From assembly GCF_001687565.2 (NCBI RefSeq), contig NZ_CP016534.2, positions 1,988,501-2,052,500 of the forward strand: DNA of 64,000 nt, written 5' to 3'. Source of the stretch: Planococcus antarcticus DSM 14505 (GTDB lineage: Bacteria; Bacillota; Bacilli; Bacillales_A; Planococcaceae). The stretch's first letter is position 1; each line of letters starts with the position of its first letter. Positions 1-64,000 of the stretch are shown piece by piece. A program made the translations under genes and the position numbers. Below the pieces are notes generated by a model. The model was not told the origin of the DNA, searched no databases, and was given only the letters and a program-made list of their open reading frames with translations.

Positions 1-103
1 TCGGCTGTTGACAGAAAATATTTCTACTTTCTCAGATGTGGAAGTTCGCGGTGCAATCGCCGCTGAATCCCCTGTCCTTGATGAAGAAGACGGGTGGGAA
101 TAA
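1..103 (+). CDS. C-terminal end of a probable antitoxin gene (partial)
   Basis: An open frame enters from the left edge and ends with TAA at 101-103, three bases before the TTG start of a RelE-like toxin. The visible 33 residues are acidic and end DEEDGWE. The antitoxin-then-toxin order with almost no gap is typical of type II modules, and the same layout recurs at 47847-48554. The DNA-binding part lies outside the window, so the family cannot be named; the antitoxin role is inferred only from position. Confidence 0.55.
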   Translation, partial: RLLTENISTFSDVEVRGAIAAESPVLDEEDGWE

Positions 104-106
104 CCG

Positions 107-397
107 TTGTATCAGCTTGAATGGACGCAGTATTCAAAGGAAGATTATGAACAACTTGATGGCAGCCAAAAGATTTTTGTCAATAAAGCGCTGGATCGAA
201 TTCAGTTAAGAAGCATGGATGCCGGCCAATCTCTTCATGGGAATTTAGCGAACTGCAACAAATTGAAAAACAAGGAAATGGGCCTGCGAATCATTTTTAG
301 AGAAGCCCAAGGTACGATTGAAGTGATTCAGATTGTGGCAATTGGAAAGCGAGATAAAGAAAAGATTTATAAAATGGCTGAAGAACGATTATGCTAA
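107..397 (+). CDS. RelE/ParE-family toxin
   Basis: A 96-residue basic protein with a TTG start three bases after the upstream stop. The pattern is that of the RelE/ParE fold: an N-terminal strand, a helix with YEQLDGSQK, then GLRIIFRE and a C-terminal strand ending in a GKRDKEKIY-type motif. It is clearly related to the toxin at 48207-48554, sharing the LDGS, LRIIFR/IRVIYR and GDRDEDK-like positions. RelE toxins cleave mRNA on the ribosome and ParE toxins poison gyrase; the sequence does not tell which. Co-transcription with the upstream partial antitoxin gene is likely. A strong terminator follows. Confidence 0.8.
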   Translation: MYQLEWTQYSKEDYEQLDGSQKIFVNKALDRIQLRSMDAGQSLHGNLANCNKLKNKEMGLRIIFREAQGTIEVIQIVAIGKRDKEKIYKMAEERLC

Positions 398-420
398 AAG
401 AAGACAATTTGTATTCACAA

Positions 421-473
421 AAAGAACCCTGTAACTGAACACGTTTAAACGTGCTGAGTTACAGGGTTCTTTG
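421..473 (+). terminator. Rho-independent terminator after the toxin gene
   Basis: A long hairpin with 16 perfectly paired outer bases (aaagaaccctgtaact with its complement) and a further paired inner part around a TTTAAA loop, followed by a T-rich run. It lies 24 bases after the toxin stop. Confidence 0.85.
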
Positions 474-618
474 TATTACTTAAGTTACTTCTACTGTCCA
501 CTAGCGTTACTGCCGATAATCCAGCGATATGTAAACCTTAAAACTGATAATCTTCATTTTATTTGCTGTTTTGGTTAATCTATTCAGATTACATCTATCA
601 TGTTAAACTCACGATCCC

Positions 619-656
619 ACTAAAAAGAAGCTGGCAAAAGCCAGCTTCTTTTTAGT
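619..656 (-). terminator. Terminator of the osmC-like gene
   Basis: A perfect 16-bp stem (actaaaaagaagctgg) with a 6-base loop, A/T-rich at its base on both strands, directly downstream of the minus-strand OsmC gene. It may work in both directions. Positions 474-618 show no gene. Confidence 0.8.
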
Positions 657-661
657 GTTTA

Positions 662-1102
662 TTATGCCTTTTCCCAGGTTGCATCGATTGGTATTCCAGC
701 TGCTTTGAATGTAGTAAATACTGGGCAACGAGCATCTGTCTTTTCTTTTAGTTCCTGGATACGCTCATCAGGTTCATCTGTTTTCACTTTTGCGTGCACA
801 TAAATCTGATTAAAATAAGGTTGAATATCCGCTTGCCCCATAAGACCGTGTGGATCCAAGTCTCCCTTTACGTCAAACTCTATTCCCTGCAAATCAAATT
901 TGATATCTTTTGCTACAAGGTTTGCAATTACATTTTCACATCCGGCCAAAGAAGCCAAAAGAGTTGAAAGCGGATCAGGTCCTTTATCGGTTCCACCCAT
1001 GTTTGGGGGTTCGTCAATTGTAATTTCGTGGTTTCCCATCTTGATTTCTGATTTCATCTTGCTTGAAGTGCCTGTTGCTTGAAAAGTCATCTTATTTGCC
1101 AT
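662..1102 (-). CDS. OsmC-family peroxiredoxin-like protein
   Basis: 146 residues with the OsmC/Ohr layout: an N-terminal strand-rich part, then GTDKGPDPLSTLLASLAGCENV containing the first redox cysteine, and TDARCPVFTTFKAAG containing the second. The two cysteines are the reactive pair of the family, which reduces organic hydroperoxides in the cytoplasm. The length is normal. A GGAGGAAATTC-type ribosome site precedes the ATG. It could be an OsmC paralogue such as the YhfA type rather than Ohr itself. Monocistronic, with its own terminator. Confidence 0.88.
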   Translation of the reverse strand: MANKMTFQATGTSSKMKSEIKMGNHEITIDEPPNMGGTDKGPDPLSTLLASLAGCENVIANLVAKDIKFDLQGIEFDVKGDLDPHGLMGQADIQPYFNQIYVHAKVKTDEPDERIQELKEKTDARCPVFTTFKAAGIPIDATWEKA

Positions 1103-1219
1103 ATTGAATTTCCTCCTCTATTTGAATCCTCCTTTACTTTAACAGCATCACTCTAATGAATATGTTAGGTGGCTTACAAGCCTAATTTATCTTGCAAAAG
1201 AGTTTTATTAATTTCGCAT

Positions 1220-2069
1220 CTAAACAAGCATGTTCTTACCTTGATAAGGGCTGGTGACCCAAAAGATGATTGGCTTATTGGTCGGATGCTTGCTTATTTC
1301 ACTAAGCACATTCAACAAATAGATTGTATGAAGGGGATCCAGCCATACGCCAGTAGAATTATAAAACGACTTCGCTTGCTGAATCATTACATCAGTTTTT
1401 TTCTCTTTTGCCACAAATGCACGGTCTTGCGCTTCTTATATTTTCGTTTAAGCATAATTTGAGAAACCAGTGGCCCCGTCATAACACCATGAAAATTTGG
1501 ATTCCACTCCGAAAATTGCTGATGCCAAAGGAAGCCGTCCAGCATCTGCCCTGAAGCAATGGGAAAAAGATGCTGGACAGTGCCATTGATATGAAGTTGT
1601 TCCAATTGCCTCTCACATTCCCGCAGAGCTTCAGCGGAAGGAAACTCGTCGTTCGTTTGTCCGCCAACGCCTAGTGCACATAAATCTTTGGAGGACAGTA
1701 AATGTTTATGCCACAACCATAAAAACCATAGCTTCCAGAACGGCTGGCGAATGACTGTAATGTTAGGGTAAGTCAAATATCTCTTCCGGTTCTCTTTGGC
1801 ATAGGCAGTCAGCGGAATATTCCTTTCGAAAAATACCGCTTGCTGGTGGTCTTCCAAATACTTGGCAGCAACCAAAAAAGTATGGGAACCGGGATCAGAC
1901 AAGGCAATCACTTTTTGGGCTTGGCTCCTGAATTGAAAATCGGATGGAAACGCCTTACTTTATTGCCGCCGACGGGAGGCAAAAGGTCTTCCCGTTTAAG
2001 ATAGAATTCAATGCCATTCCATTTGTGCTTTTGAATGGGCGATTCCTGATCAAAAATTGCGTTAGCCAT
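1220..2069 (-). pseudogene. PLP-dependent fold-II enzyme (D-cysteine desulfhydrase/ACC-deaminase-like), frameshifted
   Basis: Reading from the ATG at 2069, the product starts with QKHKWNGIEFYLKREDLLP and VGGNKVRR; the lysine after GGN is the expected pyridoxal-phosphate Schiff-base residue. The frame stops at about 1910 in the KPKK region. It continues in another frame as VIALSDPGSHTFLVAAKYLE and shifts again near 1435, where EAQDRAFVAKEKKTDV resumes, ending at 1220 after GVWLDPLHTIY. Spliced together, the parts give a normal fold-II enzyme of about 280 residues. The start overlaps the stop of the upstream FAD gene, so it was the last gene of a three-gene operon. Two indels make it a pseudogene unless they are sequencing errors. 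Confidence 0.7.
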
Positions 2070-3188
2070 TGGTAAACACCTTCCCTAACCTTAACGTGGA
2101 GTGGCGCATCCCCATCAAAAATCGCTGAGCAGGACCATAAACCGGTTCTACCATCCCACCGATTGTATACAAGCCCTTGACCTTTGTTTCAAAATTGAAA
2201 TTGACTTCCAATGGATCATCCTTATCTTGAATATTCTCCATAAGGGAATCACTGATAAATGAAAGATGACGAATATCCAAATGAAAACCAGTGGCACAGA
2301 TGATATGATCAAATGCTTGATCCATTATCGGAGAATAGAGCCGGTCGCCCTGAACTTTCCAATGCATTTTATCGGCATCCAACCAATAATAACCGTAGCA
2401 TCTTGGGAATGAAAAATCTCCTCCATGTCAGGAGTGATGGTTGTTTCGACAAACTTCCGCCCCAATATCCTTTTCAATGCGGAAGGCATAAAATAGAAGG
2501 CCGGAGATAATTGCAGCAGCAGTTTGAAAATCGGTTTCGGCAAATTGATCGGCTCTGAATAAAACACGGGCGTCTTTCTAAGTACCCATGTCACAGCATT
2601 TTGTTTCTTAACATGGTGGACACATTCAGCAGCCGATTGTCCGCCTCCGATTACCATCACTTATTTCCCTTTAACCGCTTCATAATCCACTACATTCCAA
2701 CTGTGGTGCACTTGCTTCGTTTCCAGTTTTCGCAGGGATTCCGGCAGCTTTTTATGGACCCCGATGCCTGTAGCCAGGACCACTTTTTTTGCGTAGATTT
2801 GGATCCCGTCCTCCATTCGGCCAATAAATCCATTCTCGCTTTTCTCTAAGGATAGTAACTGCTTTTTGTAAAACGAAAATGGCATCTTGTGCAACACATC
2901 CAGCAAATAGGCGCGAAATAAAGCATTCGGGAGCCTGCTTTTTTTAATTTCTACCGCATCGGCCGGAAAATTTTTTTCAATGAACGTGCTTAAGTTGAAC
3001 TTTTTGTCTTTAGAAAAAATTTCGCTCGCGTTGTGATCCGACCGAATTGCTGTATCGTTTAAAGTGTGCGATAGCCATAAATCAAATGGTTTACCAACAA
3101 TCACAAAATCTATATTCTTTCTCCACAGTTCATGAGCCAAACTAACGCCGTAAGGACCGGCGCCGACAATTAGGATCGTTGTTTTCAT
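2062..3188 (-). pseudogene. FAD/NAD(P)-binding oxidoreductase (flavin monooxygenase-like), broken
   Basis: Starts at ATG 3188 behind a GGAGGAGAC ribosome site with MKTTILIVGAGPYG, an N-terminal FAD-binding GxGxxG motif. A second dinucleotide-binding motif VIGGGQSAAE lies directly after an in-frame TAA at 2661-2663. A frameshift between about 2325 and 2382 moves the rest (ICATGFHLD, IGGMVEPVYG) into another frame. The order of the two nucleotide-binding motifs and the ATGFHLD motif fit class B flavin monooxygenases of the lysine/ornithine hydroxylase type. One nonsense codon and one frameshift make it inactive as read. It overlaps the genes on both sides. Confidence 0.75.
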
Positions 3189-4209
3189 GTCTCCTCCTCG
3201 TAGTAAACTGAAATGTACCAAGATTGTGCCCGTGAATCCCATAACCAAGAAACGTCAGAAAGCCGATTGACAGACCTATTCCAAGCATCAGTGGATTGGC
3301 TACCAGAAAATTGTAAAAAGAAAATAGATTCATTGGCTCTGTCGTTAATTCAACCCTGTAAAAATTATTATCCAACAGCGGACCGGCAATGATTAACAGA
3401 AAGCCAGCGACCACTGACAGCAAGGCAAACTTCAATGAAAGCCATTGCCGCTTTAAATTCTGAAACAAGTCAGAGCGAAAATACTCGAAGACCATCCGGG
3501 ATAATCCGTGGTATACCAGGAAAATAATGCTGATTGTCCCGAATGGCAACGGGAAAAGCAGAACAATAAGCAAGAACATAACCAGATTTAAGAACGCTTT
3601 ATATAATTGAGCCGGATGAACAGGAACGCCTTTTAACGCTGGATTGATCCGCAATATTTTTGATTGTGGATTTGTGTATGCGGTTCCCCATGGGGATGCA
3701 CTTGGTTTCCCATAACAGCACCCGTAGTTAAAACAGCCAATCCTCCCGACTACTTGACCTAGCAACGCCCCTAAGGCCAATCCGTCCCAAACCAAACTTA
3801 GAGGAATACCGGTAACGGAAGAAAATATAATGGACCAGACGATTGCCTCCACCACGCCCCCTTGCATATAAAAGCCGGTCTGTAATAGGGATCTAAAAGG
3901 GGCCTTGAAAAATTCTTTCCCAAGAGATATTAAATGCATAATCCTGGCTCCTGCCCAAACAAACAAAACACTCAAGGGCAGCATCCAATGTATAATACTG
4001 CCAGGCTCAATCCCTCTTGAATAAAGATAATATGAAAATATCCAAATGATGATCATTGCATTGAGTGCGCTGAAAATGCCGAAATTAACAATATGAAAGA
4101 ATCGGTTATTGTATAGAACAGGGGAATTTTGAAATTTCTTAAAAGCGTTAGAAACTGCGTTCTTTTTATTAAAGCTGGTATTTCTTCTCTTTATTATCAA
4201 AATTCTCAC
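3142..4209 (-). CDS. Lgt-like prolipoprotein diacylglyceryl transferase-family membrane protein
   Basis: 355 residues with about seven hydrophobic segments. GALLGQVVGRIGCFNYGCCYGKP matches the conserved Lgt signature region (GRIGNFxNxExxG in true Lgt), but the essential Asn/Glu positions are replaced by Cys/Tyr. PVHPAQLYKAFLNL resembles the HPxQLYE motif. It is therefore a divergent Lgt-domain protein, probably not the housekeeping enzyme. The C-terminus overlaps the FAD oxidoreductase gene by 47 bases; that gene and the PLP-enzyme gene complete the operon, suggesting a membrane-linked modification or transfer activity of unknown substrate. An alternative start near residue 36 is possible. 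Confidence 0.7.
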   Translation of the reverse strand: MRILIIKRRNTSFNKKNAVSNAFKKFQNSPVLYNNRFFHIVNFGIFSALNAMIIIWIFSYYLYSRGIEPGSIIHWMLPLSVLFVWAGARIMHLISLGKEFFKAPFRSLLQTGFYMQGGVVEAIVWSIIFSSVTGIPLSLVWDGLALGALLGQVVGRIGCFNYGCCYGKPSASPWGTAYTNPQSKILRINPALKGVPVHPAQLYKAFLNLVMFLLIVLLFPLPFGTISIIFLVYHGLSRMVFEYFRSDLFQNLKRQWLSLKFALLSVVAGFLLIIAGPLLDNNFYRVELTTEPMNLFSFYNFLVANPLMLGIGLSIGFLTFLGYGIHGHNLGTFQFTTRRRHENNDPNCRRRSLRR

Positions 4210-4333
4210 CTGCTTGAATAGAACCTAAAGAGATTCTTTAGGCTCTTTTTAAAATTTTGGTCCAATGTTTTCATTTCAGGTAGATAATTGAGCTTTTAAA
4301 ACACTTAGCTCATTAATCAAAGACAAGAGAAAA

Positions 4334-4837
4334 TCATTTGAAGTTTTTCTTGATATATTGAACAATCTTCCGGAATTCTTTCGCTGTGGGCCTGCCGAAA
4401 GGACTGGTCTGCTTTTGTTGATAAAGAATCTCCCCTTTATCATCCAGTAAAAAGTAAGCTGCTTCTCCGTGATTCCCATGATCTTCATAGGAAGCATCTT
4501 CTCCGTGATAAAAAACACCATACTCATCCAGCAAATCTTTCGAAGCGTCTGCTAAAATCGGAAAACTTAACTCGTGCTTTTGTTTCATCTCCAGGGAATC
4601 CTCCTGTGTATCTGTTGAGAGAGCCGTGAAATAGACGCCTTTCCCTTCAAAATGCGAAATGCTTTCTTCGATTTCCTGCAAATCCTGATTGCAGACCGAA
4701 CACCATGACCCTCTAAAGAAGACAAGAAATCTCCAGCCCGCTCGATCGGTCATATCCTGTTCCAGAGAGTACGTACCCCCTTCGGCCAAAGGCAGTTTAA
4801 ATAATGGTGCTTTGTTACCCAGCTGTAATGTGTTCAT
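4334..4837 (-). CDS. Peroxiredoxin-like redoxin-domain protein
   Basis: 167 residues of thioredoxin fold. GWRFLVFFRGSWCSVCNQDLQEIEE carries a CxxC site in the position of the AhpC/TSA peroxidatic region, and FTALSTDTQEDSLEMKQKHELSFPILAD is the usual following strand-helix. The N-terminal LGNKAPLFKLPLAEGG is typical of redoxins. It probably reduces peroxides or disulfides in the cytoplasm. The ribosome site GGAGGAAAT sits just before the ATG. A weak hairpin lies downstream at 4218-4253. Confidence 0.82.
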   Translation of the reverse strand: MNTLQLGNKAPLFKLPLAEGGTYSLEQDMTDRAGWRFLVFFRGSWCSVCNQDLQEIEESISHFEGKGVYFTALSTDTQEDSLEMKQKHELSFPILADASKDLLDEYGVFYHGEDASYEDHGNHGEAAYFLLDDKGEILYQQKQTSPFGRPTAKEFRKIVQYIKKNFK

Positions 4838-4924
4838 TTAATTTCCTCCTTCGTTTTGTATTTCGTCTATCAATAAACGTTGAAATCAATTACTAAATCA
4901 TGATGCGATGGACAAATGTGCCCG

Positions 4925-5590
4925 TCATTTCCATTTCAGAAGCCCATTCAGATCTGAAAAAATATAGTCTGGCTCCAGTTCAAGCTCTTCTACCGGCAAA
5001 TTTTTCCGATTGATCCAAGCTGTCTGAAATCCAAAATTTTTCGCTCCGGAGATATCCCAGCCGTTTGACGACATAAACAGGACTTCCTGATTCTCCAATT
5101 TCAGTTTTTCTACAACGTACTGATAAGACGCTGGGACCGGCTTAAACTCTTTGATTTCATCAATGCTGAGCACTTCTGAAAATAAGTCTTTCAAGCCGGC
5201 ATTTTCAATTAAAGGGTCCAGCATATCGTGAGACCCGTTCGAAAATACCACCAGTTTTTGATCTTTCAGTTCGGTAAGAACCTTCTCGACTTCATCATAA
5301 AGCGGCAAATGGAGATACGCTTTCAACAATTGATGTTCGATTTGTTCGTTTGATTTCAGATCATTTTCTTTAAGCGCGTATTTCAAGGCCTGATGCGTAA
5401 TCGAATACAGCGTGGCATAGTTCCCCATCAACTGGCGCAGCATGAAATATTCAACTTGTTTGGTTCTCCACGTCTGGCTGATGGTCTCGCCGTATCCTGG
5501 ATAGAGCTCTTCGCACTCATTTTTAATTGCCGTCACATCAAATAGTGTTCCATACACATCAAAAAGAAAAGTTTTAATCGGCTTATCCAT
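4925..5590 (-). CDS. Type II haloacid dehalogenase (HAD superfamily)
   Basis: 221 residues, the usual length. All HAD motifs are present: FLFDVYGTLFD with the nucleophilic Asp near residue 11, VFSNGSHDML (motif II), a Lys in EFKPVPASYQ (motif III) and MSSNGWDISGAK (motif IV, with the SSNGWD of L-2-haloacid dehalogenases). The family hydrolyses L-2-haloalkanoic acids to hydroxy acids through an aspartyl ester, though many relatives act as phosphatases. Start ATG 5590 has a GGAG site nearby. Monocistronic by spacing. Confidence 0.85.
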   Translation of the reverse strand: MDKPIKTFLFDVYGTLFDVTAIKNECEELYPGYGETISQTWRTKQVEYFMLRQLMGNYATLYSITHQALKYALKENDLKSNEQIEHQLLKAYLHLPLYDEVEKVLTELKDQKLVVFSNGSHDMLDPLIENAGLKDLFSEVLSIDEIKEFKPVPASYQYVVEKLKLENQEVLFMSSNGWDISGAKNFGFQTAWINRKNLPVEELELEPDYIFSDLNGLLKWK

Positions 5591-5663
5591 CTATACAACT
5601 CCTTTTTCAATTTTATGTATATATGTCTGCCAAGATTTCTATCTAATCCAGCAGACATTTTAT

Positions 5664-6287
5664 TCAGTTCAGTGTATTTCCTTCTGCGGGAATTGGCGTG
5701 TTCTTCAGCATGCCTGCCAGGTGATAGGTGTTGTAAGCGAGTCTTCTAATGGCAGCTTTCGAAAATTCATTGTCTCTTCCTGCATCCATATACGATGCCC
5801 CTGGACCGGCTTCCCCAACCCAATACGCATCGACGTTCGGTGGAATCACAAATCCGATGTGAGACAATCCATATAACAGAGAAGCTGCCGCGTGTTTTGC
5901 GCCGTCTTCATTGCCTGTAATAACCGCCGCACCGACTTTGTTATAAAAAACGGCTTGCCCTTTCTCATTGGTTTTGCTGCTGCTGCCGTATAGCCTTTCA
6001 ATAGCTTGAGTCGCTAATGAGCTTTTTTCTCCCAGCCATAGAGGCGTTCCGATAATAAGAATGTCTGCAGCTTGGACTTTTTCGTAGATTTTTGGCCATT
6101 CATCTTCTCCGCCCATATCTTCTTGCACGCCAAGCGCAATTTTATAATCTGCCAGCCGGACAATTTCAGATTCGACGCCCAATTGATTGTAATGGACCTG
6201 CACATCGTTCATGAACCCTTCCGTATGGGACGGTTCATCCGTACTTTTTAATGACGTATTTAAGAATAAAGCTTTTAATGGTTGCAT
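5664..6287 (-). CDS. Flavodoxin-family NAD(P)H-dependent oxidoreductase
   Basis: 207 residues with a flavodoxin-like fold: KALFLNTSLKSTDEPSHTEGF is the N-terminal phosphate-binding loop, ADILIIGTPLWLGEKSS contains the GTPxW flavin-contact motif, and VGAAVITGNEDGAKHAA is the next strand and loop. It probably binds FMN and reduces quinones or nitro compounds. It follows the isochorismatase-like gene by four bases, so the two are one transcript and may serve one detoxification step. The physiological substrate cannot be read from the sequence. Confidence 0.83.
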   Translation of the reverse strand: MQPLKALFLNTSLKSTDEPSHTEGFMNDVQVHYNQLGVESEIVRLADYKIALGVQEDMGGEDEWPKIYEKVQAADILIIGTPLWLGEKSSLATQAIERLYGSSSKTNEKGQAVFYNKVGAAVITGNEDGAKHAAASLLYGLSHIGFVIPPNVDAYWVGEAGPGASYMDAGRDNEFSKAAIRRLAYNTYHLAGMLKNTPIPAEGNTLN

Positions 6288-6291
6288 CTAA

Positions 6292-6987
6292 TTATTCCCC
6301 TTCCATTCGTTTAATGGTTTCTTCTGTGTTCCAAAGTGCATTGGCAATCATCCGGAAATTCACTTTTGCCGCTTGGTCTCCGTTGAGCCCAGGCAGAATT
6401 GCCGCTGCAGTTGCATCTGATACGACCGCTACCTCAAATCCCTGTTCCAATAGGTCGCGCAGGTGAGATTCGATGCAAAGATTTGCGGACATGCCGGCAA
6501 GAATCAGGCGGCTTATCCCGTGTTTTCGCAATTGCAGGACCAAATCCGTATTTTGAGGACCATAAACTTTATGCGGACTTGCCACAATGGTTCCCGGTTT
6601 TTCAATGAACGGCTTCAGGCTCTCCAGAAAATCAGCTCCAGATCCTTCGAATCCCTCCAGCGATAAGGGATCTTTCCGCTTGAACATTCCGCCTTTATGC
6701 ATCATATTTTCCAGGGGTCCGCCAAATTTCCACGAATCATCCGTCGGGTAGTAATAATGCGGGGAAATGAACAGCTTCATGTTTCTTTGTTCACCGGCCT
6801 TCAGCAATCGCTCCAGGTTCTGGATCGTTTGGTTGTTTTCAACACTTTCCTTCACCAAGTCCCAAGCAACTCCGTCTTCGCGCAAAAAATCATTTTGGGG
6901 ATCCACTATCACTAATGCAGTGTTTTCGGAATTGATCTCCATTGTTCCTACAGGCAGAATTGAATCTTGCTGTTCTTCTAGCGTCAT
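6292..6987 (-). CDS. Isochorismatase-family cysteine hydrolase
   Basis: 231 residues with the catalytic triad of the family: Asp in ALVIVDPQNDFL, Lys in VASPHKVYGP and Cys in GMSANLCIESHLRDL. The preceding MSAN resembles the cis-peptide loop, and VVSDATAAA is the usual C-terminal motif. Members hydrolyse isochorismate, nicotinamide, biuret or N-carbamoyl compounds; the lack of a second domain argues against siderophore synthesis. It is the first gene of a two-gene operon with the flavodoxin-type reductase. Confidence 0.85.
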   Translation of the reverse strand: MTLEEQQDSILPVGTMEINSENTALVIVDPQNDFLREDGVAWDLVKESVENNQTIQNLERLLKAGEQRNMKLFISPHYYYPTDDSWKFGGPLENMMHKGGMFKRKDPLSLEGFEGSGADFLESLKPFIEKPGTIVASPHKVYGPQNTDLVLQLRKHGISRLILAGMSANLCIESHLRDLLEQGFEVAVVSDATAAAILPGLNGDQAAKVNFRMIANALWNTEETIKRMEGE

Positions 6988-7094
6988 CTAATCATTCCTT
7001 TCACATTTTATTGGCCAAACTACTTCCTTACCTAATAATTCTTACTTTCATCTATACCCCTTTTTACTAACCATATTGGGCAGCAGTGATTTTA

Positions 7095-8366
7095 TTAATA
7101 ATCGTCTGCCAATCTGAAGCCACTGAACTGCCAGCGTTTATCCGGAGGAAAGAAATTCCGGTAGGTTTCCCGGATATGGGTCGCAGGAGTTGCACATGAG
7201 CCCCCTCGCAGAATCATTTGGTTACTCATGAATTTTGCGTTGTACTCACCTAAAGCACCTTCTAATGGTTTGCTTCCGGGATAGGATGAGTAGGCACTGG
7301 ATGTCCATTCCCAGACATCACCGAATATTTTCGCAAGTGGCGCTTCGGGTGACTCTTCACTCAATGGGACCGGATGGTAACCTCCTTGTTCCATGAAGTT
7401 GCCTCGTATAGGCATTCCTTGAGATGCGTGTTCCCATTCAGCCTCGGTGGGCAGTCTTTTGCCTTTCCATCTGCTGAACGCGTCGGCTTCATAAAAACTG
7501 ACATGGCTCACGGGTTCAGACGGATCCAAGTTCTTTACTCCGCTCAAGGTAAAGATTCCCCACTCATCTTCCTCGTTTTTCAGCCAATAAAGCGGCGCTT
7601 TCCAGTTGTTTTCTTTCACAACATTCCAACCATCAGAAAGCCAGTATTCCGGTTTTTCGTAACCGCCAGCCTTGATAAATTCGAGATACTCTCCGTTGTT
7701 CACAGGTTCAATTGCCAATTGAAAGGGTTCCAGCCAAACCTTATGACGCGGCCGTTCGTTATCAAATGAAAACCCTTCGCCATTGTGTCCGATTTCGATC
7801 AACCCGCCTTCGAACTCAACAAAAGCAGGTTCACTCCGCTTACTTCCCGGAAATTCCTCCGTTTTCAAATAAATCGGAAATAGCGGATTCACAAAAAAGT
7901 TGTACTTCACATCCATCAATATCAATTCCTGATGCTGCTGTTCGTGTTGAAGCCCCATATCAATCAGTTTAACCAGCTCTTTTTTCGTCTCTGAAGACTG
8001 GGATTCTGAAAATAATTCATGAATCTGTCTATCTACGTAATTTCGGTAGGCAATGACCTCATCCACCGTCGGCCTAGACAACACGCCTCGCTGATGACGG
8101 GGCTGATAAGGTCCGATCGAGTTGTAATACGAATTAAATAAAAAATCGAATGTGGGATTGAACTCCTGATACCCCGATTTGAATTCCTTTAAAATCATTC
8201 GTTCAAAAAACCAGGTGGTATGGGCAATATGCCATTTAGCAGGGCTGACGTCGGGATGCGACTGAATGATGAAATCTTCTTTTTCCAAAGGTTGTACCAG
8301 TCTCATGGAAACTTCCCTTATTTCAGCAAATCGTTCTGTTAAAGTCTTTTCATCCAATGCTTCCAT
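7095..8366 (-). CDS. egtB: EgtB-like ergothioneine sulfoxide synthase
   Basis: 423 residues from ATG 8366, chosen because GGAAGGGAG lies just upstream; a longer frame to 8408 exists. The N-terminal DinB-like domain has SPAKWHIAHTTWFFE and the iron-binding HEQQHQE (HxxxHxE) near residue 140. The C-terminal half is an FGE/SUMF formylglycine-enzyme-like fold with RLPTEAEWEHAS, GDVWEWTSSAY and ILRGGSCATP ending SGFRLADD. EgtB couples a sulfur donor to trimethylhistidine using iron and O2. No egtD methyltransferase is seen in the window, so the pathway would need genes elsewhere or the enzyme has another role. Assignment to the EgtB family is firm; the substrate is inferred. Confidence 0.85.
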   Translation of the reverse strand: MEALDEKTLTERFAEIREVSMRLVQPLEKEDFIIQSHPDVSPAKWHIAHTTWFFERMILKEFKSGYQEFNPTFDFLFNSYYNSIGPYQPRHQRGVLSRPTVDEVIAYRNYVDRQIHELFSESQSSETKKELVKLIDMGLQHEQQHQELILMDVKYNFFVNPLFPIYLKTEEFPGSKRSEPAFVEFEGGLIEIGHNGEGFSFDNERPRHKVWLEPFQLAIEPVNNGEYLEFIKAGGYEKPEYWLSDGWNVVKENNWKAPLYWLKNEEDEWGIFTLSGVKNLDPSEPVSHVSFYEADAFSRWKGKRLPTEAEWEHASQGMPIRGNFMEQGGYHPVPLSEESPEAPLAKIFGDVWEWTSSAYSSYPGSKPLEGALGEYNAKFMSNQMILRGGSCATPATHIRETYRNFFPPDKRWQFSGFRLADDY

Positions 8367-8580
8367 CAAAAAACTCCCTTCCGCTTTTAATGTTAAAATT
8401 GACTGCATTCATAACTAATTTACATAGCCTTTCTGTGAGGATGCTGATGCCTTGTGTAAAAGACAGGTTAGACACACAAGCTTCACTCTTAACTGACTTT
8501 TAATTGTAGCGATCAATTAGAAAAATGAATGTTAGCCAGATTACAAAATGGAAAGATTATTCAGTAAATTTGTTTTAGCA

Positions 8581-8617
8581 AAAAAAGGAGTGGCTGCTGT
8601 TCGAGCCCCTCCTTTTT
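8581..8617 (-). terminator. Terminator of the OYE-like gene
   Basis: On the minus strand a stem AAAAGGAGGGGCT pairs (one mismatch) with AGCCACTCCTTTT and is followed by a run of T. It lies directly downstream of the flavin oxidoreductase gene. Positions 8410-8580 contain no recognisable gene. Confidence 0.75.
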
Positions 8618-8649
8618 CGCTTTCCTATAGTTTTAGCGGTAATCGATTC

Positions 8650-9772
8650 TTAATTTTTTACTTTCAAGGCTTTATATTCAAAGTCCTTCAATGTCGCTTT
8701 AGGCAATAAATACTTCTGGAAATCAAAAGCGTTCAATTCCTGATCTTCAGCTGCACGATTTGCCCAGTCCTGGTTGGCCAGAGCTGCCTTACCGATAGTC
8801 ACGATATCGGCTCCTTCTTCGTTCAGCAACGATTCCGCTGATGCCGGATCCCCAAGTGTGCCGTTGGCAATGACGACTGTCTTTCCATGCTCTTTCGCCA
8901 GTTTCACCAGCGTAGATCCTGTTTCTCCAAATGCCGGAGCCGCTGCTTGTGGTTCTGCAATGTGGATAAAATCGACACGCGCTCCCTGCAAGGCAGTGAA
9001 GATTTCTGCAGCTTCCGCTTCCCCGCCTGCCCATTTATAGTCCGCGTCGTTCACTTTTGCCTGGGATATCCGGATTCCTACCGGAAATTCATTTCCGACT
9101 TCATCGCGGACTGCTTTGATGACTTCTAATGCAAGGCGAATCCAATTTTCAATGGAGCCTCCATATTGATCAGAGCGCTGATTGGTATAGTCCGTTAAAA
9201 ATTGATCCAAAACATAACCATTTGCCCCGTGGATTTCTACACCGTCAAACCCAGCTTCTTTCGCATTTTTTGCAGAAACCGCAAATGCTTGAATCAATTG
9301 GTTGATATCGTCTTGTGTCAATTCTTCAGGCGTTTGGAACTCTCCTTGGCCACCGTAAAACGCCAATTGCTCGCCTTTCGGTTTAACTGCCGAAGGTCCT
9401 TTTGTGTTGCTGTTGAAACGATTTCCTTGAGACAGTGCACCGGCATGCATCAATTGCATCATAATTTTTGCGCCTTTTTCACGGACAGCAGTTACCACTT
9501 TTTTTCCATGAGTTCGTTTGTTCAGCTGTCGCTATACCAGGCTGATTGGAGTAACCCTGGCTGTAATTTTCATCTGTGTAAGTTCCTTCTGTCATTACCA
9601 GACCGAAACCGCCCCGGGCAAAATTAGCGTAATACTGTGCCATCTCTTCAGTGGCCAGTCCATTTTCCGTCGCACTTGTTCGAGTCATCGGGGCCAAGCC
9701 CACGCGGTTTTCTAAAGTAGTGTTGCCTATTTTGATTGCTGAAAATAATGTTGTTTTTTGTGTGTTGCTCAT
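8650..9772 (-). pseudogene. Old Yellow Enzyme NADH:flavin oxidoreductase, single frameshift
   Basis: The N-terminal part (9479-9772) reads KIGNTTLENRVGLAPMTR and GGFGLVMTEGTYT, and the rest (8650-9498) reads IMMQLMHAGALSQG, GFDGVEIHGANGYVLDQFL, TNQRSDQYGGSIENW and IVTIGKAAL. These are the FMN-binding and HxxN catalytic motifs of the YqjM/OYE family. The frames join at a run of seven A (minus strand) near 9500; with six A the protein reads NSWKKVVTAVREKG without a break. The gene is otherwise undamaged, so this is either a recent homopolymer frameshift, a phase-variable switch or a sequencing error. Monomeric size about 373 residues as restored. Confidence 0.85.
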
Positions 9773-9893
9773 TTTTCCACCAGCTTTCTGTTTTTATAAA
9801 CTTTATAATCCATATTTATTTTCTGTTCCTGACAGACTATATGAGAATGAGAAAGAACAGTCAATTATCCAGCTCAACAAGGAAAATTTTCTT

Positions 9894-10796
9894 CTATTCT
9901 TCAATCAACCCTTGTTCGATAAGAAATTCCAGCGCGACATCCTTCGGTTGCTCTTTATCGACATCCACTCGGGCGTTCATCGCTAACATTTCTTCTTCAC
10001 TGATTTCTCCGGCAAGCCCGTTCAGCACTTCTTCCAATTCAGAATATTGTTCAAGTGCTTCCAATCGCACGACCGGAGCCGCATCATATTTCGGGAAGAA
10101 GTTCAAATCATCTTTTGTCGTCGCCAAGTCGAACAACCCGATTCGGCTGTCGGTAGTAAATGCAGGGATGACGTCTATGTCTCCATTTCGAACCGCTTCA
10201 TACATGATGGCGGGATCAAAGCTTTCCGTAGCGGAAAATTCAAAACCGTATGTTTCTCTCAAGTCTTCGTAGCCATCCCCTTCCCGTTCGTAAATGGAAT
10301 GAGGGCCGCCGAATGTGACATTTTGCGAACGGGTGATGTCCGCTAATTGCGAATAGGTCTCCGCGTCAAAGCCGCTGTCTTTCGAATAAGCCAGCGTATA
10401 GCCGTTTTCAAAACCAAGCGGTTCCAACCAGGTCGCTCCTAATTCTTCCTCATAACCTTCTCTCACCTGCTGCATAACTTCTTCAGATGACTGGCCAGCT
10501 TCTGACTCGCGTTTCAGTACATCTTTCAATCCCGTTCCGGTATATTCGACATACATATCAATATCGCCCTGTTCCAAAGCTGGAGTCAGAATCGCCACTT
10601 CGCCTAAGCCGTCCTGGTACTCAACGGTATAGTCCGAATGCGCTTCAATATATTCGCCCAGAATATAAGGAAGAATATATTGTTCTGTCCAAGGTTTTCC
10701 TCCAATTACTATCGGTTCTGCATCTTCTGCTGCTAAACTGCATCCGTATAACGCGAACGAAGCCAATATCGAAATACCGATCATTTTTTTATTCAT
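9894..10796 (-). CDS. Glycine betaine/choline-type ABC transporter substrate-binding lipoprotein
   Basis: 300 residues. A signal peptide ends in a lipobox (FALYGCS), so the protein is lipid-anchored outside the membrane. The OpuAC-type domain shows IVIGGKPWTEQYILPYILGEYIE, DMYVEYTGTGLKDVL and EAVRNGDIDVIPAFTTDSR, the pattern of quaternary-ammonium binding proteins (OsmX/OpuCC). ATG 10796 is chosen because AGGAGG is seven bases upstream; ATG 10802 is too close to it. No ABC ATPase or permease gene is adjacent, so it is an orphan binding protein here and probably works with subunits encoded elsewhere. Confidence 0.85.
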   Translation of the reverse strand: MNKKMIGISILASFALYGCSLAAEDAEPIVIGGKPWTEQYILPYILGEYIEAHSDYTVEYQDGLGEVAILTPALEQGDIDMYVEYTGTGLKDVLKRESEAGQSSEEVMQQVREGYEEELGATWLEPLGFENGYTLAYSKDSGFDAETYSQLADITRSQNVTFGGPHSIYEREGDGYEDLRETYGFEFSATESFDPAIMYEAVRNGDIDVIPAFTTDSRIGLFDLATTKDDLNFFPKYDAAPVVRLEALEQYSELEEVLNGLAGEISEEEMLAMNARVDVDKEQPKDVALEFLIEQGLIEE

Positions 10797-10973
10797 ATCC
10801 ATTCCTCCTGAAATTTTGTTTTTGATTTTAAAGCATAATAAACTTGATGTTTTTTCATCCGTTAATTTTATCCGAATGTTCGTTGTATAAAATGTAAGGC
10901 GCATCACATATTCATCGTGAATGAGGCAAAATGTTTTAAATGGATTTATTAAATTGGTAAATTTTTAATTTCA

Positions 10974-11012
10974 AAAAGGATTGAGTACCGAAGTGCGGTA
11001 CTCAATCCTTTT
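10974..11012 (-). terminator. Terminator of the mercury operon
   Basis: A perfect 17-bp stem (aaaaggattgagtaccg) with a 5-base loop, A-rich before and T-rich after the stem on both strands. It lies just downstream of the last gene of the merR-merA-reductase operon. Confidence 0.88.
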
Positions 11013-11043
11013 GCCTGTTTATTTTTGTCTATCTGTTGCTATT

Positions 11044-12393
11044 TCAAATCATATAAGCCAAATCTGAAGCTGCTGTCGGATAGGCGTAAATCATTTGTTT
11101 CAAGTCGTTTGTGGTGAGCTTGAATTGAATTGCCGTCGCAAAGTGATTGATCAGTTCATCTGCTTCTTCGCTGATGAGGTGGGCACCCAATATCAAATCG
11201 GAGTCTTCATCGATAAGGATTTTCGCCATGGCGTATTGCTCATTGGTCCGTTTATAAGTATACCAATCGGAGGTATCAAATTTATTGACTCGGATGTTGT
11301 GTCCCTTTTTTCTAGCCTCGTCTTCAGACAATCCGACTGACGCCAATTTCGGCAGTGTAAATACAACTGTCGGCATCACTTTATAACTCGGCGAACGATG
11401 ATTCCCTTTGAGTAAATTTGAAGCCACTACATGAGATTCCATGGAAGCAATCGGCGTCAACGGGAGACCTGCGGTTGCTGCGGCATCTCCTGCTGCATAG
11501 ACACGGGAATTGCTGACACTCTGCAGATACTCATTGACGGCAATACCGCCTTTGCTCCATTCTACGTTCGCTTTTTCGAGCTGTATATCATCTATCGCCG
11601 GAATCCGGCCAGCACCGTGAATTACGAGATCCCCTTCAAGTTCGAGCGATTCATCGCCCGTCATTGCCGTGACAATAAACGAATCGGATTTCTTTTCAAC
11701 CGATTTCACTTCGCTATTAAGATGAATGTGAATCCCAATCGCTTTCGACTTTTCCATCAGTACGTCAACCAATTCGGGCTCGAAGTTTTCCAGAGGACGT
11801 TCTCCCCGTTGGACGATGTGCACTTCAACTCCGGCCCGGGCCGCAATATGGGCGAATTCAAAGGAAACATAACCGCCGCCCACAAAGATGAGCCTTGCTG
11901 GCAGTTCATCCAGCTCCAGGAATTCATCGCTGAGAACAAGATATTCTGAACCAGTAATCGGCAGCGAAACAGGTTTTGCACCACTTGCTATCAAGAAGTT
12001 TTTTCCTGTCAGAACGTCTTCCCCAATCTGGATTGTATCTTCACTTACAAAGGACGCCTGGCCATGGAAGGTGTGAATTCCGGCTTTTCCGAAGCCTTTC
12101 TCGCGGCTTTCAGGGACTGGTTCTGTAAAAGTCCGCTTGAAAGCCATCAATTCCGGCCAGTCGATCGTCACAGTGGACGAAATTCCTTTGCCCTCCATTC
12201 GCCGGGTACTTTCAATCATATCGGCAGCGCCGACGAGCAGTTTTTTCGGATCACACCCCCGAAGCGCGCAGGTGCCCCCAAATGGTCTGGAATCGATGAT
12301 TGCTACTTCCCATCCGGCTTTCTTGCACTTCATCGCGGCGGCCGACCCGCCAGAACCGGTTCCAATTACGATTAAATCAAAAATCTTCTCCAT
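11044..12393 (-). CDS. Class I pyridine nucleotide-disulfide oxidoreductase in the mercury operon
   Basis: About 449 residues. The FAD motif is VIGTGSGGSAAAMKCKKAGW; the redox site is GGTCALRGCDPKK, a CxxxxC disulfide; NAD(P)H binding is VGGGYVSFEFAHIAARAG; ATA-like and GAGRIP motifs follow, with AAGDAAATAGLPLTP for the second FAD contact. The dimerisation domain is present. It is a glutathione reductase/MerA-like enzyme without a metal-binding head and without the C-terminal CC pair of MerA. It follows merA by about 50 bases and shares its terminator, so it is probably mercury-inducible, perhaps regenerating a low-molecular-weight thiol. ATG 12393 is preferred because AAGGAG abuts the earlier ATG at 12402. 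Confidence 0.85.
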   Translation of the reverse strand: MEKIFDLIVIGTGSGGSAAAMKCKKAGWEVAIIDSRPFGGTCALRGCDPKKLLVGAADMIESTRRMEGKGISSTVTIDWPELMAFKRTFTEPVPESREKGFGKAGIHTFHGQASFVSEDTIQIGEDVLTGKNFLIASGAKPVSLPITGSEYLVLSDEFLELDELPARLIFVGGGYVSFEFAHIAARAGVEVHIVQRGERPLENFEPELVDVLMEKSKAIGIHIHLNSEVKSVEKKSDSFIVTAMTGDESLELEGDLVIHGAGRIPAIDDIQLEKANVEWSKGGIAVNEYLQSVSNSRVYAAGDAAATAGLPLTPIASMESHVVASNLLKGNHRSPSYKVMPTVVFTLPKLASVGLSEDEARKKGHNIRVNKFDTSDWYTYKRTNEQYAMAKILIDEDSDLILGAHLISEEADELINHFATAIQFKLTTNDLKQMIYAYPTAASDLAYMI

Positions 12394-12445
12394 CTCATCC
12401 ATCTCCTTTTTTGCATAGTTAAAAAATAGTTAGCTTGCTTTACTG

Positions 12446-14086
12446 TTAACCTGCACAGCAGGATAACTGGGATACATCCTTATCAAAGGTAAGCGCAGCG
12501 AGCTTCACCCCTTCCGCCATCGTCAAATACGGCGTAAGAGTCTCGCTCAGGTTTTCAATTGTCAGCCCAAACTTCACGGCAAGCGTCACGGCATAAATAA
12601 TATCACCCGCATTATTCGCCACGATGTGGCCGCCGAGCAGCTTACGTGTCTTCGCATCTGCCACCAGTTTGAACACCCCAATCGCTTCATGGTTCACCTG
12701 CGCTCTAGGAACTGCTTCCAACGGCAAAACAGAAGTAATAACCGCAAAGCCTTTTTCTTTTGCCTGCTGTTCTGTTAAGCCGACCGTTGCAACCGAAGGT
12801 GACGAAAAGGTGACGCCCGGCACAGTAGTTAAATCTATTTTTACATTCCTCCCACCAACAGCATTTCCTGCAGCCATACGTCCTTGATAAGCCGCGACAT
12901 AAACAAATTGAGGTCCCAGCGTCACGTCACCCGCTGCGTAAATCTGTTCATTGGTGGTTCTGGCATACTCATCAATCCGAATTTCCCCACGAGACCCTGT
13001 TTCGACGTTGGCTACCCGAAGATTTAAGTTTTCTGTATTAGGTGTTCGGCCCGTCGCAAGCAGGAGTTCCTCGGATTCGATCACTCGCTGGATGCCTTTC
13101 TCTACGACATGAACTTGTTTTAAGTTGCCATCCTGTTCAATCCGGTCGTAGGTAATATCGGTAACCACGTGAATTCCTTGTTCGTTCAACGACTTCGTGA
13201 GGACTTCCGATATTTCCGGATCGTATTCCTTGAACAATCGGGAACTTCTTTGAATCAGCGTGACTTCTGCCCCCAGGTGATGGAAGAGCTGGCCCAGTTC
13301 CACACCGATATAACCCGAACCGATGACCGTTAGACGTTTCGGTACTTGTTTCAGCTCGAGCAAGGTCGTACTGGTCAAGTAATCCACTTTTTCGAGTCCC
13401 GGAATAGCCGGCAAAGCTGGAGAAGCCCCAGTTGCAATCAGAAACCGGGTGGCCGATAATTTCGTTCCATTCACTTCAACCGTGTTCCCATCCACAAACT
13501 TCGCTTCTCCTTTGATCAATTCGAAGCCATAGTCATCAATTAAATCGATATACTTTTTGTTTCGCAGTTCCGTCACCAGTTCGTCTTTCTGATTGATGAG
13601 CTGCCCCATATTCACTTTATTCGATGTGGTTCGCAGTCCGGCAAATAGGTTGTTGCCTGCCAAGTGGTTAATTTCTCCGGCACGTAACAGCGTTTTCGAT
13701 GGGACGCAGCCAATATTTACACAGGTGCCACCGACTATTCCCCGTTCTATCATCGCCACTTTCGCCCCATGTTTCACAGCTTCGATGGCGGAAGAAAAAG
13801 CAGCTCCGCCGGAACCGACGATGATATAGTCAAATGCGTCCTTGTTACCCGGTTGCATCGTTTTCTGCTCTAGAATTTCTTCAGCTTTACCGGGCTGGTA
13901 CTTTGCTTCAGCGATGGCACTTTTCGCTGTTTCAACTTCTGTATTTGTCGATAGTTCAAAGACAGCTTTCCCTTTTCGAAAATCGGCTTGGATCTCTTTT
14001 GCGCCTATGCCTTTCAAGGCCTTTGCGATATGCTCTTCGCATTCTGAACAAGTCATCCCTTGAATTTCCATCTGGTATTTTTTCAT
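12446..14086 (-). CDS. merA: Mercury(II) reductase
   Basis: 546 residues. Residues 1-70 form a heavy-metal-associated domain with [10 protein letters not shown]. The flavoprotein core follows: [20 protein letters not shown] (FAD), [13 protein letters not shown] (redox CxxxxC), [19 protein letters not shown] (NADPH) and [17 protein letters not shown]. The protein ends LSCCAG, the vicinal cysteine pair that passes Hg(II) to the active site of the partner subunit. It reduces Hg(II) to volatile Hg(0) in the cytoplasm. It overlaps the end of merR by four bases. No merT/merP/merC transporter or merB lyase is recognised nearby; one HMA domain is present, as in many Bacillota enzymes. Confidence 0.97.
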
Positions 14087-14490
14087 GTCTGCTCCTCCTC
14101 CATCAAAACCTCAATAATCGGACAGCCATGCAGATCCTTCTCATCTGGACACCGGTCTTTCAACTCACTCAGCATCTGTTCTACACGCTTTAAATCCGCA
14201 ATTTGCTTCTGAACTTCTACTTCTTTTCTGGACACAAAACCGAACATATCTTCACAGCGCACAGTGTCCTGATCCACGACACCGAGTAATTTGTGAATTT
14301 CACTTAACGCAAATCCCAGTTCCTGCAAACGTCGGATAAATCCAACGCGTTTAATCGTTTCTTCTGAATACATCCGATAACCCGCACTGTTTCGGGCAGG
14401 TTCTCTCAAAAGCCCTTTTCGTTCATAATACCGGATTGTTTCCTTGTTCACACCGCACTGTTCAGCCAGTTCACTGATTCGATAGCTCAA
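14083..14490 (-). CDS. merR: MerR mercury-responsive transcription regulator
   Basis: About 135 residues. The N-terminal winged helix reads [26 protein letters not shown], followed by a long coiled helix and the metal-binding loop. The three Hg-ligand cysteines are visible: one in VRCEDMF and two in [16 protein letters not shown], in the same spacing as the Bacillus MerR. TTG 14490 is taken as start because GAGGTG lies six bases upstream and the protein then aligns with other MerR N-termini; an ATG at 14520 lies inside the operator and upstream of the -10. It represses, and with Hg(II) activates, its own operon merR-merA-reductase. Confidence 0.93.
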
Positions 14491-14508
14491 TTTTTTCACC
14501 TCGAAAAA

Positions 14509-14540
14509 AGTATAAACCATGTACCATGGTACATGGTCAA
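14509..14540 (-). promoter_or_regulatory. MerR-type promoter with palindromic operator
   Basis: Minus strand: -35 TTGACC (14540-14535), a 20-bp spacer and -10 TATACT (14514-14509). A perfect 20-bp palindrome, ccatgtaccatggtacatgg (14517-14536), overlaps the -35 and fills the spacer. Over-long 19-20 bp spacers with a dyad inside are the hallmark of promoters that MerR untwists when it binds mercury. The start of transcription would fall near 14502, giving a short leader before the TTG of merR. Confidence 0.88.
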
Positions 14541-14571
14541 ATGTTAGGTACTTTAATCTGTACAGTCTAAA

Positions 14572-14617
14572 AATTGCACCACCATCAATAGCCGGGCTAA
14601 ACGATGGTGGTGCAATT
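14572..14617. repeat. 15-bp perfect inverted repeat upstream of the mer promoter
   Basis: Arms aattgcaccaccatc (14572-14586) and its complement (14603-14617) flank a 16-base loop. It has no T tract, so it is not a standard terminator. It may be a remnant of a mobile element or an insulating hairpin for whatever lies upstream. No gene was supported between 14618 and 14755. Confidence 0.6.
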
Positions 14618-14755
14618 CAATTGGTCTATTCTGTTTTAGTTGTTGCAAGATGGCCTAGTTATATGATGACTTTGAAAAACATTGAGGGAACTCCGACAAG
14701 ACTTTTATGAAATAGAAGTAACGGAAATACTGCTATTGAACGATTTCTATTGTCA

Positions 14756-15460
14756 TTAGATCAGTTTTTGTTTCTTCATCCAACGGTTTCGAACAAGAAT
14801 CGGGACGAAAGTCAATACGATAAATACCACAACGGCCATACTGATGATTTTGGGATTTCCACTGACAAAACTGCTGCCAAGAAAATTATAAGCAAAGGTG
14901 CCGGGAATAATCCCAATTAATGTCGCCAGTGCAAAAGAAGAAAACCGTACCTTTGCAAAAGCTGCCAAATAGCTGATCAAGTCAAAGTTAATGACTGGAA
15001 TCAAGCGAAACAGTAAGACATAAAAAAAGCCGTTTTGCTCCATCTGCCCCTGAATTTTCGCGGCATTTCCGGACCATTGTTTTTTGACCAGGCTTTTTCC
15101 TAGTTTTTTGCGACGTAAAAAGACAGCAGTGCCCCGAGCGTGGCACCGATAATGGTGTAGAGAGTCCCCAGCCAAGCACCAAACGCCAAGCCGCCGGCGA
15201 TCGACAAGACCGATGCCGGAAAAAAGATCAGTGGACGGACGGTTTAGAGGACAATGTAGAGAAGAGGATCCTAGAATCCGATCGATAAAATCCAGTTGCG
15301 AATGCTGTTTGCATCCACTTGAAACACCGAACGGCTGAGCCAAATCACCGACCCAACAATCATAACTATCAGAAGCCATTTCCCTACTTGAAAACCCGTG
15401 GTTTTTTTCATAAACTATCGCTTTTCGCGTACAAGGTTGCTTCAACTTTTTCACTTTCAT
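14756..15460 (-). pseudogene. TVP38/TMEM64 (DedA-like) membrane protein, decayed
   Basis: The intact C-terminal part reads FFYVLLFRLIPVINFDLISYLAAFAKVRFSSFA and GIIPGTFAYNFLGSSF, the SNARE-associated/TVP38 signature. The N-terminal half lies in another frame, starting near 15411 (MKKTTGFQVGKW) and containing in-frame TAG and TAA codons in the GF-DPLLYIVL-TVRPL region (about 15270 and 15243). A frameshift in an A6 run near 15108 joins the two halves. TVP38 proteins are often found with Gram-positive mer operons, so this was probably linked to the neighbouring mercury genes. Two nonsense codons plus a frameshift make real decay more likely than sequencing error. Confidence 0.75.
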
Positions 15461-15658
15461 CTGCTCTAACCATCTTTATCATTCCCTTTCCTGAACTAAA
15501 TGATCTTATCAACAATTAAAATAATTATGTAAAAGGTTCCTTTGGCCCTCTTTGGTATTTTTCAAGACATTTAAATCGCGTGAGTTGAACGGGAGTATGG
15601 ATTGGGTGCGGAGACATGTACTATACTGAAATCACTATACATAGAAAAGGTGAATGAA

Positions 15659-16240
15659 ATGCTCGATACACACGCCAGAAAACATGTTCAACCGACCTTC
15701 GATAAAACGGCTGATTTACTATTGAAAACGGGCTTTTCTGCAGATGTCGTCACCAAGATCGCCTTTGTCATCGGCAGCTCTGCTGGCCTGTTTATTTACC
15801 TGGACCAGCCTATATGGGCAATTTTGGTCCTTTGGTTCTCCGGCTTTTTAGATGCTGTTGATGGCACGATGGCTAGAAAAACCAAACCATCCTCCTGGGG
15901 GACGCTGTTGGACATCAACTTTGACAGGTTAGTTGAAATTAGTGTCATTTTAGGATTAGCCTTCCGCTTCCCCGATTCGATGTGGGCTTTGCTACTACTG
16001 AGTGTTTCCATCATTGTCGCGATGACCGTGTTTCTGACAGTTGGCGCATTATCAGAAAAACAAGGCACGAAATCATTCTATTATCAGGCGGGGCTCGGGG
16101 AACGGACAGAAGGATTTCTACTCTTTACCTTAATGATTGTCTTTTCTCCCTACCTAACCGTATTTACCTTGTTATTCATCGCCATGCAAATCTTTACGAT
16201 TTTCCAGCGGATGACAGAAGCCATACGAATTTTAGGATAG
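15659..16240 (+). CDS. CDP-alcohol phosphatidyltransferase-family membrane protein
   Basis: 193 residues from ATG 15659, which has AAAGG upstream; a longer TTG-type start at 15602 is less likely. The signature D-x2-D-G-x2-A-R-x8-G-x3-D-x3-D is complete: FLDAVDGTMARKTKPSSWG then TLLDINFD. About five to six hydrophobic segments. The family transfers a phosphatidyl group from CDP-diacylglycerol to an alcohol such as glycerol phosphate, serine or inositol; the acceptor is not evident. It is alone on the plus strand between minus-strand genes, so it likely has its own promoter. Confidence 0.85.
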   Translation: MLDTHARKHVQPTFDKTADLLLKTGFSADVVTKIAFVIGSSAGLFIYLDQPIWAILVLWFSGFLDAVDGTMARKTKPSSWGTLLDINFDRLVEISVILGLAFRFPDSMWALLLLSVSIIVAMTVFLTVGALSEKQGTKSFYYQAGLGERTEGFLLFTLMIVFSPYLTVFTLLFIAMQIFTIFQRMTEAIRILG

Positions 16241-16384
16241 AAACGAAGTATGTGTGACGTATAGTGAACTCTTGCTATCCAGTAATATTTCTAGGTTTAT
16301 CACAAAGTATAACTGGAAATTTATGAAGCGAGTTCCGCCACTTTATTCCTTACTGTATTTAACTTCTTTTTTTGATCATTTTTG

Positions 16385-16711
16385 TTAATGATTGAAAAAT
16401 TGCTCCAGGAATGCTCTCGCTTGATCAGGCGTTTTGGCATTGGCGCTGTGAAGATGCCCTAACTTACGATCGTTTTGAAAGACGAGCAGGCTGGGTATAC
16501 CCATCACTTCTTGTTGATTCGCAATTTCTTCAAATTGATCTTTATCGATGGAATACGTTGAGATCACTTGAAATTCCGACAGTACCTCGCCTATAAACAT
16601 ATCCATCCGTTTACAGTCGGGACACCAGTCAGCGTAAAATTTTATGAAGACGGGCTGATCCTGACTGATAGTTTCTTTAAATTGAGCTTCTGATAAGAGT
16701 TTCTCGAACAT
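16385..16711 (-). CDS. Thioredoxin-family protein
   Basis: 108 residues from ATG 16711, seven bases after GAGGAGG. The thioredoxin core is FIKFYADWCPDCKRMDMF, with a WCPDC active site in place of WCGPC, and GIPSLLVFQNDRKL, with the conserved cis-proline. Cytoplasmic, with no signal peptide. Probably a disulfide reductase specialised by the Pro-Asp dipeptide, as in YtpP/TRP14-like thioredoxins. Monocistronic by spacing. Positions 16241-16384 are without a gene. Confidence 0.88.
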   Translation of the reverse strand: MFEKLLSEAQFKETISQDQPVFIKFYADWCPDCKRMDMFIGEVLSEFQVISTYSIDKDQFEEIANQQEVMGIPSLLVFQNDRKLGHLHSANAKTPDQARAFLEQFFNH

Positions 16712-16883
16712 GTTACTTCCTCCTCTGCCTGACATTTAGTCTATGTCATAATAAGATTATAATAGATGATTCGCACTTAAAATATGAGGTGCGTTAAGTT
16801 CCGGAATATACCCGTCTGCTTGAAGCTGATGTAACGCATCTTACAGTCTTCCGTGTTAATACATGTAAAATTAATGCGATGCA

Positions 16884-17153
16884 TTAACCTGATTGCTTAT
16901 TTTCTAGTTCCATTATTTCCTTATATGTGTAATAGCCATTACGCATTTTTAAGAGCGGAAAACCTTGTCTTTTTTTCTCGATAGGTACATCCTGAAGTAA
17001 ACTGCGGTGCTCAAAAATATTAAAGGATTGAAAAGAGATAGCCATCTCATTCAGCTTACTTTCCGCTTTTTTACATTTGGTGCATCCAGGAACTATTAAT
17101 AAAAGATAATCAGACGACTTCCTATTTAGAAGAAAAGAGGGAATTTTAACCAT
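16884..17153 (-). CDS. Small glutaredoxin-like thiol protein
   Basis: Up to 89 residues, with DYLLLIVPGCTKCKKAESKLNEM (CxxC at the start of a helix), QSFNIFEHRS and GFPLLKMRNGYYTYKEIMELE, which matches the glutaredoxin fold with its Pro loop. The ATG at 17153 shares the CCATGG sequence with the start of the divergent Crp/Fnr gene, leaving no room for a separate promoter. A shorter TTG start a few codons inside is therefore possible. No good ribosome site is visible, so the exact start is uncertain. It may be controlled by the adjacent regulator. Confidence 0.55.
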   Translation of the reverse strand: MVKIPSFLLNRKSSDYLLLIVPGCTKCKKAESKLNEMAISFQSFNIFEHRSLLQDVPIEKKRQGFPLLKMRNGYYTYKEIMELENKQSG

Positions 17154-17832
17154 GGATAAACTGACACTCCTTTCGCATATCAATCTCTTTGATGAACTGC
17201 CAATGGAAGATATGAAGTTGATTGATGACAACAGTACAATGACACCCGTGAAGAAAGGGACACAAATTCTGATTCCCGAACAACCCCTGGACGTATTATT
17301 CTTTCTGAAGAAAGGGCAAGTTCGTTTGTATCGAATGACCCCTAAAGGAAAACAGTTCACTACGGATATCCTTGTAGACGGCAATGTTTTTGGAGAAACG
17401 GAATCCTTCATGCTGACGGATAAACAAACCTATGCAGAGGCAATGACCGACTGCTATCTGTGCACAATGGATAAAGGGAAATTCGAATCTTTTATTCGGA
17501 CCACACCAGATGTATCCATCAAACTCATTCAAATTTTATCGGATCGGCTGAAAGAAACCTATGATCTCAGTGAAAAGATCGCCCTCGGCGATGTCCGCTA
17601 CCGTACGCTTTTCCTGTTACTTAAAATGAGCGAAAAAAGTGGAAAGCGAGACAAGGAATGGCAATCCATTGCGATGAAAATTACCCACGAAGACATTGCT
17701 ACGATGGTTGGATCCTCACGGGAAACCATTTCGCTTCTGATGAGCAAATTGAAAAAAGAAGGATTACTTAAGAAAACACTTTTGGGATACTCCATCAAAG
17801 CCGATGAGATAAAGAAAATCCTGATTGAGTAA
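17152..17832 (+). CDS. Crp/Fnr-family transcription regulator
   Basis: 226 residues. Residues 10-125 form a cyclic-nucleotide-type beta-roll (EQPLDVLFFLKKGQVRLYRMTPKGKQ, GNVFGETESFML), followed by the dimer helix (SVKLIQILSDRLKETYDLSEKIALGDVRYR). The C-terminal helix-turn-helix is ITHEDIATMVGSSRETISLLMSKLKKEGL. There is no N-terminal cysteine cluster, so it is not an Fe-S Fnr. The effector is unknown. A GAGGG site precedes the ATG. Its position among thioredoxin-like genes suggests a redox or stress regulon, which is inference. Confidence 0.88.
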   Translation: MDKLTLLSHINLFDELPMEDMKLIDDNSTMTPVKKGTQILIPEQPLDVLFFLKKGQVRLYRMTPKGKQFTTDILVDGNVFGETESFMLTDKQTYAEAMTDCYLCTMDKGKFESFIRTTPDVSIKLIQILSDRLKETYDLSEKIALGDVRYRTLFLLLKMSEKSGKRDKEWQSIAMKITHEDIATMVGSSRETISLLMSKLKKEGLLKKTLLGYSIKADEIKKILIE

Positions 17833-17909
17833 GGATTTTCTTTATCTTCTAAAAGATTGCTCAATAAAAAAGTAAGGGAACTTATTTTGCTGAAACAAAT
17901 ATTGCTTTT

Positions 17910-17968
17910 AAAAAACCTTTCTCACCCTACCGCAGAAGAACTGTCGGTAGAGTTCGAAAGGTTTTTTC
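17910..17968. terminator. Bidirectional terminator between the Crp-like and the membrane-protein genes
   Basis: An outer stem AAAAAACCTTTC with its complement and an inner stem CTACCG...CGGTAG, with A and T runs at both ends. It sits between convergent genes. Confidence 0.75.
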
Positions 17969-17974
17969 TATTTA

Positions 17975-18412
17975 CTAAGCATGTCTGTGAACGAAACGGC
18001 TAAAGACAGCTGCCAAGATGAGCGAGAAGGCCAAGTGCGTGATCAAACTCATCAATTGGGCACTTTCAAACATCGCTCCAATCATAGGTCCCATACCCAT
18101 CATGATCGGCATCACCACTAATGGTCCGATCACCCAAATGATCACGCCATGCAGAACACCCAATACATAGTAACGAGTAGAGAAAAGAGTCATTACTCCA
18201 TACCCCAGCCCAAAAACCCAACTGATCATCATGTGCATGAGCCATCCAACCACCAGACTTTCACTGCCGAGCATCGAAGCCAATACCGGAATCATCCCCA
18301 TTACCTGCATATAGATGCCAAATGCTACTCCTGCGACTGTGCTGCCGACTAATGACGCCTTCACCACTTTGGTATAACCTGAAACTTTTGAAGTTTGTCC
18401 AGACACCACCAT
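17975..18412 (-). CDS. Small four-helix membrane protein of unknown function
   Basis: 145 residues from ATG 18412 (AAGGAG nine bases upstream). Four hydrophobic segments: VVKASLVGSTVAGVAFGIY, SLVVGWLMHMMISWVFGLGYG, VLGVLHGVIIWVIGPLVVMPIMM and LMSLITHLAFSLILAAVFSRF. It is rich in Met and Gly and has conserved-looking His residues in the helices (MHMMI, LHGV, THLAF), which could bind a metal or haem. I do not recognise the family with certainty. It converges with the Crp/Fnr gene and could belong to its regulon. Positions 18413-18670 contain no gene. Confidence 0.6.
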   Translation of the reverse strand: MVVSGQTSKVSGYTKVVKASLVGSTVAGVAFGIYMQVMGMIPVLASMLGSESLVVGWLMHMMISWVFGLGYGVMTLFSTRYYVLGVLHGVIIWVIGPLVVMPIMMGMGPMIGAMFESAQLMSLITHLAFSLILAAVFSRFVHRHA

Positions 18413-18670
18413 TGTCCTCACTCCTTTTTTCTTGAGTATAAATCAGCATTAGAAATGAAAAAGTAAGTTATCTAACAATTCGGATAAATTATAAAGGTAT
18501 CCAATCTAACTTAGTAAAATTTTCAACGTATATGTATGAATGTTATTCGTACTTCACTTATGTAGAAAAACGGTTTCAGAATTCCTTTCAAACGTAGACC
18601 AAGTTCACTAAGTTTGCATTAATTCCAGATACTTTTTCTTTTATTATTCTTTCTATCGCTCCACAATTCT

Positions 18671-19564
18671 TTAACGAAGAATTCTTAACGCAGGTTCTTG
18701 TTTCGGTGATTTTTCAGGCCAGTTGACAAGGAAAATCCCTGAAAAGATCAGCGCTCCTCCACCAACCAGTGACCACCCGATTTTCTCATCTAGAATCAAC
18801 CAACCCGAGAGTACGCCAAAGAGTGGTGCGAGAAACAAAAACGCGCTGACTTTTCCTGGATTTCCGTTTTGCAGCAGAGAAAACCAGATGGCAAATTGGA
18901 TGATGGACGCTGGAATTGAAAGCCATAAAAGAATAGAGACAGATGTCGGATTGAGAACCAGCCGGACATCTTCCAGCAACGCACTGCCCGCCAACAGAAT
19001 CAAACCGCCAAACAGCATTTGATAAGCCGTTAAGACCCAAATGTCGAAGAGTAAGCCCCATTTCTTGATCAACAGCGTACCAATTGCCCATGAAACTGCG
19101 CTGGCAAATGCTAAAAAAGTTCCAACTTCCAGATCCACATGGCTTCCCATAGTAATGAACACGCCAAAAAAGCCGATCAGTACGCCTCCCCACTGAACGA
19201 TCCGGTACCGTATCCTCAACAGTAGCGTCCCAAAAATAACCACCAGCAACGGATTTGTAAAAGTCAAAATCGCAGACTCGCCCGCAGTGATCGTCCGCAA
19301 ACTCAGAAAGATTGCCCCCATTACACCTGCGGTCTGCACAGCGCCAACGATTGCGATTCGAAGCCAATCGGATGCTTTCTTGGGGTGTTTCTTTTTAAGT
19401 AAAAGGACAAACGTCCCCATGATCATTCCTGCCATCGTAAAACGCATTCCGACAAGCAACAGCGGTGAAAAATATTCCAAGCCGATCTTTGCCACAGCAA
19501 AAGAAGACCCCATCAAACTTGTCGTTATTATAACTAAAAGTGCAAAGATTAATTTCTTCTTCAA
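18671..19564 (-). CDS. EamA/DMT-family transporter
   Basis: 297 residues from TTG 19564, chosen because GAGGAGG is eight bases upstream; the longer frame to 19627 has no such site. Ten hydrophobic segments in two EamA repeats: SSFAVAKIGLEYFSPLLLVGMRFTMAG and, in the second half, VSWAIGTLLIKKWGL...IQFAIWFSLLQNGNPGKVSAFLFLAPLFGVLSGWLILDE. The latter contains the usual GKVSAFLFLxPLF pattern of RhaT/YedA-like exporters. The family exports amino acids and other metabolites; the substrate is unknown. Confidence 0.88.
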   Translation of the reverse strand: MKKKLIFALLVIITTSLMGSSFAVAKIGLEYFSPLLLVGMRFTMAGMIMGTFVLLLKKKHPKKASDWLRIAIVGAVQTAGVMGAIFLSLRTITAGESAILTFTNPLLVVIFGTLLLRIRYRIVQWGGVLIGFFGVFITMGSHVDLEVGTFLAFASAVSWAIGTLLIKKWGLLFDIWVLTAYQMLFGGLILLAGSALLEDVRLVLNPTSVSILLWLSIPASIIQFAIWFSLLQNGNPGKVSAFLFLAPLFGVLSGWLILDEKIGWSLVGGGALIFSGIFLVNWPEKSPKQEPALRILR

Positions 19565-19680
19565 ATCGGTGGCCTCCTCACAGGTTTGTATGATACAACT
19601 GCTAATTTGAAGCTTGTTAAAGCTCACTCTATATGATTAAGAATTATAACACTTTGACCCGCTGTTAATTAGTGGACTGC

Positions 19681-19735
19681 AAAAAAAACCCTTTCCCATG
19701 TCGACAGTCGGAATTTGTGACATAAAGAAAGGGTT
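19681..19735. terminator. Terminator between the redoxin pseudogene and the DMT transporter
   Basis: Outer stem aaccctttc with gaaagggtt and inner ATGTC/GACAT pairing, with eight A before and a T-rich end. It lies downstream of the minus-strand redoxin gene. Confidence 0.65.
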
Positions 19736-19755
19736 ATTTGATTTCTTCAATGGGC

Positions 19756-20511
19756 TTATCTGCTAGGTAGAAAACAACCATCCGGTCCGCATACAAGTCC
19801 TTGCGTTCGATGGAATTCTTCGTCCTCTTTTTCTTTCTCTAGCTGGCCATTCTGCCATTCAAAATCGATTTCTGAACCGAATTTCTCCGGAAATCGGATA
19901 TACCATCTTTGTTTGCGGATCGTGAAGTTTTCCGGATCCAACAAAATTGCGTCATCCAGTTCTTTTAATGCTTCTTCATTTCTTTTTTGCTTTGCATATT
20001 CCATGCCGAGTTTAAATTTGGTTTGTGCCAACTGGAGCTGAAAATCGGCTTTGTTGTTGCTTGATTGACTGCTTTCAAATTCAATCTTCTCTGTTTCTTT
20101 ATGAATCAGCTGTTCAACGGCCTTCACGTGTTCTGGGTTTTCCACCTTGAAGCCTTCTTTAAGTAACCGGATTGTTCCTTCTTCGTCGATGAAAATGCCA
20201 TTGGGCACCATTTTGAACTGAAACAGATTAACCAATTGATTGTTTTCATCTACAACCGTCGTAAACGTTGTGTCTTTTACAAACGGTTTGACGACTTCCG
20301 GACCTTGACCATCTACTGCAACGGAAAGAATTTCAAAGTTATTGTCTTTATGCGTTTCATATACTTGTTGCCAACCTGGCAACTGTTCGCGGCATCTTCA
20401 CCAGGAAGCCCACATGAAAATTAAAGTGTTTTTCCCTCGGTAATCGCTGAGTGCTACTGAATTGCCTTCTAAATCAGAGAATTGCATATCTTGAATCTTA
20501 GTTAACAACAT
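19756..20511 (-). pseudogene. TlpA/ResA-like thioredoxin with C-terminal TPR, stopped at its active site
   Basis: From ATG 20511 (GGAGG upstream) the protein reads QFSDLEGNSVALSDYRGKNTLIFMWASW, then an in-frame TGA at 20398-20400, then RCREQLPGWQQVYETHKDNNFEILSVAVDG. Redoxins of this type normally read WASWCxxCREQLP, so the stop falls at the first redox cysteine and one residue of the CxxC loop is missing. A 3-base deletion in a codon pair such as TGC-CCA would create exactly this. The C-terminal 110 residues contain a tetratricopeptide-like helix pair (LGMEYAKQKRNEEALKELDDAI). No signal peptide. Inactive as read. Confidence 0.8.
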
Positions 20512-20567
20512 AACTTTTCCTCCCTTTTTCATTTTCACTTGAGAACTTAAGCATACCAATGGTTATT

Positions 20568-21805
20568 TGGATAGTCTACACTTAGTTGGACAGAAAATAT
20601 AAGGGGGCGTAGAATAGTCCACAATACGTGAGGAGAATCTACTATGACCCAAAAGAGACGCACATTTTCTGCAGAATTTAAAAAACAGGTGGTTGCACTG
20701 CACGCAGGTGGAAAAAGCCGGGTAGATATTGTCCGAGAATATGACCTAACGGCTTCCGCACTCGATCGATGGATTGCCCAATTCAATCGAACGGGTTCAT
20801 TCGAAGAGAAGGATAATCGAAGCCCGCTGGAGGCAGAATTACTTGCCTACAAGAAACGAAACAAACAGTTGGAGATGGAAGTGGATATGTGAGTCTTGCA
20901 GCGCTGATCATGGGACGAAAATAGAGATTATTCAACAGAATCAACACCTCTATTCGGTATCAGCAATGTGTAATGTCCTGCAAATCGCTCGCAGTACTTT
21001 TTACTATGAAACGTCCGTTTCAGTAGAAAAAGAACGCCAAAAAGCTCGAGCAGAACAAGAATTAAAAGACGAAATCTGGGCAATCTTTCATTAGAATCGC
21101 CGTGTCTATGGGACGCGTAAACTGAAAGAAGAACTGAAGATCAGAAAGAATTGGATCGTCTCGAGACGTCGTATTGGACGCCTCATGGCGACACTTGGCA
21201 TCCAATCGAAATACGCACTGCCTTCGTACAAGCCGATGGTTACGCCTCCTAACGAAGCAACGTATCGAAACGTATTAAACCGTGAATTCAATCCAACAGA
21301 GAAAAGTGCCGTATTGGTTAGCGACTTAACGTACGTGAAGGTTGGCGGCCGGTGGAACTATATTTGTTTCCTTCTCGATCTCTATAACCGTGAAATTGTC
21401 GGGTACAGTCTGGGTGAGCGAAAAGACGCTGCTTTAGTTCAGCGTGCCTTCGCGACGGTCAAAAGCGACCTGGGAGCCGTGAACATTTTCCATACAGACC
21501 GTGGATCTGAATTTAAAAATGCCGGTATTGATGCCTTACTAGAGACGCATCAAATTGAACGGTCGCTGAGTCAAAAAGGAAACCCTTATGACAATGCGGT
21601 GGCAGAAGCTACGTTTAAGATTCTGAAGACGGAACTGATCAACGGCATGCACTTTGAATCCCTTAATCAGCTATCACTTGAGCTATTTGATTACGTCCAT
21701 TGGTACAATCATATTCGTTTACACGGCAGCTTAGGCTACACCAGCCCTGTCACTTATCGAAACGCAGCCCTTAAAAAAGTTGTTTGATTTAGTGTTGACT
21801 TACCA
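20568..21805 (+). mobile_element. IS3-family element, inactive copy 1
   Basis: Nearly identical to the copy at 37131-38369. Ends TGGATAGTCTACACTTA and, at the right, the complement of TGGTAAGTCAACACTAA form imperfect inverted repeats. ATT on the left (20565-20567) and ATT on the right (21806-21808) look like a 3-bp target duplication, as IS3 elements make. It differs from copy 2 by a changed stretch at the orfA end and a nonsense codon in orfB. The 187 bases between this element and IS1380 hold no gene. Confidence 0.88.
20644..21787 (+). pseudogene. IS3 OrfA/OrfB transposase genes, broken
   Basis: OrfA (MTQKRRTFSAEFKKQVVALH, helix-turn-helix with SALDRWIAQFNRTG) ends early at 20890 in place of the ILKQAALIMGRK tail seen in copy 2. 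OrfB carries a TAG in place of GAG at about 21093 (IFH-stop-NRRVYG) and resumes with a complete rve integrase core: DLTYVKV, HTDRGSEF, NPYDNAVAEATFK (the DDE residues). The element cannot make transposase itself but could be moved by copy 2. Confidence 0.88.
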
Positions 21806-22187
21806 ATTTAAACTCGTAAACTATCTGGTGTAGATAGATGGATGAATAGAAAGAACCGTTATCACTTCACTCATAATTCTTGACGCTCCCTCCGTGCAAT
21901 ATACCCTTATAAGGCTTGATAATATTTAAACTATTACACGTTTATGTCTTTTTATTAAAAACTTAACTCAATGATCAAGTTTTACAATTACTCCTGAATT
22001 ATTCACGCTTGGTCGCTCATCCGGGAATTTAGCTGAAATTCACTGATTGTCGAAATTTTTTAAGGCATATTTCCTCTTTTTCATTTCATCTACGTGAAAT
22101 TCTGCATCGACTCATTTAAAAAGAGCGTTTTTGGGCAGACTACTCCCTTGGCAGAGATCCAAATTTCAAAAAAGGAGTAATGAGAAG

Positions 22188-23504
22188 CTATTCGATTTTC
22201 AGCTGTTGAATCCGGGCGAGGATTTTCCAAAAGAAGTCTTGGTAGACAAAACTGGAAGACAATTTGAAGTAAAGAGACCGTCCTGACTTCACCAGCTTAC
22301 TGGCCACTTTTACCAGTCGTCTCCGGATGGTCTGGATCTGCATCTTCTTTTGCACTTCCGGAAACGTTAATGTGCGCAGCCAATTCACTAAATTATAAGC
22401 CAACAGGCTTAGCATCATTTTCGCTTCGTTCACTTGGTAGGAATGGCTGTTCATTCGATCAAATCCAAACCCATTTTTAGCTTCTTTGATGTAATTTTCC
22501 ATGGTTCCTCTTTTTTGATAGGTGCGGACAATGGCTTCCGGGGAGAACACGTCCGTGAAATTCGTCACAAAAAATGTATGGGTAAAGAACAATTCACCCG
22601 CAAGCCGTGCGGACTGGATGACGACTTTCCGGGGCTTATCCCATTTTTTCGCCTGATAGGTTGTTTCTGAAACATGATATTCGGTCTTTGTGCTGTCAGA
22701 TGGTGTCGAAGATGGATGGTATTCCTCCGCAAGGCATTGCAGGATGGCATTGGATTTGAGCCGGATGACGTAATAGACCGATTCCTTTTCACATAGTTCA
22801 TACAAAGCCGGAACGGCAAACCCACTGTCCCCGCGGATGAACGGCGTCGTCTCAGGAAACTGTTCATTATAATGTTCAATCAGCGGCCGGATGAAATCCA
22901 CGACTCCGTTGGATGTGTAGACATTGCCGGGGCGCAGCTGGGCTTTCAAGAAATCACCGGTGATCCCGTCAAAAGCGACCAACGGATGGAAACCGACCGT
23001 CCCGTAATGGGCATTGTACGCCGCATCGCACTGGTTGCCGTAGGTATCGGCATGTGTCGAGTCCAGATCGAAGATGATCGCTTCAGCTTTCCGGTGCCGA
23101 TGCACTTTATCGAGCAGTTCCTGGTTGGCTTGTTGTAATTGAATCATCGCTTCCGGATTAAAACGTGGCCAAAAACGAGATAGACTGGGTTGGGAAGCTA
23201 ACGCTCCTTGTCCGAGAACTTGAGTGAAAATCGGATCGTCCGTCAGGTGGTCCGCAGCATCATCTTCCGCATAACCCGTTATTATCTGGTAGATTTTCTG
23301 GCCGAATAATTTTTCGTTCGAATGGATCCAATGAGAACGAGTATCTTTCAAATGAAGATGCTTCGCCACGGTTTGCGAAAAGCCAAACTTTACGTCGAAT
23401 TCCTTGAACAGGAACGCGCCGGTATCTGAGGAAAGTGAACCTCCATCATTTGATAATTTGATCTGACGATTGAAATCAAGGGATATTTGCGGTAATGTAG
23501 CCAT
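22188..23504 (-). CDS. IS1380-family transposase
   Basis: 438 residues, full length for the family. The DDE-type core is visible: IIFDLDSTHADTYGNQ (first Asp), PFIRGDSGFAVPALYE (second Asp) and the YQKRGTMENYIKEAKNGFGFDRM block carrying the Glu. The N-terminus NDGGSLSSDTGAFLFKEFD is typical. It catalyses cut-and-paste movement of the element and appears intact. Confidence 0.93.
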   Translation of the reverse strand: MATLPQISLDFNRQIKLSNDGGSLSSDTGAFLFKEFDVKFGFSQTVAKHLHLKDTRSHWIHSNEKLFGQKIYQIITGYAEDDAADHLTDDPIFTQVLGQGALASQPSLSRFWPRFNPEAMIQLQQANQELLDKVHRHRKAEAIIFDLDSTHADTYGNQCDAAYNAHYGTVGFHPLVAFDGITGDFLKAQLRPGNVYTSNGVVDFIRPLIEHYNEQFPETTPFIRGDSGFAVPALYELCEKESVYYVIRLKSNAILQCLAEEYHPSSTPSDSTKTEYHVSETTYQAKKWDKPRKVVIQSARLAGELFFTHTFFVTNFTDVFSPEAIVRTYQKRGTMENYIKEAKNGFGFDRMNSHSYQVNEAKMMLSLLAYNLVNWLRTLTFPEVQKKMQIQTIRRRLVKVASKLVKSGRSLYFKLSSSFVYQDFFWKILARIQQLKIE

Positions 23505-23589
23505 AAGAAGAATCCTTTCTGTTGGTTATTTTGTGGTGATTTAACCTTAGCAGAAACGGATTCTTTTTTCATTTTTTTCATGCATAAGC

Positions 23590-23630
23590 AAAGGCCCCAA
23601 AAGCCGATGAACTCGGGTTTTGGGGCCTTT
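23590..23630. terminator. Hairpin inside the IS1380 end, upstream of its transposase
   Basis: A 13-bp stem (aaaggccccaaaa with its complement) around a 15-base loop. It lies upstream of the transposase start, between it and the element end, where such hairpins protect the transposase from outside transcription. Confidence 0.6.
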
Positions 23631-23683
23631 ATCAATAAATCGGTGAATAATTCAGGTTGAACTATCTTATTGGTAAGAAATAA

Positions 23684-24208
23684 TTCCAGAAGGCCCTATA
23701 CCTCTTTGTCTCATATGAATCCGCAGGACGTAGAAATGAAGTCTTCCAGATACTCAAAGAAGGCTTTCTGGATAACAATAAAACCAACACAGTTCAAGGC
23801 AAGCATGGTAAGAAGTTTCAGTTGCTCTACTTCAATCGTTCGAGAGAAATTGCTCAGTTATATTTTGGTCAACGTGGCGAAGATGATATTGCCAGTCTAT
23901 GGACAGTTGGCAGAGAAGAATTGAAACGACCAGCGAAGTACGAAACTTTGTACAATTGGACAATCACATTCCGTAAGATCTTAGAGAAAGAAACTGGAGA
24001 TTTAATTAATCTAAATCCTCACTCCTTCAGACATAGTTCACTAACAAACTATGAAAATGGAACTCACTACGTATTGAAGGAACTTGGAAAAGATAAATTA
24101 GAATTGAAAGTTTTGAAAACACTTGCTAACCACAGCGATATTTCAACAACTCAATCTTACTTGCCGAATAAAGATGCTGAAATTTTAGCAGAAGCATTCG
24201 GGTTGTAA
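23684..24208 (+). pseudogene. Tyrosine recombinase (integrase) catalytic domain, N-terminus lost
   Basis: The frame is open from 23684, just after a TAA and 28 bases from the IS1380 end. It contains the catalytic domain: Arg in SYESAGRRNEVFQIL, HSFRHSSLTNYENG (HxxR), LANHSDISTTQSYL (H/N and the Tyr nucleophile in SYL). The SAM-like core-binding half is gone, so the protein cannot work as a normal integrase. It suggests that an integrative element once ended here, before IS1380 arrived. Confidence 0.78.
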
Positions 24209-24210
24209 GT

Positions 24211-24250
24211 GAAAAACCCTCTTCCAGCTAGGTTGAGGGTTTCTTTTTTT
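24211..24250. terminator. Terminator after the integrase remnant
   Basis: Stem GAAAAACCCTC with TGAGGGTTTC followed by seven T, between convergent genes. Confidence 0.75.
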
Positions 24251-24611
24251 AATTAACCATCGTTATCGATACAACATCATCTAAGTTCAATCGATGATTC
24301 TTAAACGGATCTTCATAATACAAAATTCTTGTTTTAATATCTACATTGGAAATGGTCCCATGATGTTCTGTGATTTCTCCATTATTCCAAGTATGAATAT
24401 AAACGATGCACTGTCTTTTCATTGCAAGATCAATTTCTTCTTGAATTAGTTGCATATTATGTTCATCTAGATATGACTTCGCCACTTTATTGTAGTCTTC
24501 TTTCCAAGTTTTAATTAACTCAACATGCTCAGTCAACATTAACCCCTGCCACTTAATCATACCTCGATCTTTGACATCACCTTGAATTTTTAAATGTTTG
24601 TTTCCTTTCAT
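24249..24611 (-). CDS. YolD-like protein
   Basis: 120 residues containing DRGMIKWQGLMLTEHVELIKTWKEDY, the core of the YolD-like family, and a strand-rich C-terminus ending VVSITMV. YolD proteins of Bacillota are small and often sit with Y-family DNA polymerases or in mobile DNA; their function is not established. Length is normal. Start ATG 24611 has an AGGAGTG site. No polymerase gene is nearby. Confidence 0.8.
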   Translation of the reverse strand: MKGNKHLKIQGDVKDRGMIKWQGLMLTEHVELIKTWKEDYNKVAKSYLDEHNMQLIQEEIDLAMKRQCIVYIHTWNNGEITEHHGTISNVDIKTRILYYEDPFKNHRLNLDDVVSITMVN

Positions 24612-24679
24612 ACTTCCACTCCTTTCAATTCGTATTTACTAACATAATTAACAACACTCGCTCTTGTTGCAAGACAAAT

Positions 24680-24711
24680 AAAAAAGGAAACCAATTAAGG
24701 CTCCCTTCTTT
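24680..24711 (-). terminator. Terminator of the lipoprotein/membrane-protein pair
   Basis: Minus strand AAGGGAGCC-TTAATT-GGTTTCCTT stem with a following T run, directly after the 24714 gene. Confidence 0.6.
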
Positions 24712-24713
24712 TT

Positions 24714-25121
24714 TTAATTTATCGAATTATATGCTGCTTCTAGCTTTTGTTCAAATGCACTATGATAAGCGGCTCTTTCTGCCTCAGACAACGCCATTGG
24801 ATTACCGTTCATTAGGCCGATTGTTTTTTGCATTTCAGATATTTCGCGGCTCATACCTAACGCTTCCATTTGACTATCATCAATCGATCTAAGAGCAATA
24901 AAGGTTAGATTCTTTTCATAATCTTCTTCATGAAATTCACCGCTCTTGGTCCAATGGTTCCACGCAGTTTTGATATTCTCTTCTCCTTTGAATTCTTCAG
25001 CATCTTCTTTAGAGTAATCCTCCGGTATTCCACTTTCAACTGTAGAAAGGTTCGCCCAGGCAATTATAGCTGCTAAAGAAATAAGAATCACAAAAGGCGC
25101 CGCAAATACAATTTTTTTCAT
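24714..25121 (-). CDS. Small membrane-anchored protein, partner of the 25125 lipoprotein
   Basis: 135 residues: one N-terminal hydrophobic segment (IVFAAPFVILISLAAIIAWA) and an acidic extracellular domain. Not recognised as a named family. It follows the lipoprotein gene by three bases. The arrangement repeats at 26205-27251, where a shorter one-TM protein follows the homologous anti-sigma gene, so the pairs are likely duplicates of one operon. A role as a partner of the sensor domain outside the membrane is inference. Confidence 0.55.
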   Translation of the reverse strand: MKKIVFAAPFVILISLAAIIAWANLSTVESGIPEDYSKEDAEEFKGEENIKTAWNHWTKSGEFHEEDYEKNLTFIALRSIDDSQMEALGMSREISEMQKTIGLMNGNPMALSEAERAAYHSAFEQKLEAAYNSIN

Positions 25122-25124
25122 TCC

Positions 25125-25760
25125 TTAATCCTCTCCGTTCTTATTAATTAAAGACTTCATTTTTTGAAGTTCGTTGTAGCCTTCTTCAAGAAGAGCTTGT
25201 CTTTCATCTCCTGAATCCAAGTTCTGAGCTTCGTCAAGAAGACTAGCTGTTTCTTGAGACCATTCTTTTAACGGTTCAAAATCAGTTAGCTCACTAACTT
25301 GATTAAGTCTAGAAATAGGGTGTGACATTTGTTCGTTATAATTCGTTTCTGTCATATCTTCAAAATCTCCTAACTCCGCAGCGTCAACTAGGAATCCCAT
25401 TATGACCCCAATCTTCTGCTCTTCAGTAGGTTCGTTAACAGTCTCATTCTCATTCCATTCTCTGCCAATCATAAACTTAGTTTCTTTATCAAAGGTGTAG
25501 CCATTTTCATACGAGATGAGCCTGCCATCTTCTTTCCCGCCACTTGGTAGTTCATAATTGTCAAAGTAATCTTTAATTTCTTTGTAAGGAGATTCCAATA
25601 AAACATCTGTTGATGAAGATGAAGATGATTCTCCTTGAACTTGACTTACTTCTTGTGCTTGACTCTCTGTCTCTAATTCTGGAGCAGCTGCTTCATTTGA
25701 TGAACATGCAGACAGGAGTAAAGAAACTGAAACTACAATTCCTAACGTAGACTTTTTCAG
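25125..25760 (-). CDS. Lipoprotein homologous to the sensor domain of the neighbouring anti-sigma factor
   Basis: About 211 residues. The reading frame upstream of the first ATG/GTG/TTG codons encodes a clean lipoprotein signal (KKSTLGIVVSVSLLLSACSS), so the real start is probably CTG 25760, six bases after GGAGGG. The mature part (ESPYKEIKDYFDNYELP, ISYENGYTF, IGVIMGFLVDAAEL, LTDFEPLKEWSQE) is clearly homologous to residues 110-265 of the protein at 26451-27251. This is thus a free, lipid-anchored version of an anti-sigma extracellular domain. Function unknown; a decoy or co-sensor is possible. A CTG start is unusual and needs proof. Confidence 0.6.
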   Translation of the reverse strand: MKKSTLGIVVSVSLLLSACSSNEAAAPELETESQAQEVSQVQGESSSSSSTDVLLESPYKEIKDYFDNYELPSGGKEDGRLISYENGYTFDKETKFMIGREWNENETVNEPTEEQKIGVIMGFLVDAAELGDFEDMTETNYNEQMSHPISRLNQVSELTDFEPLKEWSQETASLLDEAQNLDSGDERQALLEEGYNELQKMKSLINKNGED

Positions 25761-25862
25761 TTGAATCCCTCCAGTTATAGACCAATTATATCATATTCTT
25801 AGCATATGTTTAACCGCTAAATTAACAGTATAAGGGAAATTAAGAGCTTTCTTAAACTCTTA

Positions 25863-26122
25863 TTATTCCAATATATATTCCGCTATAGTTTTCTTGATGA
25901 TTTCTAAATCTTCTTCAATTTTTGCAACTTTAAATTTTAAATAGATGGCCTTTATCGTGAACAGCTTGCTACATCTTACAATGGAAGGTTTTATTAAACC
26001 GATCTCTTTCCAGTTCTCAATACTGAAATCAAATCTATTTCACATCGTGGATTGTCATTTTAGCAACCACCACATCAACGTCCTTTAACTCATTGCTATT
26101 TCCAACCACAACACATGATCCC
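25863..26122 (-). pseudogene. PemK/MazF-like toxin remnant
   Basis: Minus-strand translation gives CVVVGNSNELKDVDVVVAKMTIHDVK, a frameshift with stops near 26040, then FDFSIENWKEIGLIKPSIVRCSKLFTI and KVAKIEEDLEIIKKTIAEYILE to TAA 25863. The FxIENWKExGLxKPSxVR block is typical of the C-terminal half of PemK/MazF-like endoribonucleases. The gene is disrupted and lacks a start. The remaining bases between 25761 and 26204 show no other gene. Confidence 0.55.
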
Positions 26123-26204
26123 TTTGTTTATTTTTAGTTTAATTTTAATTTTATTTTCTTTACGTTGTAATAAAATTGGAATAAAAATAGTAAAATAGAC
26201 GTCT

Positions 26205-26450
26205 TTATTTCATCCATTCTTTCACAAATATTTCAAAATTTGAATAGGATGTGTAGCTGATTTGATATGCTTCCTCTTCTTCGAAGTTGGCGAATTTATA
26301 TTTTTCAAGTGCATCCTTTTCTTCTATCGCGACCTCTTCGGCTACAGTAGAATCGGAATCTCCTATATTGACTGAAATAGCCAGTAACACTAACCACGTC
26401 AAAGCCAGCAAAGGTACGCCTATGACGATTTTTTCAACAAAACACATCAC
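26205..26450 (-). CDS. Short one-TM protein in the sigma/anti-sigma operon
   Basis: 81 residues: a hydrophobic segment (IVIGVPLLALTWLVLLAISV) and an acidic tail with VKEWMK at the end. It begins at the stop of the anti-sigma gene, so the two are translated together. It resembles the 24714 protein in size, topology and position but is shorter and may be truncated. Not recognised as a named family. Confidence 0.5.
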   Translation of the reverse strand: MMCFVEKIVIGVPLLALTWLVLLAISVNIGDSDSTVAEEVAIEEKDALEKYKFANFEEEEAYQISYTSYSNFEIFVKEWMK

Positions 26451-27251
26451 CTACTGCCCTTCTACTATGGAATACATTTTCTGCAGCATTTCGTAAGCTT
26501 CTTCGTAAGATTGTTTCCGTTCTTCTTCATTTTCACTGGATTGAACGTGCTTGAGCAGGTCCTCTACTTCAATTATCCATTCTTCCAGCGGTTCAAAGTC
26601 GTTCAATTCTTTCGCTTGGCCTAGGCTTGTAAGCGGTGGATCCAGTATTCCTAGCGTCATATAGGCCGTTTGATTTTCAGGATGCTGGATGGCAGCTGCA
26701 CCAGCAATCCACCCCATGATCACGCCAACTTCCTGCCCTTCCGTGGGTTCTTTTGGCCCAGTACCTTCATAATGAATTCGGCCAACCATATACTTCTTAT
26801 CTTTATTGAAGGTATAGCCGTTCTCATACGATACACCATTTACTGCTTCACTTGAATCAAGACGGCCCTCTTCCGGCAATTCGTAGCGGGTAAAGTAGTC
26901 GCTGATTTCCAGATAGGGTGATTCCAAAACCGAATCCTCCTCTTCTTGCTTTGTTTCTTCTACTGGCAGACCCGTGTCGCCACGCTGAGGGAGTCCCTGT
27001 TCACTTGTGGGCTCTGCTATATTAACAGGAGATTTCCCTAGTTGCTCACTCAAAAAATAACCGCCTGCCAAAAGAAGGAATGCGATAAAGGCAACGCTCA
27101 TGGCGCGAGGCATCCAGTCCTTTCTCTTTTTTGGCTCTGGGCGTTGGTTAAGTTTTACTAGGACTTGTTGCTTGTGCTCGGCTTTGAATTGGTTATCTTT
27201 AAACACTGTGCTATTTAGGGCATTCCGATACTCGTTCAATCTATCCTTCAT
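26451..27251 (-). CDS. Membrane anti-sigma factor-like protein
   Basis: About 266 residues from ATG 27251 (GAGG nearby; a GTG at 27260 is an alternative). The N-terminal 45 cytoplasmic residues (LNEYRNALNSTVFKDNQFKAEHKQQ) end in a basic stretch before one TM segment (VAFIAFLLLAGGYFL). An acidic linker and an extracellular domain with ESPYLEISDYF, VSYENGYTF, VGVIMGWIAGAA and LNDFEPLEEW follow. Before the IS21 insertion it overlapped the end of an ECF sigma gene, the classical position of a cognate anti-sigma factor. The assignment rests on context and topology. Confidence 0.65.
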   Translation of the reverse strand: MKDRLNEYRNALNSTVFKDNQFKAEHKQQVLVKLNQRPEPKKRKDWMPRAMSVAFIAFLLLAGGYFLSEQLGKSPVNIAEPTSEQGLPQRGDTGLPVEETKQEEEDSVLESPYLEISDYFTRYELPEEGRLDSSEAVNGVSYENGYTFNKDKKYMVGRIHYEGTGPKEPTEGQEVGVIMGWIAGAAAIQHPENQTAYMTLGILDPPLTSLGQAKELNDFEPLEEWIIEVEDLLKHVQSSENEEERKQSYEEAYEMLQKMYSIVEGQ

Positions 27252-27381
27252 TCCATTCACCTCTTTCCACCGTTGTATATGGTAACTTAAAACTGAGCCA
27301 CCAAAGCAATTGAAAACTGAGCCACTTCTGTAGGAAAATAAACCCTAGCATGATTGTTAGGGGGAAACAGGAGTGATTACA

Positions 27382-28929
27382 TTGAACAAGAAGCAACAGG
27401 TGATTCAGCTGCATCTTCAAGATGTCAGCCAAAGACAAATATCCACTGAAGTGAAGGTCTCCAGAAACACCGTTTCAAAATACATCGAAGCTTTTGAGAA
27501 GAGCAAGGCAACCGATGTCCGTAACCTGCCGGTTACAGAGGATATCTTATCGGCTCCCTCCTACAAGAAAAGGGATGGGGTAAAACGCAAAATGACAGAG
27601 GAGATTATAGACAGGCTCAGAGGATTCATTCAAGACAATGAATGGAAACGCAAAAACAACATGAGCAAGCAACAAATGAAAAAGATTGATATGTATGAAA
27701 AACTGCAAGAAGAAGGATATGACATCGGCTATACGACGGTTCGGAATTTCGTCAATATCGAGGAGATGCGAGCGAAAGAGGTTTTTATTCGGCAACGCTA
27801 TTCAGCAGCTTGGGAAGTAGAATTTGATTGGGGAGAAGTAAAACTAGTAATTGATGGGAAACAGAAATCCTATTCCTTAGCGGTTTTCACCTTGGCTTAC
27901 AGCAATTACCGATTTGCGCTGCTTTATGAATCCGAGACGATGATCTGTGTGCAGGATGCCCATACCAAGCTGATTGACCACTTAGGTTTCGTCCCATCTG
28001 TTTTCACTTACGACAATATGCGAACCGTGGTGAAATCGTTTGTCGGAACAGACCGGAAGATCACGGATGGAATGATCAACCTCTCCAATTATTACGGATT
28101 CCGGATACGGCTCTGCGAGCCAAGAAAAGGAAACCAGAAAGGACACGTAGAACGGAGTGTCGAGGTTGTCCGCAGAAAAGCATTTTCATATGATATTGCG
28201 TTCGCTTCCCTGGAAGACGCCCGGAAACGTCTAAGCCAAACGATTCAATCGCTCAATAAACGAATCCACCACGAAAAGAAGATCGCTCATGTGGAATTGA
28301 AAGAGCAAGAAAAAGCAACAGCTACTCAAGAGTCGCTCCCTCTGCCATTCGATGTTTCGGAAGTCTTGGAATGTCGGGTAGATAAATACAGCACCGTCAT
28401 GATTAAACAAAATCGGTACTCCGTACCCGAGGGCAATGTAGGCGCATGGATCCGTGCCAAGGTCAGCGCAGATGCAGTCCGGCTCTTTATTAAAGGCGAA
28501 CTCGTTGCAGAACATCGGAGAAATTGGGGTGTCCATCAATGGGAAATGAATCTCTATCACTACATAAAAACCTTCACAAAGAAAAAAGGCGCTTTAGCTC
28601 AAAGTGAATGTTTGAGCCAAGCACCAAATCAAATTAAAAAACTCTTCGAAAACCATTATATCGGAAAAGAGAGAGATTTTCTAGAGCTACTCCTCTATGT
28701 ACGAGAGAAAAATCAGTTGGATAACGTGATGACCGCTGCACGACAGATTGAGATAAAAGGTCTCGGTGAAATTACGACCGAAAAGCTAATTTTTCTGAGC
28801 GAACAAACAGATTTAGTACCTACGGTACCTCTACAAAAAGATGAGACAGTCGAACAGGCGCTTCAAAACATCCAAGCCTTTTCAGCGATGTTCAAACAAG
28901 TCGATGAAGGAGTGCTTGAACATGGATAA
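27382..28929 (+). CDS. istA: IS21 transposase IstA
   Basis: About 515 residues; TTG 27382 is preferred because AGGAG is eight bases upstream, though GTG 27373 is in frame. The N-terminal helix-turn-helix reads QVIQLHLQDVSQRQISTEVKVSRNTVSKYIE. The rve core shows EFDWGEVKL (first Asp), FTYDNMRTVVKS (second Asp) and PRKGNQKGHVERSVEVVRR (Glu). It forms the DDE transposase of the pair and looks intact. Its stop overlaps the istB start. Confidence 0.93.
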   Translation: MNKKQQVIQLHLQDVSQRQISTEVKVSRNTVSKYIEAFEKSKATDVRNLPVTEDILSAPSYKKRDGVKRKMTEEIIDRLRGFIQDNEWKRKNNMSKQQMKKIDMYEKLQEEGYDIGYTTVRNFVNIEEMRAKEVFIRQRYSAAWEVEFDWGEVKLVIDGKQKSYSLAVFTLAYSNYRFALLYESETMICVQDAHTKLIDHLGFVPSVFTYDNMRTVVKSFVGTDRKITDGMINLSNYYGFRIRLCEPRKGNQKGHVERSVEVVRRKAFSYDIAFASLEDARKRLSQTIQSLNKRIHHEKKIAHVELKEQEKATATQESLPLPFDVSEVLECRVDKYSTVMIKQNRYSVPEGNVGAWIRAKVSADAVRLFIKGELVAEHRRNWGVHQWEMNLYHYIKTFTKKKGALAQSECLSQAPNQIKKLFENHYIGKERDFLELLLYVREKNQLDNVMTAARQIEIKGLGEITTEKLIFLSEQTDLVPTVPLQKDETVEQALQNIQAFSAMFKQVDEGVLEHG

Positions 28930-29674
28930 AAAGCAACAAGTCATTGATATGTGCAAAGAATTACGACTCCCGGGGATCCGTGAGTTGGTTGAAGAAGATG
29001 AAGGATTTGAAGAAACGACAGCTGCAATCGAGCTGTTATATACAGTATTAACAAAAGAAAAGAAAGACCGTTGGATCCGATCGAAATCAACACGGATCCG
29101 CCGTGCCAACTTTCCGGAGAAGAAACTGCTTGAGGAGATTGAGATCCAAGCGCTGCCCACAGATGCGCAACAAAAACTGCCCAACTTACAGACGCTTGAT
29201 TTCATTAAAGCTGGGCAGAATGTGATTCTGACCGGTTCCCCTGGCACCGGCAAGAGCCACTTGGCTATCGGCTTAGGAGTAGAAGCCTGTTTGGCTGGTT
29301 ACAAGGTATATTTTGCGAGTGTCTCTTCCTTGATCAATCAATTGAAAGAAAGTAGGTCCGAACGGACCTTGCGCTCTTTCGAATTGCGCTTTGAGAAGTA
29401 CGACCTTGTCATCATTGACGAATTGGGCTACATTTCCTTCGATAAAGAAGGCGCTGAATTACTCTTTACGCATTTATCTTTGCGTGCAGGGCGATCCTCG
29501 ACCATTATCACAAGTAATCTATCGTTTGCGAAATGGGAGGAAGTGTTTCATGACCCCATTTTGACTGCAGCATTGACGGATCGGCTGACGCACAAATCAC
29601 ATGTGGTGAATATGGTAGGTCCTTCTTATCGAATGAGAGAAACGAAAAAATGGCTCGAAAACAACCATTCATAA
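28922..29674 (+). CDS. istB: IS21 helper ATPase IstB
   Basis: 250 residues from ATG 28922, overlapping istA by eight bases. AAA+ motifs: Walker A LTGSPGTGKSHLAIGLG, Walker B LVIIDELGYIS, sensor STIITSNLSFAKW and the RLTHKSHVVNM end. IstB activates IstA and selects target DNA. Intact. Confidence 0.93.
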   Translation: MDKKQQVIDMCKELRLPGIRELVEEDEGFEETTAAIELLYTVLTKEKKDRWIRSKSTRIRRANFPEKKLLEEIEIQALPTDAQQKLPNLQTLDFIKAGQNVILTGSPGTGKSHLAIGLGVEACLAGYKVYFASVSSLINQLKESRSERTLRSFELRFEKYDLVIIDELGYISFDKEGAELLFTHLSLRAGRSSTIITSNLSFAKWEEVFHDPILTAALTDRLTHKSHVVNMVGPSYRMRETKKWLENNHS

Positions 29675-29727
29675 GTGGCTCAAAATTAAATTGCGTTGTG
29701 GCTCAATTTTCATTTGCGAAATACACA

Positions 29728-30250
29728 CCGTTTCTCCCAGAAGGCCGCGCCCTCTTTTCAAGCGGGTTTTCACTGTATTTTCGTTGGTTTTGAGCAACCG
29801 TGAAATTTCTAGGACAGACAACTCTTCATAATAATGTAAATGGATGATTTCCCTGTACTTGACCGGCAGCCCCATGACCTTTTCAGCCAACAGAATGTCC
29901 GCGTCCTTTTTCAGTGAAGCGGTTTCGGGTGACGGCTCTTTCGACTGAAGGAACTGGAACAAACTGTTGTTGACCACGACCCGTCTTGCCCAGGAACTTT
30001 TCAACACATCTTTGCAGCGGTTGATGGTGATCCGGTAAATCCACGCTTTATAGGATTGAATTTCTTCGTGTGTATTGTACTGCTGATAACAAGTCAAAAA
30101 GACGTCTTGGATAATCTCATGTGATTTCCCCCAGTCGTGGAGGTAACTATAGGCCAGCTTTGTCAAACGATCTCCGTATTCATCCATCAGATCGGACAGC
30201 CACTGTTCCTGATTGCTTCTTGAATAGTCGGTCTGTGCAAGTTCAGTCAC
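29728..30250 (-). pseudogene. ECF-type RNA polymerase sigma factor with 3' end replaced by IS21
   Basis: GTG start 30250 with AAAGGAGG upstream. Region 2 is LTKLAYSYLHDWGKSHEIIQDVFLTCYQQY and SYKAWIYRITINRCKDVLKS; region 4 is LPVKYREIIHLHYYEELSVLEISRLLKTNENTVKTRLKRGRGLLGE. All of regions 2 and 4 are present. The IS21 insertion replaces the last few native residues (restored end ETVERGEWNEG) with an IS-encoded tail that stops at 29669. The sigma factor may still work, but it is separated from its anti-sigma gene by 2.4 kb of DNA of opposite polarity. Confidence 0.8.
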
Positions 30251-30305
30251 TAAACGCCCTCCTTTCTTTTGGTTTTTTGTCCACTCTACTTTTGAGTACC
30301 CCTAA

Positions 30306-30332
30306 GACGAGGGAAAATGGATTCCGGTTTCA
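30306..30332 (-). promoter_or_regulatory. ECF-type promoter in front of the sigma gene
   Basis: Minus strand TGAAAC (30332-30327), 17-bp spacer, CGTC (30309-30306). This matches the TGAAAC/CGTC pattern read by SigM/SigW/SigV-like ECF factors, and autoregulation is usual for them. It lies 56 bases upstream of the GTG start. Confidence 0.7.
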
Positions 30333-30529
30333 TATTTAAAAAATATTTTGAAAGATATTTAATTTTCGAGGGGTTTTTCTAAAAAAGGGTCCAAGAGCAC
30401 GCTCTGTTCCATTGATTTAACTTTACAGAAAAAAGAAAGGGTGATTTGATTAACCTCTTTTCTTCCAGTGTATCTATGTAGCTTCTGATAAGTATTGAAA
30501 TGTAAACCTATATATTTTTAAGGCTTATT

Positions 30530-30976
30530 TTAGTAAAGTAGTTTTTTCTCAAGCACAATTTTATGCAATCCTTTTTCATCCGTGTAAGTATGGATAACAT
30601 CAAACCCACATTTAATGTTCAACAAGAGCATGTTTCGCCATTTATTCATTGTTTTTGTTTGAACAACACTGTATCCAGCCTTAATTAAATATTAGTGTTG
30701 TTTTTCCATTAATTTAGAAGCGATACCGTACTTTCTAAAATTAATATCCACACCACCTAACCAACTATTAAATGTATCATCGTTAAGCTGGTATCCAATC
30801 TTATATCCGATAACTTTAATATTATTTATAGCGACAACAATTAGCACCTTATCCTCATTATTTATTTTTTCATTTAGTCCGTCAGCAGTTTCAAAAATGG
30901 TTTTATGCAGATCTATAATTCCATTCAAAACATCATAATCAAGCATCGAATCTAAAGTGTAATATTGAATGTCCAC
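30530..30976 (-). pseudogene. GNAT-family acetyltransferase with an in-frame stop
   Basis: 148 codons in one frame. The first part, VLIVVAINNIKVIGYKIGYQLND, SWLGGVDINFRKYGIASKLME, is the GNAT beta-strand and acetyl-CoA loop. After a TAA at 30692-30694 the frame continues YLIKAGYSVVQTKTMNKWRNMLLLNIKCGFDVI and IVLEKKL, the expected C-terminus. One nonsense change therefore cuts the protein in the middle of the cofactor-binding helix. Confidence 0.75.
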
Positions 30977-31077
30977 AAGTACTCCTCCTTATAATTTAAA
31001 AGACTTCCTCAATAAACAAATTCTAACATTAAATGTACTTGAGACTAAAAAATAGCTAGATAATTTTGAAAATAAAA

Positions 31078-31202
31078 GCGTTCGTAAAAGTACACTTTTA
31101 CGAACGCTTTGAAAAGGGCTGAAAACGACCAAAAAAGGCGTTCGTAAACGTATCAAAACACTTTACGAACGTTCGCGAAATTGCACATACTTTTACGAAC
31201 GG
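31078..31202. promoter_or_regulatory. Putative res recombination site with three resolvase subsites
   Basis: Three spaced copies of facing GTTCGTAAA/TTTACGAAC half-sites: a near-perfect 30-bp palindrome (31078-31107, 14-bp arms, 2-bp centre), a 34-bp pair (31138-31171) and a third degenerate pair (31171-31202), directly in front of a serine resolvase gene. This is the layout of res sites I-III of Tn3/Tn552-type systems. The TATAAT at 31211-31216 lies next to subsite III, so the resolvase would repress itself. Confidence 0.8.
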
Positions 31203-31246
31203 TTTTCAGGTATAATTAAGGGAAACAATCGTTTAAGAGGTGAATT

Positions 31247-31864
31247 ATGGAACATCGTAAATTTGGTTATATACGTGTCAGCAGCAAAGATCAAAATGAA
31301 GGCCGTCAATTGGAAGCCATGCGTAAAATGGGCATCAATGAACGGGACATTTATTTGGATAAGCAAAGTGGAAAGAATTTTGAGCGAGCGAACTATCAAT
31401 TGCTCAAAAGAGTTATTCGAAAAAGCGACATTTTGTACATCCACTCGCTGGATCGGTTTGGTCGGAACAAAGAAGAGATTCTTGAAGAATGGAATGACCT
31501 CACGAAAATATTAGAAGCTGATATTATTGTGATGGATATGCCGTTATTGGATACGACCCAATACAAAGATAGCATGGGGACGTTTATTGCAGATTTGGTT
31601 TTACAAATTCTTTCCTGGATGGCTGAAGAGGAACGAGGACGCATCCGAAAACGACAGCGTGAAGGAATTGACTTGGCGTTGCAAAATGGCATTCAGTTTG
31701 GCAGGACCCCTGTTCTTGTCTCAGAGGAATTTAAAGAAATTTATAGAAAATGGAAAGCAAAAGAGTTAACAGCGGTGCAAGCTATGCAGGAAGCTGGATT
31801 TAAAAAGACTAGCTTTTATAAATTAGTCAAAGCACTCGAAGAAGAAACAGCTAACACATTATAA
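31247..31864 (+). CDS. Serine recombinase (resolvase/invertase family)
   Basis: 205 residues. YIRVSSKDQNEGRQLEAM contains the catalytic Ser; YIHSLDRFGRNKEEI and IVMDMPLLDTT are further resolvase motifs; the long E helix (DLVLQILSWMAEEERGRIRKRQREGI) leads to a C-terminal helix-turn-helix (AVQAMQEAGFKKTSFYKLVKA). It resolves cointegrates or inverts DNA at the adjacent res site. It looks intact. A degenerate copy lies at 34732-35069 in the same orientation. Confidence 0.92.
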   Translation: MEHRKFGYIRVSSKDQNEGRQLEAMRKMGINERDIYLDKQSGKNFERANYQLLKRVIRKSDILYIHSLDRFGRNKEEILEEWNDLTKILEADIIVMDMPLLDTTQYKDSMGTFIADLVLQILSWMAEEERGRIRKRQREGIDLALQNGIQFGRTPVLVSEEFKEIYRKWKAKELTAVQAMQEAGFKKTSFYKLVKALEEETANTL

Positions 31865-32023
31865 TAGAAGAAACTCAATCATCTTTTAGCTAATAAGTAC
31901 TCTCAAGAAAATTTAATGAAGCTTAACCTATTAAATCTACTGATGGTGCATTAAAGTAAAAAGGAACTTCTTGACCATAAAAGAACATTCTAATTCGGAA
32001 CGAAAACATATTGGAGGAATTAT

Positions 32024-32626
32024 ATGTACGACAAACAGCTTTATTCCCGAACGCTTCTTTTATTAGCTTTAGCTATCTTTATTATTATATGGGCATTAAA
32101 AGGCAAAGTATTTGATATTAGCATTGTTGCGACAGCATTGAGTGCAGCAGGAGCGACTTTATTAATTGATAAACTCATTTTTAAACAGCTTATATGGAAA
32201 TTAGCACCAAATTTTTTTTATAAATGGCTGACTACTATACCTTTCCTTGGCGGAAAATGGGAAGGACATTTATATTCAAACTATATTTATCCTGATACCG
32301 GTATGCCGGGTGAGCCTATCCCTGCGAAAATGGAGATATTTCATGAATTTGAGAGTATACATATACGTTTGGAAACAAATAAATCTTACAGTAGTAGTAA
32401 TGTCAGTGATATATCGATTGATGAAGGTAAACAAAAGTATTTGTGCTACCTTTACGGGAATGACGCTGATAAAGACAGAGAAATAAATCCAAAACATGAC
32501 GGCGCAGTAAAACTAAGAATTAAACATGACGGTGAAATAAAGTTAGAAGGCCATTATTGGACTGGAAGAGCCACTACCGGAAAAATGGAATTTAAAAGAA
32601 CGTCAAAGAAAAACTCCCATGCATAA
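32024..32626 (+). CDS. Cap15-like CBASS effector (two-TM, beta-rich)
   Basis: 200 residues. Two N-terminal TM segments (TLLLLALAIFIIIWALKG and ISIVATALSAAGATLLIDKLIF) are followed by a beta-strand-rich domain beginning FLGGKWEGHLYSN and ending GHYWTGRATTGKMEFKR. This matches the S-2TM-beta/Cap15 effectors of CBASS, in which a cyclic-oligonucleotide-binding beta-barrel triggers membrane disruption. The neighbour at 32638 is a CD-NTase, which supports the call. Unusually, the two genes converge rather than forming one operon. GGAGG precedes the ATG. The first TM plus the GG-WxG barrel start are the main evidence. Confidence 0.78.
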   Translation: MYDKQLYSRTLLLLALAIFIIIWALKGKVFDISIVATALSAAGATLLIDKLIFKQLIWKLAPNFFYKWLTTIPFLGGKWEGHLYSNYIYPDTGMPGEPIPAKMEIFHEFESIHIRLETNKSYSSSNVSDISIDEGKQKYLCYLYGNDADKDREINPKHDGAVKLRIKHDGEIKLEGHYWTGRATTGKMEFKRTSKKNSHA

Positions 32627-32637
32627 TGGGAGTTTTT
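32610..32637. terminator. Shared terminator of the convergent CBASS genes
   Basis: Stem AAACTCCCAT with ATGGGAGTTT around the effector stop codon, with a T6 run on the plus strand and A-rich sequence on the other side, so it can serve both genes. Confidence 0.75.
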
Positions 32638-33531
32638 TCATTTAAATAAATATTTTCTACCTTCGACTAAAAACTTATGGGTATCACTAAAAGTATATTT
32701 TCGATTAGCACGGAATAAATATAACAATTCCGATACTTCCCCCCACTCTTTTGTCTTTTCAACACTTGATGTTTTTTCGATTAAGTAATCAAAACATTTT
32801 TGAACATCCTCTGTTAGTGTAGCGTTGTTAAATCTATCATTCGGCACATTCCAAATAAGTGATTCTACTAAAAAAGACGATACTTTTTCTACTGCATATC
32901 CCTCATCTAATAGATTATATCTTAGTCTTTTAAAAATACGTACCAATTTCTTGTACCGCCTAGAAGTTTCAGTATTTTTCCTTACTCCATTAATATAATG
33001 TTGTTCAGGAAAATTGATGATTCTATTTTGTGAATGCCTTGTCTGAAATTCAGTACCAGTAAGGTAACTTCCACCTAGAGAATATCTTCGATGCTCAAAA
33101 CAAGGAACAACGTCTGCATCTACGCGATACGAATTAAAATTTATTTGTATTGCTTTATTTCCCAGCTCAACGTTTTCAATCCCAAAATGGTTTACTATAG
33201 CCGCTTCAATATCACTCCTGTATTGAGCAAAGGTATAATCAGCGTCTGAATTACCGAAGTCTTTATGGCCTTGCCCATCTGGATAATCTGCAAAAAATAC
33301 GTCTTTTAATTTCACAGCGATATCTACATCACTAGTTAGCCTTACATTAGTATTGTTATGATAAGAACCTTTTGGAATCAATTGAATTCCGCGGTTTTTT
33401 AGAGCTGCTGATTTACTTAAGGCATCTCTAATCATCCTAATCGCATTTTCACATTTCGATTCTTCATTTTCACTTGCTGGTTTGGACCAATTCTGAAAAG
33501 TATCTTCTAAATTTGATTTAAATTCAAACAT
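32638..33531 (-). CDS. CD-NTase (CBASS cyclic oligonucleotide synthase)
   Basis: 297 residues from ATG 33531 (GGGAGG upstream); a longer frame reaches 33654. Nucleotidyltransferase core: PKGSYHNNTNVRLTSDVDIAVK supplies the GS helix turn and the DxD metal ligands near residue 60-75, and FNSYRVDADVVPCFEHRRY supplies the third acidic strand. A helical C-terminal half (FKRLRYNLLDEGY, KVSSFLVESLIWNVP) is typical of OAS/CD-NTase proteins. It would make a cyclic di- or trinucleotide on phage infection to activate the Cap15-like partner. No ubiquitin-like, HORMA or TRIP13 accessory genes are seen, so it would be a minimal type I CBASS. Confidence 0.88.
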   Translation of the reverse strand: MFEFKSNLEDTFQNWSKPASENEESKCENAIRMIRDALSKSAALKNRGIQLIPKGSYHNNTNVRLTSDVDIAVKLKDVFFADYPDGQGHKDFGNSDADYTFAQYRSDIEAAIVNHFGIENVELGNKAIQINFNSYRVDADVVPCFEHRRYSLGGSYLTGTEFQTRHSQNRIINFPEQHYINGVRKNTETSRRYKKLVRIFKRLRYNLLDEGYAVEKVSSFLVESLIWNVPNDRFNNATLTEDVQKCFDYLIEKTSSVEKTKEWGEVSELLYLFRANRKYTFSDTHKFLVEGRKYLFK

Positions 33532-33723
33532 GCTATTCCTCCCATTTCCTCTTTGGTTGTTCATTTTATAATAAGAAAATAAATATAACTCACTTAAAAG
33601 TTTAGTTAACCTTGATTTTGGAATTCTAATTACAAGTTCTTCTTTCACTAACAAGTGAAATATTAATTATCACCACTTATAACGGTAATATTTCAAATAA
33701 AATTATATCGATTCATCGAATTT

Positions 33724-33849
33724 CTAGTCTTTTTTCTTTTGAGGTGGAGGTGTTGGTGGCTTAGCAGTACTGACTTCGGTTTTTTTTGAACCATAATTAT
33801 TAATGTTGGTTCCATGACGGTTTTCTTTAGTATTTTTGTTAGGCATCAT
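33724..33849 (-). CDS. 41-residue Pro/Lys/Asn-rich microprotein
   Basis: ATG ATG at 33849/33846 overlaps the stop of the upstream membrane-protein gene, with GAGG in the preceding codons, so translation is coupled. The product starts MMPNKNTKENRHGTNINNYG and ends in KPPTPPPQKKKD, with no hydrophobic segment. It is probably a small cytosolic partner of the membrane protein. Not recognised. Confidence 0.6.
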   Translation of the reverse strand: MMPNKNTKENRHGTNINNYGSKKTEVSTAKPPTPPPQKKKD

Positions 33850-34462
33850 TTTCGACCTCCTCGTTTATATTATACGAATTACCAATTTCTATTACTAAAT
33901 TTTCTCCTACTACAAAATCAAAATAGATTAGTTGCTGACTATACAAGTAATCGCTGTCCTCAGTGAAAACATCAACTTCTGTCAATGCTAACTCTCTCTT
34001 ACCTGGTACATCTGAAAAATGGAGAATCTTACCTAAATAAGTCAATCTACTTTTGTTATCTCGAATGGTCACCCAAGAAACGTCATTGTTAGATATTATA
34101 CTTTCCCATACTTCTCCATCTCCAAATTTTTTGGATAGCTTAAATTTAGCAGCTAAATTATATAAAATTTTATAATTTATTAAATATGACAGCACAACTC
34201 CTAAAAGGAAGCCTATTATAGAAACATGGATTACTACCGAAAGATCAATGTTAATGCGAGAATCTAAAATATTAACAAAAAATGAATTATGACTAAAAAG
34301 AGAATGTATAAAGTAAGCAATAATAGACAGCAAATAAGAATGAAGGAGAAAGTATTTTAAATCTTTTTTTGAATGATTGGTAAACAAATCGATTACCAAT
34401 ATTGCTATAACTCCTGGGATTAACAGTATTAATAGTTTTAATGTAAGTTCGCTAAAAGACAC
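33839..34462 (-). CDS. Membrane protein with cytoplasmic C-terminal domain (DUF6338-like)
   Basis: 207 residues. Three hydrophobic segments (LLILLIPGVIAILVIDLFT, FLLHSYLLSIIAYFIHSLF, VVIHVSIIGFLLGVVLSYLIN) precede a domain with VWESIISNNDVSWVTIRDNKSRLTYLGKILHFSDVP. The pattern of a start such as LLLLIPG followed by a strand-rich WVxIR...YxGxI domain resembles DUF6338 proteins, but I cannot confirm this. It lies beside the CBASS pair and overlaps a microprotein gene, suggesting a two-gene defence or stress module. Confidence 0.55.
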   Translation of the reverse strand: MSFSELTLKLLILLIPGVIAILVIDLFTNHSKKDLKYFLLHSYLLSIIAYFIHSLFSHNSFFVNILDSRINIDLSVVIHVSIIGFLLGVVLSYLINYKILYNLAAKFKLSKKFGDGEVWESIISNNDVSWVTIRDNKSRLTYLGKILHFSDVPGKRELALTEVDVFTEDSDYLYSQQLIYFDFVVGENLVIEIGNSYNINEEVENDA

Positions 34463-34731
34463 CCATATTCTCCTCCACTGAATTTATATATTCTTTAATA
34501 TCTCTCTCACTAGTCTTATCTAATACGGCATCACAATCATAAAGTTTCAATAATTTATGAACTTAAATCGTATTCCCTATTTTCATATTAAATAAAATTT
34601 TCTAAGGTCGTGTCTGTTCGAGACTATTTATTACTCCTTATTAAATAATATTCAATTTTTAAATTGACATGCAACACAATTGCTATTGTGTTGTGTTTCT
34701 AAACTTATGCTTTGCCTTTCTATTGCATGAC

Positions 34732-35069
34732 CATTCACTCAATCGGTTCGGCCGGAACAAAGAAGAGCTCCTCCAGGAGTGAAGTAATCTTACTGAAAAT
34801 ATTGAAGCCGATATTGTGGTACTGGATTTGCCGTTACTTGATACCACTTAATACAAAGACAGCATGGGAACATTTATTGTAGACTTAGTTTTACAGATTC
34901 TTTCCTGGATGACAGAAGAGAAAGCGAACTCATCCGGAAACGGGAGCGTGAAGGAATGGAAAGCCAAAGAGTTAAGAGCAGTGGAGGCATGCAAGAAGCC
35001 GGGGTTAAAAAGACCAGTTTTTATAAATTGGTCAAAGCGCTCGAAGAAGAAACAGGTAACACTATATAA
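34732..35069 (+). pseudogene. Degenerate second serine resolvase
   Basis: Fragments HSLNRFGRNKEELLQE, ADIVVLDLPLLDTT, YKDSMGTFIVDLVLQILSWM, WKAKEL and VKALEEETGNT line up in order with the intact resolvase at 31247-31864, but with stops, a missing start and deleted parts. The downstream bases also resemble those after the intact gene. The two copies, in direct orientation, flank the CBASS region. Positions 34463-34731 hold no gene, only a short ACACAAT/ATTGTGT dyad. Confidence 0.8.
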
Positions 35070-35197
35070 TAGAAGAAACTCTTTTTCCTTTATCAGAGCT
35101 ATTAGTATAGTGTAACTCTATATTTCAATTAAAAGGAGGTGAATATATTACACAGAATATAATTTATTAGAAAATTTATATTCCACGTGATATAATT

Positions 35198-35644
35198 ATG
35201 GTAGAAATTGAATTCTTAGCAGATGAACATGGTAATCAACAAGTCATAGACTTAATCACTTCCATTGCTGATAGAGGAATGAACGATGAAGATTATGCCG
35301 AACTTGCAGCTCGTATAGCCCAGCTATTTGATTACATGAAAGACATAGGAGTTCCTCCTATAGAAAAACGTACGTTATACGGTATCAGCTCGGTAGGGAA
35401 TCCCATCACACTAGTCGATGTGGTAAAAGAACTGAACCACCATCCCCCACTGATGGAAGCACGAGCGAATTGGAGACCCGTAGGAGCTTTTCGAGCTATC
35501 TTTTTCTATGAAGAAGATGATAAAGGAAACCAATCTATTTACTTCACAAAAGCTGTTATCAAGCAGGAGACCTATTCACGAGACTTTGAACATGCAATTA
35601 GTGCGAGTGAAAAAATGATGGTTGAATTTTTTAAACCTGAGTAA
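35198..35644 (+). CDS. RelE/HigB-like toxin of a toxin-first TA pair
   Basis: 148 residues: VEIEFLADEHGNQQVIDLITSIAD at the start, a helical stretch, then SSVGNPITLVDVVKELNHHPPLMEARANWRPVGAFRAIFFYEED with the strand pattern of phage-derived Gp49/HigB toxins, and YFTKAVIKQETYSRDFEHAI. It is followed after 17 bases by a small Xre-type protein, the order of HigBA modules. Assigned from fold pattern and context; the start is at the ATG following a weak site. Confidence 0.65.
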   Translation: MVEIEFLADEHGNQQVIDLITSIADRGMNDEDYAELAARIAQLFDYMKDIGVPPIEKRTLYGISSVGNPITLVDVVKELNHHPPLMEARANWRPVGAFRAIFFYEEDDKGNQSIYFTKAVIKQETYSRDFEHAISASEKMMVEFFKPE

Positions 35645-35661
35645 AAAAGGAGAGGGTTTAA

Positions 35662-35988
35662 ATGGCAAATAAGAATTATAACGATGTGATGGGGATCTTA
35701 AGACAAGTGCCGAAAGTAAATGAACACTTGAATAAAATTTCTGTTATTATGGGAAAAAAAATACTCAAGAGACGCCTTGAACTAGGCTTGACCCAAAAAG
35801 AGGTTGTCGCTATGATCAAAGAACATGGAGATACCTTTACACAGGCGACGCTGTCGAAAATTGAAAGTGGTGCTGATAACATCAAATCCGAAACATACGA
35901 CAAAGTTTTCGTGGCTTTGGGTGGTCTCGAAGATTTAACTCCTACATTTAAGGAAAATCCTAAAGGTAAAGATTTAATTCATTCATAG
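35662..35988 (+). CDS. Xre-family antitoxin
   Basis: 108 residues with a helix-turn-helix: GKKILKRRLELGLTQKEVVAMIKEHGDTFTQATLSKIESGADNIKSETYDKVFVALGG. AGGAGAGGG lies before the ATG. It likely neutralises the upstream toxin and represses the operon. Confidence 0.72.
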   Translation: MANKNYNDVMGILRQVPKVNEHLNKISVIMGKKILKRRLELGLTQKEVVAMIKEHGDTFTQATLSKIESGADNIKSETYDKVFVALGGLEDLTPTFKENPKGKDLIHS

Positions 35989-36120
35989 ACATCTATATAT
36001 AGTAGAAACTCAAAATAGAACCAGAGAGATAGAAGCATATCTTCTCTAGTTCTATTTTTTTCATATGATTTCATGACCTGAAATACAGAACACCATCATT
36101 TAAGCCAAAGGATTCGTTAC

Positions 36121-36324
36121 TTAGTAAGAGCCTAACTCAAAACTGTATACTTCCTCCTTGCAATTGACACAATACCCTTTTCCGTTGGTTAATGGCACTG
36201 GACAACCACATTCACAATGTCCAAGCACATTATCAGATGGCTCTGAAGGAACAAACCTATTTCCGCAGTACTTACACTTTTTCATATAGCTATTATTTTC
36301 TTTCCCACATTTAGAACATTTCAA
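36121..36324 (-). CDS. Small zinc-ribbon protein
   Basis: 67 residues with four cysteine pairs: CSKCGKENNSYMKKCKYCG and CECGCPVPLTNGKGYCVNC. The first is a standard double CxxC zinc ribbon; the second is a ribbon with CxCxC. Function unknown. It sits 3' of the IS-truncated gene at 36361. Confidence 0.6.
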   Translation of the reverse strand: MKCSKCGKENNSYMKKCKYCGNRFVPSEPSDNVLGHCECGCPVPLTNGKGYCVNCKEEVYSFELGSY

Positions 36325-36360
36325 TTTTCAGTCTCCCTTCATCCTGTATACTTCAATTTT

Positions 36361-37130
36361 TCAACTTTTTATACTGAAGCTACTTTTTACTTTCAAGTCT
36401 TTTTTAAGTGATTTTTGGTAGACCGTAAGAAAATCTTTAATGGGTACTTTTAAAATCTCTTCACGGTTTTCTGTAAATTCAACTCGAGCATTTTTTAAAA
36501 CGTCTCTTATTATTTGCACAGAAACCTTCCAGTTTTCCAAGTAATAGTTCTCTTCTAACCACGTTAAAATAATCGGTCTCCAAACATGATTGGAAGACAA
36601 GATATAACTAGCGCCTTCTATTCGTGTCGTTCTCATTCTTTCCAGAAACTCTCTATATTTCTTTTCAGGAACGTGTGAGGATAAGTTTTGGACTTTCCCT
36701 CTATTTAACTCATAAAAGTACTGGCGAAAACGATCATCCAATTCTTTTTCCTGTGGACTCATGGCAGTGGATGCTAAAACTGCTCGCGGTAAGGAAACCG
36801 ACGGTTCGATTTGTGGAACAGCTTCTTGAAGTTCTTCTGTCTTCTCTCCCTCTACTGGGGCAACTGCCGCTTCTTTCTCTTCTTCTCTGATTCTTTGGAG
36901 AAGTGCGTTTTGTTGCGCTTGGTCTTCAAGAATCCGTTTCTCCCTTTCCCTTTTTCTCTCCACAGCTTCCAAGAAATTCGCTTTGAACGTCTTTCGGAAA
37001 GAAAGCTCTTGTTCCGGATCCCGTAGCATGAATGCCTCATTCTCGATATGAAGTGCTTGGCTAAACGGAACTCTTGATGTTTCACCAATCAGAAATCCTC
37101 TATAGATTTCACCTCTTGCGTCATCAATAA
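36361..37130 (-). pseudogene. Unrecognised gene, 5' end removed by IS3 copy 2
   Basis: The native part reads IDDARGEIYRGFLIGETSRVPFSQALHIENEAF, a charged coiled-coil stretch (AVERKREREKRILEDQAQQNALLQRIREEEKE), and a helical C-terminal domain (DDRFRQYFYELNRGKVQNL, WKVSVQIIRDVLKNARVEF). No start is left; any start now lies inside the IS. I do not recognise the family. The missing 5' part is not found elsewhere in the window. Confidence 0.65.
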
Positions 37131-37206
37131 TGGATAGTCTACACTTAATTGGACAGAAAAAATAAGGGGGCGTAGAATAGTCCACAATACGTGAGGAGAA
37201 TCTACT

Positions 37207-37488
37207 ATGACCCAAAAGAGACGCACATTTTCTGCAGAATTTAAAAAACAGGTGGTTGCACTGCACGCAGGTGGAAAAAGCCGGGTAGATATTGTCCGAG
37301 AATATGACCTAACGGCTTCCGCACTCGATCGATGGATTGCCCAATTCAATCGAACGGGTTCATTCGAAGAGAAGGATAATCGAAGCCCGCTGGAGGCAGA
37401 ATTACTTGCCTACAAGAAACGAAACAAACAGTTGGAGATGGAAGTGGATATTTTAAAGCAAGCAGCGCTGATCATGGGACGAAAATAG
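37207..37488 (+). CDS. IS3 OrfA
   Basis: 93 residues: helix-turn-helix RRTFSAEFKKQVVALHAGGKSRVDIVREYDLTASALDRWI and a leucine-zipper-like tail (KKRNKQLEMEVDILKQAAL). It ends ...CGA AAA TAG; a -1 slip on the AAAA would read ATA GAG ATC and enter the orfB frame, giving the OrfAB transposase. Confidence 0.9.
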   Translation: MTQKRRTFSAEFKKQVVALHAGGKSRVDIVREYDLTASALDRWIAQFNRTGSFEEKDNRSPLEAELLAYKKRNKQLEMEVDILKQAALIMGRK

Positions 37489-37529
37489 AGATCATTCAAC
37501 AGAATCAACACCTCTATTCGGTATCAGCA

Positions 37530-38351
37530 ATGTGTAATGTCCTGCAAATCGCTCGCAGTACTTTTTACTATGAAACGTCCGTTTCAGTAGAAAAAGAACG
37601 CCAAAAAGCGCGAGCAGAACAAGAATTAAAAGATGAAATCTGGGCAATCTTTCATGAGAATCGCCGTGTCTATGGGACGCGTAAACTGAAAGAAGAACTG
37701 AAGATCAGAAAGAATTGGATCGTCTCGAGACGTCGTATTGGACGCCTCATGGCGACACTTGGCATCCAATCGAAATACGCACTGCCTTCGTACAAGCCGA
37801 TGGTTACGCCTCCTAACGAAGCAACGTATCGAAACGTATTAAACCGTGAATTCAATCCAACAGAGAAAAGTGCCGTATTGGTTAGTGACTTAACGTACGT
37901 GAAGGTTGGCGGCCGGTGGAATTATATTTGTTTCCTTCTCGATCTCTATAACCGTGAAATTGTCGGGTACAGTCTGGGTGAGCGAAAAGACGCTGCTTTA
38001 GTTCAGCGTGCCTTCGCGACGGTCAAAAGCGACCTGGGAGCCGTGAACATTTTCCATACAGACCGTGGATCTGAATTTAAAAATGCCGGTATTGATGCCT
38101 TACTAGAGACGCATCAAATTGAACGTTCGCTGAGTCAAAAAGGAAACCCTTATGACAATGCGGTGGCAGAAGCTACGTTTAAGATTCTGAAGACGGAACT
38201 GATCAACGGCATGCACTTTGAATCCCTTAATCAGCTATCACTTGAGCTATTTGATTACGTCCATTGGTACAATCATATTCGTTTACACGGCAGCTTAGGC
38301 TACACCAGCCCTGTCACTTATCGAAACGCAGCCCTTAAAAAAGTTGTTTGA
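37530..38351 (+). CDS. IS3 OrfB, DDE transposase
   Basis: 273 residues from the first ATG, though natural translation is probably by -1 frameshift from orfA near 37485. HTH_21 part RRVYGTRKLKEELKIRKNWIVSRRRIGRLM, rve core VLVSDLTYVKV (D), FHTDRGSEF (D) and NPYDNAVAEATFK (E). Intact, unlike copy 1. Confidence 0.9.
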   Translation: MCNVLQIARSTFYYETSVSVEKERQKARAEQELKDEIWAIFHENRRVYGTRKLKEELKIRKNWIVSRRRIGRLMATLGIQSKYALPSYKPMVTPPNEATYRNVLNREFNPTEKSAVLVSDLTYVKVGGRWNYICFLLDLYNREIVGYSLGERKDAALVQRAFATVKSDLGAVNIFHTDRGSEFKNAGIDALLETHQIERSLSQKGNPYDNAVAEATFKILKTELINGMHFESLNQLSLELFDYVHWYNHIRLHGSLGYTSPVTYRNAALKKVV

Positions 38352-38407
38352 TTTAGTGTTGACTTACCAACCATCGTTTTTGAGAAATAAAAAATATGCT
38401 GTACATT

Positions 38408-39898
38408 TATTGGGAACTCATTAAAATTATATTGGTCTAAAACGTAGGAAATCTATGAGAGACGCGCTTTTTCGTTTTACTACTCTCTAAAATTACATTG
38501 GTCTAAAACACGAAAAGAGGAAAACAAAATGACAAACAAGTTTTACTACTCTCTAAAATTACATTGGTCTAAAACCAGTCGAGCCGCTGATCTGTTACGT
38601 TCTCAGTTTTACTACTCTCTAAAATTACATTGGTCTAAAACTATGACCACAAAGGGATAGTTGTGGATTTGGTTTTACTACTCTCTAAAATTACATTGGT
38701 CTAAAACGGCCAGTATGACGTTCCTTCATCGGCTGCAGTTTTACTACTCTCTAAAATTACATTGGTCTAAAACATCGATGAAAATGAATAAAAAGGAACG
38801 TGTGTTTTACTACTCTCTAAAATTACATTGGTCTAAAACCGTAACCCGTGCGCTCGATGCGGTCAATGTGTTTTACTACTCTCTAAAATTACATTGGTCT
38901 AAAACCTGCAACATGGTATTCCAATCATCTACCATGGTTTTACTACTCTCTAAAATTACATTGGTCTAAAACTTATTACATTTTGGGTTTAGGCAATCTA
39001 TAGTTTTACTACTCTCTAAAATTACATTGGTCTAAAACTCCACAGAATCAATTTGCTTACGTGCTTTAGTTTTACTACTCTCTAAAATTACATTGGTCTA
39101 AAACTTATTAGGAATCTAAAAGGTGGTGGCAAAAGTTTTACTACTCTCTAAAATTACATTGGTCTAAAACCCCGCCATCGCTACGATTTGCTTTAGTTTA
39201 GTTTTACTACTCTCTAAAATTACATTGGTCTAAAACACTTACTAATGTTATTATCTTTCCAAGTGGGTTTTACTACTCTCTAAAATTACATTGGTCTAAA
39301 ACTCCCAAGATTGATCGGGAGGGGGCGTTTGAGGTTTTACTACTCTCTAAAATTACATTGGTCTAAAACCGTTCTCGAACTGGGCTTTCATCATTTCAAG
39401 TTTTACTACTCTCTAAAATTACATTGGTCTAAAACCAGGTCAGTCGTCCACAGGTTTGACGAAAGGTTTTACTACTCTCTAAAATTACATTGGTCTAAAA
39501 CTATCAGCAGTGTAGCTTTCAGCTATCAAGTGTTTTACTACTCTCTAAAATTACATTGGTCTAAAACGTAGATTCTGCTGTTCCATTAAGTTCAATAGTT
39601 TTACTACTCTCTAAAATTACATTGGTCTAAAACATTCAGGAGCGCCAGTATATAAACCACCATGTTTTACTACTCTCTAAAATTACATTGGTCTAAAACC
39701 ACGAGATACATTCCGACGCTTGAATAGTTTGTTTTACTACTCTCTAAAATTACATTGGTCTAAAACATAAGCTGTACTATTCGAGAAGCAAGGTGTGTTT
39801 TACTACTCTCTAAAATTACATTGGTCTAAAACGCAACTTGAGCCATCTGCTCAAGTTGCTGGGTTTTACTACTCTCTAAAATTACATTGGTCTAAAAC
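38408..39898 (-). CRISPR. Type II-A CRISPR array, 23 repeats and 22 spacers
   Basis: Repeats of 36 bp recur every 66-67 bp from 38408 to 39898. On the minus strand, the sense of the cas genes, each begins GTTTTAGACCAATG and ends GTAGTAAAAC. 22 repeats are identical and the leftmost (38408-38443) is degenerate, which marks it as the old, leader-distal end. Spacers are 30-31 bases. The newest spacer is at 39833-39862. Spacer origins cannot be judged here. Confidence 0.98.
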
Positions 39899-39918
39899 CT
39901 CAAATTTTGAGCGCAGTA
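39899..39918 (-). promoter_or_regulatory. CRISPR leader end with ATTTGAG anchor
   Basis: Only 20 bases separate the csn2 stop from the first repeat. On the minus strand they end ATTTGAG immediately before the repeat GTTTTAGA. ATTTGAG is the known leader-anchoring sequence where type II-A systems insert new spacers. The rest of the leader, and any array promoter, must lie inside csn2. Confidence 0.8.
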
Positions 39919-40785
39919 TTAGCACATTCTACTGGTTAAGAACTCCCACCACTTTTGATCAAGCATGATGTACTCTTCATGAAGGTCGCTGTAAGCTAGA
40001 TTTTTCGCTAAAGATTTAAGTGATTCTGGCGTATCTTCGAAAAATAATTTCAACTCTTCATGAAGCGTTTCAATCGAATATCGTTCGCCTGTTCGCTTAA
40101 TTAAATGAACATTTGAAAGCCCTACTTGATTAATGACTTGAGGACTTGTCGTCAAACAAATCATCGTACACGCTTGACTTGTCGCAAATTGAAAAAGTTC
40201 TTTTAGTTCTGATTTGTTTAATTCATTTTCAGGAAAATCATAAAAGCATACATTGGTAGCTTTATTATGCACTAAGTGAAGCCAGCTTTTCAATAGGAAG
40301 GATTGATATTGATAAGCTCCCATCGGTTCATCTGATACTGTTCGCACTTCGATTGGGGCTATTTTTATTAACTGTTCGAAGCTGATTAATTCCGTTGATG
40401 GTTGCAATTCCATCCCTTCAAATTCCACGACACATTGTTCGAATGCTTTCTCCAATTCACCCTGAAGCACTGTGAAGACTTCTAGCAGTTCTGGTGAATT
40501 TTCCAATTCAAATTTCATTAGCTCGATTAACTGCTTTGCATGATGCTTGTCTTTAAAAAACTCCAGTCCTCCGCCCTGTAATGACAAAATATTGAGCTCT
40601 TTAGCTGCCACTTCCCTTCCCTCGATGGTCAACAGACAGAAGGGATAGTCCATACGTTGATGAGCCGACCAACTTTTGACCAATTGTCTATAAGCAAATT
40701 GCTTTTCTAAATCCGCAAACGCGATGACATTCACTTCACCCTCGACCAATGGAATTACTTCAAATAAATTCGAATGCCACTTCAT
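39919..40785 (-). CDS. csn2: Csn2-family spacer-acquisition protein
   Basis: 288 residues, the fourth gene of a type II-A operon and last before the array. It contains VNVIAFADLEKQFAYRQLVKSW, ISFEQLIKIAPIEV and FYDFPENELNKSELKELFQFAT, the helix-strand pattern of Csn2, which forms a DNA-end-binding tetrameric ring used in adaptation. It overlaps the cas2 stop by four bases (ATGA). It is longer than the roughly 220-residue short form and may represent another Csn2 subfamily; identity rests on position and partial motifs. Confidence 0.85.
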   Translation of the reverse strand: MKWHSNLFEVIPLVEGEVNVIAFADLEKQFAYRQLVKSWSAHQRMDYPFCLLTIEGREVAAKELNILSLQGGGLEFFKDKHHAKQLIELMKFELENSPELLEVFTVLQGELEKAFEQCVVEFEGMELQPSTELISFEQLIKIAPIEVRTVSDEPMGAYQYQSFLLKSWLHLVHNKATNVCFYDFPENELNKSELKELFQFATSQACTMICLTTSPQVINQVGLSNVHLIKRTGERYSIETLHEELKLFFEDTPESLKSLAKNLAYSDLHEEYIMLDQKWWEFLTSRMC

Positions 40786-41102
40786 AGCTCAATGGTCCTC
40801 TCAACGGTATCAATTTGCTCTTCTTGTCTGACTGGTCGATTATGCTGTTCCATATTGGCAAATTGTTTTTCTGTCACCAGTAAACTTGTTATGTGTCCTT
40901 TTGTTGGAAGATTTACTTGCAACTTCTTTTTTTGAAACTGCAACGCTGAATGATTCATCACGATTTTCGAGTAGATGGAATACTGCACCATGGAATACCC
41001 ATTAATATGAAGAAACTTCTTAAACTTTCTGTAGTTTCGCTGATCTGCAGAAGACTGTACCGGCAAATCAAACATGACAATCAATCTCATAATCCGGTGC
41101 AC
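40782..41102 (-). CDS. cas2: Cas2
   Basis: 106 residues from GTG 41102: VHRIMRLIVMFDLPVQSSADQRNYRKFKKFLHINGYSMVQ. The MFDLP motif carries the metal-binding Asp of the ferredoxin-like fold, and YRKFKKFL follows as in streptococcal Cas2. The GTG gives the N-terminus expected from relatives, with GAGG upstream; the longer frame runs inside cas1. It acts with Cas1 in spacer integration. Confidence 0.93.
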   Translation of the reverse strand: MHRIMRLIVMFDLPVQSSADQRNYRKFKKFLHINGYSMVQYSIYSKIVMNHSALQFQKKKLQVNLPTKGHITSLLVTEKQFANMEQHNRPVRQEEQIDTVERTIEL

Positions 41103-41107
41103 GCCCC

Positions 41108-41992
41108 TCACCTCGCTTTTGGAAAGTCTAAAATCGGAAATAACAATTTTTCTTTGTGGCCATCGTTCAAGTATTGCAAGCAACTATCCAAATATACTTG
41201 GACTGCTGCTTGTAAGAATTGTTTTGAGTTGCGAATTTGAACTTTATATTCCAACATCTTCAATACTTTTCGTTTTTCGTCTTTTCCAAAAGTATCGGTA
41301 ATGTGTTCATGGACAATATAGTCGACAAGTGGTCGAAAAACCTCGACAAAATCGCTAGCTAAGTTCATTTGATTAAATTCGTTTGCGTGGAAAATTCCCA
41401 ACTCCGTCAAGTAACCACGGCTGACAATTTGACGCGCAATCAGTGAGTGTATGACCACGTAGCCATAATTTAGCGCCCAATTCCTCGGCTCATCTATGCT
41501 CCGGGTAAAATCTTGCCCGTACAGTCGATTAAAATATACTTTTGCCGCATGCCCCTCGCGATTAGTTGTATCAAAAACCTCTACTTGATCTCGGAACATG
41601 GACAGTTCATCAATGCCTTCTTTTTTTAAATGAATTAACAACTGACGTTGGTTCTCAATTTTCTGTTTAGTGATTTCTTGCCACAACATTCCTTTTCTCT
41701 CTTCCGTCCAAGTAGCTTGTTGGGCAATTATCCGACTCTGCCGGTGATGACCATAGACAGAATTCACTACAGATGAAGGTTTCATGTTGGCATCGCAAAT
41801 TAACGTAACAATGTGGTGGTGCGATAACGCATTAATGAGATGACCGGTCAATTGGATGTTTGGGTTTTCAATTAAAAGAAAACTTATCTCCTCTAAGGGA
41901 ACCCGATTTACTGTTTCTCCTGAAACAATCAAATGCCCCATACGTAACGTTAGCTTAGCTTCCTTGGCTAAAATAACCGTTCGCCAACTCAT
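41108..41992 (-). CDS. cas1: Cas1 integrase
   Basis: 294 residues, normal for type II. The metal ligands are visible: Glu in TTNREGHAAKVYFNRLYG, His in GIFHANEFNQMNLASDFVEVFRPLVD, and the Glu/Asp of DFVEVFRP. Starts at ATG 41992, overlapping the cas9 stop by four bases. It integrates new spacers at the leader end. Confidence 0.96.
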   Translation of the reverse strand: MSWRTVILAKEAKLTLRMGHLIVSGETVNRVPLEEISFLLIENPNIQLTGHLINALSHHHIVTLICDANMKPSSVVNSVYGHHRQSRIIAQQATWTEERKGMLWQEITKQKIENQRQLLIHLKKEGIDELSMFRDQVEVFDTTNREGHAAKVYFNRLYGQDFTRSIDEPRNWALNYGYVVIHSLIARQIVSRGYLTELGIFHANEFNQMNLASDFVEVFRPLVDYIVHEHITDTFGKDEKRKVLKMLEYKVQIRNSKQFLQAAVQVYLDSCLQYLNDGHKEKLLFPILDFPKAR

Positions 41993-44900
41993 CGCTTTGT
42001 TCCAACTACACTTCTTGGCTTTCTGTACTTTAAGCCTGTGATAGATTCATAACCAATAGCTACTTCTTCAGGCTTTGGTTTTTTCGAAATCCGACTTCCA
42101 AACGTATCTGAACGCTGGGCATTTGCAGCAACAGCTTTCTTCAGTTCTTCAAATCCTATTTCAAATGACTTAAAATCGTAGAGCTGCGTATCCACAAATT
42201 TTTGCACTCGATCTTGAATGGAGCTTTTCGTGTAAATTGGATAGTTATCATTCATCTGGTCAATTAAAAGTCCAAAAACTATTTTTAATTCTTCGACCGA
42301 TGAACGTTCACTCAACTGTTTTACCTTTTCCATCAACTCGTAAGATATTTCAAATTGACGTGCGTTATGCAGCTCTCTCGTCGAGATGAAATAATACGGG
42401 AAATGTTCTATCCAAATTTTTTGGTATTTTGGAATCGTTCGGATAATTCGTGCATGGATAATCGGACTGTTTGTTTCTTTTTCTGCTAAAAACTTTGCTA
42501 ATTGGCTTTCTGGTTCTTTTAAGAATTGATGGTGCTCAATGACTTTTAAATCTATAAACTTAGTCTCTTGCACCTCTTTCTCTTTCTTCATGAATGTAAA
42601 TTCCACTAGGCAAATAGAATGGTTCTTCACTTCATCGTGAACAAACTTCTCAGTTTTAGGTGAGACGTATTTTGCTTGCTTTACTTTAGGTGAAAAAATA
42701 CTTTCTTTATAGAACATTCCGTCCCCAGTTTGTGTCATTTTTGTTGTTTGCCACGGTAGCTCGAAGTAGACATGTTTCATGTATTCAACTCCTGAAACTT
42801 CTTCTCCAGTTACAGGACTCTGTAACCTTAAATTCCCGAAGTTTTTAAATAAGAAAAATTCTTTGTTGCTTCCTTTGACTGAACGCCACTGCTTTTGACG
42901 ATCTTTTTTAGACAGGTCAAACGCTAAAAAGTTTTTTCCATATTTACCTAGAATCGATTGAATGAGCGCAGCGGCAAATAGTGCATCCATTGCATGATGC
43001 TTGTTGTTATAATCACGTATTTTCGGTATTTCACTGAAGCGCCTGAATTTAGAGACAATCCCTGCTTTCACTAAGTGAATGTCTGATTTTGAAAATCGCT
43101 CATCGAGAAGGTCTCGGACGTGTTTAATAATTTGGCGTGTTTCAACCAATTGGCGCGCGATAAATTTATCTTTATCAACTTCATCAAAGCTGGGTTTCTT
43201 CAAACGTCCTAGCTTTCCGCTGGAAATAAGCTTCAGCTCATGAAGTCTCTCCCATAATGTACGCATAGCATATTGTTGATTAGCCTCAATGATTTCCAAC
43301 GGCATTTTATTTTGTCCAACTTGATTCTTACGCTGGTTCGCTTCCGGCATGACGAGTGCTAAGTTATCAAGACTATCGTCTTTCACAAAGTTTTGTGGCA
43401 GGATGTGGTCTACTTCATACATCGATAAGTTCTGAATATCCAATGCTTTTCCTGTATACAAACATTTTCCTTGCTGTGTGACATACAACCAGAAACGTTG
43501 CTCATTAAAACGTTGATCGCCTTGGCTTTTGATTTCTCCAATAAAGCTTTTCAGATCTGGATCATTTTTCAACGTTGTTTTCGTCAATTCTTCCCATTGG
43601 TCTTTTCGACTCTTCGTTCTTTTTTTCTCGCCATCTTCACGAGCCACTTCTAGAACGATGTTAGCTGGCTCACCAAATATGCTGACTAGTTCTTCGACAA
43701 TTTTCACCGAACGCCATATCCCTCGTTTTAATGCGGGTGAACCCGCCAGCTCTTCAATGTCTTCGTAGCGAATTTTTTTCGTTCCATCTACTTGATGTTG
43801 ATTCATCTTTTGAATTTTCTTTTCCAGTCCAAACCCTTTATTCTTTAATACCTCCATAAAGACAGAGCTATACTGTTCCATATGATCGAGGACACTTTGT
43901 CCCTGTTCATCAAGTGGCAGTCCATCGATTAATAACCTAGAAAAACGGCCCCATCCTGGAAGTTTTACAAGTGCTAGCTTTTGTCTCTGAACATCCGTAA
44001 TCGAAGGGTACTTTTCTTGAATCTTCAAGTGAAGAATTTCGCGATCTTCAAACACGGCTATCCAGTAAATAAGTTCTTCGGTCATTGCCGGATTATCATC
44101 AACTACTGCACCTAGAATCGATTTCATCGAAATGTACCCGCTTAAACTTGTTGCAAAAGCATTTTCTTTTTGTGTACCAAATACCTCTTTAATCTCCCCT
44201 GTATGTTCATCATAAAGTTCATCTGCGTATGGGCTTTTTTTCAACTCTTGTAATAAGCGTTTGGTACTAACCGTTTTATATTGCTTAAATACGTTGTCGA
44301 TGATCCAACATTTCATCTCGTAAGATAAACGGTGACGGAAATCCGATTCTGCACCTGTTGTTCGCAGTTGGATGCCGTTTAGTTCGTTAAGCACTTCAAA
44401 GCGTTCATAAGTCAGTGAACTTTTAGGTAGCACTTCTTGACCCTTTAAATACGTACAGGTTTTACGCATTCTGGATATAAATGCTTCAGCAGATGCTGCT
44501 TTATCAATTTGTTCATCAAAATTCCAAGGAGTTATGGGTGCATCTCCTTTTCGTTCGACCCAGCTGAATGGCGACTGAGTGGTATCTTTGACTAGCGGTC
44601 CGATGTAATACGGAATACGGAATGCAAGTATCTGTTTTACTTTTTCTATCCACTCGGTTGTGATAAATGGATAATGAGCTTGCTGATTCCGTAAAATTTT
44701 CTCTGCTTCATACAAACTGTTTTGATGGGGAATGGCAGCGTTTTGAATCCCTTTTTGCTTCTGAAGAAATTGATTGCTGTCGATTGCTTTGATAATCCGT
44801 AGCATCTCATCTTTTTCTGTTGTTCCAATACTAGTTTTCGACTTATCTTCTAACAGTTTTTTTAAGTCTTTATAGAACGTCTCTGCGAATTTCGCTTCTT

Positions 44901-45990
44901 TATTAAATTGGTCAAGCTTGCAGAGCACTTCGACTTTATGCGATTTTTGATATTCACGTTGACTGTTTTTATCGGAGATGAAATAAGAACGATAGACTTT
45001 TTCACCGAATGTTTTATCCAGTAAATTCTTAAGAGAAGCCATATCTTTTTGATACTGCTTGAATGCGCTGACTTTTGCCTTTGCTACATACGTCTCGCCT
45101 TTTAACAATTCGTAAAGAACAACTTGTTGATAAAAAGGTTGGACTGCTTCTAACAATGCACTTTCCTCTTCTAGCAACAATTCCATAACTTCTTCCACAT
45201 TTTCGTTGGAGAGCTGTACTTTGGTTTTGGTTTCTTTATAAGCGAGTGCTTGTTCCGAACTCGGAAATAGCTGATGAAGCGAAACCCCTAGGCCAGCAAC
45301 AAGTTTGCAAAACGGTTCATACTCTTTTCCGAACATGGCAGTTAGCTCTTTTGATTGGTCTGTTTTCGTAAGGTTGCGATTTAAGAGCAATGTTTCTGCA
45401 GCTTTCCATTGTGACTCACTTAAGTCTAAGGGTGATAAATTCTCTAATTCTGCATAACGAGTCACCAACTCTAAAAGTTGGTCATCCATTCCCTCTGCAG
45501 AAGCAGCTTCTGACCAATTTCCTTCCTGAAGAAAATGACCACGATACTTCACTAAGTTATGTAATGCCAAATAAACCAGACGCAAATCCATTTTTTTATT
45601 GGATTCAATTAAGTCGCTTCGCAAATGATAAATAGTCGGATACTTACGAGAACTAATTCTCAAAGAAGAAAGAACCTCCGTTAAGCTTCGATTTTCGAAT
45701 TCATTATTGTTTTTCCAAAAATGTTGAGAGTCTGTTTTTGAAAAGAATCCCGAATCGGTTATGTAGGAATCGAATAGTGACTGAAGTAGTTGCAACCTCT
45801 TCTTCCTACGGTTATAACGTCTTCTCATTCCTCGTTTGAGCCTTCTACCAGCTGCACTCTCAGCAGATTCAAATTCATGGACACCAAAAGCATGACGATT
45901 GTTATAGTTTAAAATTTTGTAGTTTTCATCTATACAAACCCATCCAACGCTTGCAACTCCAATATCCAATCCGATCGTATAGTTCTTCAT
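41989..45990 (-). CDS. cas9: Cas9 RNA-guided nuclease, type II-A
   Basis: 1333 residues from ATG 45990 (AAAGGGGG upstream); a longer frame to 46059 would run into the tracrRNA region. RuvC-I is YTIGLDIGVASVGW (Asp 9), the arginine-rich bridge helix is GRRLKRGMRRRYNRRKKRL, RuvC-II is NIVLEVARE, HNH is EVDHILPQNF (His 862) and RuvC-III is HHAMDA (His 999, Asp 1002). All nuclease residues are present, so it should cut both strands. The C-terminal PAM-interacting region cannot be used to predict a PAM by eye. First gene of the cas9-cas1-cas2-csn2 operon. Confidence 0.97.
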   Translation of the reverse strand: MKNYTIGLDIGVASVGWVCIDENYKILNYNNRHAFGVHEFESAESAAGRRLKRGMRRRYNRRKKRLQLLQSLFDSYITDSGFFSKTDSQHFWKNNNEFENRSLTEVLSSLRISSRKYPTIYHLRSDLIESNKKMDLRLVYLALHNLVKYRGHFLQEGNWSEAASAEGMDDQLLELVTRYAELENLSPLDLSESQWKAAETLLLNRNLTKTDQSKELTAMFGKEYEPFCKLVAGLGVSLHQLFPSSEQALAYKETKTKVQLSNENVEEVMELLLEEESALLEAVQPFYQQVVLYELLKGETYVAKAKVSAFKQYQKDMASLKNLLDKTFGEKVYRSYFISDKNSQREYQKSHKVEVLCKLDQFNKEAKFAETFYKDLKKLLEDKSKTSIGTTEKDEMLRIIKAIDSNQFLQKQKGIQNAAIPHQNSLYEAEKILRNQQAHYPFITTEWIEKVKQILAFRIPYYIGPLVKDTTQSPFSWVERKGDAPITPWNFDEQIDKAASAEAFISRMRKTCTYLKGQEVLPKSSLTYERFEVLNELNGIQLRTTGAESDFRHRLSYEMKCWIIDNVFKQYKTVSTKRLLQELKKSPYADELYDEHTGEIKEVFGTQKENAFATSLSGYISMKSILGAVVDDNPAMTEELIYWIAVFEDREILHLKIQEKYPSITDVQRQKLALVKLPGWGRFSRLLIDGLPLDEQGQSVLDHMEQYSSVFMEVLKNKGFGLEKKIQKMNQHQVDGTKKIRYEDIEELAGSPALKRGIWRSVKIVEELVSIFGEPANIVLEVAREDGEKKRTKSRKDQWEELTKTTLKNDPDLKSFIGEIKSQGDQRFNEQRFWLYVTQQGKCLYTGKALDIQNLSMYEVDHILPQNFVKDDSLDNLALVMPEANQRKNQVGQNKMPLEIIEANQQYAMRTLWERLHELKLISSGKLGRLKKPSFDEVDKDKFIARQLVETRQIIKHVRDLLDERFSKSDIHLVKAGIVSKFRRFSEIPKIRDYNNKHHAMDALFAAALIQSILGKYGKNFLAFDLSKKDRQKQWRSVKGSNKEFFLFKNFGNLRLQSPVTGEEVSGVEYMKHVYFELPWQTTKMTQTGDGMFYKESIFSPKVKQAKYVSPKTEKFVHDEVKNHSICLVEFTFMKKEKEVQETKFIDLKVIEHHQFLKEPESQLAKFLAEKETNSPIIHARIIRTIPKYQKIWIEHFPYYFISTRELHNARQFEISYELMEKVKQLSERSSVEELKIVFGLLIDQMNDNYPIYTKSSIQDRVQKFVDTQLYDFKSFEIGFEELKKAVAANAQRSDTFGSRISKKPKPEEVAIGYESITGLKYRKPRSVVGTKR

Positions 45991-46037
45991 TTCAAAATAT
46001 TCCCCCTTTACATTTTTCAAAAGAAAATGTACGCTAA

Positions 46038-46142
46038 GAGTGTTACTACTCTGTAACATTACATTGGTACGTTAAAATAAGCTTAAAGCGTAAAAGTTGG
46101 CCCTATGAGGTCTCCGCCATCGACTTCGTCGGTGGCTTTTTT
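46038..46142 (+). ncRNA. tracrRNA, divergent from cas9
   Basis: The anti-repeat (about 46040-46078) contains CATTACATTGGT and GTTAAAATAAG and pairs with the crRNA start GUUUUA-GA-CCAAUG, with a bulge of GA opposite ACGU, as in the S. pyogenes pair (GA opposite AAGU). After a small GCTTAAAGC nexus-like hairpin there is a 9-bp hairpin (GCCATCGAC-TTC-GTCGGTGGC) followed by six T, a proper terminator. It lies 48 bases upstream of the cas9 start on the opposite strand. The exact 5' end and promoter are not certain. Confidence 0.9.
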
Positions 46143-46348
46143 ATTTCCTTCTTCTATCATAACTTCCAAATTTTTAAAAATAAAAATAATAAGTTACAAA
46201 TTACCCATATTTAATAGTTCTTTTGTATAATACTGCTGATCCTCCCTCTATGGTTAATACGAATTTCTTTGAGGTACGGTAATGCAAGCTTCTCTACATT
46301 TAATTCTGATTGCCAAGCACTAGCAATGAAAACAGAGGAATGTCTTAA

Positions 46349-46359
46349 GACAATCCTCT
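46349..46359. repeat. Dispersed GACAATCCTCT repeat, copy a
   Basis: Part of a 26-base near-perfect palindrome (46334-46359) of the form AGAGGA-TGTCTTAAGACA-TCCTCT. Related copies lie at 47653-47663, 48674-48690, 49321-49337 and 62807-62823. Confidence 0.65.
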
Positions 46360-46517
46360 AATTTCTTAACTCTTCGAGAATCATAGACCCATTAACTACT
46401 TTAGAAAAAAATTTAGACGTTACAGCTAATATTCTACCTTCTTTAATCCTTTCAAATCATTCACCTGAATCACGGTACTATTGTAATGGTTAATATTGTG
46501 TATGAAAGGGGTGGCAG

Positions 46518-47423
46518 GTGGTGATACATATTCTTAAGTTGGTTATTTTTTTTAGTATATTATTTTTAATGGGATGTAACCAAGAAAGCAATGAACTAAC
46601 AAAAGAAGAGCTCGAAACTATCTATCGAGAAGAAGTTCAAAAAGAATTGGAAAAAGTAAATAAAGCTGAAGAAACTGAGGTAATTGAGGAAGATTCAACA
46701 AATGATGAAGTAGAAGTTATATCTGAATCCTCTCTTCAGAACAAAGAGTCAAATAGTGAAAAATTCGAATCATTGCCAATGGATACTCAAGTAGCTTTAC
46801 TAACGCCATATTATGATGAGCGCGGAGAACCGCAAGGTATCAGTGAAGGTATGTGGTTTATCTTATATGGACTGGAAGAGAATTTCACCTTCATACAAGT
46901 TCATTCCGGCGCTGGGATTGGGCATCCTGTCTATATGATTGAACGACAAGGTGATACGTTTAATCCAGTGTATGGTGTAATCAATATGGGCATTTCTGGA
47001 TATGAGGCAACTGATCCTCCTCAAGTTAGTGTTACCATCGATGAGTTAATGGCTGATTATGAAAATAATCCAGATCTTTATGATGCATCAGCAGCGAATA
47101 CTGATGCTGATAAATTTGATTTAGCCTCATTTAATATAATGAAAGCGCTGGCTGAAGAAACGTCTAATAGCTTTGAGACAGAGAACGCTACAGAAATAAC
47201 TGAGCCCTCTCCTGACCAGGCCATGTTCGTTGATGGGGTATTATACTCGGGTGAAACAGGAATGAAGATCCCAGAAGAGTTGTCTTCAGCAGAAGAATTG
47301 CGAGCGCAAGGTTATGAGGTTCATGAATTAACCGCTGAAGAATTTGATAGGCTAAGACGAGATATGAATGAGTTTGGAATCACCTATGAGAACCTACTTG
47401 AATATTATCTCTCTAATTACTAG
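46518..47423 (+). CDS. Lipoprotein of unknown function
   Basis: 301 residues from GTG 46518 behind GGGGTGG. The signal peptide ends in a lipobox, ILFLMGCNQ. A long acidic linker (residues 25-90) follows, then a globular part with VALLTPYYDERGEP and FTFIQVHSGAGIGHPVYMIERQGDTFNPVYG, and an acidic C-terminus. I do not recognise the family; the DExxG and GHPVY parts suggest an extracytoplasmic binding domain. The 370 bases between it and the tracrRNA contain no gene, only one copy of the GACAATCCTCT repeat. Confidence 0.6.
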   Translation: MVIHILKLVIFFSILFLMGCNQESNELTKEELETIYREEVQKELEKVNKAEETEVIEEDSTNDEVEVISESSLQNKESNSEKFESLPMDTQVALLTPYYDERGEPQGISEGMWFILYGLEENFTFIQVHSGAGIGHPVYMIERQGDTFNPVYGVINMGISGYEATDPPQVSVTIDELMADYENNPDLYDASAANTDADKFDLASFNIMKALAEETSNSFETENATEITEPSPDQAMFVDGVLYSGETGMKIPEELSSAEELRAQGYEVHELTAEEFDRLRRDMNEFGITYENLLEYYLSNY

Positions 47424-47494
47424 AAAAAATGCAAGACCTTATTTCTTATGTCTACTCTTTCCCTCTATATCTCAATTTCACATAATACTAGTTA

Positions 47495-47526
47495 GACAGC
47501 CTTTAAGTATCTGAAGGCTGTTTTTT
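47495..47526 (+). terminator. Terminator of the lipoprotein gene
   Basis: Stem ACAGCCTT/AAGGCTGT with a 10-base loop and six T, 70 bases after the stop. Confidence 0.75.
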
Positions 47527-47652
47527 GATTTTACTTTATTTACGATATTTGAAATGAAATATTAAAAACCTCAAGCTGTTATAAACTTCACTCCCCCAAA
47601 AAACTCATTCAATTATAAGTTGGTTTCATATCCAACACATTAATTAAGTATA

Positions 47653-47663
47653 GACAATCCTCT
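47653..47663. repeat. Dispersed GACAATCCTCT repeat, copy b
   Basis: GACAATCCTCTGTT in the gene-free stretch between the lipoprotein terminator and the TA module; the second arm is degenerate. Confidence 0.55.
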
Positions 47664-47846
47664 GTTTCCATAACTAATTGATACTAGTTATGACTATCCC
47701 TAAAAAAATTAAAAATAAGAGCTGTAAAAAAGAATGACAAAATATAGTACGTACGAAAATACGTATGATACTACAGACTTTTTTCTGTACTCGAATAATT
47801 TTCTATAGTATACTTTATTTAAATGAAACAATAGGAGTTGATCACG

Positions 47847-48206
47847 ATGAGTATTCATATTCCAGAAAGACCTAAGTTCAGCGATGAACAAATCACAGCA
47901 GCTGGAGTTGCTTCTAAAACGTTCGGCAAAGTACGAGCTGCTGCAAAAAATTCACCCCAATATATTTTGGCCAACAACAAGCTCGACAGTGTTGTGTTAG
48001 ATTACGCACACTACCTCAAAATGTATCAAGAGCTTGAAACTTACCGCGAATTATTTTATATGGACGAAATCGCCCGTCGTGCTGATTACGCTGATGCCCA
48101 TCCCGAAGACTCTATCTCACTACGCGAAGCTGTAGGGGAAGTTAGTTATGCTCAAATCATGTCTAGTGATCCCGATGAAATTGCAGATGACGAGTTATTC
48201 GAATAA
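47847..48206 (+). CDS. Antitoxin of a RelE-type module
   Basis: 119 residues from ATG 47847 (TAGGAG upstream). The N-terminus has PERPKFSDEQITAAGVASKTFGKVRAAAKNSPQYIL, like Phd/YefM-type antitoxins, and the acidic C-terminus ends DELFE. Its stop touches the ATG of the toxin. It should bind its toxin and repress the operon. Confidence 0.75.
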   Translation: MSIHIPERPKFSDEQITAAGVASKTFGKVRAAAKNSPQYILANNKLDSVVLDYAHYLKMYQELETYRELFYMDEIARRADYADAHPEDSISLREAVGEVSYAQIMSSDPDEIADDELFE

Positions 48207-48554
48207 ATGAGCCAAGATCGGTTTAAGATTCGGTTCGATAAGAAGGCTCAAAGGGAATATGATAAGCTAGATGGCAGCGTAAAAGGACATGTGAATAAGG
48301 GATTAGCAAAGCTACGAACACGGGCTGATACACTTGGAAAAGAACTTGAAAACAAGCGAAATATGAAATTGCATGGTTGTAAGGAATTGAAGTTTAAAGG
48401 CAGTGGCATTCGAGTTATTTATCGAATTACAGGTAGAACAGAGGACGAGTTAGAAATCGTCATGATTCTTGGTATAGGAGATAGAGACGAAGATAAAGCA
48501 TTTAAAGATGCTTCTAACCGGCTTGCAGATTTCTTAAAAAACCTAGAAGACTAA
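48207..48554 (+). CDS. RelE/ParE-family toxin
   Basis: 115 residues starting on the base after the antitoxin stop. FKIRFDKKAQREYDKLDGSVKGHVNKGLAKLRTRAD, MKLHGCKELKFKGSGIRVIYRI and ELEIVMILGIGDRDEDKAFKDA show the RelE/ParE fold and the basic residues used in catalysis. Homologous to the toxin at 107-397. Confidence 0.85.
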   Translation: MSQDRFKIRFDKKAQREYDKLDGSVKGHVNKGLAKLRTRADTLGKELENKRNMKLHGCKELKFKGSGIRVIYRITGRTEDELEIVMILGIGDRDEDKAFKDASNRLADFLKNLED

Positions 48555-48566
48555 ATAATCTTAAGA

Positions 48567-48592
48567 GACCTCCAGTAAGGAGGTTTTTTTTG
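48567..48592 (+). terminator. Terminator of the TA operon
   Basis: ACCTCC/GGAGGT stem and a run of eight T, soon after the toxin stop. Confidence 0.8.
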
Positions 48593-48673
48593 ATCATACT
48601 TTCAACAGTAAGGCTTCATAGTAGAAAGTGTAGACATAATATTTACTCTGCAAAATAATAGAGGAATAGTAAA

Positions 48674-48690
48674 GACAATCCTCTGTTGTC
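48674..48690. repeat. Dispersed GACAATCCTCT repeat, copy c
   Basis: GACAATCCTCTGTTGTC, a small stem-loop preceded by AGTAA, upstream of the RraB-domain gene. Confidence 0.65.
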
Positions 48691-48833
48691 TTAACACGAC
48701 GGCTAGTCTATTTGAATTCCAAATAGAAATGAACAGTTCAGTTATATTTTTCGCTATTACATGTAATAGCGAAAAAGTGATAAAATATCAACAAGAACTA
48801 ATTCGCTACTCAAGATTTGAAGGAGACGACAAC

Positions 48834-49157
48834 ATGACAGTATTTCCTAACGATGAAGATGGACAAGTATTAAAAATGTTATATAAACAAGGCGTTGATT
48901 TTAAAGAACCACAAAATGTTGATTTTGTGGTTGCAGTTCCAGATAAAAAGAACGGTAAAGCTGTTTTAGAAACTTTAAGAAGTGAAGGATTTAATTGTGA
49001 ATTAGAACAAGATGAGGAAACTGAAGAATGGACTTGTTATTGTTTTATAACGATGCTTTTAAATTACAAAGAGATAATTGACATACAAAAACGACTTGAC
49101 GAATTAAGTAAACCCCATGATGCATACACAGAGGGATGGGGACTCATGGTTAACTAA
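48834..49157 (+). CDS. RraB-domain protein (regulator of ribonuclease activity B-like)
   Basis: 107 residues from ATG 48834 with AAGGAG upstream. FPNDEDGQVLKMLYKQGVDFKEPQNVDFVVAVPDKKNG and GFNCELEQDEETEEWTCYCFITM follow the alternating pattern of the RraB ferredoxin-like fold; the C-terminus has YTEGWGLMV, the typical GWG motif. In E. coli RraB restrains RNase E; in Bacillota the target is unknown. Monocistronic in an accessory region. Confidence 0.75.
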   Translation: MTVFPNDEDGQVLKMLYKQGVDFKEPQNVDFVVAVPDKKNGKAVLETLRSEGFNCELEQDEETEEWTCYCFITMLLNYKEIIDIQKRLDELSKPHDAYTEGWGLMVN

Positions 49158-49215
49158 ACGAACGTTTAGAAAGAATGGTTGGATAGGAGTGGGCCCTTAA
49201 AGCTAGAGTTTTAGT

Positions 49216-49314
49216 TTATGCAGCTAATTGGTTGGCATGAGTTCGGTATTTCACTGGGCTCATACCGGCCAATTTTTGTTTGATGCGCTCGTTGTTGTAG
49301 TAGAAAATGACATC
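49216..49314 (-). pseudogene. 3' fragment of an IS3-family transposase
   Basis: Minus-strand translation gives DVIFYYNNERIKQKLAGMSPVKYRTHANQ and a stop, the C-terminal end of IS3/IS150-type OrfB (YNxxRIxxKLxGMSPxxYR). Nothing else of the element remains; the fragment ends seven bases before a copy of the GACAATCCTCT hairpin. The rest of 49158-49617 is without a gene. Confidence 0.75.
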
Positions 49315-49320
49315 AGTAAT

Positions 49321-49337
49321 GACAATCCTCTATTGTC
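49321..49337. repeat. Dispersed GACAATCCTCT repeat, copy d
   Basis: GACAATCCTCTATTGTC with a perfect 6-bp stem around CCTCT, preceded by AGTAAT and seven bases from an IS3 fragment. Confidence 0.7.
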
Positions 49338-49641
49338 TTTATAAATTGCATCGTATAGCGGAGCGGATGTGTCCCGTTATTGAAGAAAATACAGACGTAA
49401 ATGCAGAAGCCACCTTCCCCAAAGAATGGAAAAGCAGGATCAGAGATAGATATTTCGAATAGAGAATTGAATCCTAGATCGATTAGAACCTATCACGCCT
49501 CTTAATAATGTGGACCACAGTAGTGATTTTATTATTCTTCTCTATAAATGGTATCTAACTATCCGTTGGCCATTAATTTGAAAAACCCTATTCAATAGGG
49601 TATAATAAATCTAGAATATGTCACTAGACAATGAGGTCGTT

Positions 49642-50001
49642 ATGAAAAGAACATTTGTATACGTAAAGAATTTTGATCAACAATGGAAACAAAACGGACT
49701 GGCTGCTGAACAGCGTGAACTGGAACTTCAATTGTTGATGGATCCAGGTCAAGGAGCTGTCATCACCGGTACAGGTGGTTTACGGAAAATGCGTTTTTCT
49801 CCCGAAAGTGAGAACCAAGGAAAAAGTGGTTCTTATCGAATCATCTACTTGGATATCCAAACGTCTTCCCATACGATTCTGCTTCTAATTTATGCAAAGA
49901 ACCAAGAAGCAACGTTAAAACCAAATCAAAAAAAGATACTAAAGCAATTGGTAGATCAGCTGAAAAGCTCGTATACTTTCGAAAGGATGGATGGAAAATG
50001 A
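49642..50001 (+). CDS. RelE-like toxin
   Basis: 119 residues from ATG 49642 (GAGG upstream). FVYVKNFDQQWKQNGLAAEQRELELQLLMDPGQGAVITGTGGLRKMRFSPESENQGKSGSYRIIYLDI is characteristic of the HigB/RelE family protein type in which GGLRKxRFxxxxxGKSGxxRxIY forms the core. It overlaps the Xre-type antitoxin by four bases, so this is a toxin-first module. Confidence 0.85.
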   Translation: MKRTFVYVKNFDQQWKQNGLAAEQRELELQLLMDPGQGAVITGTGGLRKMRFSPESENQGKSGSYRIIYLDIQTSSHTILLLIYAKNQEATLKPNQKKILKQLVDQLKSSYTFERMDGK

Positions 50002-50321
50002 ATGAAAATCAATTTTTTGATGACCTGAAATCCAGTTTAGGCCAAGCCATTGAATATGCTGAAGGCAACCAATCAAAGGCAAGAACAAAAACCGTAGCGA
50101 TTAAGGAATTGGCAACTTTTTCTGCACAAGACATCAAAAGTCTGCGTTTGCAGATGAATTTAACTCAAAAGTCATTTGCTGCTCTTATCGGGGTCTCTGT
50201 CAAAACGATCGAATCTTGGGAACATGGCACCAACCAACCTAGCGGTGCAGCCCGACGATTACTAGAAATCTTAAGTAATCGACCGCACGTAGCAGAAGAA
50301 CAGCAAATCGTCTCTGTCTAA
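49998..50321 (+). CDS. Xre-family antitoxin
   Basis: 107 residues. FSAQDIKSLRLQMNLTQKSFAALIGVSVKTIESWEHGTNQPSGAARRLLEIL is a complete helix-turn-helix of the HigA/NadS type. Overlaps the toxin gene and is followed by a strong terminator. Confidence 0.88.
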   Translation: MNENQFFDDLKSSLGQAIEYAEGNQSKARTKTVAIKELATFSAQDIKSLRLQMNLTQKSFAALIGVSVKTIESWEHGTNQPSGAARRLLEILSNRPHVAEEQQIVSV

Positions 50322-50353
50322 CCCAACTGTCATTGATTCAATTAATTTAGTAG

Positions 50354-50394
50354 AAAAAGACTGGCAGGTTCGCTAAAACCTGTCAGTCTTTTCT
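50354..50394 (+). terminator. Terminator of the RelE/Xre module
   Basis: A stem of about 16 bp (aaaagactggcaggtt with its near-complement) followed by T-rich sequence. Confidence 0.8.
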
Positions 50395-50651
50395 TTATAT
50401 TGTATAAGGGCTATGGAATGATCTATCTCTTATTCATAAGGTTTCAGTACTCTTCTTTCTCAAATCACTCGACCCATCCAGAACGAATCCACCTGTAAAC
50501 CGAGTATTTTTACGTTTGTGCTAAAGTAATAGATAGCAGACGTATAAATGCAAAGAAAAGCGAGACTAGTAGAATCAACGATTTAAATGCATCATTTTTT
50601 CTGAAAAGTTCAGTTTCGCTCAGTTTTCTCGTTAAGTCATTGGAACCGGGG

Positions 50652-50691
50652 TTTTGAATGTAACTTAATTACCATTAAGTTACATTCAAAA
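50652..50691. repeat. Hairpin repeat H1 (TGAATGTAACTTA family)
   Basis: Perfect 18-bp arms ttttgaatgtaacttaat with a 4-base loop. First of four related hairpins (also 52487, 52920, 55834). It has no T tract. The 590 bases between 50322 and 50911 hold no gene, only this and the next hairpin. Confidence 0.85.
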
Positions 50692-50760
50692 CAGTAAAAA
50701 AAGACTCATTTATTTTTAATGAGCCAGCAAGTGAGAAACTATATTTTTTGTTGGATATGT

Positions 50761-50805
50761 AATTACTTTGCCTATTTTTAAAAGTTTAAAGTAGGCAAAG
50801 TAATT
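50761..50805. repeat. 14-bp inverted repeat
   Basis: aattactttgccta and its complement around a 17-base loop, downstream of the 50912 gene. It may act as its terminator or mRNA 3' stabiliser, but it lacks a clear T run. Confidence 0.55.
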
Positions 50806-50911
50806 ATTAGCTTTTTCCTGTGGATCGCAATATAAAGATTCAGAGGAATTGATACCTTCTTTTAGACAGGACTATTTAAAGACAAAAGCAACTTAATATT
50901 CTAAAGTATCT

Positions 50912-51172
50912 TTACTTGTTATAATTTTTATAAAATTTTTCATCTTTTTTCTTGTCTATATAGGTCCAAATTACAAATATTAAAATAGTGAATCCGATAA
51001 CTAATAAAGAAGCATTGAATGCAAACTCAAAATCGATATCTTTTATAGTCCTCTCATCAACACCACCTAATCCTATTACTTCATAACTTATTTTTTGGTA
51101 GTCCATAAATATAAAAGATGAAATGATACCCAGTATTAATCCACCTAGTAAAGAGATAAACATTTTTTTCAT
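50912..51172 (-). CDS. Small two-TM membrane protein
   Basis: 86 residues from ATG 51172, with AGGAGG ten bases upstream. Two hydrophobic segments (FISLLGGLILGIISSFIFM and ASLLVIGFTILIFVIWTYI) flank a short loop with GGVDERTIKDIDFEF. Not recognised. It lies downstream of the secreted-protein gene but is separated from it by a terminator. Confidence 0.55.
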   Translation of the reverse strand: MKKMFISLLGGLILGIISSFIFMDYQKISYEVIGLGGVDERTIKDIDFEFAFNASLLVIGFTILIFVIWTYIDKKKDEKFYKNYNK

Positions 51173-51241
51173 TAACAAGTCACCTCCTCTAATAATTTAT
51201 ATTATATACGAATTTTCGATCTACTTTGATATCCTCTCCAA

Positions 51242-51284
51242 GTTAAATAAAAAACACTGCGTTTAGCAGTGTTTTTTATTTAAC
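51242..51284. terminator. Terminator of the secreted-protein gene
   Basis: A nearly symmetrical 43-base hairpin: AAAAAACACTGC-GTTTA-GCAGTGTTTTTT with further flanking pairing. Confidence 0.85.
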
Positions 51285-51307
51285 AGAAATATTTGTTAAT
51301 TTAAACC

Positions 51308-52216
51308 TTATAAACTCTCAGCAAATTCTAAAATAGATTCGACGTCTTGTTCTGATACTAGTGACATAAATACATTATTTTTCTCGAACCTTACTACATT
51401 TACCTTTACATCTGCAGCATTATAAAATTCTCCGACTTCATATACCATTTCATTAGATGTAATTAATTCGTAATCTTCAACACCGACCACTTCTATCGCA
51501 TTATCGGTTTGTTGTGTTAAAGCAATATTTTCATTTTCATCATGGAAGTTACTTAACATAGCATTACTTGTAAAAGCTTTTTCATCTACTTTATATCCGT
51601 CTCCTAAAGCATCGGATATTTTTTCGCTATTTTCTTTAAAACTAGCAGGAACTTCATTTTGTTTTAGTGCCAATGAAGAACGTCCTCCTACATCCATTAC
51701 AATGTTAAGTTCATTATTGCAAAGTATTGGTGGATTAGAAAATCCGGATGTTGTTGTAACGTCGTAGTGAGCATTTCTATTTTTAGAACCTAATGGCATC
51801 GTATAGTTCCAAGTATATTTTGCTGTACTACCTTTGTATAAACGAACGCCGTTATAGTTGTAATTGTACTTATTGTAAGCGGTAGTTTCATAGTTACCAA
51901 TAAATCCTACTCCACCTTTGAGGGAGCCAGATAAACTGCGAACAGTGTATCCTGTAGAATTAAATTTAAAACTAGTTGATTTGTAAGCTCCATAATTGAC
52001 GTTATGCTGAAGATTGTATTTTACACTTCCGCAAGATGCAAAGTAAGGCCCACTTGCAATATCTTGACCAATATAACTTGTTCCGCCAGCACCCGACGTC
52101 CCTAAAGGAACAACACGTACTTGTTTTGTTCCGCCGGCATAAGCTTGTCCTCCCATCATTACCAAAATGATGGCTACTAAAAACCCTTTAACAAAAAAAC
52201 TTTTAACCTTACTCAT
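51308..52216 (-). CDS. Secreted protein of unknown function
   Basis: 302 residues from ATG 52216 (GGAGATG upstream). A classical signal peptide (FFVKGFLVAIILVMMGGQAYA) with AxA cleavage. The next 170 residues are rich in Gly, Ser, Asn and Tyr (SSYIGQDIASGPYFASCGSVKYNLQHN-type pattern, with two cysteines that could form a disulfide). The last 120 residues are charged, with SEQDVESILEFAESL at the end. No family recognised. It resembles a secreted effector or bacteriocin-like beta-rich protein, but this is not shown. Confidence 0.6.
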   Translation of the reverse strand: MSKVKSFFVKGFLVAIILVMMGGQAYAGGTKQVRVVPLGTSGAGGTSYIGQDIASGPYFASCGSVKYNLQHNVNYGAYKSTSFKFNSTGYTVRSLSGSLKGGVGFIGNYETTAYNKYNYNYNGVRLYKGSTAKYTWNYTMPLGSKNRNAHYDVTTTSGFSNPPILCNNELNIVMDVGGRSSLALKQNEVPASFKENSEKISDALGDGYKVDEKAFTSNAMLSNFHDENENIALTQQTDNAIEVVGVEDYELITSNEMVYEVGEFYNAADVKVNVVRFEKNNVFMSLVSEQDVESILEFAESL

Positions 52217-52384
52217 TTTAACATCTCCATTCTCCTTTTTTTCAATGAAGTGTCTCTCGATGTAATGAAATTGTAACAATACAATTATGGAATATATATA
52301 CTATTTTTTAGAAAATTATGTATTTTTAAAATTTAGTTGAAAAATATGTTTTATTTATCAAATAATTACAATTTAACTAAAATG

Positions 52385-52421
52385 AAAAAGAAAGTTAGGA
52401 TATCATCCTAACTTTCTTTTT
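52385..52421 (-). terminator. Terminator downstream of the 52529 gene
   Basis: Perfect 16-bp stem aaaaagaaagttagga with a 5-base loop and T-rich end. Confidence 0.85.
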
Positions 52422-52486
52422 GACGTTATCTTTTACTCAATAAGCATTTAAATTATTCCTTTTGTAAGCTTTATAAATTGGGAATC

Positions 52487-52520
52487 TGAATGTAACTTAC
52501 TTGCTAATAAGTTACATTCA
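52487..52520. repeat. Hairpin repeat H2
   Basis: 13-bp arms tgaatgtaactta with an 8-base loop, eight bases after the stop of the minus-strand 52529 gene. Same arms as H1, different loop. Confidence 0.85.
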
Positions 52521-52528
52521 AAACCCTT

Positions 52529-52876
52529 CTATTCTTTTTTGATGGTCAATAATTGGCCTTCATTTAGCAAAAGTTGTCTAGGATCCGTCAACTCGGAAAA
52601 CAGTAACAGGTTTTTTTCCTGCACTTTAAGCTCGACCAGATTCGAATTGAGTAAGTGGGCTATCTGAATTACGCAATTTGCATGACGTGTCATCTGATTT
52701 GAAATATATTGGTGTAATTCTCGCATCTGCCAGGCCTTTTCTATACCATTAAAAATTTCTCTTTGGATTGGATAATCGAAGCCTGGAACATTCATTGGAT
52801 CCATCTCTACAAAATCAAGAGAGCCTGTTCCATCTGTCATGTTCTGCTCTGAAGCCAAATAATAATAAGACGCCAT
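52529..52876 (-). CDS. Hypothetical 115-residue protein
   Basis: No signal peptide or TM segment. It starts MASYYYLASEQNMTDGTGSLDF, then PIQREIFNGIEKAWQMRELHQYISNQMTRHANCVIQIAHLL, a helical stretch, and a strand-rich end. Not recognised. It lies alone between hairpins H2 and H3 as an ORF-plus-hairpin unit. Confidence 0.55.
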   Translation of the reverse strand: MASYYYLASEQNMTDGTGSLDFVEMDPMNVPGFDYPIQREIFNGIEKAWQMRELHQYISNQMTRHANCVIQIAHLLNSNLVELKVQEKNLLLFSELTDPRQLLLNEGQLLTIKKE

Positions 52877-52919
52877 ATCGCACCTGCCTTAATTTATAAA
52901 CTACGGTTAATAGCAAATG

Positions 52920-52953
52920 TGAATGTAACTTAATTCACATTATGTTACATTCA
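52920..52953. repeat. Hairpin repeat H3
   Basis: 15-bp arms tgaatgtaacttaat with one mismatch and a 4-base loop, 27 bases after the stop of the split 52981 gene. Confidence 0.8.
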
Positions 52954-52980
52954 GAAGCTTGAATTTAAATAATTATGAAC

Positions 52981-53227
52981 TTAATCTTCTGAAGGATATT
53001 GAAATTGAGGGTTAATGCACATCATGATAGATATAATGGCATTGTTATAACCTGACAGTTTATCGACTTCTCCTTCATCATTAAATTCCTCTTCTTCAAA
53101 TTTTTCAAATTGATCAGCCAGTTTCCGTATAACATTGAGATACTTATTTGTAAATTCATCTTCAGCCATTTCCTTAACATCTGTCGACATCTCGTTCAAA
53201 GCCAACAATGATCCTTCGTTGTAAGTT
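52981..53227 (-). pseudogene. Hypothetical gene split by IS21, 3' part
   Basis: Joins to 55673-55779 when the IS is removed with one TSD copy. The restored protein of about 115 residues reads ...RKDFETYNEGSLLALNEMST... and ends in an acidic helical part (QFEKFEEEEFNDEGEVDKL). Not recognised. The remaining 3' part could start at an internal codon but has no visible ribosome site. Confidence 0.75.
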
Positions 53228-53352
53228 TGTAAACGCTAATATAAAAGTTGACCACTTGAAGGGGTTTCGCTCACCAAAAAGTTGACCACCTTTATCATAT
53301 ATCCCGTATCATTATGTTTGTCTAGAACAAGCATGATATGGGAGGAAAAGGA

Positions 53353-54864
53353 ATGATAAAGATGGCTAATATTGAGCTTATCAGAAAACTTCATTATGTG
53401 GAAAAAAGATCAATCCGGCAGTTATCAAAAGACTTGGGGTACTCACGACAGACGATTCGGAAAGCATTGGAACAGAACGAGATTCCTCGCTATACCCGAA
53501 CCGCACCCATCAAAAGGCCGGCGATCGACGCCGTCAAACCGTTGATTTTTCAGTGGATGCAGGAAGACCAAACAGCCCCTTTGAAGCAGCGCCACTCGGC
53601 TGCACAAATCTATCGCCGCCTTGTGAACGAATACCAATTCACCGGTGGTGAATCGACGGTCCGCCATTTTGTTCGGCAGGTCAAGCAGGAGTGGGATTTA
53701 CTGGCGCCACCCTCTTCCATTCCGTTGGAATTTCAAGCCGGTGAATTCGCCCAATTCGATTGGGGAGAAGTCATCATCGAATTGAATGGCAGCGAGATCA
53801 AATGCATGCTCTTTTGCATACGGCTTTTGTATAGCCGGAAAATCTTTGTGAAAGTATTTCCCCACCAGCGTCAGGAAGCGTTATTCCAGGGGCACCTTGA
53901 TGCGTTCAATTATTTCGGTGGTGTGCCGAAGACGATTGTGTATGACAATATGAAGACGGCGGTCAAAAAAGTGTTGGAAGGGACGAAGCGGGAAGAGCAA
54001 GAAGCGTTCATCGCATTTCGTTCGGCCTTTTTGTTCGATGCCCAATTTTGTGCACCGGCAAAAGGAAATGAAAAGGGGCAGGTGGAGAAGCTGGTACAAA
54101 CAGCGAGAGCGCAATTTCTAGTGCCTGTCCCCAAAGTAACCAGTTTGGAAGAGCTGAATGATCACCTAAAAATGTGTTGCGATCGTTACGACCTACATAA
54201 AGTACCGAATTCAGCTGATTTAGTGCACCAACGGTTCACGGAGGAAAAAGCACTTCTCCTGCCGATTCTCAGTCGATTTGACTGTGCGCGCCGTGTTGGG
54301 GTAAACATTAACACGCTGGCATTGGTGAATTTCGAGACCAACCGGTATTCCGTCCCGACCCGTTATTCCGGCAGGAAGGATGCTTTTCTGTATGCGTACG
54401 TCGATAAAATCATCATCAAAATCGACGGAGAAACGATTGCGGAACACGAGCGTCTCTACACACAGCGCGGAGAATTGTTGGACATTGACCATTACCTGGA
54501 TGAACTGGAGAGAAAGCCACGTGCCATCCCTTTCGCACGCCCGTTGAAAAAGAACACACTGCCCGCCTCTTATCAGTCGTTTTACCGGGAAACCAACCTG
54601 CGGTATGGTCATGGAAAAGAACTGATTCGTGTGTTGAAGCTGCATCGGGATTATCCAGCTTCGGCAGTCGAGAACGCCGTCCGCCAAAGTGTGGAGAAAC
54701 AGTTATTCACGTGCGATGCGGTCAAACAATTTCTCTATCAAACCTTGCATCCGGCACTTGCGAACCCCTTGCCGATGATGTACGAAGTCACGGAAAGCAT
54801 TCGCGTAAAACCTCCTGCACTCGGAGACTACAATGAATTATTGAAGGGCGGTATCTATCATTGA
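53353..54864 (+). CDS. istA: IS21 transposase IstA (element 2)
   Basis: About 503 residues from ATG 53353 (GGAGG seven bases upstream). Helix-turn-helix RSIRQLSKDLGYSRQTIRKALE, rve core FAQFDWGEVII (D), TIVYDNMKTAVKK (D), and PAKGNEKGQVEKLVQTAR (E). Intact; the stop overlaps the istB start by four bases. Confidence 0.93.
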   Translation: MIKMANIELIRKLHYVEKRSIRQLSKDLGYSRQTIRKALEQNEIPRYTRTAPIKRPAIDAVKPLIFQWMQEDQTAPLKQRHSAAQIYRRLVNEYQFTGGESTVRHFVRQVKQEWDLLAPPSSIPLEFQAGEFAQFDWGEVIIELNGSEIKCMLFCIRLLYSRKIFVKVFPHQRQEALFQGHLDAFNYFGGVPKTIVYDNMKTAVKKVLEGTKREEQEAFIAFRSAFLFDAQFCAPAKGNEKGQVEKLVQTARAQFLVPVPKVTSLEELNDHLKMCCDRYDLHKVPNSADLVHQRFTEEKALLLPILSRFDCARRVGVNINTLALVNFETNRYSVPTRYSGRKDAFLYAYVDKIIIKIDGETIAEHERLYTQRGELLDIDHYLDELERKPRAIPFARPLKKNTLPASYQSFYRETNLRYGHGKELIRVLKLHRDYPASAVENAVRQSVEKQLFTCDAVKQFLYQTLHPALANPLPMMYEVTESIRVKPPALGDYNELLKGGIYH

Positions 54865-55613
54865 ATGAGCATCATTTCCAGCTGGAAGATTACTTAAAAC
54901 GGTTGCGCCTCCCGGCCATCCGAGCGCAACTGGATGTCTATCTCCGGGAAGCCAACGAACAACAGATGACCTATGAATCCTTTCTGTACCACCTTCTTCA
55001 ACTGGAGGTAGCGGAAAGGGAAATCAAACGGAAGGAACTGGCGCGCAAGCAAGCCAGGTTCCCCGTCGAAAAGACCTTAGCCGATTTCTATTTTGAGCGT
55101 GCGCCCCATGTACCCAAAAGAAAAGTATTGGAAATTGCCGAAGGCAATTATATTTACGATAAACGCAACGTCCTCATGATCGGGAATTCGGGGACCGGCA
55201 AAACCCACATCATGATTGGATTGGCGCAGATCGCGATTGAAAAAGGCTATAAGGTCAGGTATTATACCGCAGCCGGGCTAGCCAACGAAATCATGGAAGC
55301 ACAAGACGAAAAAAAGCTTCTCCAACTTGAAAAGAAATGGTTAGCAGCCGATTTGGTTTTGGTCGATGAATTGGGGTATATTCCGTACCATAAAAGAGCC
55401 GCCGAATTGATGTTTCAATTTTTCTCCAGCCGTTACGAAAAAGGCAGCATGATCATCACCAGCAACCGGGAATTCAACAAATGGAACGAAGTCTTCCACG
55501 ATGATCAGATGACCGCCGTCTTGTTGGATCGACTCACGCACAAAGCGCATATCCTCGATATGAACGGGGAGAGTTATCGTTTACGAGAGACCTTGGAGTC
55601 CAGGTCGATCTAA
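54861..55613 (+). CDS. istB: IS21 helper ATPase IstB (element 2)
   Basis: 250 residues from TTG 54861, in ATTGA overlap with istA. Walker A MIGNSGTGKTHIMIGLA, Walker B LVLVDELGYIP, sensor SMIITSNREFNKW and RLTHKAHILDMNGESYRLRET. Intact. Confidence 0.93.
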   Translation: MNEHHFQLEDYLKRLRLPAIRAQLDVYLREANEQQMTYESFLYHLLQLEVAEREIKRKELARKQARFPVEKTLADFYFERAPHVPKRKVLEIAEGNYIYDKRNVLMIGNSGTGKTHIMIGLAQIAIEKGYKVRYYTAAGLANEIMEAQDEKKLLQLEKKWLAADLVLVDELGYIPYHKRAAELMFQFFSSRYEKGSMIITSNREFNKWNEVFHDDQMTAVLLDRLTHKAHILDMNGESYRLRETLESRSI

Positions 55614-55672
55614 GTAGAGGGTGGTCAACTTTTATATGAGCGACCTGGTCAACTTTTGGCTTGACGTTTACA

Positions 55673-55779
55673 TAAGTTTCAAAGTCTTTTCTATCGAATA
55701 TAGTATTTGTTTTAGTGAAGTGGATTTGCCTTTCAATAATATCTAGCAAAGTAAATTCTGCCAGTTTTTTGTTGTTCAT
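55673..55779 (-). pseudogene. Hypothetical gene split by IS21, 5' part
   Basis: Encodes NNKKLAEFTLLDIIERQIHF and IFDRKDFETY behind a GGAGG site, running into the IS. It is the start of the gene whose end is at 52981-53227. Confidence 0.8.
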
Positions 55780-55833
55780 CTGAATTCCCTCCTAGTTTCT
55801 TCAAGTATGTATTGTCTTTTATAAGATAATTCT

Positions 55834-55871
55834 TTTGAATGTAACTTAACTGCACTTAAGTTACATTCAAA
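55834..55871. repeat. Hairpin repeat H4
   Basis: Perfect 16-bp arms tttgaatgtaacttaa with a 6-base loop, two bases beyond the stop of the minus-strand MerR-like pseudogene. Confidence 0.85.
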
Positions 55872-55873
55872 TC

Positions 55874-56419
55874 CTAGTCTTTGCCCCCAAATTTCCACTT
55901 GTATTTTGCCGGGGCATTTTTCAATTCGTCCAGATCGCTCTGCAGCTGCTGGACGATGGCCACAAGCTGTTCTTCCCGTTCCTGACTCTTTTTCAATTCG
56001 TTTTTCATGTCCCTAAGGACGTCAGCATAGTCTAGAGGGTTCGGCAATTGAGGTTTCGGCTGCTGTTTCATGAGTCGCTACAGGTCATTGATTTTTGGAT
56101 TCTTCTATATGAGCAATTCAACAAGCTGGTTAAGAAATTGCCAAGCAACTATCAGCTCCGTATCCAGCAGTTTCAATTCTCCTCCAAATCGTTTCTAGCC
56201 ACTTAGTTCGACTTCTTCAAAATTCTTTCGTTTAATCTCATTCACTCGCTATTCATGGATAAGCTGCGTAATTAAAACAATCTGTTTCATCTGGTCTTAG
56301 GTACATCCCCGGTGATAATTCTGCTTAGAGTTTTTATTACTTACCATGCCTTCCCGTTCCCAGAGTTGATGAACTTTAAAATTCATTGCTTTTATAAGTC
56401 AGCTAATTAGAATTCGCAT
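55874..56419 (-). pseudogene. MerR-like plasmid-type DNA-binding gene with six in-frame stops
   Basis: One continuous minus-strand frame of 181 codons from ATG 56419. The N-terminal part fits a MerR-type helix-turn-helix (MNFKVHQLWEREGMVSNKN then DQMKQIVLITQLIHE). The C-terminal 65 residues form an intact coiled coil with a basic aromatic end (LRDMKNELKKSQEREEQLV, YKWKFGG), like DUF3967-type tails. Stops lie at 56399 (TGA), 56297 (TAA), and 56249, 56195, 56105 and 56078 (all TAG), with no frameshift. Every one could come from a C-to-T change (CGA, CAA, CAG). Positions 56420-56719 hold no gene. Confidence 0.65.
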
Positions 56420-56719
56420 ATCCCCACCACTTAAATTTAGCTTTATTGAGTTAAAAACAGCTTTATTTTATGCTTTCTTAAGCTAAAAGATACTTTTTTA
56501 AAGGTATTAATAGAATAAAAAGTAAAAAGGCCCAATTGAGAAATTTATAATTAATAATATATTTTAACAATAGAAAAAATGGTATTAAACCCCTATTTAT
56601 AGCGGGCCCAAACTACTGTAAGGTGATGTGAAAGAAGTAAATTTTCCCCTTTATTTACTATGGCCATAGTCTTTAGGAATTATTTCTTCTTCACTTTTAC
56701 CAGGAAGGAGGTCTTTACA

Positions 56720-56947
56720 ATGTCTGCAGTCTCTACAATGGTTCTATCTTATCAGTTTTCTCTTGAAGAAAAATTTTCAGGTGTGATTGAAAACAAATGG
56801 TTCTGGATGGTCTTTGCTCTTCTTGTCCTTGTTGGTCTATTTGCGTATGCTTTTTATTGTACAAGTCGTGGTTATAGTTTTAATGGAAATGTTAAGCTTA
56901 ACTGGCCAAAGATTTGGCAAATGGGAATTGGCTGTAAAGCCACTTAA
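56720..56947 (+). CDS. 75-residue hydrophobic peptide, candidate peptide precursor
   Basis: ATG 56720 with a very strong AAGGAGGT site. The peptide has a polar N-terminal third (LSYQFSLEEKFSGVIENK), one hydrophobic segment (WFWMVFALLVLVGLFAYAF) and a basic, aromatic C-terminus ending NWPKIWQMGIGCKAT with a cysteine four residues from the end. It is followed by an attenuator-like hairpin and then ABC exporter genes and a membrane protease. This is the layout of bacteriocin or signalling-peptide operons. It could instead be a small membrane subunit of the transporter. Not recognised as a known family. Confidence 0.6.
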   Translation: MSAVSTMVLSYQFSLEEKFSGVIENKWFWMVFALLVLVGLFAYAFYCTSRGYSFNGNVKLNWPKIWQMGIGCKAT

Positions 56948-56959
56948 CTTATATAGGGG

Positions 56960-56985
56960 AAGGGGGTTCTTAGGGCCCCTTTTTA
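56960..56985 (+). terminator. Attenuator-like hairpin between peptide and ABC genes
   Basis: AAGGGG/CCCCTT stem with a 10-base loop and a TTTTT run, 13 bases after the peptide stop and 18 bases before the ABC ATPase start. Such partial terminators let a precursor peptide be made in excess over export genes. Confidence 0.6.
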
Positions 56986-57002
56986 ATTAGGAGAGGATTA
57001 TC

Positions 57003-57719
57003 ATGTTAGAGATTAAAAACTTATCGAAAAAATTTAAACAACAAGTTATTATCGATAATCTAAGTACAAACTTCTCTCAAACAGGAATCACTGTCATTGT
57101 TGGAACTAATGGGAGTGGTAAAACCACTTTGTTGAATATGATTACGAACCTGCTTCAACCAGACTCGGGTCAGATTGTGCTGGATGAATTAAATCCAGGT
57201 AGTCGTGAATATAAATCAAAAATTTTTTATCTCCCATCTGATTTTTATTTACCAGGTTACATGACCGGGAAAGAATATGCTCATTTTGTTTTAAGCCGAT
57301 ACGATACAAGCAATTATAATCAATTACCCAAATTATTAAATCTTTTAGATATGACCCAAAGTCAAAACAAAACGATTGAGTCCTATTCTTTTGGAATGAA
57401 AAAGAAAATCCAAATTGCAGTTGCAATTGCTGCCAATACTGATTATATAATTGCAGATGAAATCTTAGGTGGACTAGATTTTGATACCGTGATTCTCGTT
57501 CAAGAAATTTTCGATGCGATTAGCAACAAGAAAAAAATCATCATCGTCTCGCATGAACGTAACACCATTGATCGTTTTCCCGAGGATGTTCGCCTCATGC
57601 GCAAAGGCACACTCACTTCCTTTACAGGATCTCCAGATGAACTAACTAAATTCATTAAGCAGGAGGGCGTCTTACATGACAAACTCATTGAAATTCAAAA
57701 ACATTTTATGCATTCTTAA
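57003..57719 (+). CDS. ABC transporter ATPase
   Basis: 238 residues. Walker A VGTNGSGKTTLLN, a Q-loop region IFYLPSDFYLPGYMTG, signature SYSFGMKKKIQIAVAIA (a divergent LSGGQ), Walker B YIIADEILGGLD and the switch His in VSHERNT. It is of the single-domain class used with separate permeases in lantibiotic-immunity and peptide-resistance exporters. AGGAGAGG precedes ATG 57003. It overlaps the permease gene by 44 bases. Confidence 0.9.
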   Translation: MLEIKNLSKKFKQQVIIDNLSTNFSQTGITVIVGTNGSGKTTLLNMITNLLQPDSGQIVLDELNPGSREYKSKIFYLPSDFYLPGYMTGKEYAHFVLSRYDTSNYNQLPKLLNLLDMTQSQNKTIESYSFGMKKKIQIAVAIAANTDYIIADEILGGLDFDTVILVQEIFDAISNKKKIIIVSHERNTIDRFPEDVRLMRKGTLTSFTGSPDELTKFIKQEGVLHDKLIEIQKHFMHS

Positions 57720-59052
57720 ATTTTTTTATAATGATACGTTTCACGGGATGTTTAACCGCCCATTCTTTAAGAGCAAAGTTAATCGTTATGGATTAATTCT
57801 AATTCTAACCCTTCTTTATCTGGGTTATTTTTACTTAAACATGATCCAACTCGCCACTTTAAGCAAGAATATTCAAGACGTACATAGCACGAATCTCATG
57901 ATTGCAGCAAAAATGACATTGAGTAGCTATTTCAATATTGTCTTAATCTTAAGTGCCTTTTTGTTTATATTAGTTAATTCAACAGTGAGCTTAAATAAGA
58001 ATTCCTTATTTTTCGCCAAAACGCTTCCATTCTCTGAAAAAGAAGTCAGTGTCAGCCAAATGATATTCAAGTTAAGTGTTGCTTTAGCCTTCTTTGAATT
58101 GTTAATTATCATTGTTGCACCAGCCCTCAAACTCATATCGATGAATATCTTTACCGCAGGCCTTGTACTTATAACGCTTCATACGCTGTTCATTGCTAGT
58201 TTTTTTATATTAGAATTGATATACGCTTTCGTCTTAAAAGATACTGCGGGTACGAAAAGACTTTTGTTCACTTTTTCGCTTGATTTTTTGATTATTGTAT
58301 TCGTTACGGTTCATTTGTTAATTACCCGTTTTAAGATAGATGCTTGGACTAGTGTACAAGAAGAATCTATTCTTCAAATGACATTTATCGTTCTCTTCAC
58401 TAGTCTAATGATTGGAACAATTGTTTATCTATTAAATGCTAAATTTTTTGCTAAAGACAATATATACGTCCAATCAGATTACTTCAAACTTGGATTGCCG
58501 GCAATAAATATTGGACTAGCGACCACAATGCCTGCCATTGTGCGGAGTAAAAATTTCCTCTACTTTTGGGCATTGTTGATTGTTATCTCGATTGGTTCAT
58601 TCGTTCAGAACGGGCTGGACAGTACATTCCAATTGTGGCTATTTTCATTACCAGTTCTTGGAATCGTAACGATTACCTATGCAGATGCTACGATTTCCAT
58701 TCGCAAGCTATTCACCATCTACAAAATCAGTCCATTGACAGAACTTGCTTCCTTACTTGGGGTCTCCATCCTCTTGATGTCCCCTGCTCTATATGTAGGA
58801 ATCATAGAGACGCAAAATCTTGACCCTTATATGTATGGCATCAATATCTTCTTTGTCGCAACAATTGCAGGCTTTTTATTTCCCAAGTCGCAAAGTAATA
58901 TCAATGAGACCATCGCATCCGTATTAACATTCGTTATTATCATAATATTATCTGCACTCATCGGCGTTAAAGGAGCTTTATACCCTTCTCTTCTTATACT
59001 TCTGGGTGTTCTCTACGTAATCTTAAAGAAAGAATATGAGGTGGCAAAATGA
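57676..59052 (+). CDS. ABC transporter permease
   Basis: 458 residues with about 12 hydrophobic segments, no signal peptide and no large extracellular domain. An in-frame ATG at 57676 starts it inside the ATPase gene; later starts such as MFNRPFF at about 57751 are possible. No named family is certain; it resembles the large ABC-2-type permeases of Bacillota peptide exporters. Last codons overlap the next gene by four bases. Confidence 0.75.
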   Translation: MTNSLKFKNILCILKFFYNDTFHGMFNRPFFKSKVNRYGLILILTLLYLGYFYLNMIQLATLSKNIQDVHSTNLMIAAKMTLSSYFNIVLILSAFLFILVNSTVSLNKNSLFFAKTLPFSEKEVSVSQMIFKLSVALAFFELLIIIVAPALKLISMNIFTAGLVLITLHTLFIASFFILELIYAFVLKDTAGTKRLLFTFSLDFLIIVFVTVHLLITRFKIDAWTSVQEESILQMTFIVLFTSLMIGTIVYLLNAKFFAKDNIYVQSDYFKLGLPAINIGLATTMPAIVRSKNFLYFWALLIVISIGSFVQNGLDSTFQLWLFSLPVLGIVTITYADATISIRKLFTIYKISPLTELASLLGVSILLMSPALYVGIIETQNLDPYMYGINIFFVATIAGFLFPKSQSNINETIASVLTFVIIIILSALIGVKGALYPSLLILLGVLYVILKKEYEVAK

Positions 59053-59324
59053 AAATCACAAAGTACATTGGAATCGGCACAGTAGTCTGGGCGATTATTT
59101 TCTTAATCGATTACATTTATGAACTGTTTAAAATAACGGAAACAAGTGTGGTTACGACTCTTGCAGGATTACGCATTACAACTGTGATGACTAAGGAAGA
59201 GTTAAATACTTACTTCTCACTCACATGGCAAGCTTTAATCATGTATCTTGTCTTCTTGATTGTTTTTGTTTCGCTTGCCTTACTCATCAACTCAAAAAAG
59301 CGTCTAACAAGCTATGACAACTGA
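59049..59324 (+). CDS. Small two-TM membrane protein
   Basis: 91 residues starting in an ATGA overlap with the permease. TM segments YIGIGTVVWAIIFLIDYIYEL and WQALIMYLVFLIVFVSLALLI flank a loop with LAGLRITTVMTKEE. Not recognised; it may be an accessory subunit or immunity protein. It overlaps the following gene by 11 bases. Confidence 0.6.
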   Translation: MKITKYIGIGTVVWAIIFLIDYIYELFKITETSVVTTLAGLRITTVMTKEELNTYFSLTWQALIMYLVFLIVFVSLALLINSKKRLTSYDN

Positions 59325-59730
59325 AACAGTTGTCATTCTTTTTAGTTACGTCTTTATTGTCATCAGTATTGTTATTCTTCATGAAGCAATTCATTGGATG
59401 TTCGCTCTATTGTTTCGTAGAGTCCCTACTCTCAAATTCGAACATTTTTTTACGCCAGTTATTACTTACAAAAACAATCAATCCGATATACAAAATTTGA
59501 TTATTTCAGCTTCTGCTCCTTTAGGCCTTTTTACTGTAGGTCTTTTAATTGAAGCTGATAGCGGAATACTCGTGTTGATCAAAATAATGTGCTTGGCTAA
59601 TATTTTTAACTTCCTTCCCCTAACAGCGGATGGCCAAGTAATATTGTTATCTCTTCTTAACATGCTTAAAAAAAGGCGAACAGGAAGAACAGATCACTCT
59701 AAAATGCCTCTTCCCAAAAAGCGAAATTGA
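59314..59730 (+). CDS. HExxH membrane metalloprotease-like protein (DUF3267-like)
   Basis: 138 residues with three to four hydrophobic segments. VIVILHEAIHWMFALLFRR contains a HExxH zinc-binding motif inside a TM helix, and FNFLPLTADGQVILLSLL resembles the NxxPxxxxDG motif of site-2-type proteases (with TADG in place of PxxDG). The size suits DUF3267-type zincins. In B. subtilis yydH, a membrane protease in an ABC/peptide operon, is comparable. It would process the peptide or act in immunity; this is inference. Confidence 0.72.
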   Translation: MTTETVVILFSYVFIVISIVILHEAIHWMFALLFRRVPTLKFEHFFTPVITYKNNQSDIQNLIISASAPLGLFTVGLLIEADSGILVLIKIMCLANIFNFLPLTADGQVILLSLLNMLKKRRTGRTDHSKMPLPKKRN

Positions 59731-59862
59731 GTAGATAACCATTAGGAAGAAACAGGAAGCAACAGATTGCTATTTATTTAAATGTCTTTGAGGACAAGAA
59801 ACTACAGTTGAAATTTTTAAGCTACAACTTCGAAAAGAAGTTACAGAAGCATTGATCAAATT

Positions 59863-59900
59863 AAAGAAGATGCTGTACCAAGAGCATCTTCTTTATCTTT
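59863..59900 (+). terminator. Terminator of the peptide/ABC operon
   Basis: 12-bp stem aaagaagatgct with an 8-base loop, followed by a T-rich run. The next 240 bases have no gene. Confidence 0.8.
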
Positions 59901-60206
59901 TCCTAATATGCCATTGGACTTCAGAAAATACCTCTTACATTTTGAGTGATCTGTAGATGTCTTAAATCTTTAAGGGGAAAATGCAAAGAACCAGATTAAA
60001 GCTAAAATGACATAAAGAAAGATTTTTAAGAACACCGAATGCTATTCTTCTATCGATTTATTGATTTTCAAGACCAAATAAAGAACAAAAATGACCAAAA
60101 ACATTTTGGGAATTACAAAATCGTCAGTAGTGGTCTTCTGTCAAGAAAGTGGACACAGAAAAACTGTTCTTTTTCTTCAAAAACCCTATCGCGCTCCGCT
60201 TGATCG

Positions 60207-60254
60207 GACAGCCATGAGAAGCGGTTCAAAAGCGAACCGCTTCTCATGGCTGTC
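60207..60254. repeat. Perfect 21-bp stem-loop at the 3' end of the IS transposase
   Basis: Arms 60207-60227 (starting gacagccatgagaagc) and 60234-60254 are exactly complementary with a 6-base loop. It lies between the orfB stop and the IS end, overlapping neither coding gene. Confidence 0.9.
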
Positions 60255-60260
60255 AAACTG

Positions 60261-61115
60261 TCACGAAACCAATCGTTCTGATATCAGGGATGCGTATTTT
60301 TTTTCATAGTTTTCGGGTGACAAATAACCGAGTGTGGAGTGCCGTCTACGCAAATTATAGAAGTCATCGATGTAATGGCCGATTGCCTTTCGAGCGTCTT
60401 CCCGTGTTCGGAACCGGTGGCGGTAAATCAGCTCTTTCTTAATGGTGGCGTGAAACGATTCGATGCAGGCGTTATCGTACGGATCTCCCTTGCGGCTCAT
60501 GCTGATTTGGAATTCGGCTTTTTTCAAGCACTTAATGTACTCATCGGAACAGTATTGAGAGCCGCGGTCAGAGTGATGGATTGGCTCACCAGTGGGATTT
60601 CGCAAGAGCAGCGCCTCTTGCAGCGCCCCAAGTGGCAGTTCGGTCTTCATCGTGACATCCAGACTCCACCCGATAATCTTGCGCGAGAATAGATCCATTA
60701 CACTCGCCAGATACAACCATCCCTCTAGCGTCCAGATATACGTGATATCGGATACCCAGACCGTATTGGGCTTGTCGACATTAAAACGGCGCTCGAGAAG
60801 ATTTGGGTAAACGAATTGGTGATGGTTGGAATCCGTCGTTGTCACGAATTGTTTTACTGGCAATGCACAGAGTCCTAGCTCTTTCATGTAACGACCCACG
60901 GTTCGTTCGCATATGGAATATCCCTGCGCCTTGAGATCTTCAAGAATGCGCGGGCTACCATAGGTGCCATAGCTCTCATGATACGATTGAGCAATTTTTT
61001 GGAGAAGTTCTTCCCGCAGAATCTGCCGTTCAGTCCGAGTAGCTACGACCAGCTGAGTCCGCCATTTATAGTAGCCGCCTCTGGATACGCCAAGTAAATT
61101 ACACATCATCAACAC
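60261..61115 (-). CDS. IS3 OrfB transposase
   Basis: 284 residues. HTH_21 GTYGSPRILEDLKAQGYSICERTVGRYMKELGL; rve core VWVSDITYIW (D), IHHSDRGSQYCS (D), GDPYDNACIESFHATIKKE (E); C-terminus RRRHSTLGYLSPENYE. Probably translated as an OrfAB fusion through frameshift at the orfA end. Intact. Confidence 0.92.
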   Translation of the reverse strand: MLMMCNLLGVSRGGYYKWRTQLVVATRTERQILREELLQKIAQSYHESYGTYGSPRILEDLKAQGYSICERTVGRYMKELGLCALPVKQFVTTTDSNHHQFVYPNLLERRFNVDKPNTVWVSDITYIWTLEGWLYLASVMDLFSRKIIGWSLDVTMKTELPLGALQEALLLRNPTGEPIHHSDRGSQYCSDEYIKCLKKAEFQISMSRKGDPYDNACIESFHATIKKELIYRHRFRTREDARKAIGHYIDDFYNLRRRHSTLGYLSPENYEKKYASLISERLVS

Positions 61116-61153
61116 GTCGTATTCGTTCCGATGCTCCTGGATGAACGAAAAGA

Positions 61154-61453
61154 TTACGTGCGGCTTTTCATGAAGACATGCATGGCCTTTTTTAAGATTT
61201 CTACTTCATCGTCACGCTCTTTCAGCCGGTTTTCTGTATCCCGCAGCTTCTTCTCCATCTCTGAGAAGGTGACCAGCGGCTCACCCGTTGGATTCGCTAA
61301 ACGCTCTTGCTTTTCCCGATACTCTCTTGCCCATTGCCGCACCGTTGTGGCACTCACGCCGACTTCATAAGCCAGGTCCGTGGCTTTCCGTCCTTCTTTG
61401 ATATGGAGCTTGGCGATATATTCCTTGTATTCGGTCGTTTTGTGTTTACCCAT
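61154..61453 (-). CDS. IS3 OrfA
   Basis: 99 residues from ATG 61453 (AAAGGA upstream). Helix-turn-helix EYIAKLHIKEGRKATDLAYEVGVSATTVRQWAREY and a heptad-type helix (EMEKKLRDTENRLKERDDEVEILKKAM) for multimerisation. Confidence 0.9.
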   Translation of the reverse strand: MGKHKTTEYKEYIAKLHIKEGRKATDLAYEVGVSATTVRQWAREYREKQERLANPTGEPLVTFSEMEKKLRDTENRLKERDDEVEILKKAMHVFMKSRT

Positions 61454-61683
61454 GTTTGACACGTCCTTTTTCTTGGTGGTTTCAGTATGTCGAAAACCGT
61501 TTGGTCGTGTCCACTTTTAAGTCTAAACCCATTATGTGGCTTATTAGTAGGCTGGTTCAAATAATTGTACGATTACGAAAGGTTATTTCAAACAAACCGG
61601 CTATATTGTTGTGATTATGAAACTAATTGCTGTCTCATTCTGTCTTACTTAATAATAATTTCCAGTGTAATGGAGGTATGACT

Positions 61684-61968
61684 ATGTGGTTCATATTAGG
61701 ACTTATCGCAATAACAGCAACTTGTATAAATCTTTTTATGTATGCAGCAGGCAAAGATTATAAATTGGCAATGGCCATGGGATTATCTTTTACAGCATTA
61801 ACGGTTGTTGCAGATTACAGTATGGTGGCCAATTGGGTAAATGCGGAAGATTGGTCTGCTTTATTAGATGTAGTTCCTACGATGGCAGCAGCGTTATGGA
61901 TTTTAACAATACTATCAATTTTATTAAGTATAACTCCTATACTTTTAGAACTAAAAAACAAAAACTGA
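61684..61968 (+). CDS. Small three-TM membrane protein
   Basis: 94 residues from ATG 61684, seven bases after GGAGG. Three hydrophobic segments: WFILGLIAITATCINLFMYAAG, LAMAMGLSFTALTVVADYSMV and TMAAALWILTILSILLSITPILL. Not recognised. A CDS is likely because the ribosome site is strong. Confidence 0.6.
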   Translation: MWFILGLIAITATCINLFMYAAGKDYKLAMAMGLSFTALTVVADYSMVANWVNAEDWSALLDVVPTMAAALWILTILSILLSITPILLELKNKN

Positions 61969-62066
61969 TTACGTGATTAAGAAAGGTTAACCTTCGACAA
62001 ACAAGTCCAATTGTTTAAAAACTGATTATAAAAAAATTGCTAAAAGCAGTAGGAATGGGGAATCTT

Positions 62067-62624
62067 ATGACAAAGGAAAAATGGCTACTCGTATTTTTGG
62101 GAATCATGGACATCATTCTTGTCGTCATGAATTATACAGGTTATGTTCTACTTTTTTTAAAACCAACAGGGTATGTAATCCCTTTGGTTTTAAACATTCT
62201 TATCATTAGTGTAATCATCTTTAAATCAAAACTTTCTAAAGTATGGACAGCTGTCATCCTTTTCACTGGTATACCTATACTATTGTTCCATGGTTTTATA
62301 GTTTTGTGGATGGATCGGAATTATATTGAAACCGTTACTTCCGATAACCAACAATCACTAGTAATCGAATACCGACATGCAACACTAGGAGAAACAACTT
62401 ATTTTTATAATTTTTACAAGACAAAAAACGGTTTTGTTGGCAAGCACCTTGATGACCAATCAATTGAAGTGATAGTTTATGATGGTTCGTTTATCGACCC
62501 AGAAGGTGTTTTAGGTTTGGGTAAAGAAAAATGGATTACTGAAAATACCGTTCGTTTTTTTACTCAGAAAGGGATAAAGGATGTGTATTTAAGTCCTTCT
62601 CATCAATCAACTGAAATGGAATAA
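62067..62624 (+). CDS. Membrane protein with extracytoplasmic C-terminal domain
   Basis: 185 residues from ATG 62067 (GGGG upstream). Three TM segments (WLLVFLGIMDIILVVMNYTGYVLLFL, YVIPLVLNILIISVIIF, WTAVILFTGIPILLFHGFIVLW) are followed by a strand-rich domain with SLVIEYRHATLGETTYFYNFYKTKNGFVGKHLDD. Not recognised. Positions 62625-63058 hold no gene except a copy of the dispersed GATAATCCTCT hairpin at 62807. Confidence 0.6.
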   Translation: MTKEKWLLVFLGIMDIILVVMNYTGYVLLFLKPTGYVIPLVLNILIISVIIFKSKLSKVWTAVILFTGIPILLFHGFIVLWMDRNYIETVTSDNQQSLVIEYRHATLGETTYFYNFYKTKNGFVGKHLDDQSIEVIVYDGSFIDPEGVLGLGKEKWITENTVRFFTQKGIKDVYLSPSHQSTEME

Positions 62625-62806
62625 AAAAGGTAGTTCCACTGAAATCAGTACGATTGTTTACGAAGAAAGGGTGGCAAAAGCGACTCTTTTTTGTTTGTGC
62701 TTTTCCCTTTGTTTTAAGGTTAAGGTTAAGACGTGTTTCATTGTGTAAATACAGACAAGTAAGTGAAAAAGAGCGAAGTATCATACGCAAAATTGACAAT
62801 AGTAAC

Positions 62807-62823
62807 GATAATCCTCTGTTATC
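62807..62823. repeat. Dispersed GACAATCCTCT repeat, copy e
   Basis: GATAATCCTCTGTTATC: both arms differ from the other copies by matching (compensating) changes, so the stem is kept. Preceded by AGTAAC. Confidence 0.7.
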
Positions 62824-63058
62824 GATAGCTTTATCCAACTGCAAAAAAAATATAAGTAATCTTTTTGAAGTTTACTAATTTACATGCACAATAACGCTTA
62901 AAACTAACGCAAAATAACGCTAAAATAACAAATAACTGGATTTTTTTCAATAGGTTATACCTTTCTAATTTTATTCAATGCAATGTCTGCCATCATGAAA
63001 CCTTATATCAATCCGAACGTATAGAATACTATCTTGCGAAAATGGTGGTGCTATACAG

Positions 63059-63553
63059 ATGAATGAACAATATGCCGCTCCTCGGCATTCTCTCTCACCC
63101 AATGCAGTCAAATACTGGCGCATGGATGAACTTATTTCCAACCTTATTGCCTTTATAGTCCTGGCCGTGCTGTTTTACCTGGACTGGCACTTTGAATGGT
63201 ACAACTGGATTTTTTGGGTCCTGATTGCCTTGGCTATCTTTTTTGTAGTTGGCTTGGCTTGGTCGGTTCTCAGTCCGCCACTCACTTTTAAAAACTGGCG
63301 CTACGATTTGGACGAAGAGTTTTTGTATCTTCAGTTTGGTATTTGGAACCGGACAGAGCAATTGGTGCCGATGACGAAAATTCAGGCTGTTTCCTTGACG
63401 CAGGGACCTTTGATGCGCAAATTTAACCTTGCTTCTTTGTCAGTAGAAACGATGGGTTCAAGCCATGCAATTCCGGCATTGCCAAAAGAAACGGCAGCCG
63501 ACCTGCGTGAGCGCATTGCCCAATTCGCTAAAATCAAGGAAGTGGAACAATGA
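63059..63553 (+). CDS. ydbS: YdbS-like PH-domain (bPH2) membrane protein
   Basis: 164 residues: NEQYAAPRHSLSPNAVKYWRMDELISN, two TM segments (LIAFIVLAVLFYLDWHF, WIFWVLIALAIFFVVGLAW), then a bacterial PH domain YDLDEEFLYLQFGIWNRTEQLVPMTKIQAVSLTQGPLMRKFNLASLSVET. It overlaps the next gene by four bases as in the ydbST operon. In B. subtilis YdbST, part of the SigW regulon, protect against antimicrobial peptides such as amylocyclicin. Confidence 0.88.
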   Translation: MNEQYAAPRHSLSPNAVKYWRMDELISNLIAFIVLAVLFYLDWHFEWYNWIFWVLIALAIFFVVGLAWSVLSPPLTFKNWRYDLDEEFLYLQFGIWNRTEQLVPMTKIQAVSLTQGPLMRKFNLASLSVETMGSSHAIPALPKETAADLRERIAQFAKIKEVEQ

Positions 63554-64000
63554 TTGCCATTCGTCGCCATCATCCGGCAACCGTTCTTTTTAAAATAGGT
63601 AAATTACTTCGGAATTCGATTTTCATAATCTTAGTGTTATTTGTTTTTCAAGCCAACAACAGTTCTACTCTTTTTGTTTACGGCCGTTATGCATTTTTGC
63701 TGTTTTTTCTTTGGTCCCTTGTATCCTCTGTTTTAAATTGGCTAACGACCACTTATGCACTTGACGACCAGCGGTTCTATTTGCGACGAGGCATTTTCAA
63801 TAAAACCGATCAGTCGATTCCATTTTCAAAAGTTCAGAACATCAATCGCCATACCTCATTTTCCCATCGTTTGTTGGGGCTGACATCGATCAGTTTCGAA
63901 ACTGGAATTGCTGGTGAGGATTCCTCCGTGAAATTCGAAGTCACTACGAAAAAAGAAGTGCTTCGGCTGGAGTCAGCTGTCCAAGAACACAAAGAATCTC
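63550..64000 (+). CDS. ydbT: YdbT-like multi-PH-domain membrane protein (partial)
   Basis: The first 150 residues are visible: basic N-terminus (IAIRRHHPATVLFKIGKLLRN), two TM segments, then a PH domain (YALDDQRFYLRRGIFNKTDQSIPFSKVQNINRHTSFSHRLLGLTSISFET). It runs off the right edge. Paired with YdbS in one operon. Confidence 0.85.
   Translation, partial: MIAIRRHHPATVLFKIGKLLRNSIFIILVLFVFQANNSSTLFVYGRYAFLLFFLWSLVSSVLNWLTTTYALDDQRFYLRRGIFNKTDQSIPFSKVQNINRHTSFSHRLLGLTSISFETGIAGEDSSVKFEVTTKKEVLRLESAVQEHKES

What the first reader, a model, noticed from the sequence alone, without database searches (positions are those of the whole stretch)
56720..59730. Candidate undescribed peptide operon: precursor, attenuator, ABC exporter, small membrane protein, HExxH protease
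Seen: a 75-residue hydrophobic peptide with a very strong ribosome site, then a partial-terminator hairpin, then four overlapping genes for an ABC ATPase, a 12-TM permease, a two-TM protein and a membrane protein with HExxH. Known: YydFGHIJ and lantibiotic-immunity operons combine a peptide with an ABC exporter and a membrane protease. Inference: a new ribosomally made antimicrobial or signalling peptide with its own processing and immunity genes. No radical-SAM or lanthionine enzyme is present, so the peptide would be unmodified, cyclised or only cleaved.
Basis: partly seen in the sequence, partly recalled or inferred. Interest (0 to 1): 0.75.

Follow-up and report, generated by a model that had tools for sequence, protein, structure and literature searches.

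The report
TMcin-type pore-forming bacteriocin operon
This is a five-gene operon that very probably makes a TMcin, a recently described kind of antibacterial peptide that keeps its membrane helix and punches pores in rival bacteria; it is a new member of a known kind, and many relatives carry an extra gene that may form its sulphur bond.

Summary
In detail: 56720-59730 holds an intact 75-aa membrane peptide, ABC ATPase, polytopic permease, two-TM protein and HExxH (DUF3267) protease. This order recurs in 34 of 37 related loci, so it is a real cassette, but not an undescribed class. It matches TMcin (Dickey et al. 2025; Nur et al. 2026), tmcA-B-C-E-P. The peptide has one TM helix, then a C-terminal loop between two conserved cysteines 25 residues apart, as in TMcin-G1905 (C25/C50). 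Best explanation: a secreted, disulfide-closed pore-forming bacteriocin, its leader cut by the S2P-type protease with a two-TM escort, exported by the ABC transporter. No direct alignment to TmcA-G1905 was possible. Beyond the papers: 24 of 37 relatives (not the window) have a sixth gene, a membrane-anchored PedC-like thioredoxin. Among 34 genomes checked, DsbB/BdbC is absent in 22 of 22 with that gene, and present in 9 of 12 without it, the window's among them; the other three have damaged clusters. That pattern is clade-confounded.

The parts
56702..56711 (+). Strong Shine-Dalgarno sequence (AGGAAGGAGG) of the peptide gene
   Evidence: Sequence; G-rich sites also precede the peptide start in relatives
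56720..56947 (+). tmcA-like precursor peptide, 75 aa: N-terminal leader about residues 1-22 (inferred), TM helix 26-49, C-terminal loop with C47 and C72
   Evidence: AlphaFold2 model helices 3-23 and 26-49, strands 52-58 and 70-74, mean pLDDT 71.9; Cys spacing 25 in 42 of 57 aligned sequences
56958..56984 (+). Hairpin between peptide and ABC genes, possible partial terminator that would favour peptide mRNA
   Evidence: 12-bp stem; weak against shuffles here; a hairpin in this gap in 5 of 6 loci folded; function inferred
57003..57719 (+). tmcB-like ABC ATPase (Walker A GTNGSGKT, signature-like SFGMKKK, Walker B with E; motif names recalled)
   Evidence: PF00005 E 1.2e-22; sequence
57676..59052 (+). 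tmcC-like polytopic permease, 458 aa
   Evidence: No Pfam or NCBIfam hit; homologous permeases lie beside a peptide gene in nearly all loci examined
59049..59324 (+). tmcE-like two-TM escort protein, 91 aa
   Evidence: Same position in the operon as in relatives; hydrophobic stretches 2-30 and 54-86
59314..59730 (+). tmcP-like S2P/DUF3267 intramembrane protease, 138 aa, H23-E24-x-x-H27, conserved P69, distal D106
   Evidence: PF11667 E 5.3e-7; motif positions; profile match over 32 positions to a zinc metalloprotease of known structure, 9j82, E 9.4e-5

Best explanation
The operon is a TMcin biosynthetic cluster of the order tmcA-B-C-E-P. The 75-aa precursor inserts in the producer's membrane by its single helix. 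The DUF3267/S2P-type protease, helped by the two-TM escort, removes the N-terminal leader near residue 22/23. The two cysteines (C47, C72; mature 25 and 50) form a disulfide that closes the C-terminal two-stranded loop. The window cluster has no disulfide gene, so the chromosomal BdbC/BdbD-like pair of this genome would do it. The ABC exporter then pulls the mature peptide of about 53 residues out of the membrane and releases it; in target Gram-positive membranes it oligomerises into beta-barrel pores ringed by the helices. Shown by others in S. aureus G1905: leader cleavage, disulfide, export, escort, large pores (the barrel itself is modelled). Inferred here by homology and anatomy: every step for this operon.
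For: Gene content and the protease family match the published cluster. Cys-Cys spacing is 25, identical to G1905 C25/C50. The predicted fold is a leader helix, a TM helix, then two strands bracketed by the Cys, like the published TMcin model. HExxH + distal Asp are conserved. The peptide is more conserved than the permease (59% against 33% identity with Kandleria L010). Five genes in order in 34 of 37 loci. Sporadic distribution: of 46 genomes of the genus only the window's own has the peptide; transposase genes on both sides. Own genome has DsbB twice and a Thioredoxin_4/BdbD-like gene next to one of them.
Against: The TmcA-G1905 sequence could not be obtained (record not held), so membership rests on architecture, spacing and gene content, not on a direct alignment. 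The paper speaks of two Trp flanking the TM helix; the window has W27/W29 at one end but Y46 at the other. G1905 has another gene order (tmcA last) and DsbA and regulator genes. The AlphaFold model is of moderate confidence, 57-66 in the loop region. No activity is shown for this operon.
Confidence: 0.9

Rival explanations
1. The peptide is a signal (pheromone-like) peptide: the S2P-type protease and ABC exporter make an extracellular signal rather than a bacteriocin.
For: High conservation of the C-terminal 30 residues across genera; no dedicated immunity gene is recognisable in the window operon.
Against: No sensor or regulator gene stands out beside the operon in the seven loci whose neighbours I listed, read by eye; architecture and Cys spacing equal a proven pore-former; sporadic distribution with transposase genes on both sides.
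Confidence: 0.06
2. The 75-aa protein is a structural subunit or regulator of the ABC transporter/protease complex, which has another substrate.
For: Nearly always co-encoded with the ABC genes.
Against: Own strong ribosome site and a hairpin between it and the ABC genes; variable N-terminal leader with a conserved C-terminal two-Cys part; experimentally the G1905 counterpart is the secreted product. Two loci keep B and C without a recognisable A (L070, L073), one of them broken.
Confidence: 0.03
3. A silent or dying cassette in an IS-rich region (compatible with the best explanation of its origin).
For: Flanked by IS21-type (53338-55613) and IS3-type (60261-61462) transposase genes; several relatives are damaged (L011, L014, L069, L072, L073, L075).
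Against: All five window ORFs are open, catalytic and ABC motifs and the overlapping starts are kept.
Confidence: 0.1

Closest known systems
TMcin (TMcin-G1905, tmcABCEP+D; PMC12328743, PMC13252029)
   Same: Precursor with one TM helix and two conserved Cys 25 apart; ABC ATPase and polytopic permease; 2-TM escort; DUF3267 S2P protease; no lanthionine or radical-SAM enzyme
   Different: Window order A-B-C-E-P, G1905 order B-C-E-P-A (read from the preprint's wording); shorter leader (about 22 against 45); no DsbA (tmcD) or regulator genes; Trp at one end of the helix only; another genus and family
PedC/BrcD bacteriocin disulfide accessory proteins
   Same: The sixth gene of 24 related loci (not of the window) matches TIGR01295 (best E 5.5e-7) and structurally the bacteriocin transport accessory protein 1zma
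   Different: Far below the TIGR01295 cut-off (29.6 against 120 bits); N-terminal membrane anchor; sits after tmcP
YydFGHIJ
   Same: Peptide + ABC + membrane metalloprotease
   Different: No radical-SAM epimerase here; peptide with TM helix and two Cys

Membership tests
TMcin | Precursor with a single TM helix kept in the mature peptide | tested here: met
   Precursor helix 26-49, hydropathy peak 25-50; that the mature product keeps it is inferred
TMcin | Two universally conserved Cys (mature C25, C50), the second near the C terminus | tested here: met
   C47 and C72, spacing 25; same spacing in 42 of 57 rows, 22 in 12 of 57 (one of these with a third Cys), 24 in 1, YCT motif not found in 2
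TMcin | C-terminal two-stranded beta loop after the helix | tested here: met
   Strands 52-58 and 70-74, but block pLDDT only 57-66 there
TMcin | Two conserved Trp flanking the TM helix | tested here: inconclusive
   W27/W29 at the N-terminal end; Y46, not Trp, at the other. The published logo is a figure and could not be read
TMcin | tmcP of PF11667 with HExxH and distal Asp | tested here: met
   PF11667 over cut-off; HEAIH at 23, D106
TMcin | tmcB/tmcC ABC exporter and tmcE two-TM protein in one operon with tmcA | tested here: met
   By anatomy; no sequence test of C and E against G1905 proteins was possible
TMcin | Sequence homology to TmcA-G1905 | not testable with these tools
   Record NZ_LFNJ01000005 not held; the text I read prints no sequence
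TMcin | Secreted pore-forming antibacterial activity | not testable with these tools
   Needs the bench
YydFGHIJ | Radical-SAM epimerase in the operon | tested here: not met
   The five operon proteins were scanned and none matches one; no further ORF fits between the transposase genes by eye

The most novel reading that the evidence does not exclude
TMcin clusters come in two disulfide economies. Where the host has no DsbB/BdbC, the cluster carries its own membrane-anchored, PedC-like thioredoxin right after tmcP, in two loci in frame with it, as the TMcin disulfide enzyme; hosts with BdbC, like the window's, dispense with it. The 2026 preprint states that non-staphylococcal clusters lack tmcD, and its main text does not mention this gene.
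Probability: 0.6. Interest if true: 0.55.

Novelty: new member of a known kind. Interest (0 to 1): 0.42.

Why it matters
By its discoverers' account TMcins are unusual among antimicrobial peptides in forming large stable pores, and the two papers found study one of them (S. aureus G1905). An intact, compact five-gene cluster from a relative of Sporosarcina, with counterparts in Exiguobacterium, lactic acid bacteria and others, gives simpler systems to work with. The thioredoxin pattern makes the open question of how non-staphylococcal TMcins get their essential disulfide directly testable.

Tried and rejected
Viral contigs: two scans gave no true relative (two 12-residue matches, L003 and L004; none). 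Plasmid collection: no match to the window's peptide, permease or protease, nor to P0059, P0052 or the L014 permease; the ATPase found 4 plasmids at 33-37% identity. Pfam Wzz and FixQ hits to the peptide (E 0.01 and 0.49) are below cut-off and taken as TM-helix noise. A PDB profile search with the peptide found nothing significant (best E 0.28). A phylum-wide draw of 398 genomes hit only the window and the MAG already known. Comparison of the window-type permease profile with the Paraclostridium permease gave no homology (probability 2.8), so the clostridial clusters are only tentatively grouped. A search of the own genome with the sixth-gene profile gave only E 0.24 and 0.31, and none in window 56001-64000. 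A structure search of the peptide model was not run because its confidence is moderate.
Full report
What is there. The window at 56720-59730 (+) holds five open ORFs: a 75-aa peptide with a very strong ribosome site, an ABC ATPase, a 458-aa polytopic permease without any Pfam or NCBIfam match, a 91-aa two-TM protein and a 138-aa HExxH membrane protein of PF11667/DUF3267. Genes 2-5 overlap by 44, 4 and 11 bases. A 12-bp hairpin lies between genes 1 and 2. On its own it is not better than shuffles (z -0.93, 41 of 200), but a hairpin sits in that gap in 5 of 6 loci folded, window included, with other sequences.

It is a real cassette. The peptide has 20 homologues by single-sequence search and 82, those 20 included, with a profile. 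Those with a source name are called hypothetical, uncharacterized or, once, membrane protein, from Exiguobacterium, Sporosarcina, Oenococcus, Lactobacillus, Ligilactobacillus, Staphylococcus, Bacillus, Priestia, Halobacillus and Streptococcus suis; many are metagenomic. A scan of one genome for each of 84,980 species returned 10 loci, all 10 with matches to the five genes in order. Searching with the permease profile gave 10 of 398 genomes of the class, 18 of 295 of one unnamed family that is probably Streptococcaceae (the name is my inference, and two hits, G485 and G651, are fragments), 1 of 84 of the genus of S. cornubiensis, 8 of 301 of the family of Oenococcus kitaharae, and 2 of 398 across the phylum, both already known. 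In the class survey all 10 genomes with the permease had the peptide just upstream; the two-TM gene of L024 was missed by tblastn there but found by profile in the same place (L067).

I annotated 37 loci with profiles: the 10 picked by peptide and 27 stretches fetched around permease hits (not fetched that way: fragments G485 and G651, and G226, G295 and G381, seen only as short loci). Of the 37, 34 have A-B-C-E-P in order. L081 and L084 repeat the contigs of L007 and L005, so this is 32 of 35 distinct records. The exceptions are L070 (B and C only), L073 (no A; permease broken) and L077 (contig end). Of the 27 picked by permease, 24 have the peptide. Of 46 genomes of the window's genus only the window's own has the peptide, and IS21-type and IS3-type transposase genes lie on either side, so it looks acquired.

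What it is. A literature search for DUF3267 with bacteriocin led to TMcin. Of PMC13252029 I read parts 1-3 of 5, the figure section and part 1 of the references, and passages. Of PMC12328743 I read parts 1-3 of 10 (abstract, introduction, results), the discussion, three method sections and the data statement, and passages. TMcin-G1905 is a secreted peptide of 52 residues (from 'C25 to R52') with its TM helix kept, a disulfide between C25 and C50, and large oligomeric pores modelled as beta-barrels. Its cluster has tmcA (precursor), tmcBC (ABC exporter, 12-TM permease), tmcE (2-TM escort) and tmcP (DUF3267, S2P-like protease with HExxH and a distal Asp). The window peptide has C47 and C72, 25 apart; the second Cys is followed by three residues (two in G1905). 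If the numbering is carried over, the mature peptide starts at residue 23 and has 53 residues. AlphaFold2 on the 57-row alignment gives helices 3-23 and 26-49 and strands 52-58 and 70-74, mean pLDDT 71.9 but only 57-66 in the loop region, with the helix break at the expected cleavage point. The protease has HEAIH at 23 and Asp at 106, and its family profile matches a zinc metalloprotease of known structure over 32 positions (E 9.4e-5). Of what could be tested, all is met except the second flanking Trp, which is a Tyr here. The TmcA-G1905 sequence could not be compared.

How it works. By analogy with the G1905 experiments: membrane insertion of the precursor, leader removal by tmcP with tmcE, disulfide formation, extraction and release by tmcBC, and pores in Gram-positive targets. 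All steps are inferred for this operon. The disulfide matters, since in G1905 it is needed for activity, yet the window cluster has no sixth-gene thioredoxin. The window's genome has two DsbB/BdbC genes, one of them next to a Thioredoxin_4/BdbD-like gene (C1:3600495-3601444), which could do it. How the producer is immune was not studied in the preprint, and I see no immunity gene here.

A sixth gene in the relatives. In 24 of 37 loci (24 of 35 distinct records) a gene follows tmcE/tmcP, called trx below. It encodes an N-terminal membrane anchor and a thioredoxin domain with C-P-W-C or close variants. I aligned 16 of the 24; both active-site Cys are invariant there. The eight left out are L011, L013, L063, L064, L067, L069, L071 and L073: L063 reads W at the first Cys, the L013 ORF loses the domain halfway and runs into another gene's domain, and L011 and L073 are joined to tmcP sequence. 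Five proteins scanned match the PedC/BrcD disulfide family weakly (E 5.5e-7 to 0.094, all below cut-off). The AlphaFold2 model of the Kandleria protein (pLDDT 90.7) best matches the bacteriocin transport accessory protein 1zma (E 7.2e-6, TM-score 0.48 by query). In L073 tmcP and this domain are one ORF, and in L011 the second half of tmcP is in one ORF with it; both clusters are damaged, so these may be decay rather than working fusions. The preprint says tmcD is missing from non-staphylococcal clusters. The words thioredoxin, PedC, PqqD and Bdb do not occur in its main text, nor thioredoxin, PqqD, Bdb or oxidoreductase in that of the first paper (supplements and figures not seen).

Test of the host-enzyme idea. 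Of 34 genomes searched for DsbB (PF02600), 22 have trx in the cluster and 0 of 22 have DsbB; 12 lack trx and 9 of these have DsbB: the window, the Sporosarcina-like genome and seven of Exiguobacterium (one named through L006; the rest share the group g51, the Exiguobacterium group by their contigs). The other three lack both: S. cornubiensis (its peptide ORF ends before the second Cys; it has a Thioredoxin_4 gene), G581 and G885 (protease motif incomplete). Absence of trx in G381 was checked only over about 850 bases after tmcP. Some of the 22 clusters are damaged (G650, G436). Thioredoxin_4 did not divide the genomes in this way: 5 of 34 hit, namely the window's, two of the seven Exiguobacterium, S. 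cornubiensis and one genome with trx (G981); the Sporosarcina-like genome did not. G655, G696, G485 and G651 were not included. The result is confounded: window, Sporosarcina-like and Exiguobacterium permeases form one clade (100/100), so the nine may reflect one loss or gain.

More distant clusters. The ATPase led to Paraclostridium bifermentans and Peribacillus muralis plasmids with 72- and 70-aa peptides of like design (last two Cys 24 and 25 apart). In Paraclostridium an S2P-like protein carries an N-terminal PqqD domain (PF05402 E 9.5e-13, HEWIH and a distal DG), and a Thioredoxin_4 protein and a protein annotated as DUF3267 follow. In Peribacillus no protease was seen in the stretch read. 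The peptides match the window-type profile at only 12-16 bits, and the Paraclostridium permease does not match, so I treat them as TMcin-like, not as proven members.

Verdict. Real, apparently intact, and a new member of a known and very recent kind. The window adds one member from a host genus in which no other sampled genome has it; its relatives add the sixth-gene pattern. In the held library I found only the two TMcin papers; subscription papers and supplements were not searched.

Noticed in passing
window:53338-55613 (+) and 60261-61462 (-): IS21-type istA/istB and IS3-type transposase genes lie on either side of the cassette; cassette GC 0.352 against 0.397 for the window.
   Followed up: partly
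L009-L013, L058-L069, L071, L073, L074, L076-L079, downstream end of the cluster: PedC-like membrane-anchored thioredoxin as sixth gene of TMcin clusters; in one ORF with tmcP in L073 and with its second half in L011, both damaged clusters.
   Followed up: yes
L088:3660-8609 (Paraclostridium bifermentans plasmid): TMcin-like cluster whose S2P-like protein carries an N-terminal PqqD domain, with a Thioredoxin_4 gene and a further protein annotated as DUF3267.
   Followed up: partly
L089:3695-6185 (Peribacillus muralis plasmid) and L090:5938-8609 (Roseburia sp. 831b plasmid): Further TMcin-like peptides (unannotated in L089), beside ABC genes in L089 and beside an annotated metalloprotease in L090.
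   Followed up: partly
L014:9971-12884 (Staphylococcus cornubiensis): Cluster appears damaged: the peptide ORF ends before the second Cys and the protease ORF lacks the distal DG motif.
   Followed up: partly
L010 and L013 (Kandleria vitulina DSM 20405): Two separate TMcin clusters in one genome, one just after ATP synthase genes, one after a groEL-like gene (neighbours named by eye, not searched); the L013 sixth gene is truncated into another gene.
   Followed up: no
window:59314-59336: Ten-pair terminator-like hairpin with a T-rich tail over the start of the protease gene (terminator-like sites in the region are no more than in shuffles).
   Followed up: no
window:38661-46059: Apparent type II CRISPR-Cas locus (large Cas9-like ORF 41989-46059, smaller cas-like ORFs, repeat array); identified by eye only.
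   Followed up: no
window:63059-63553: Bacterial PH-domain protein (PF03703 E 5.3e-20); such proteins are linked to leaderless bacteriocin transport (title and start of abstract seen), but it lies beyond the IS3 element.
   Followed up: no
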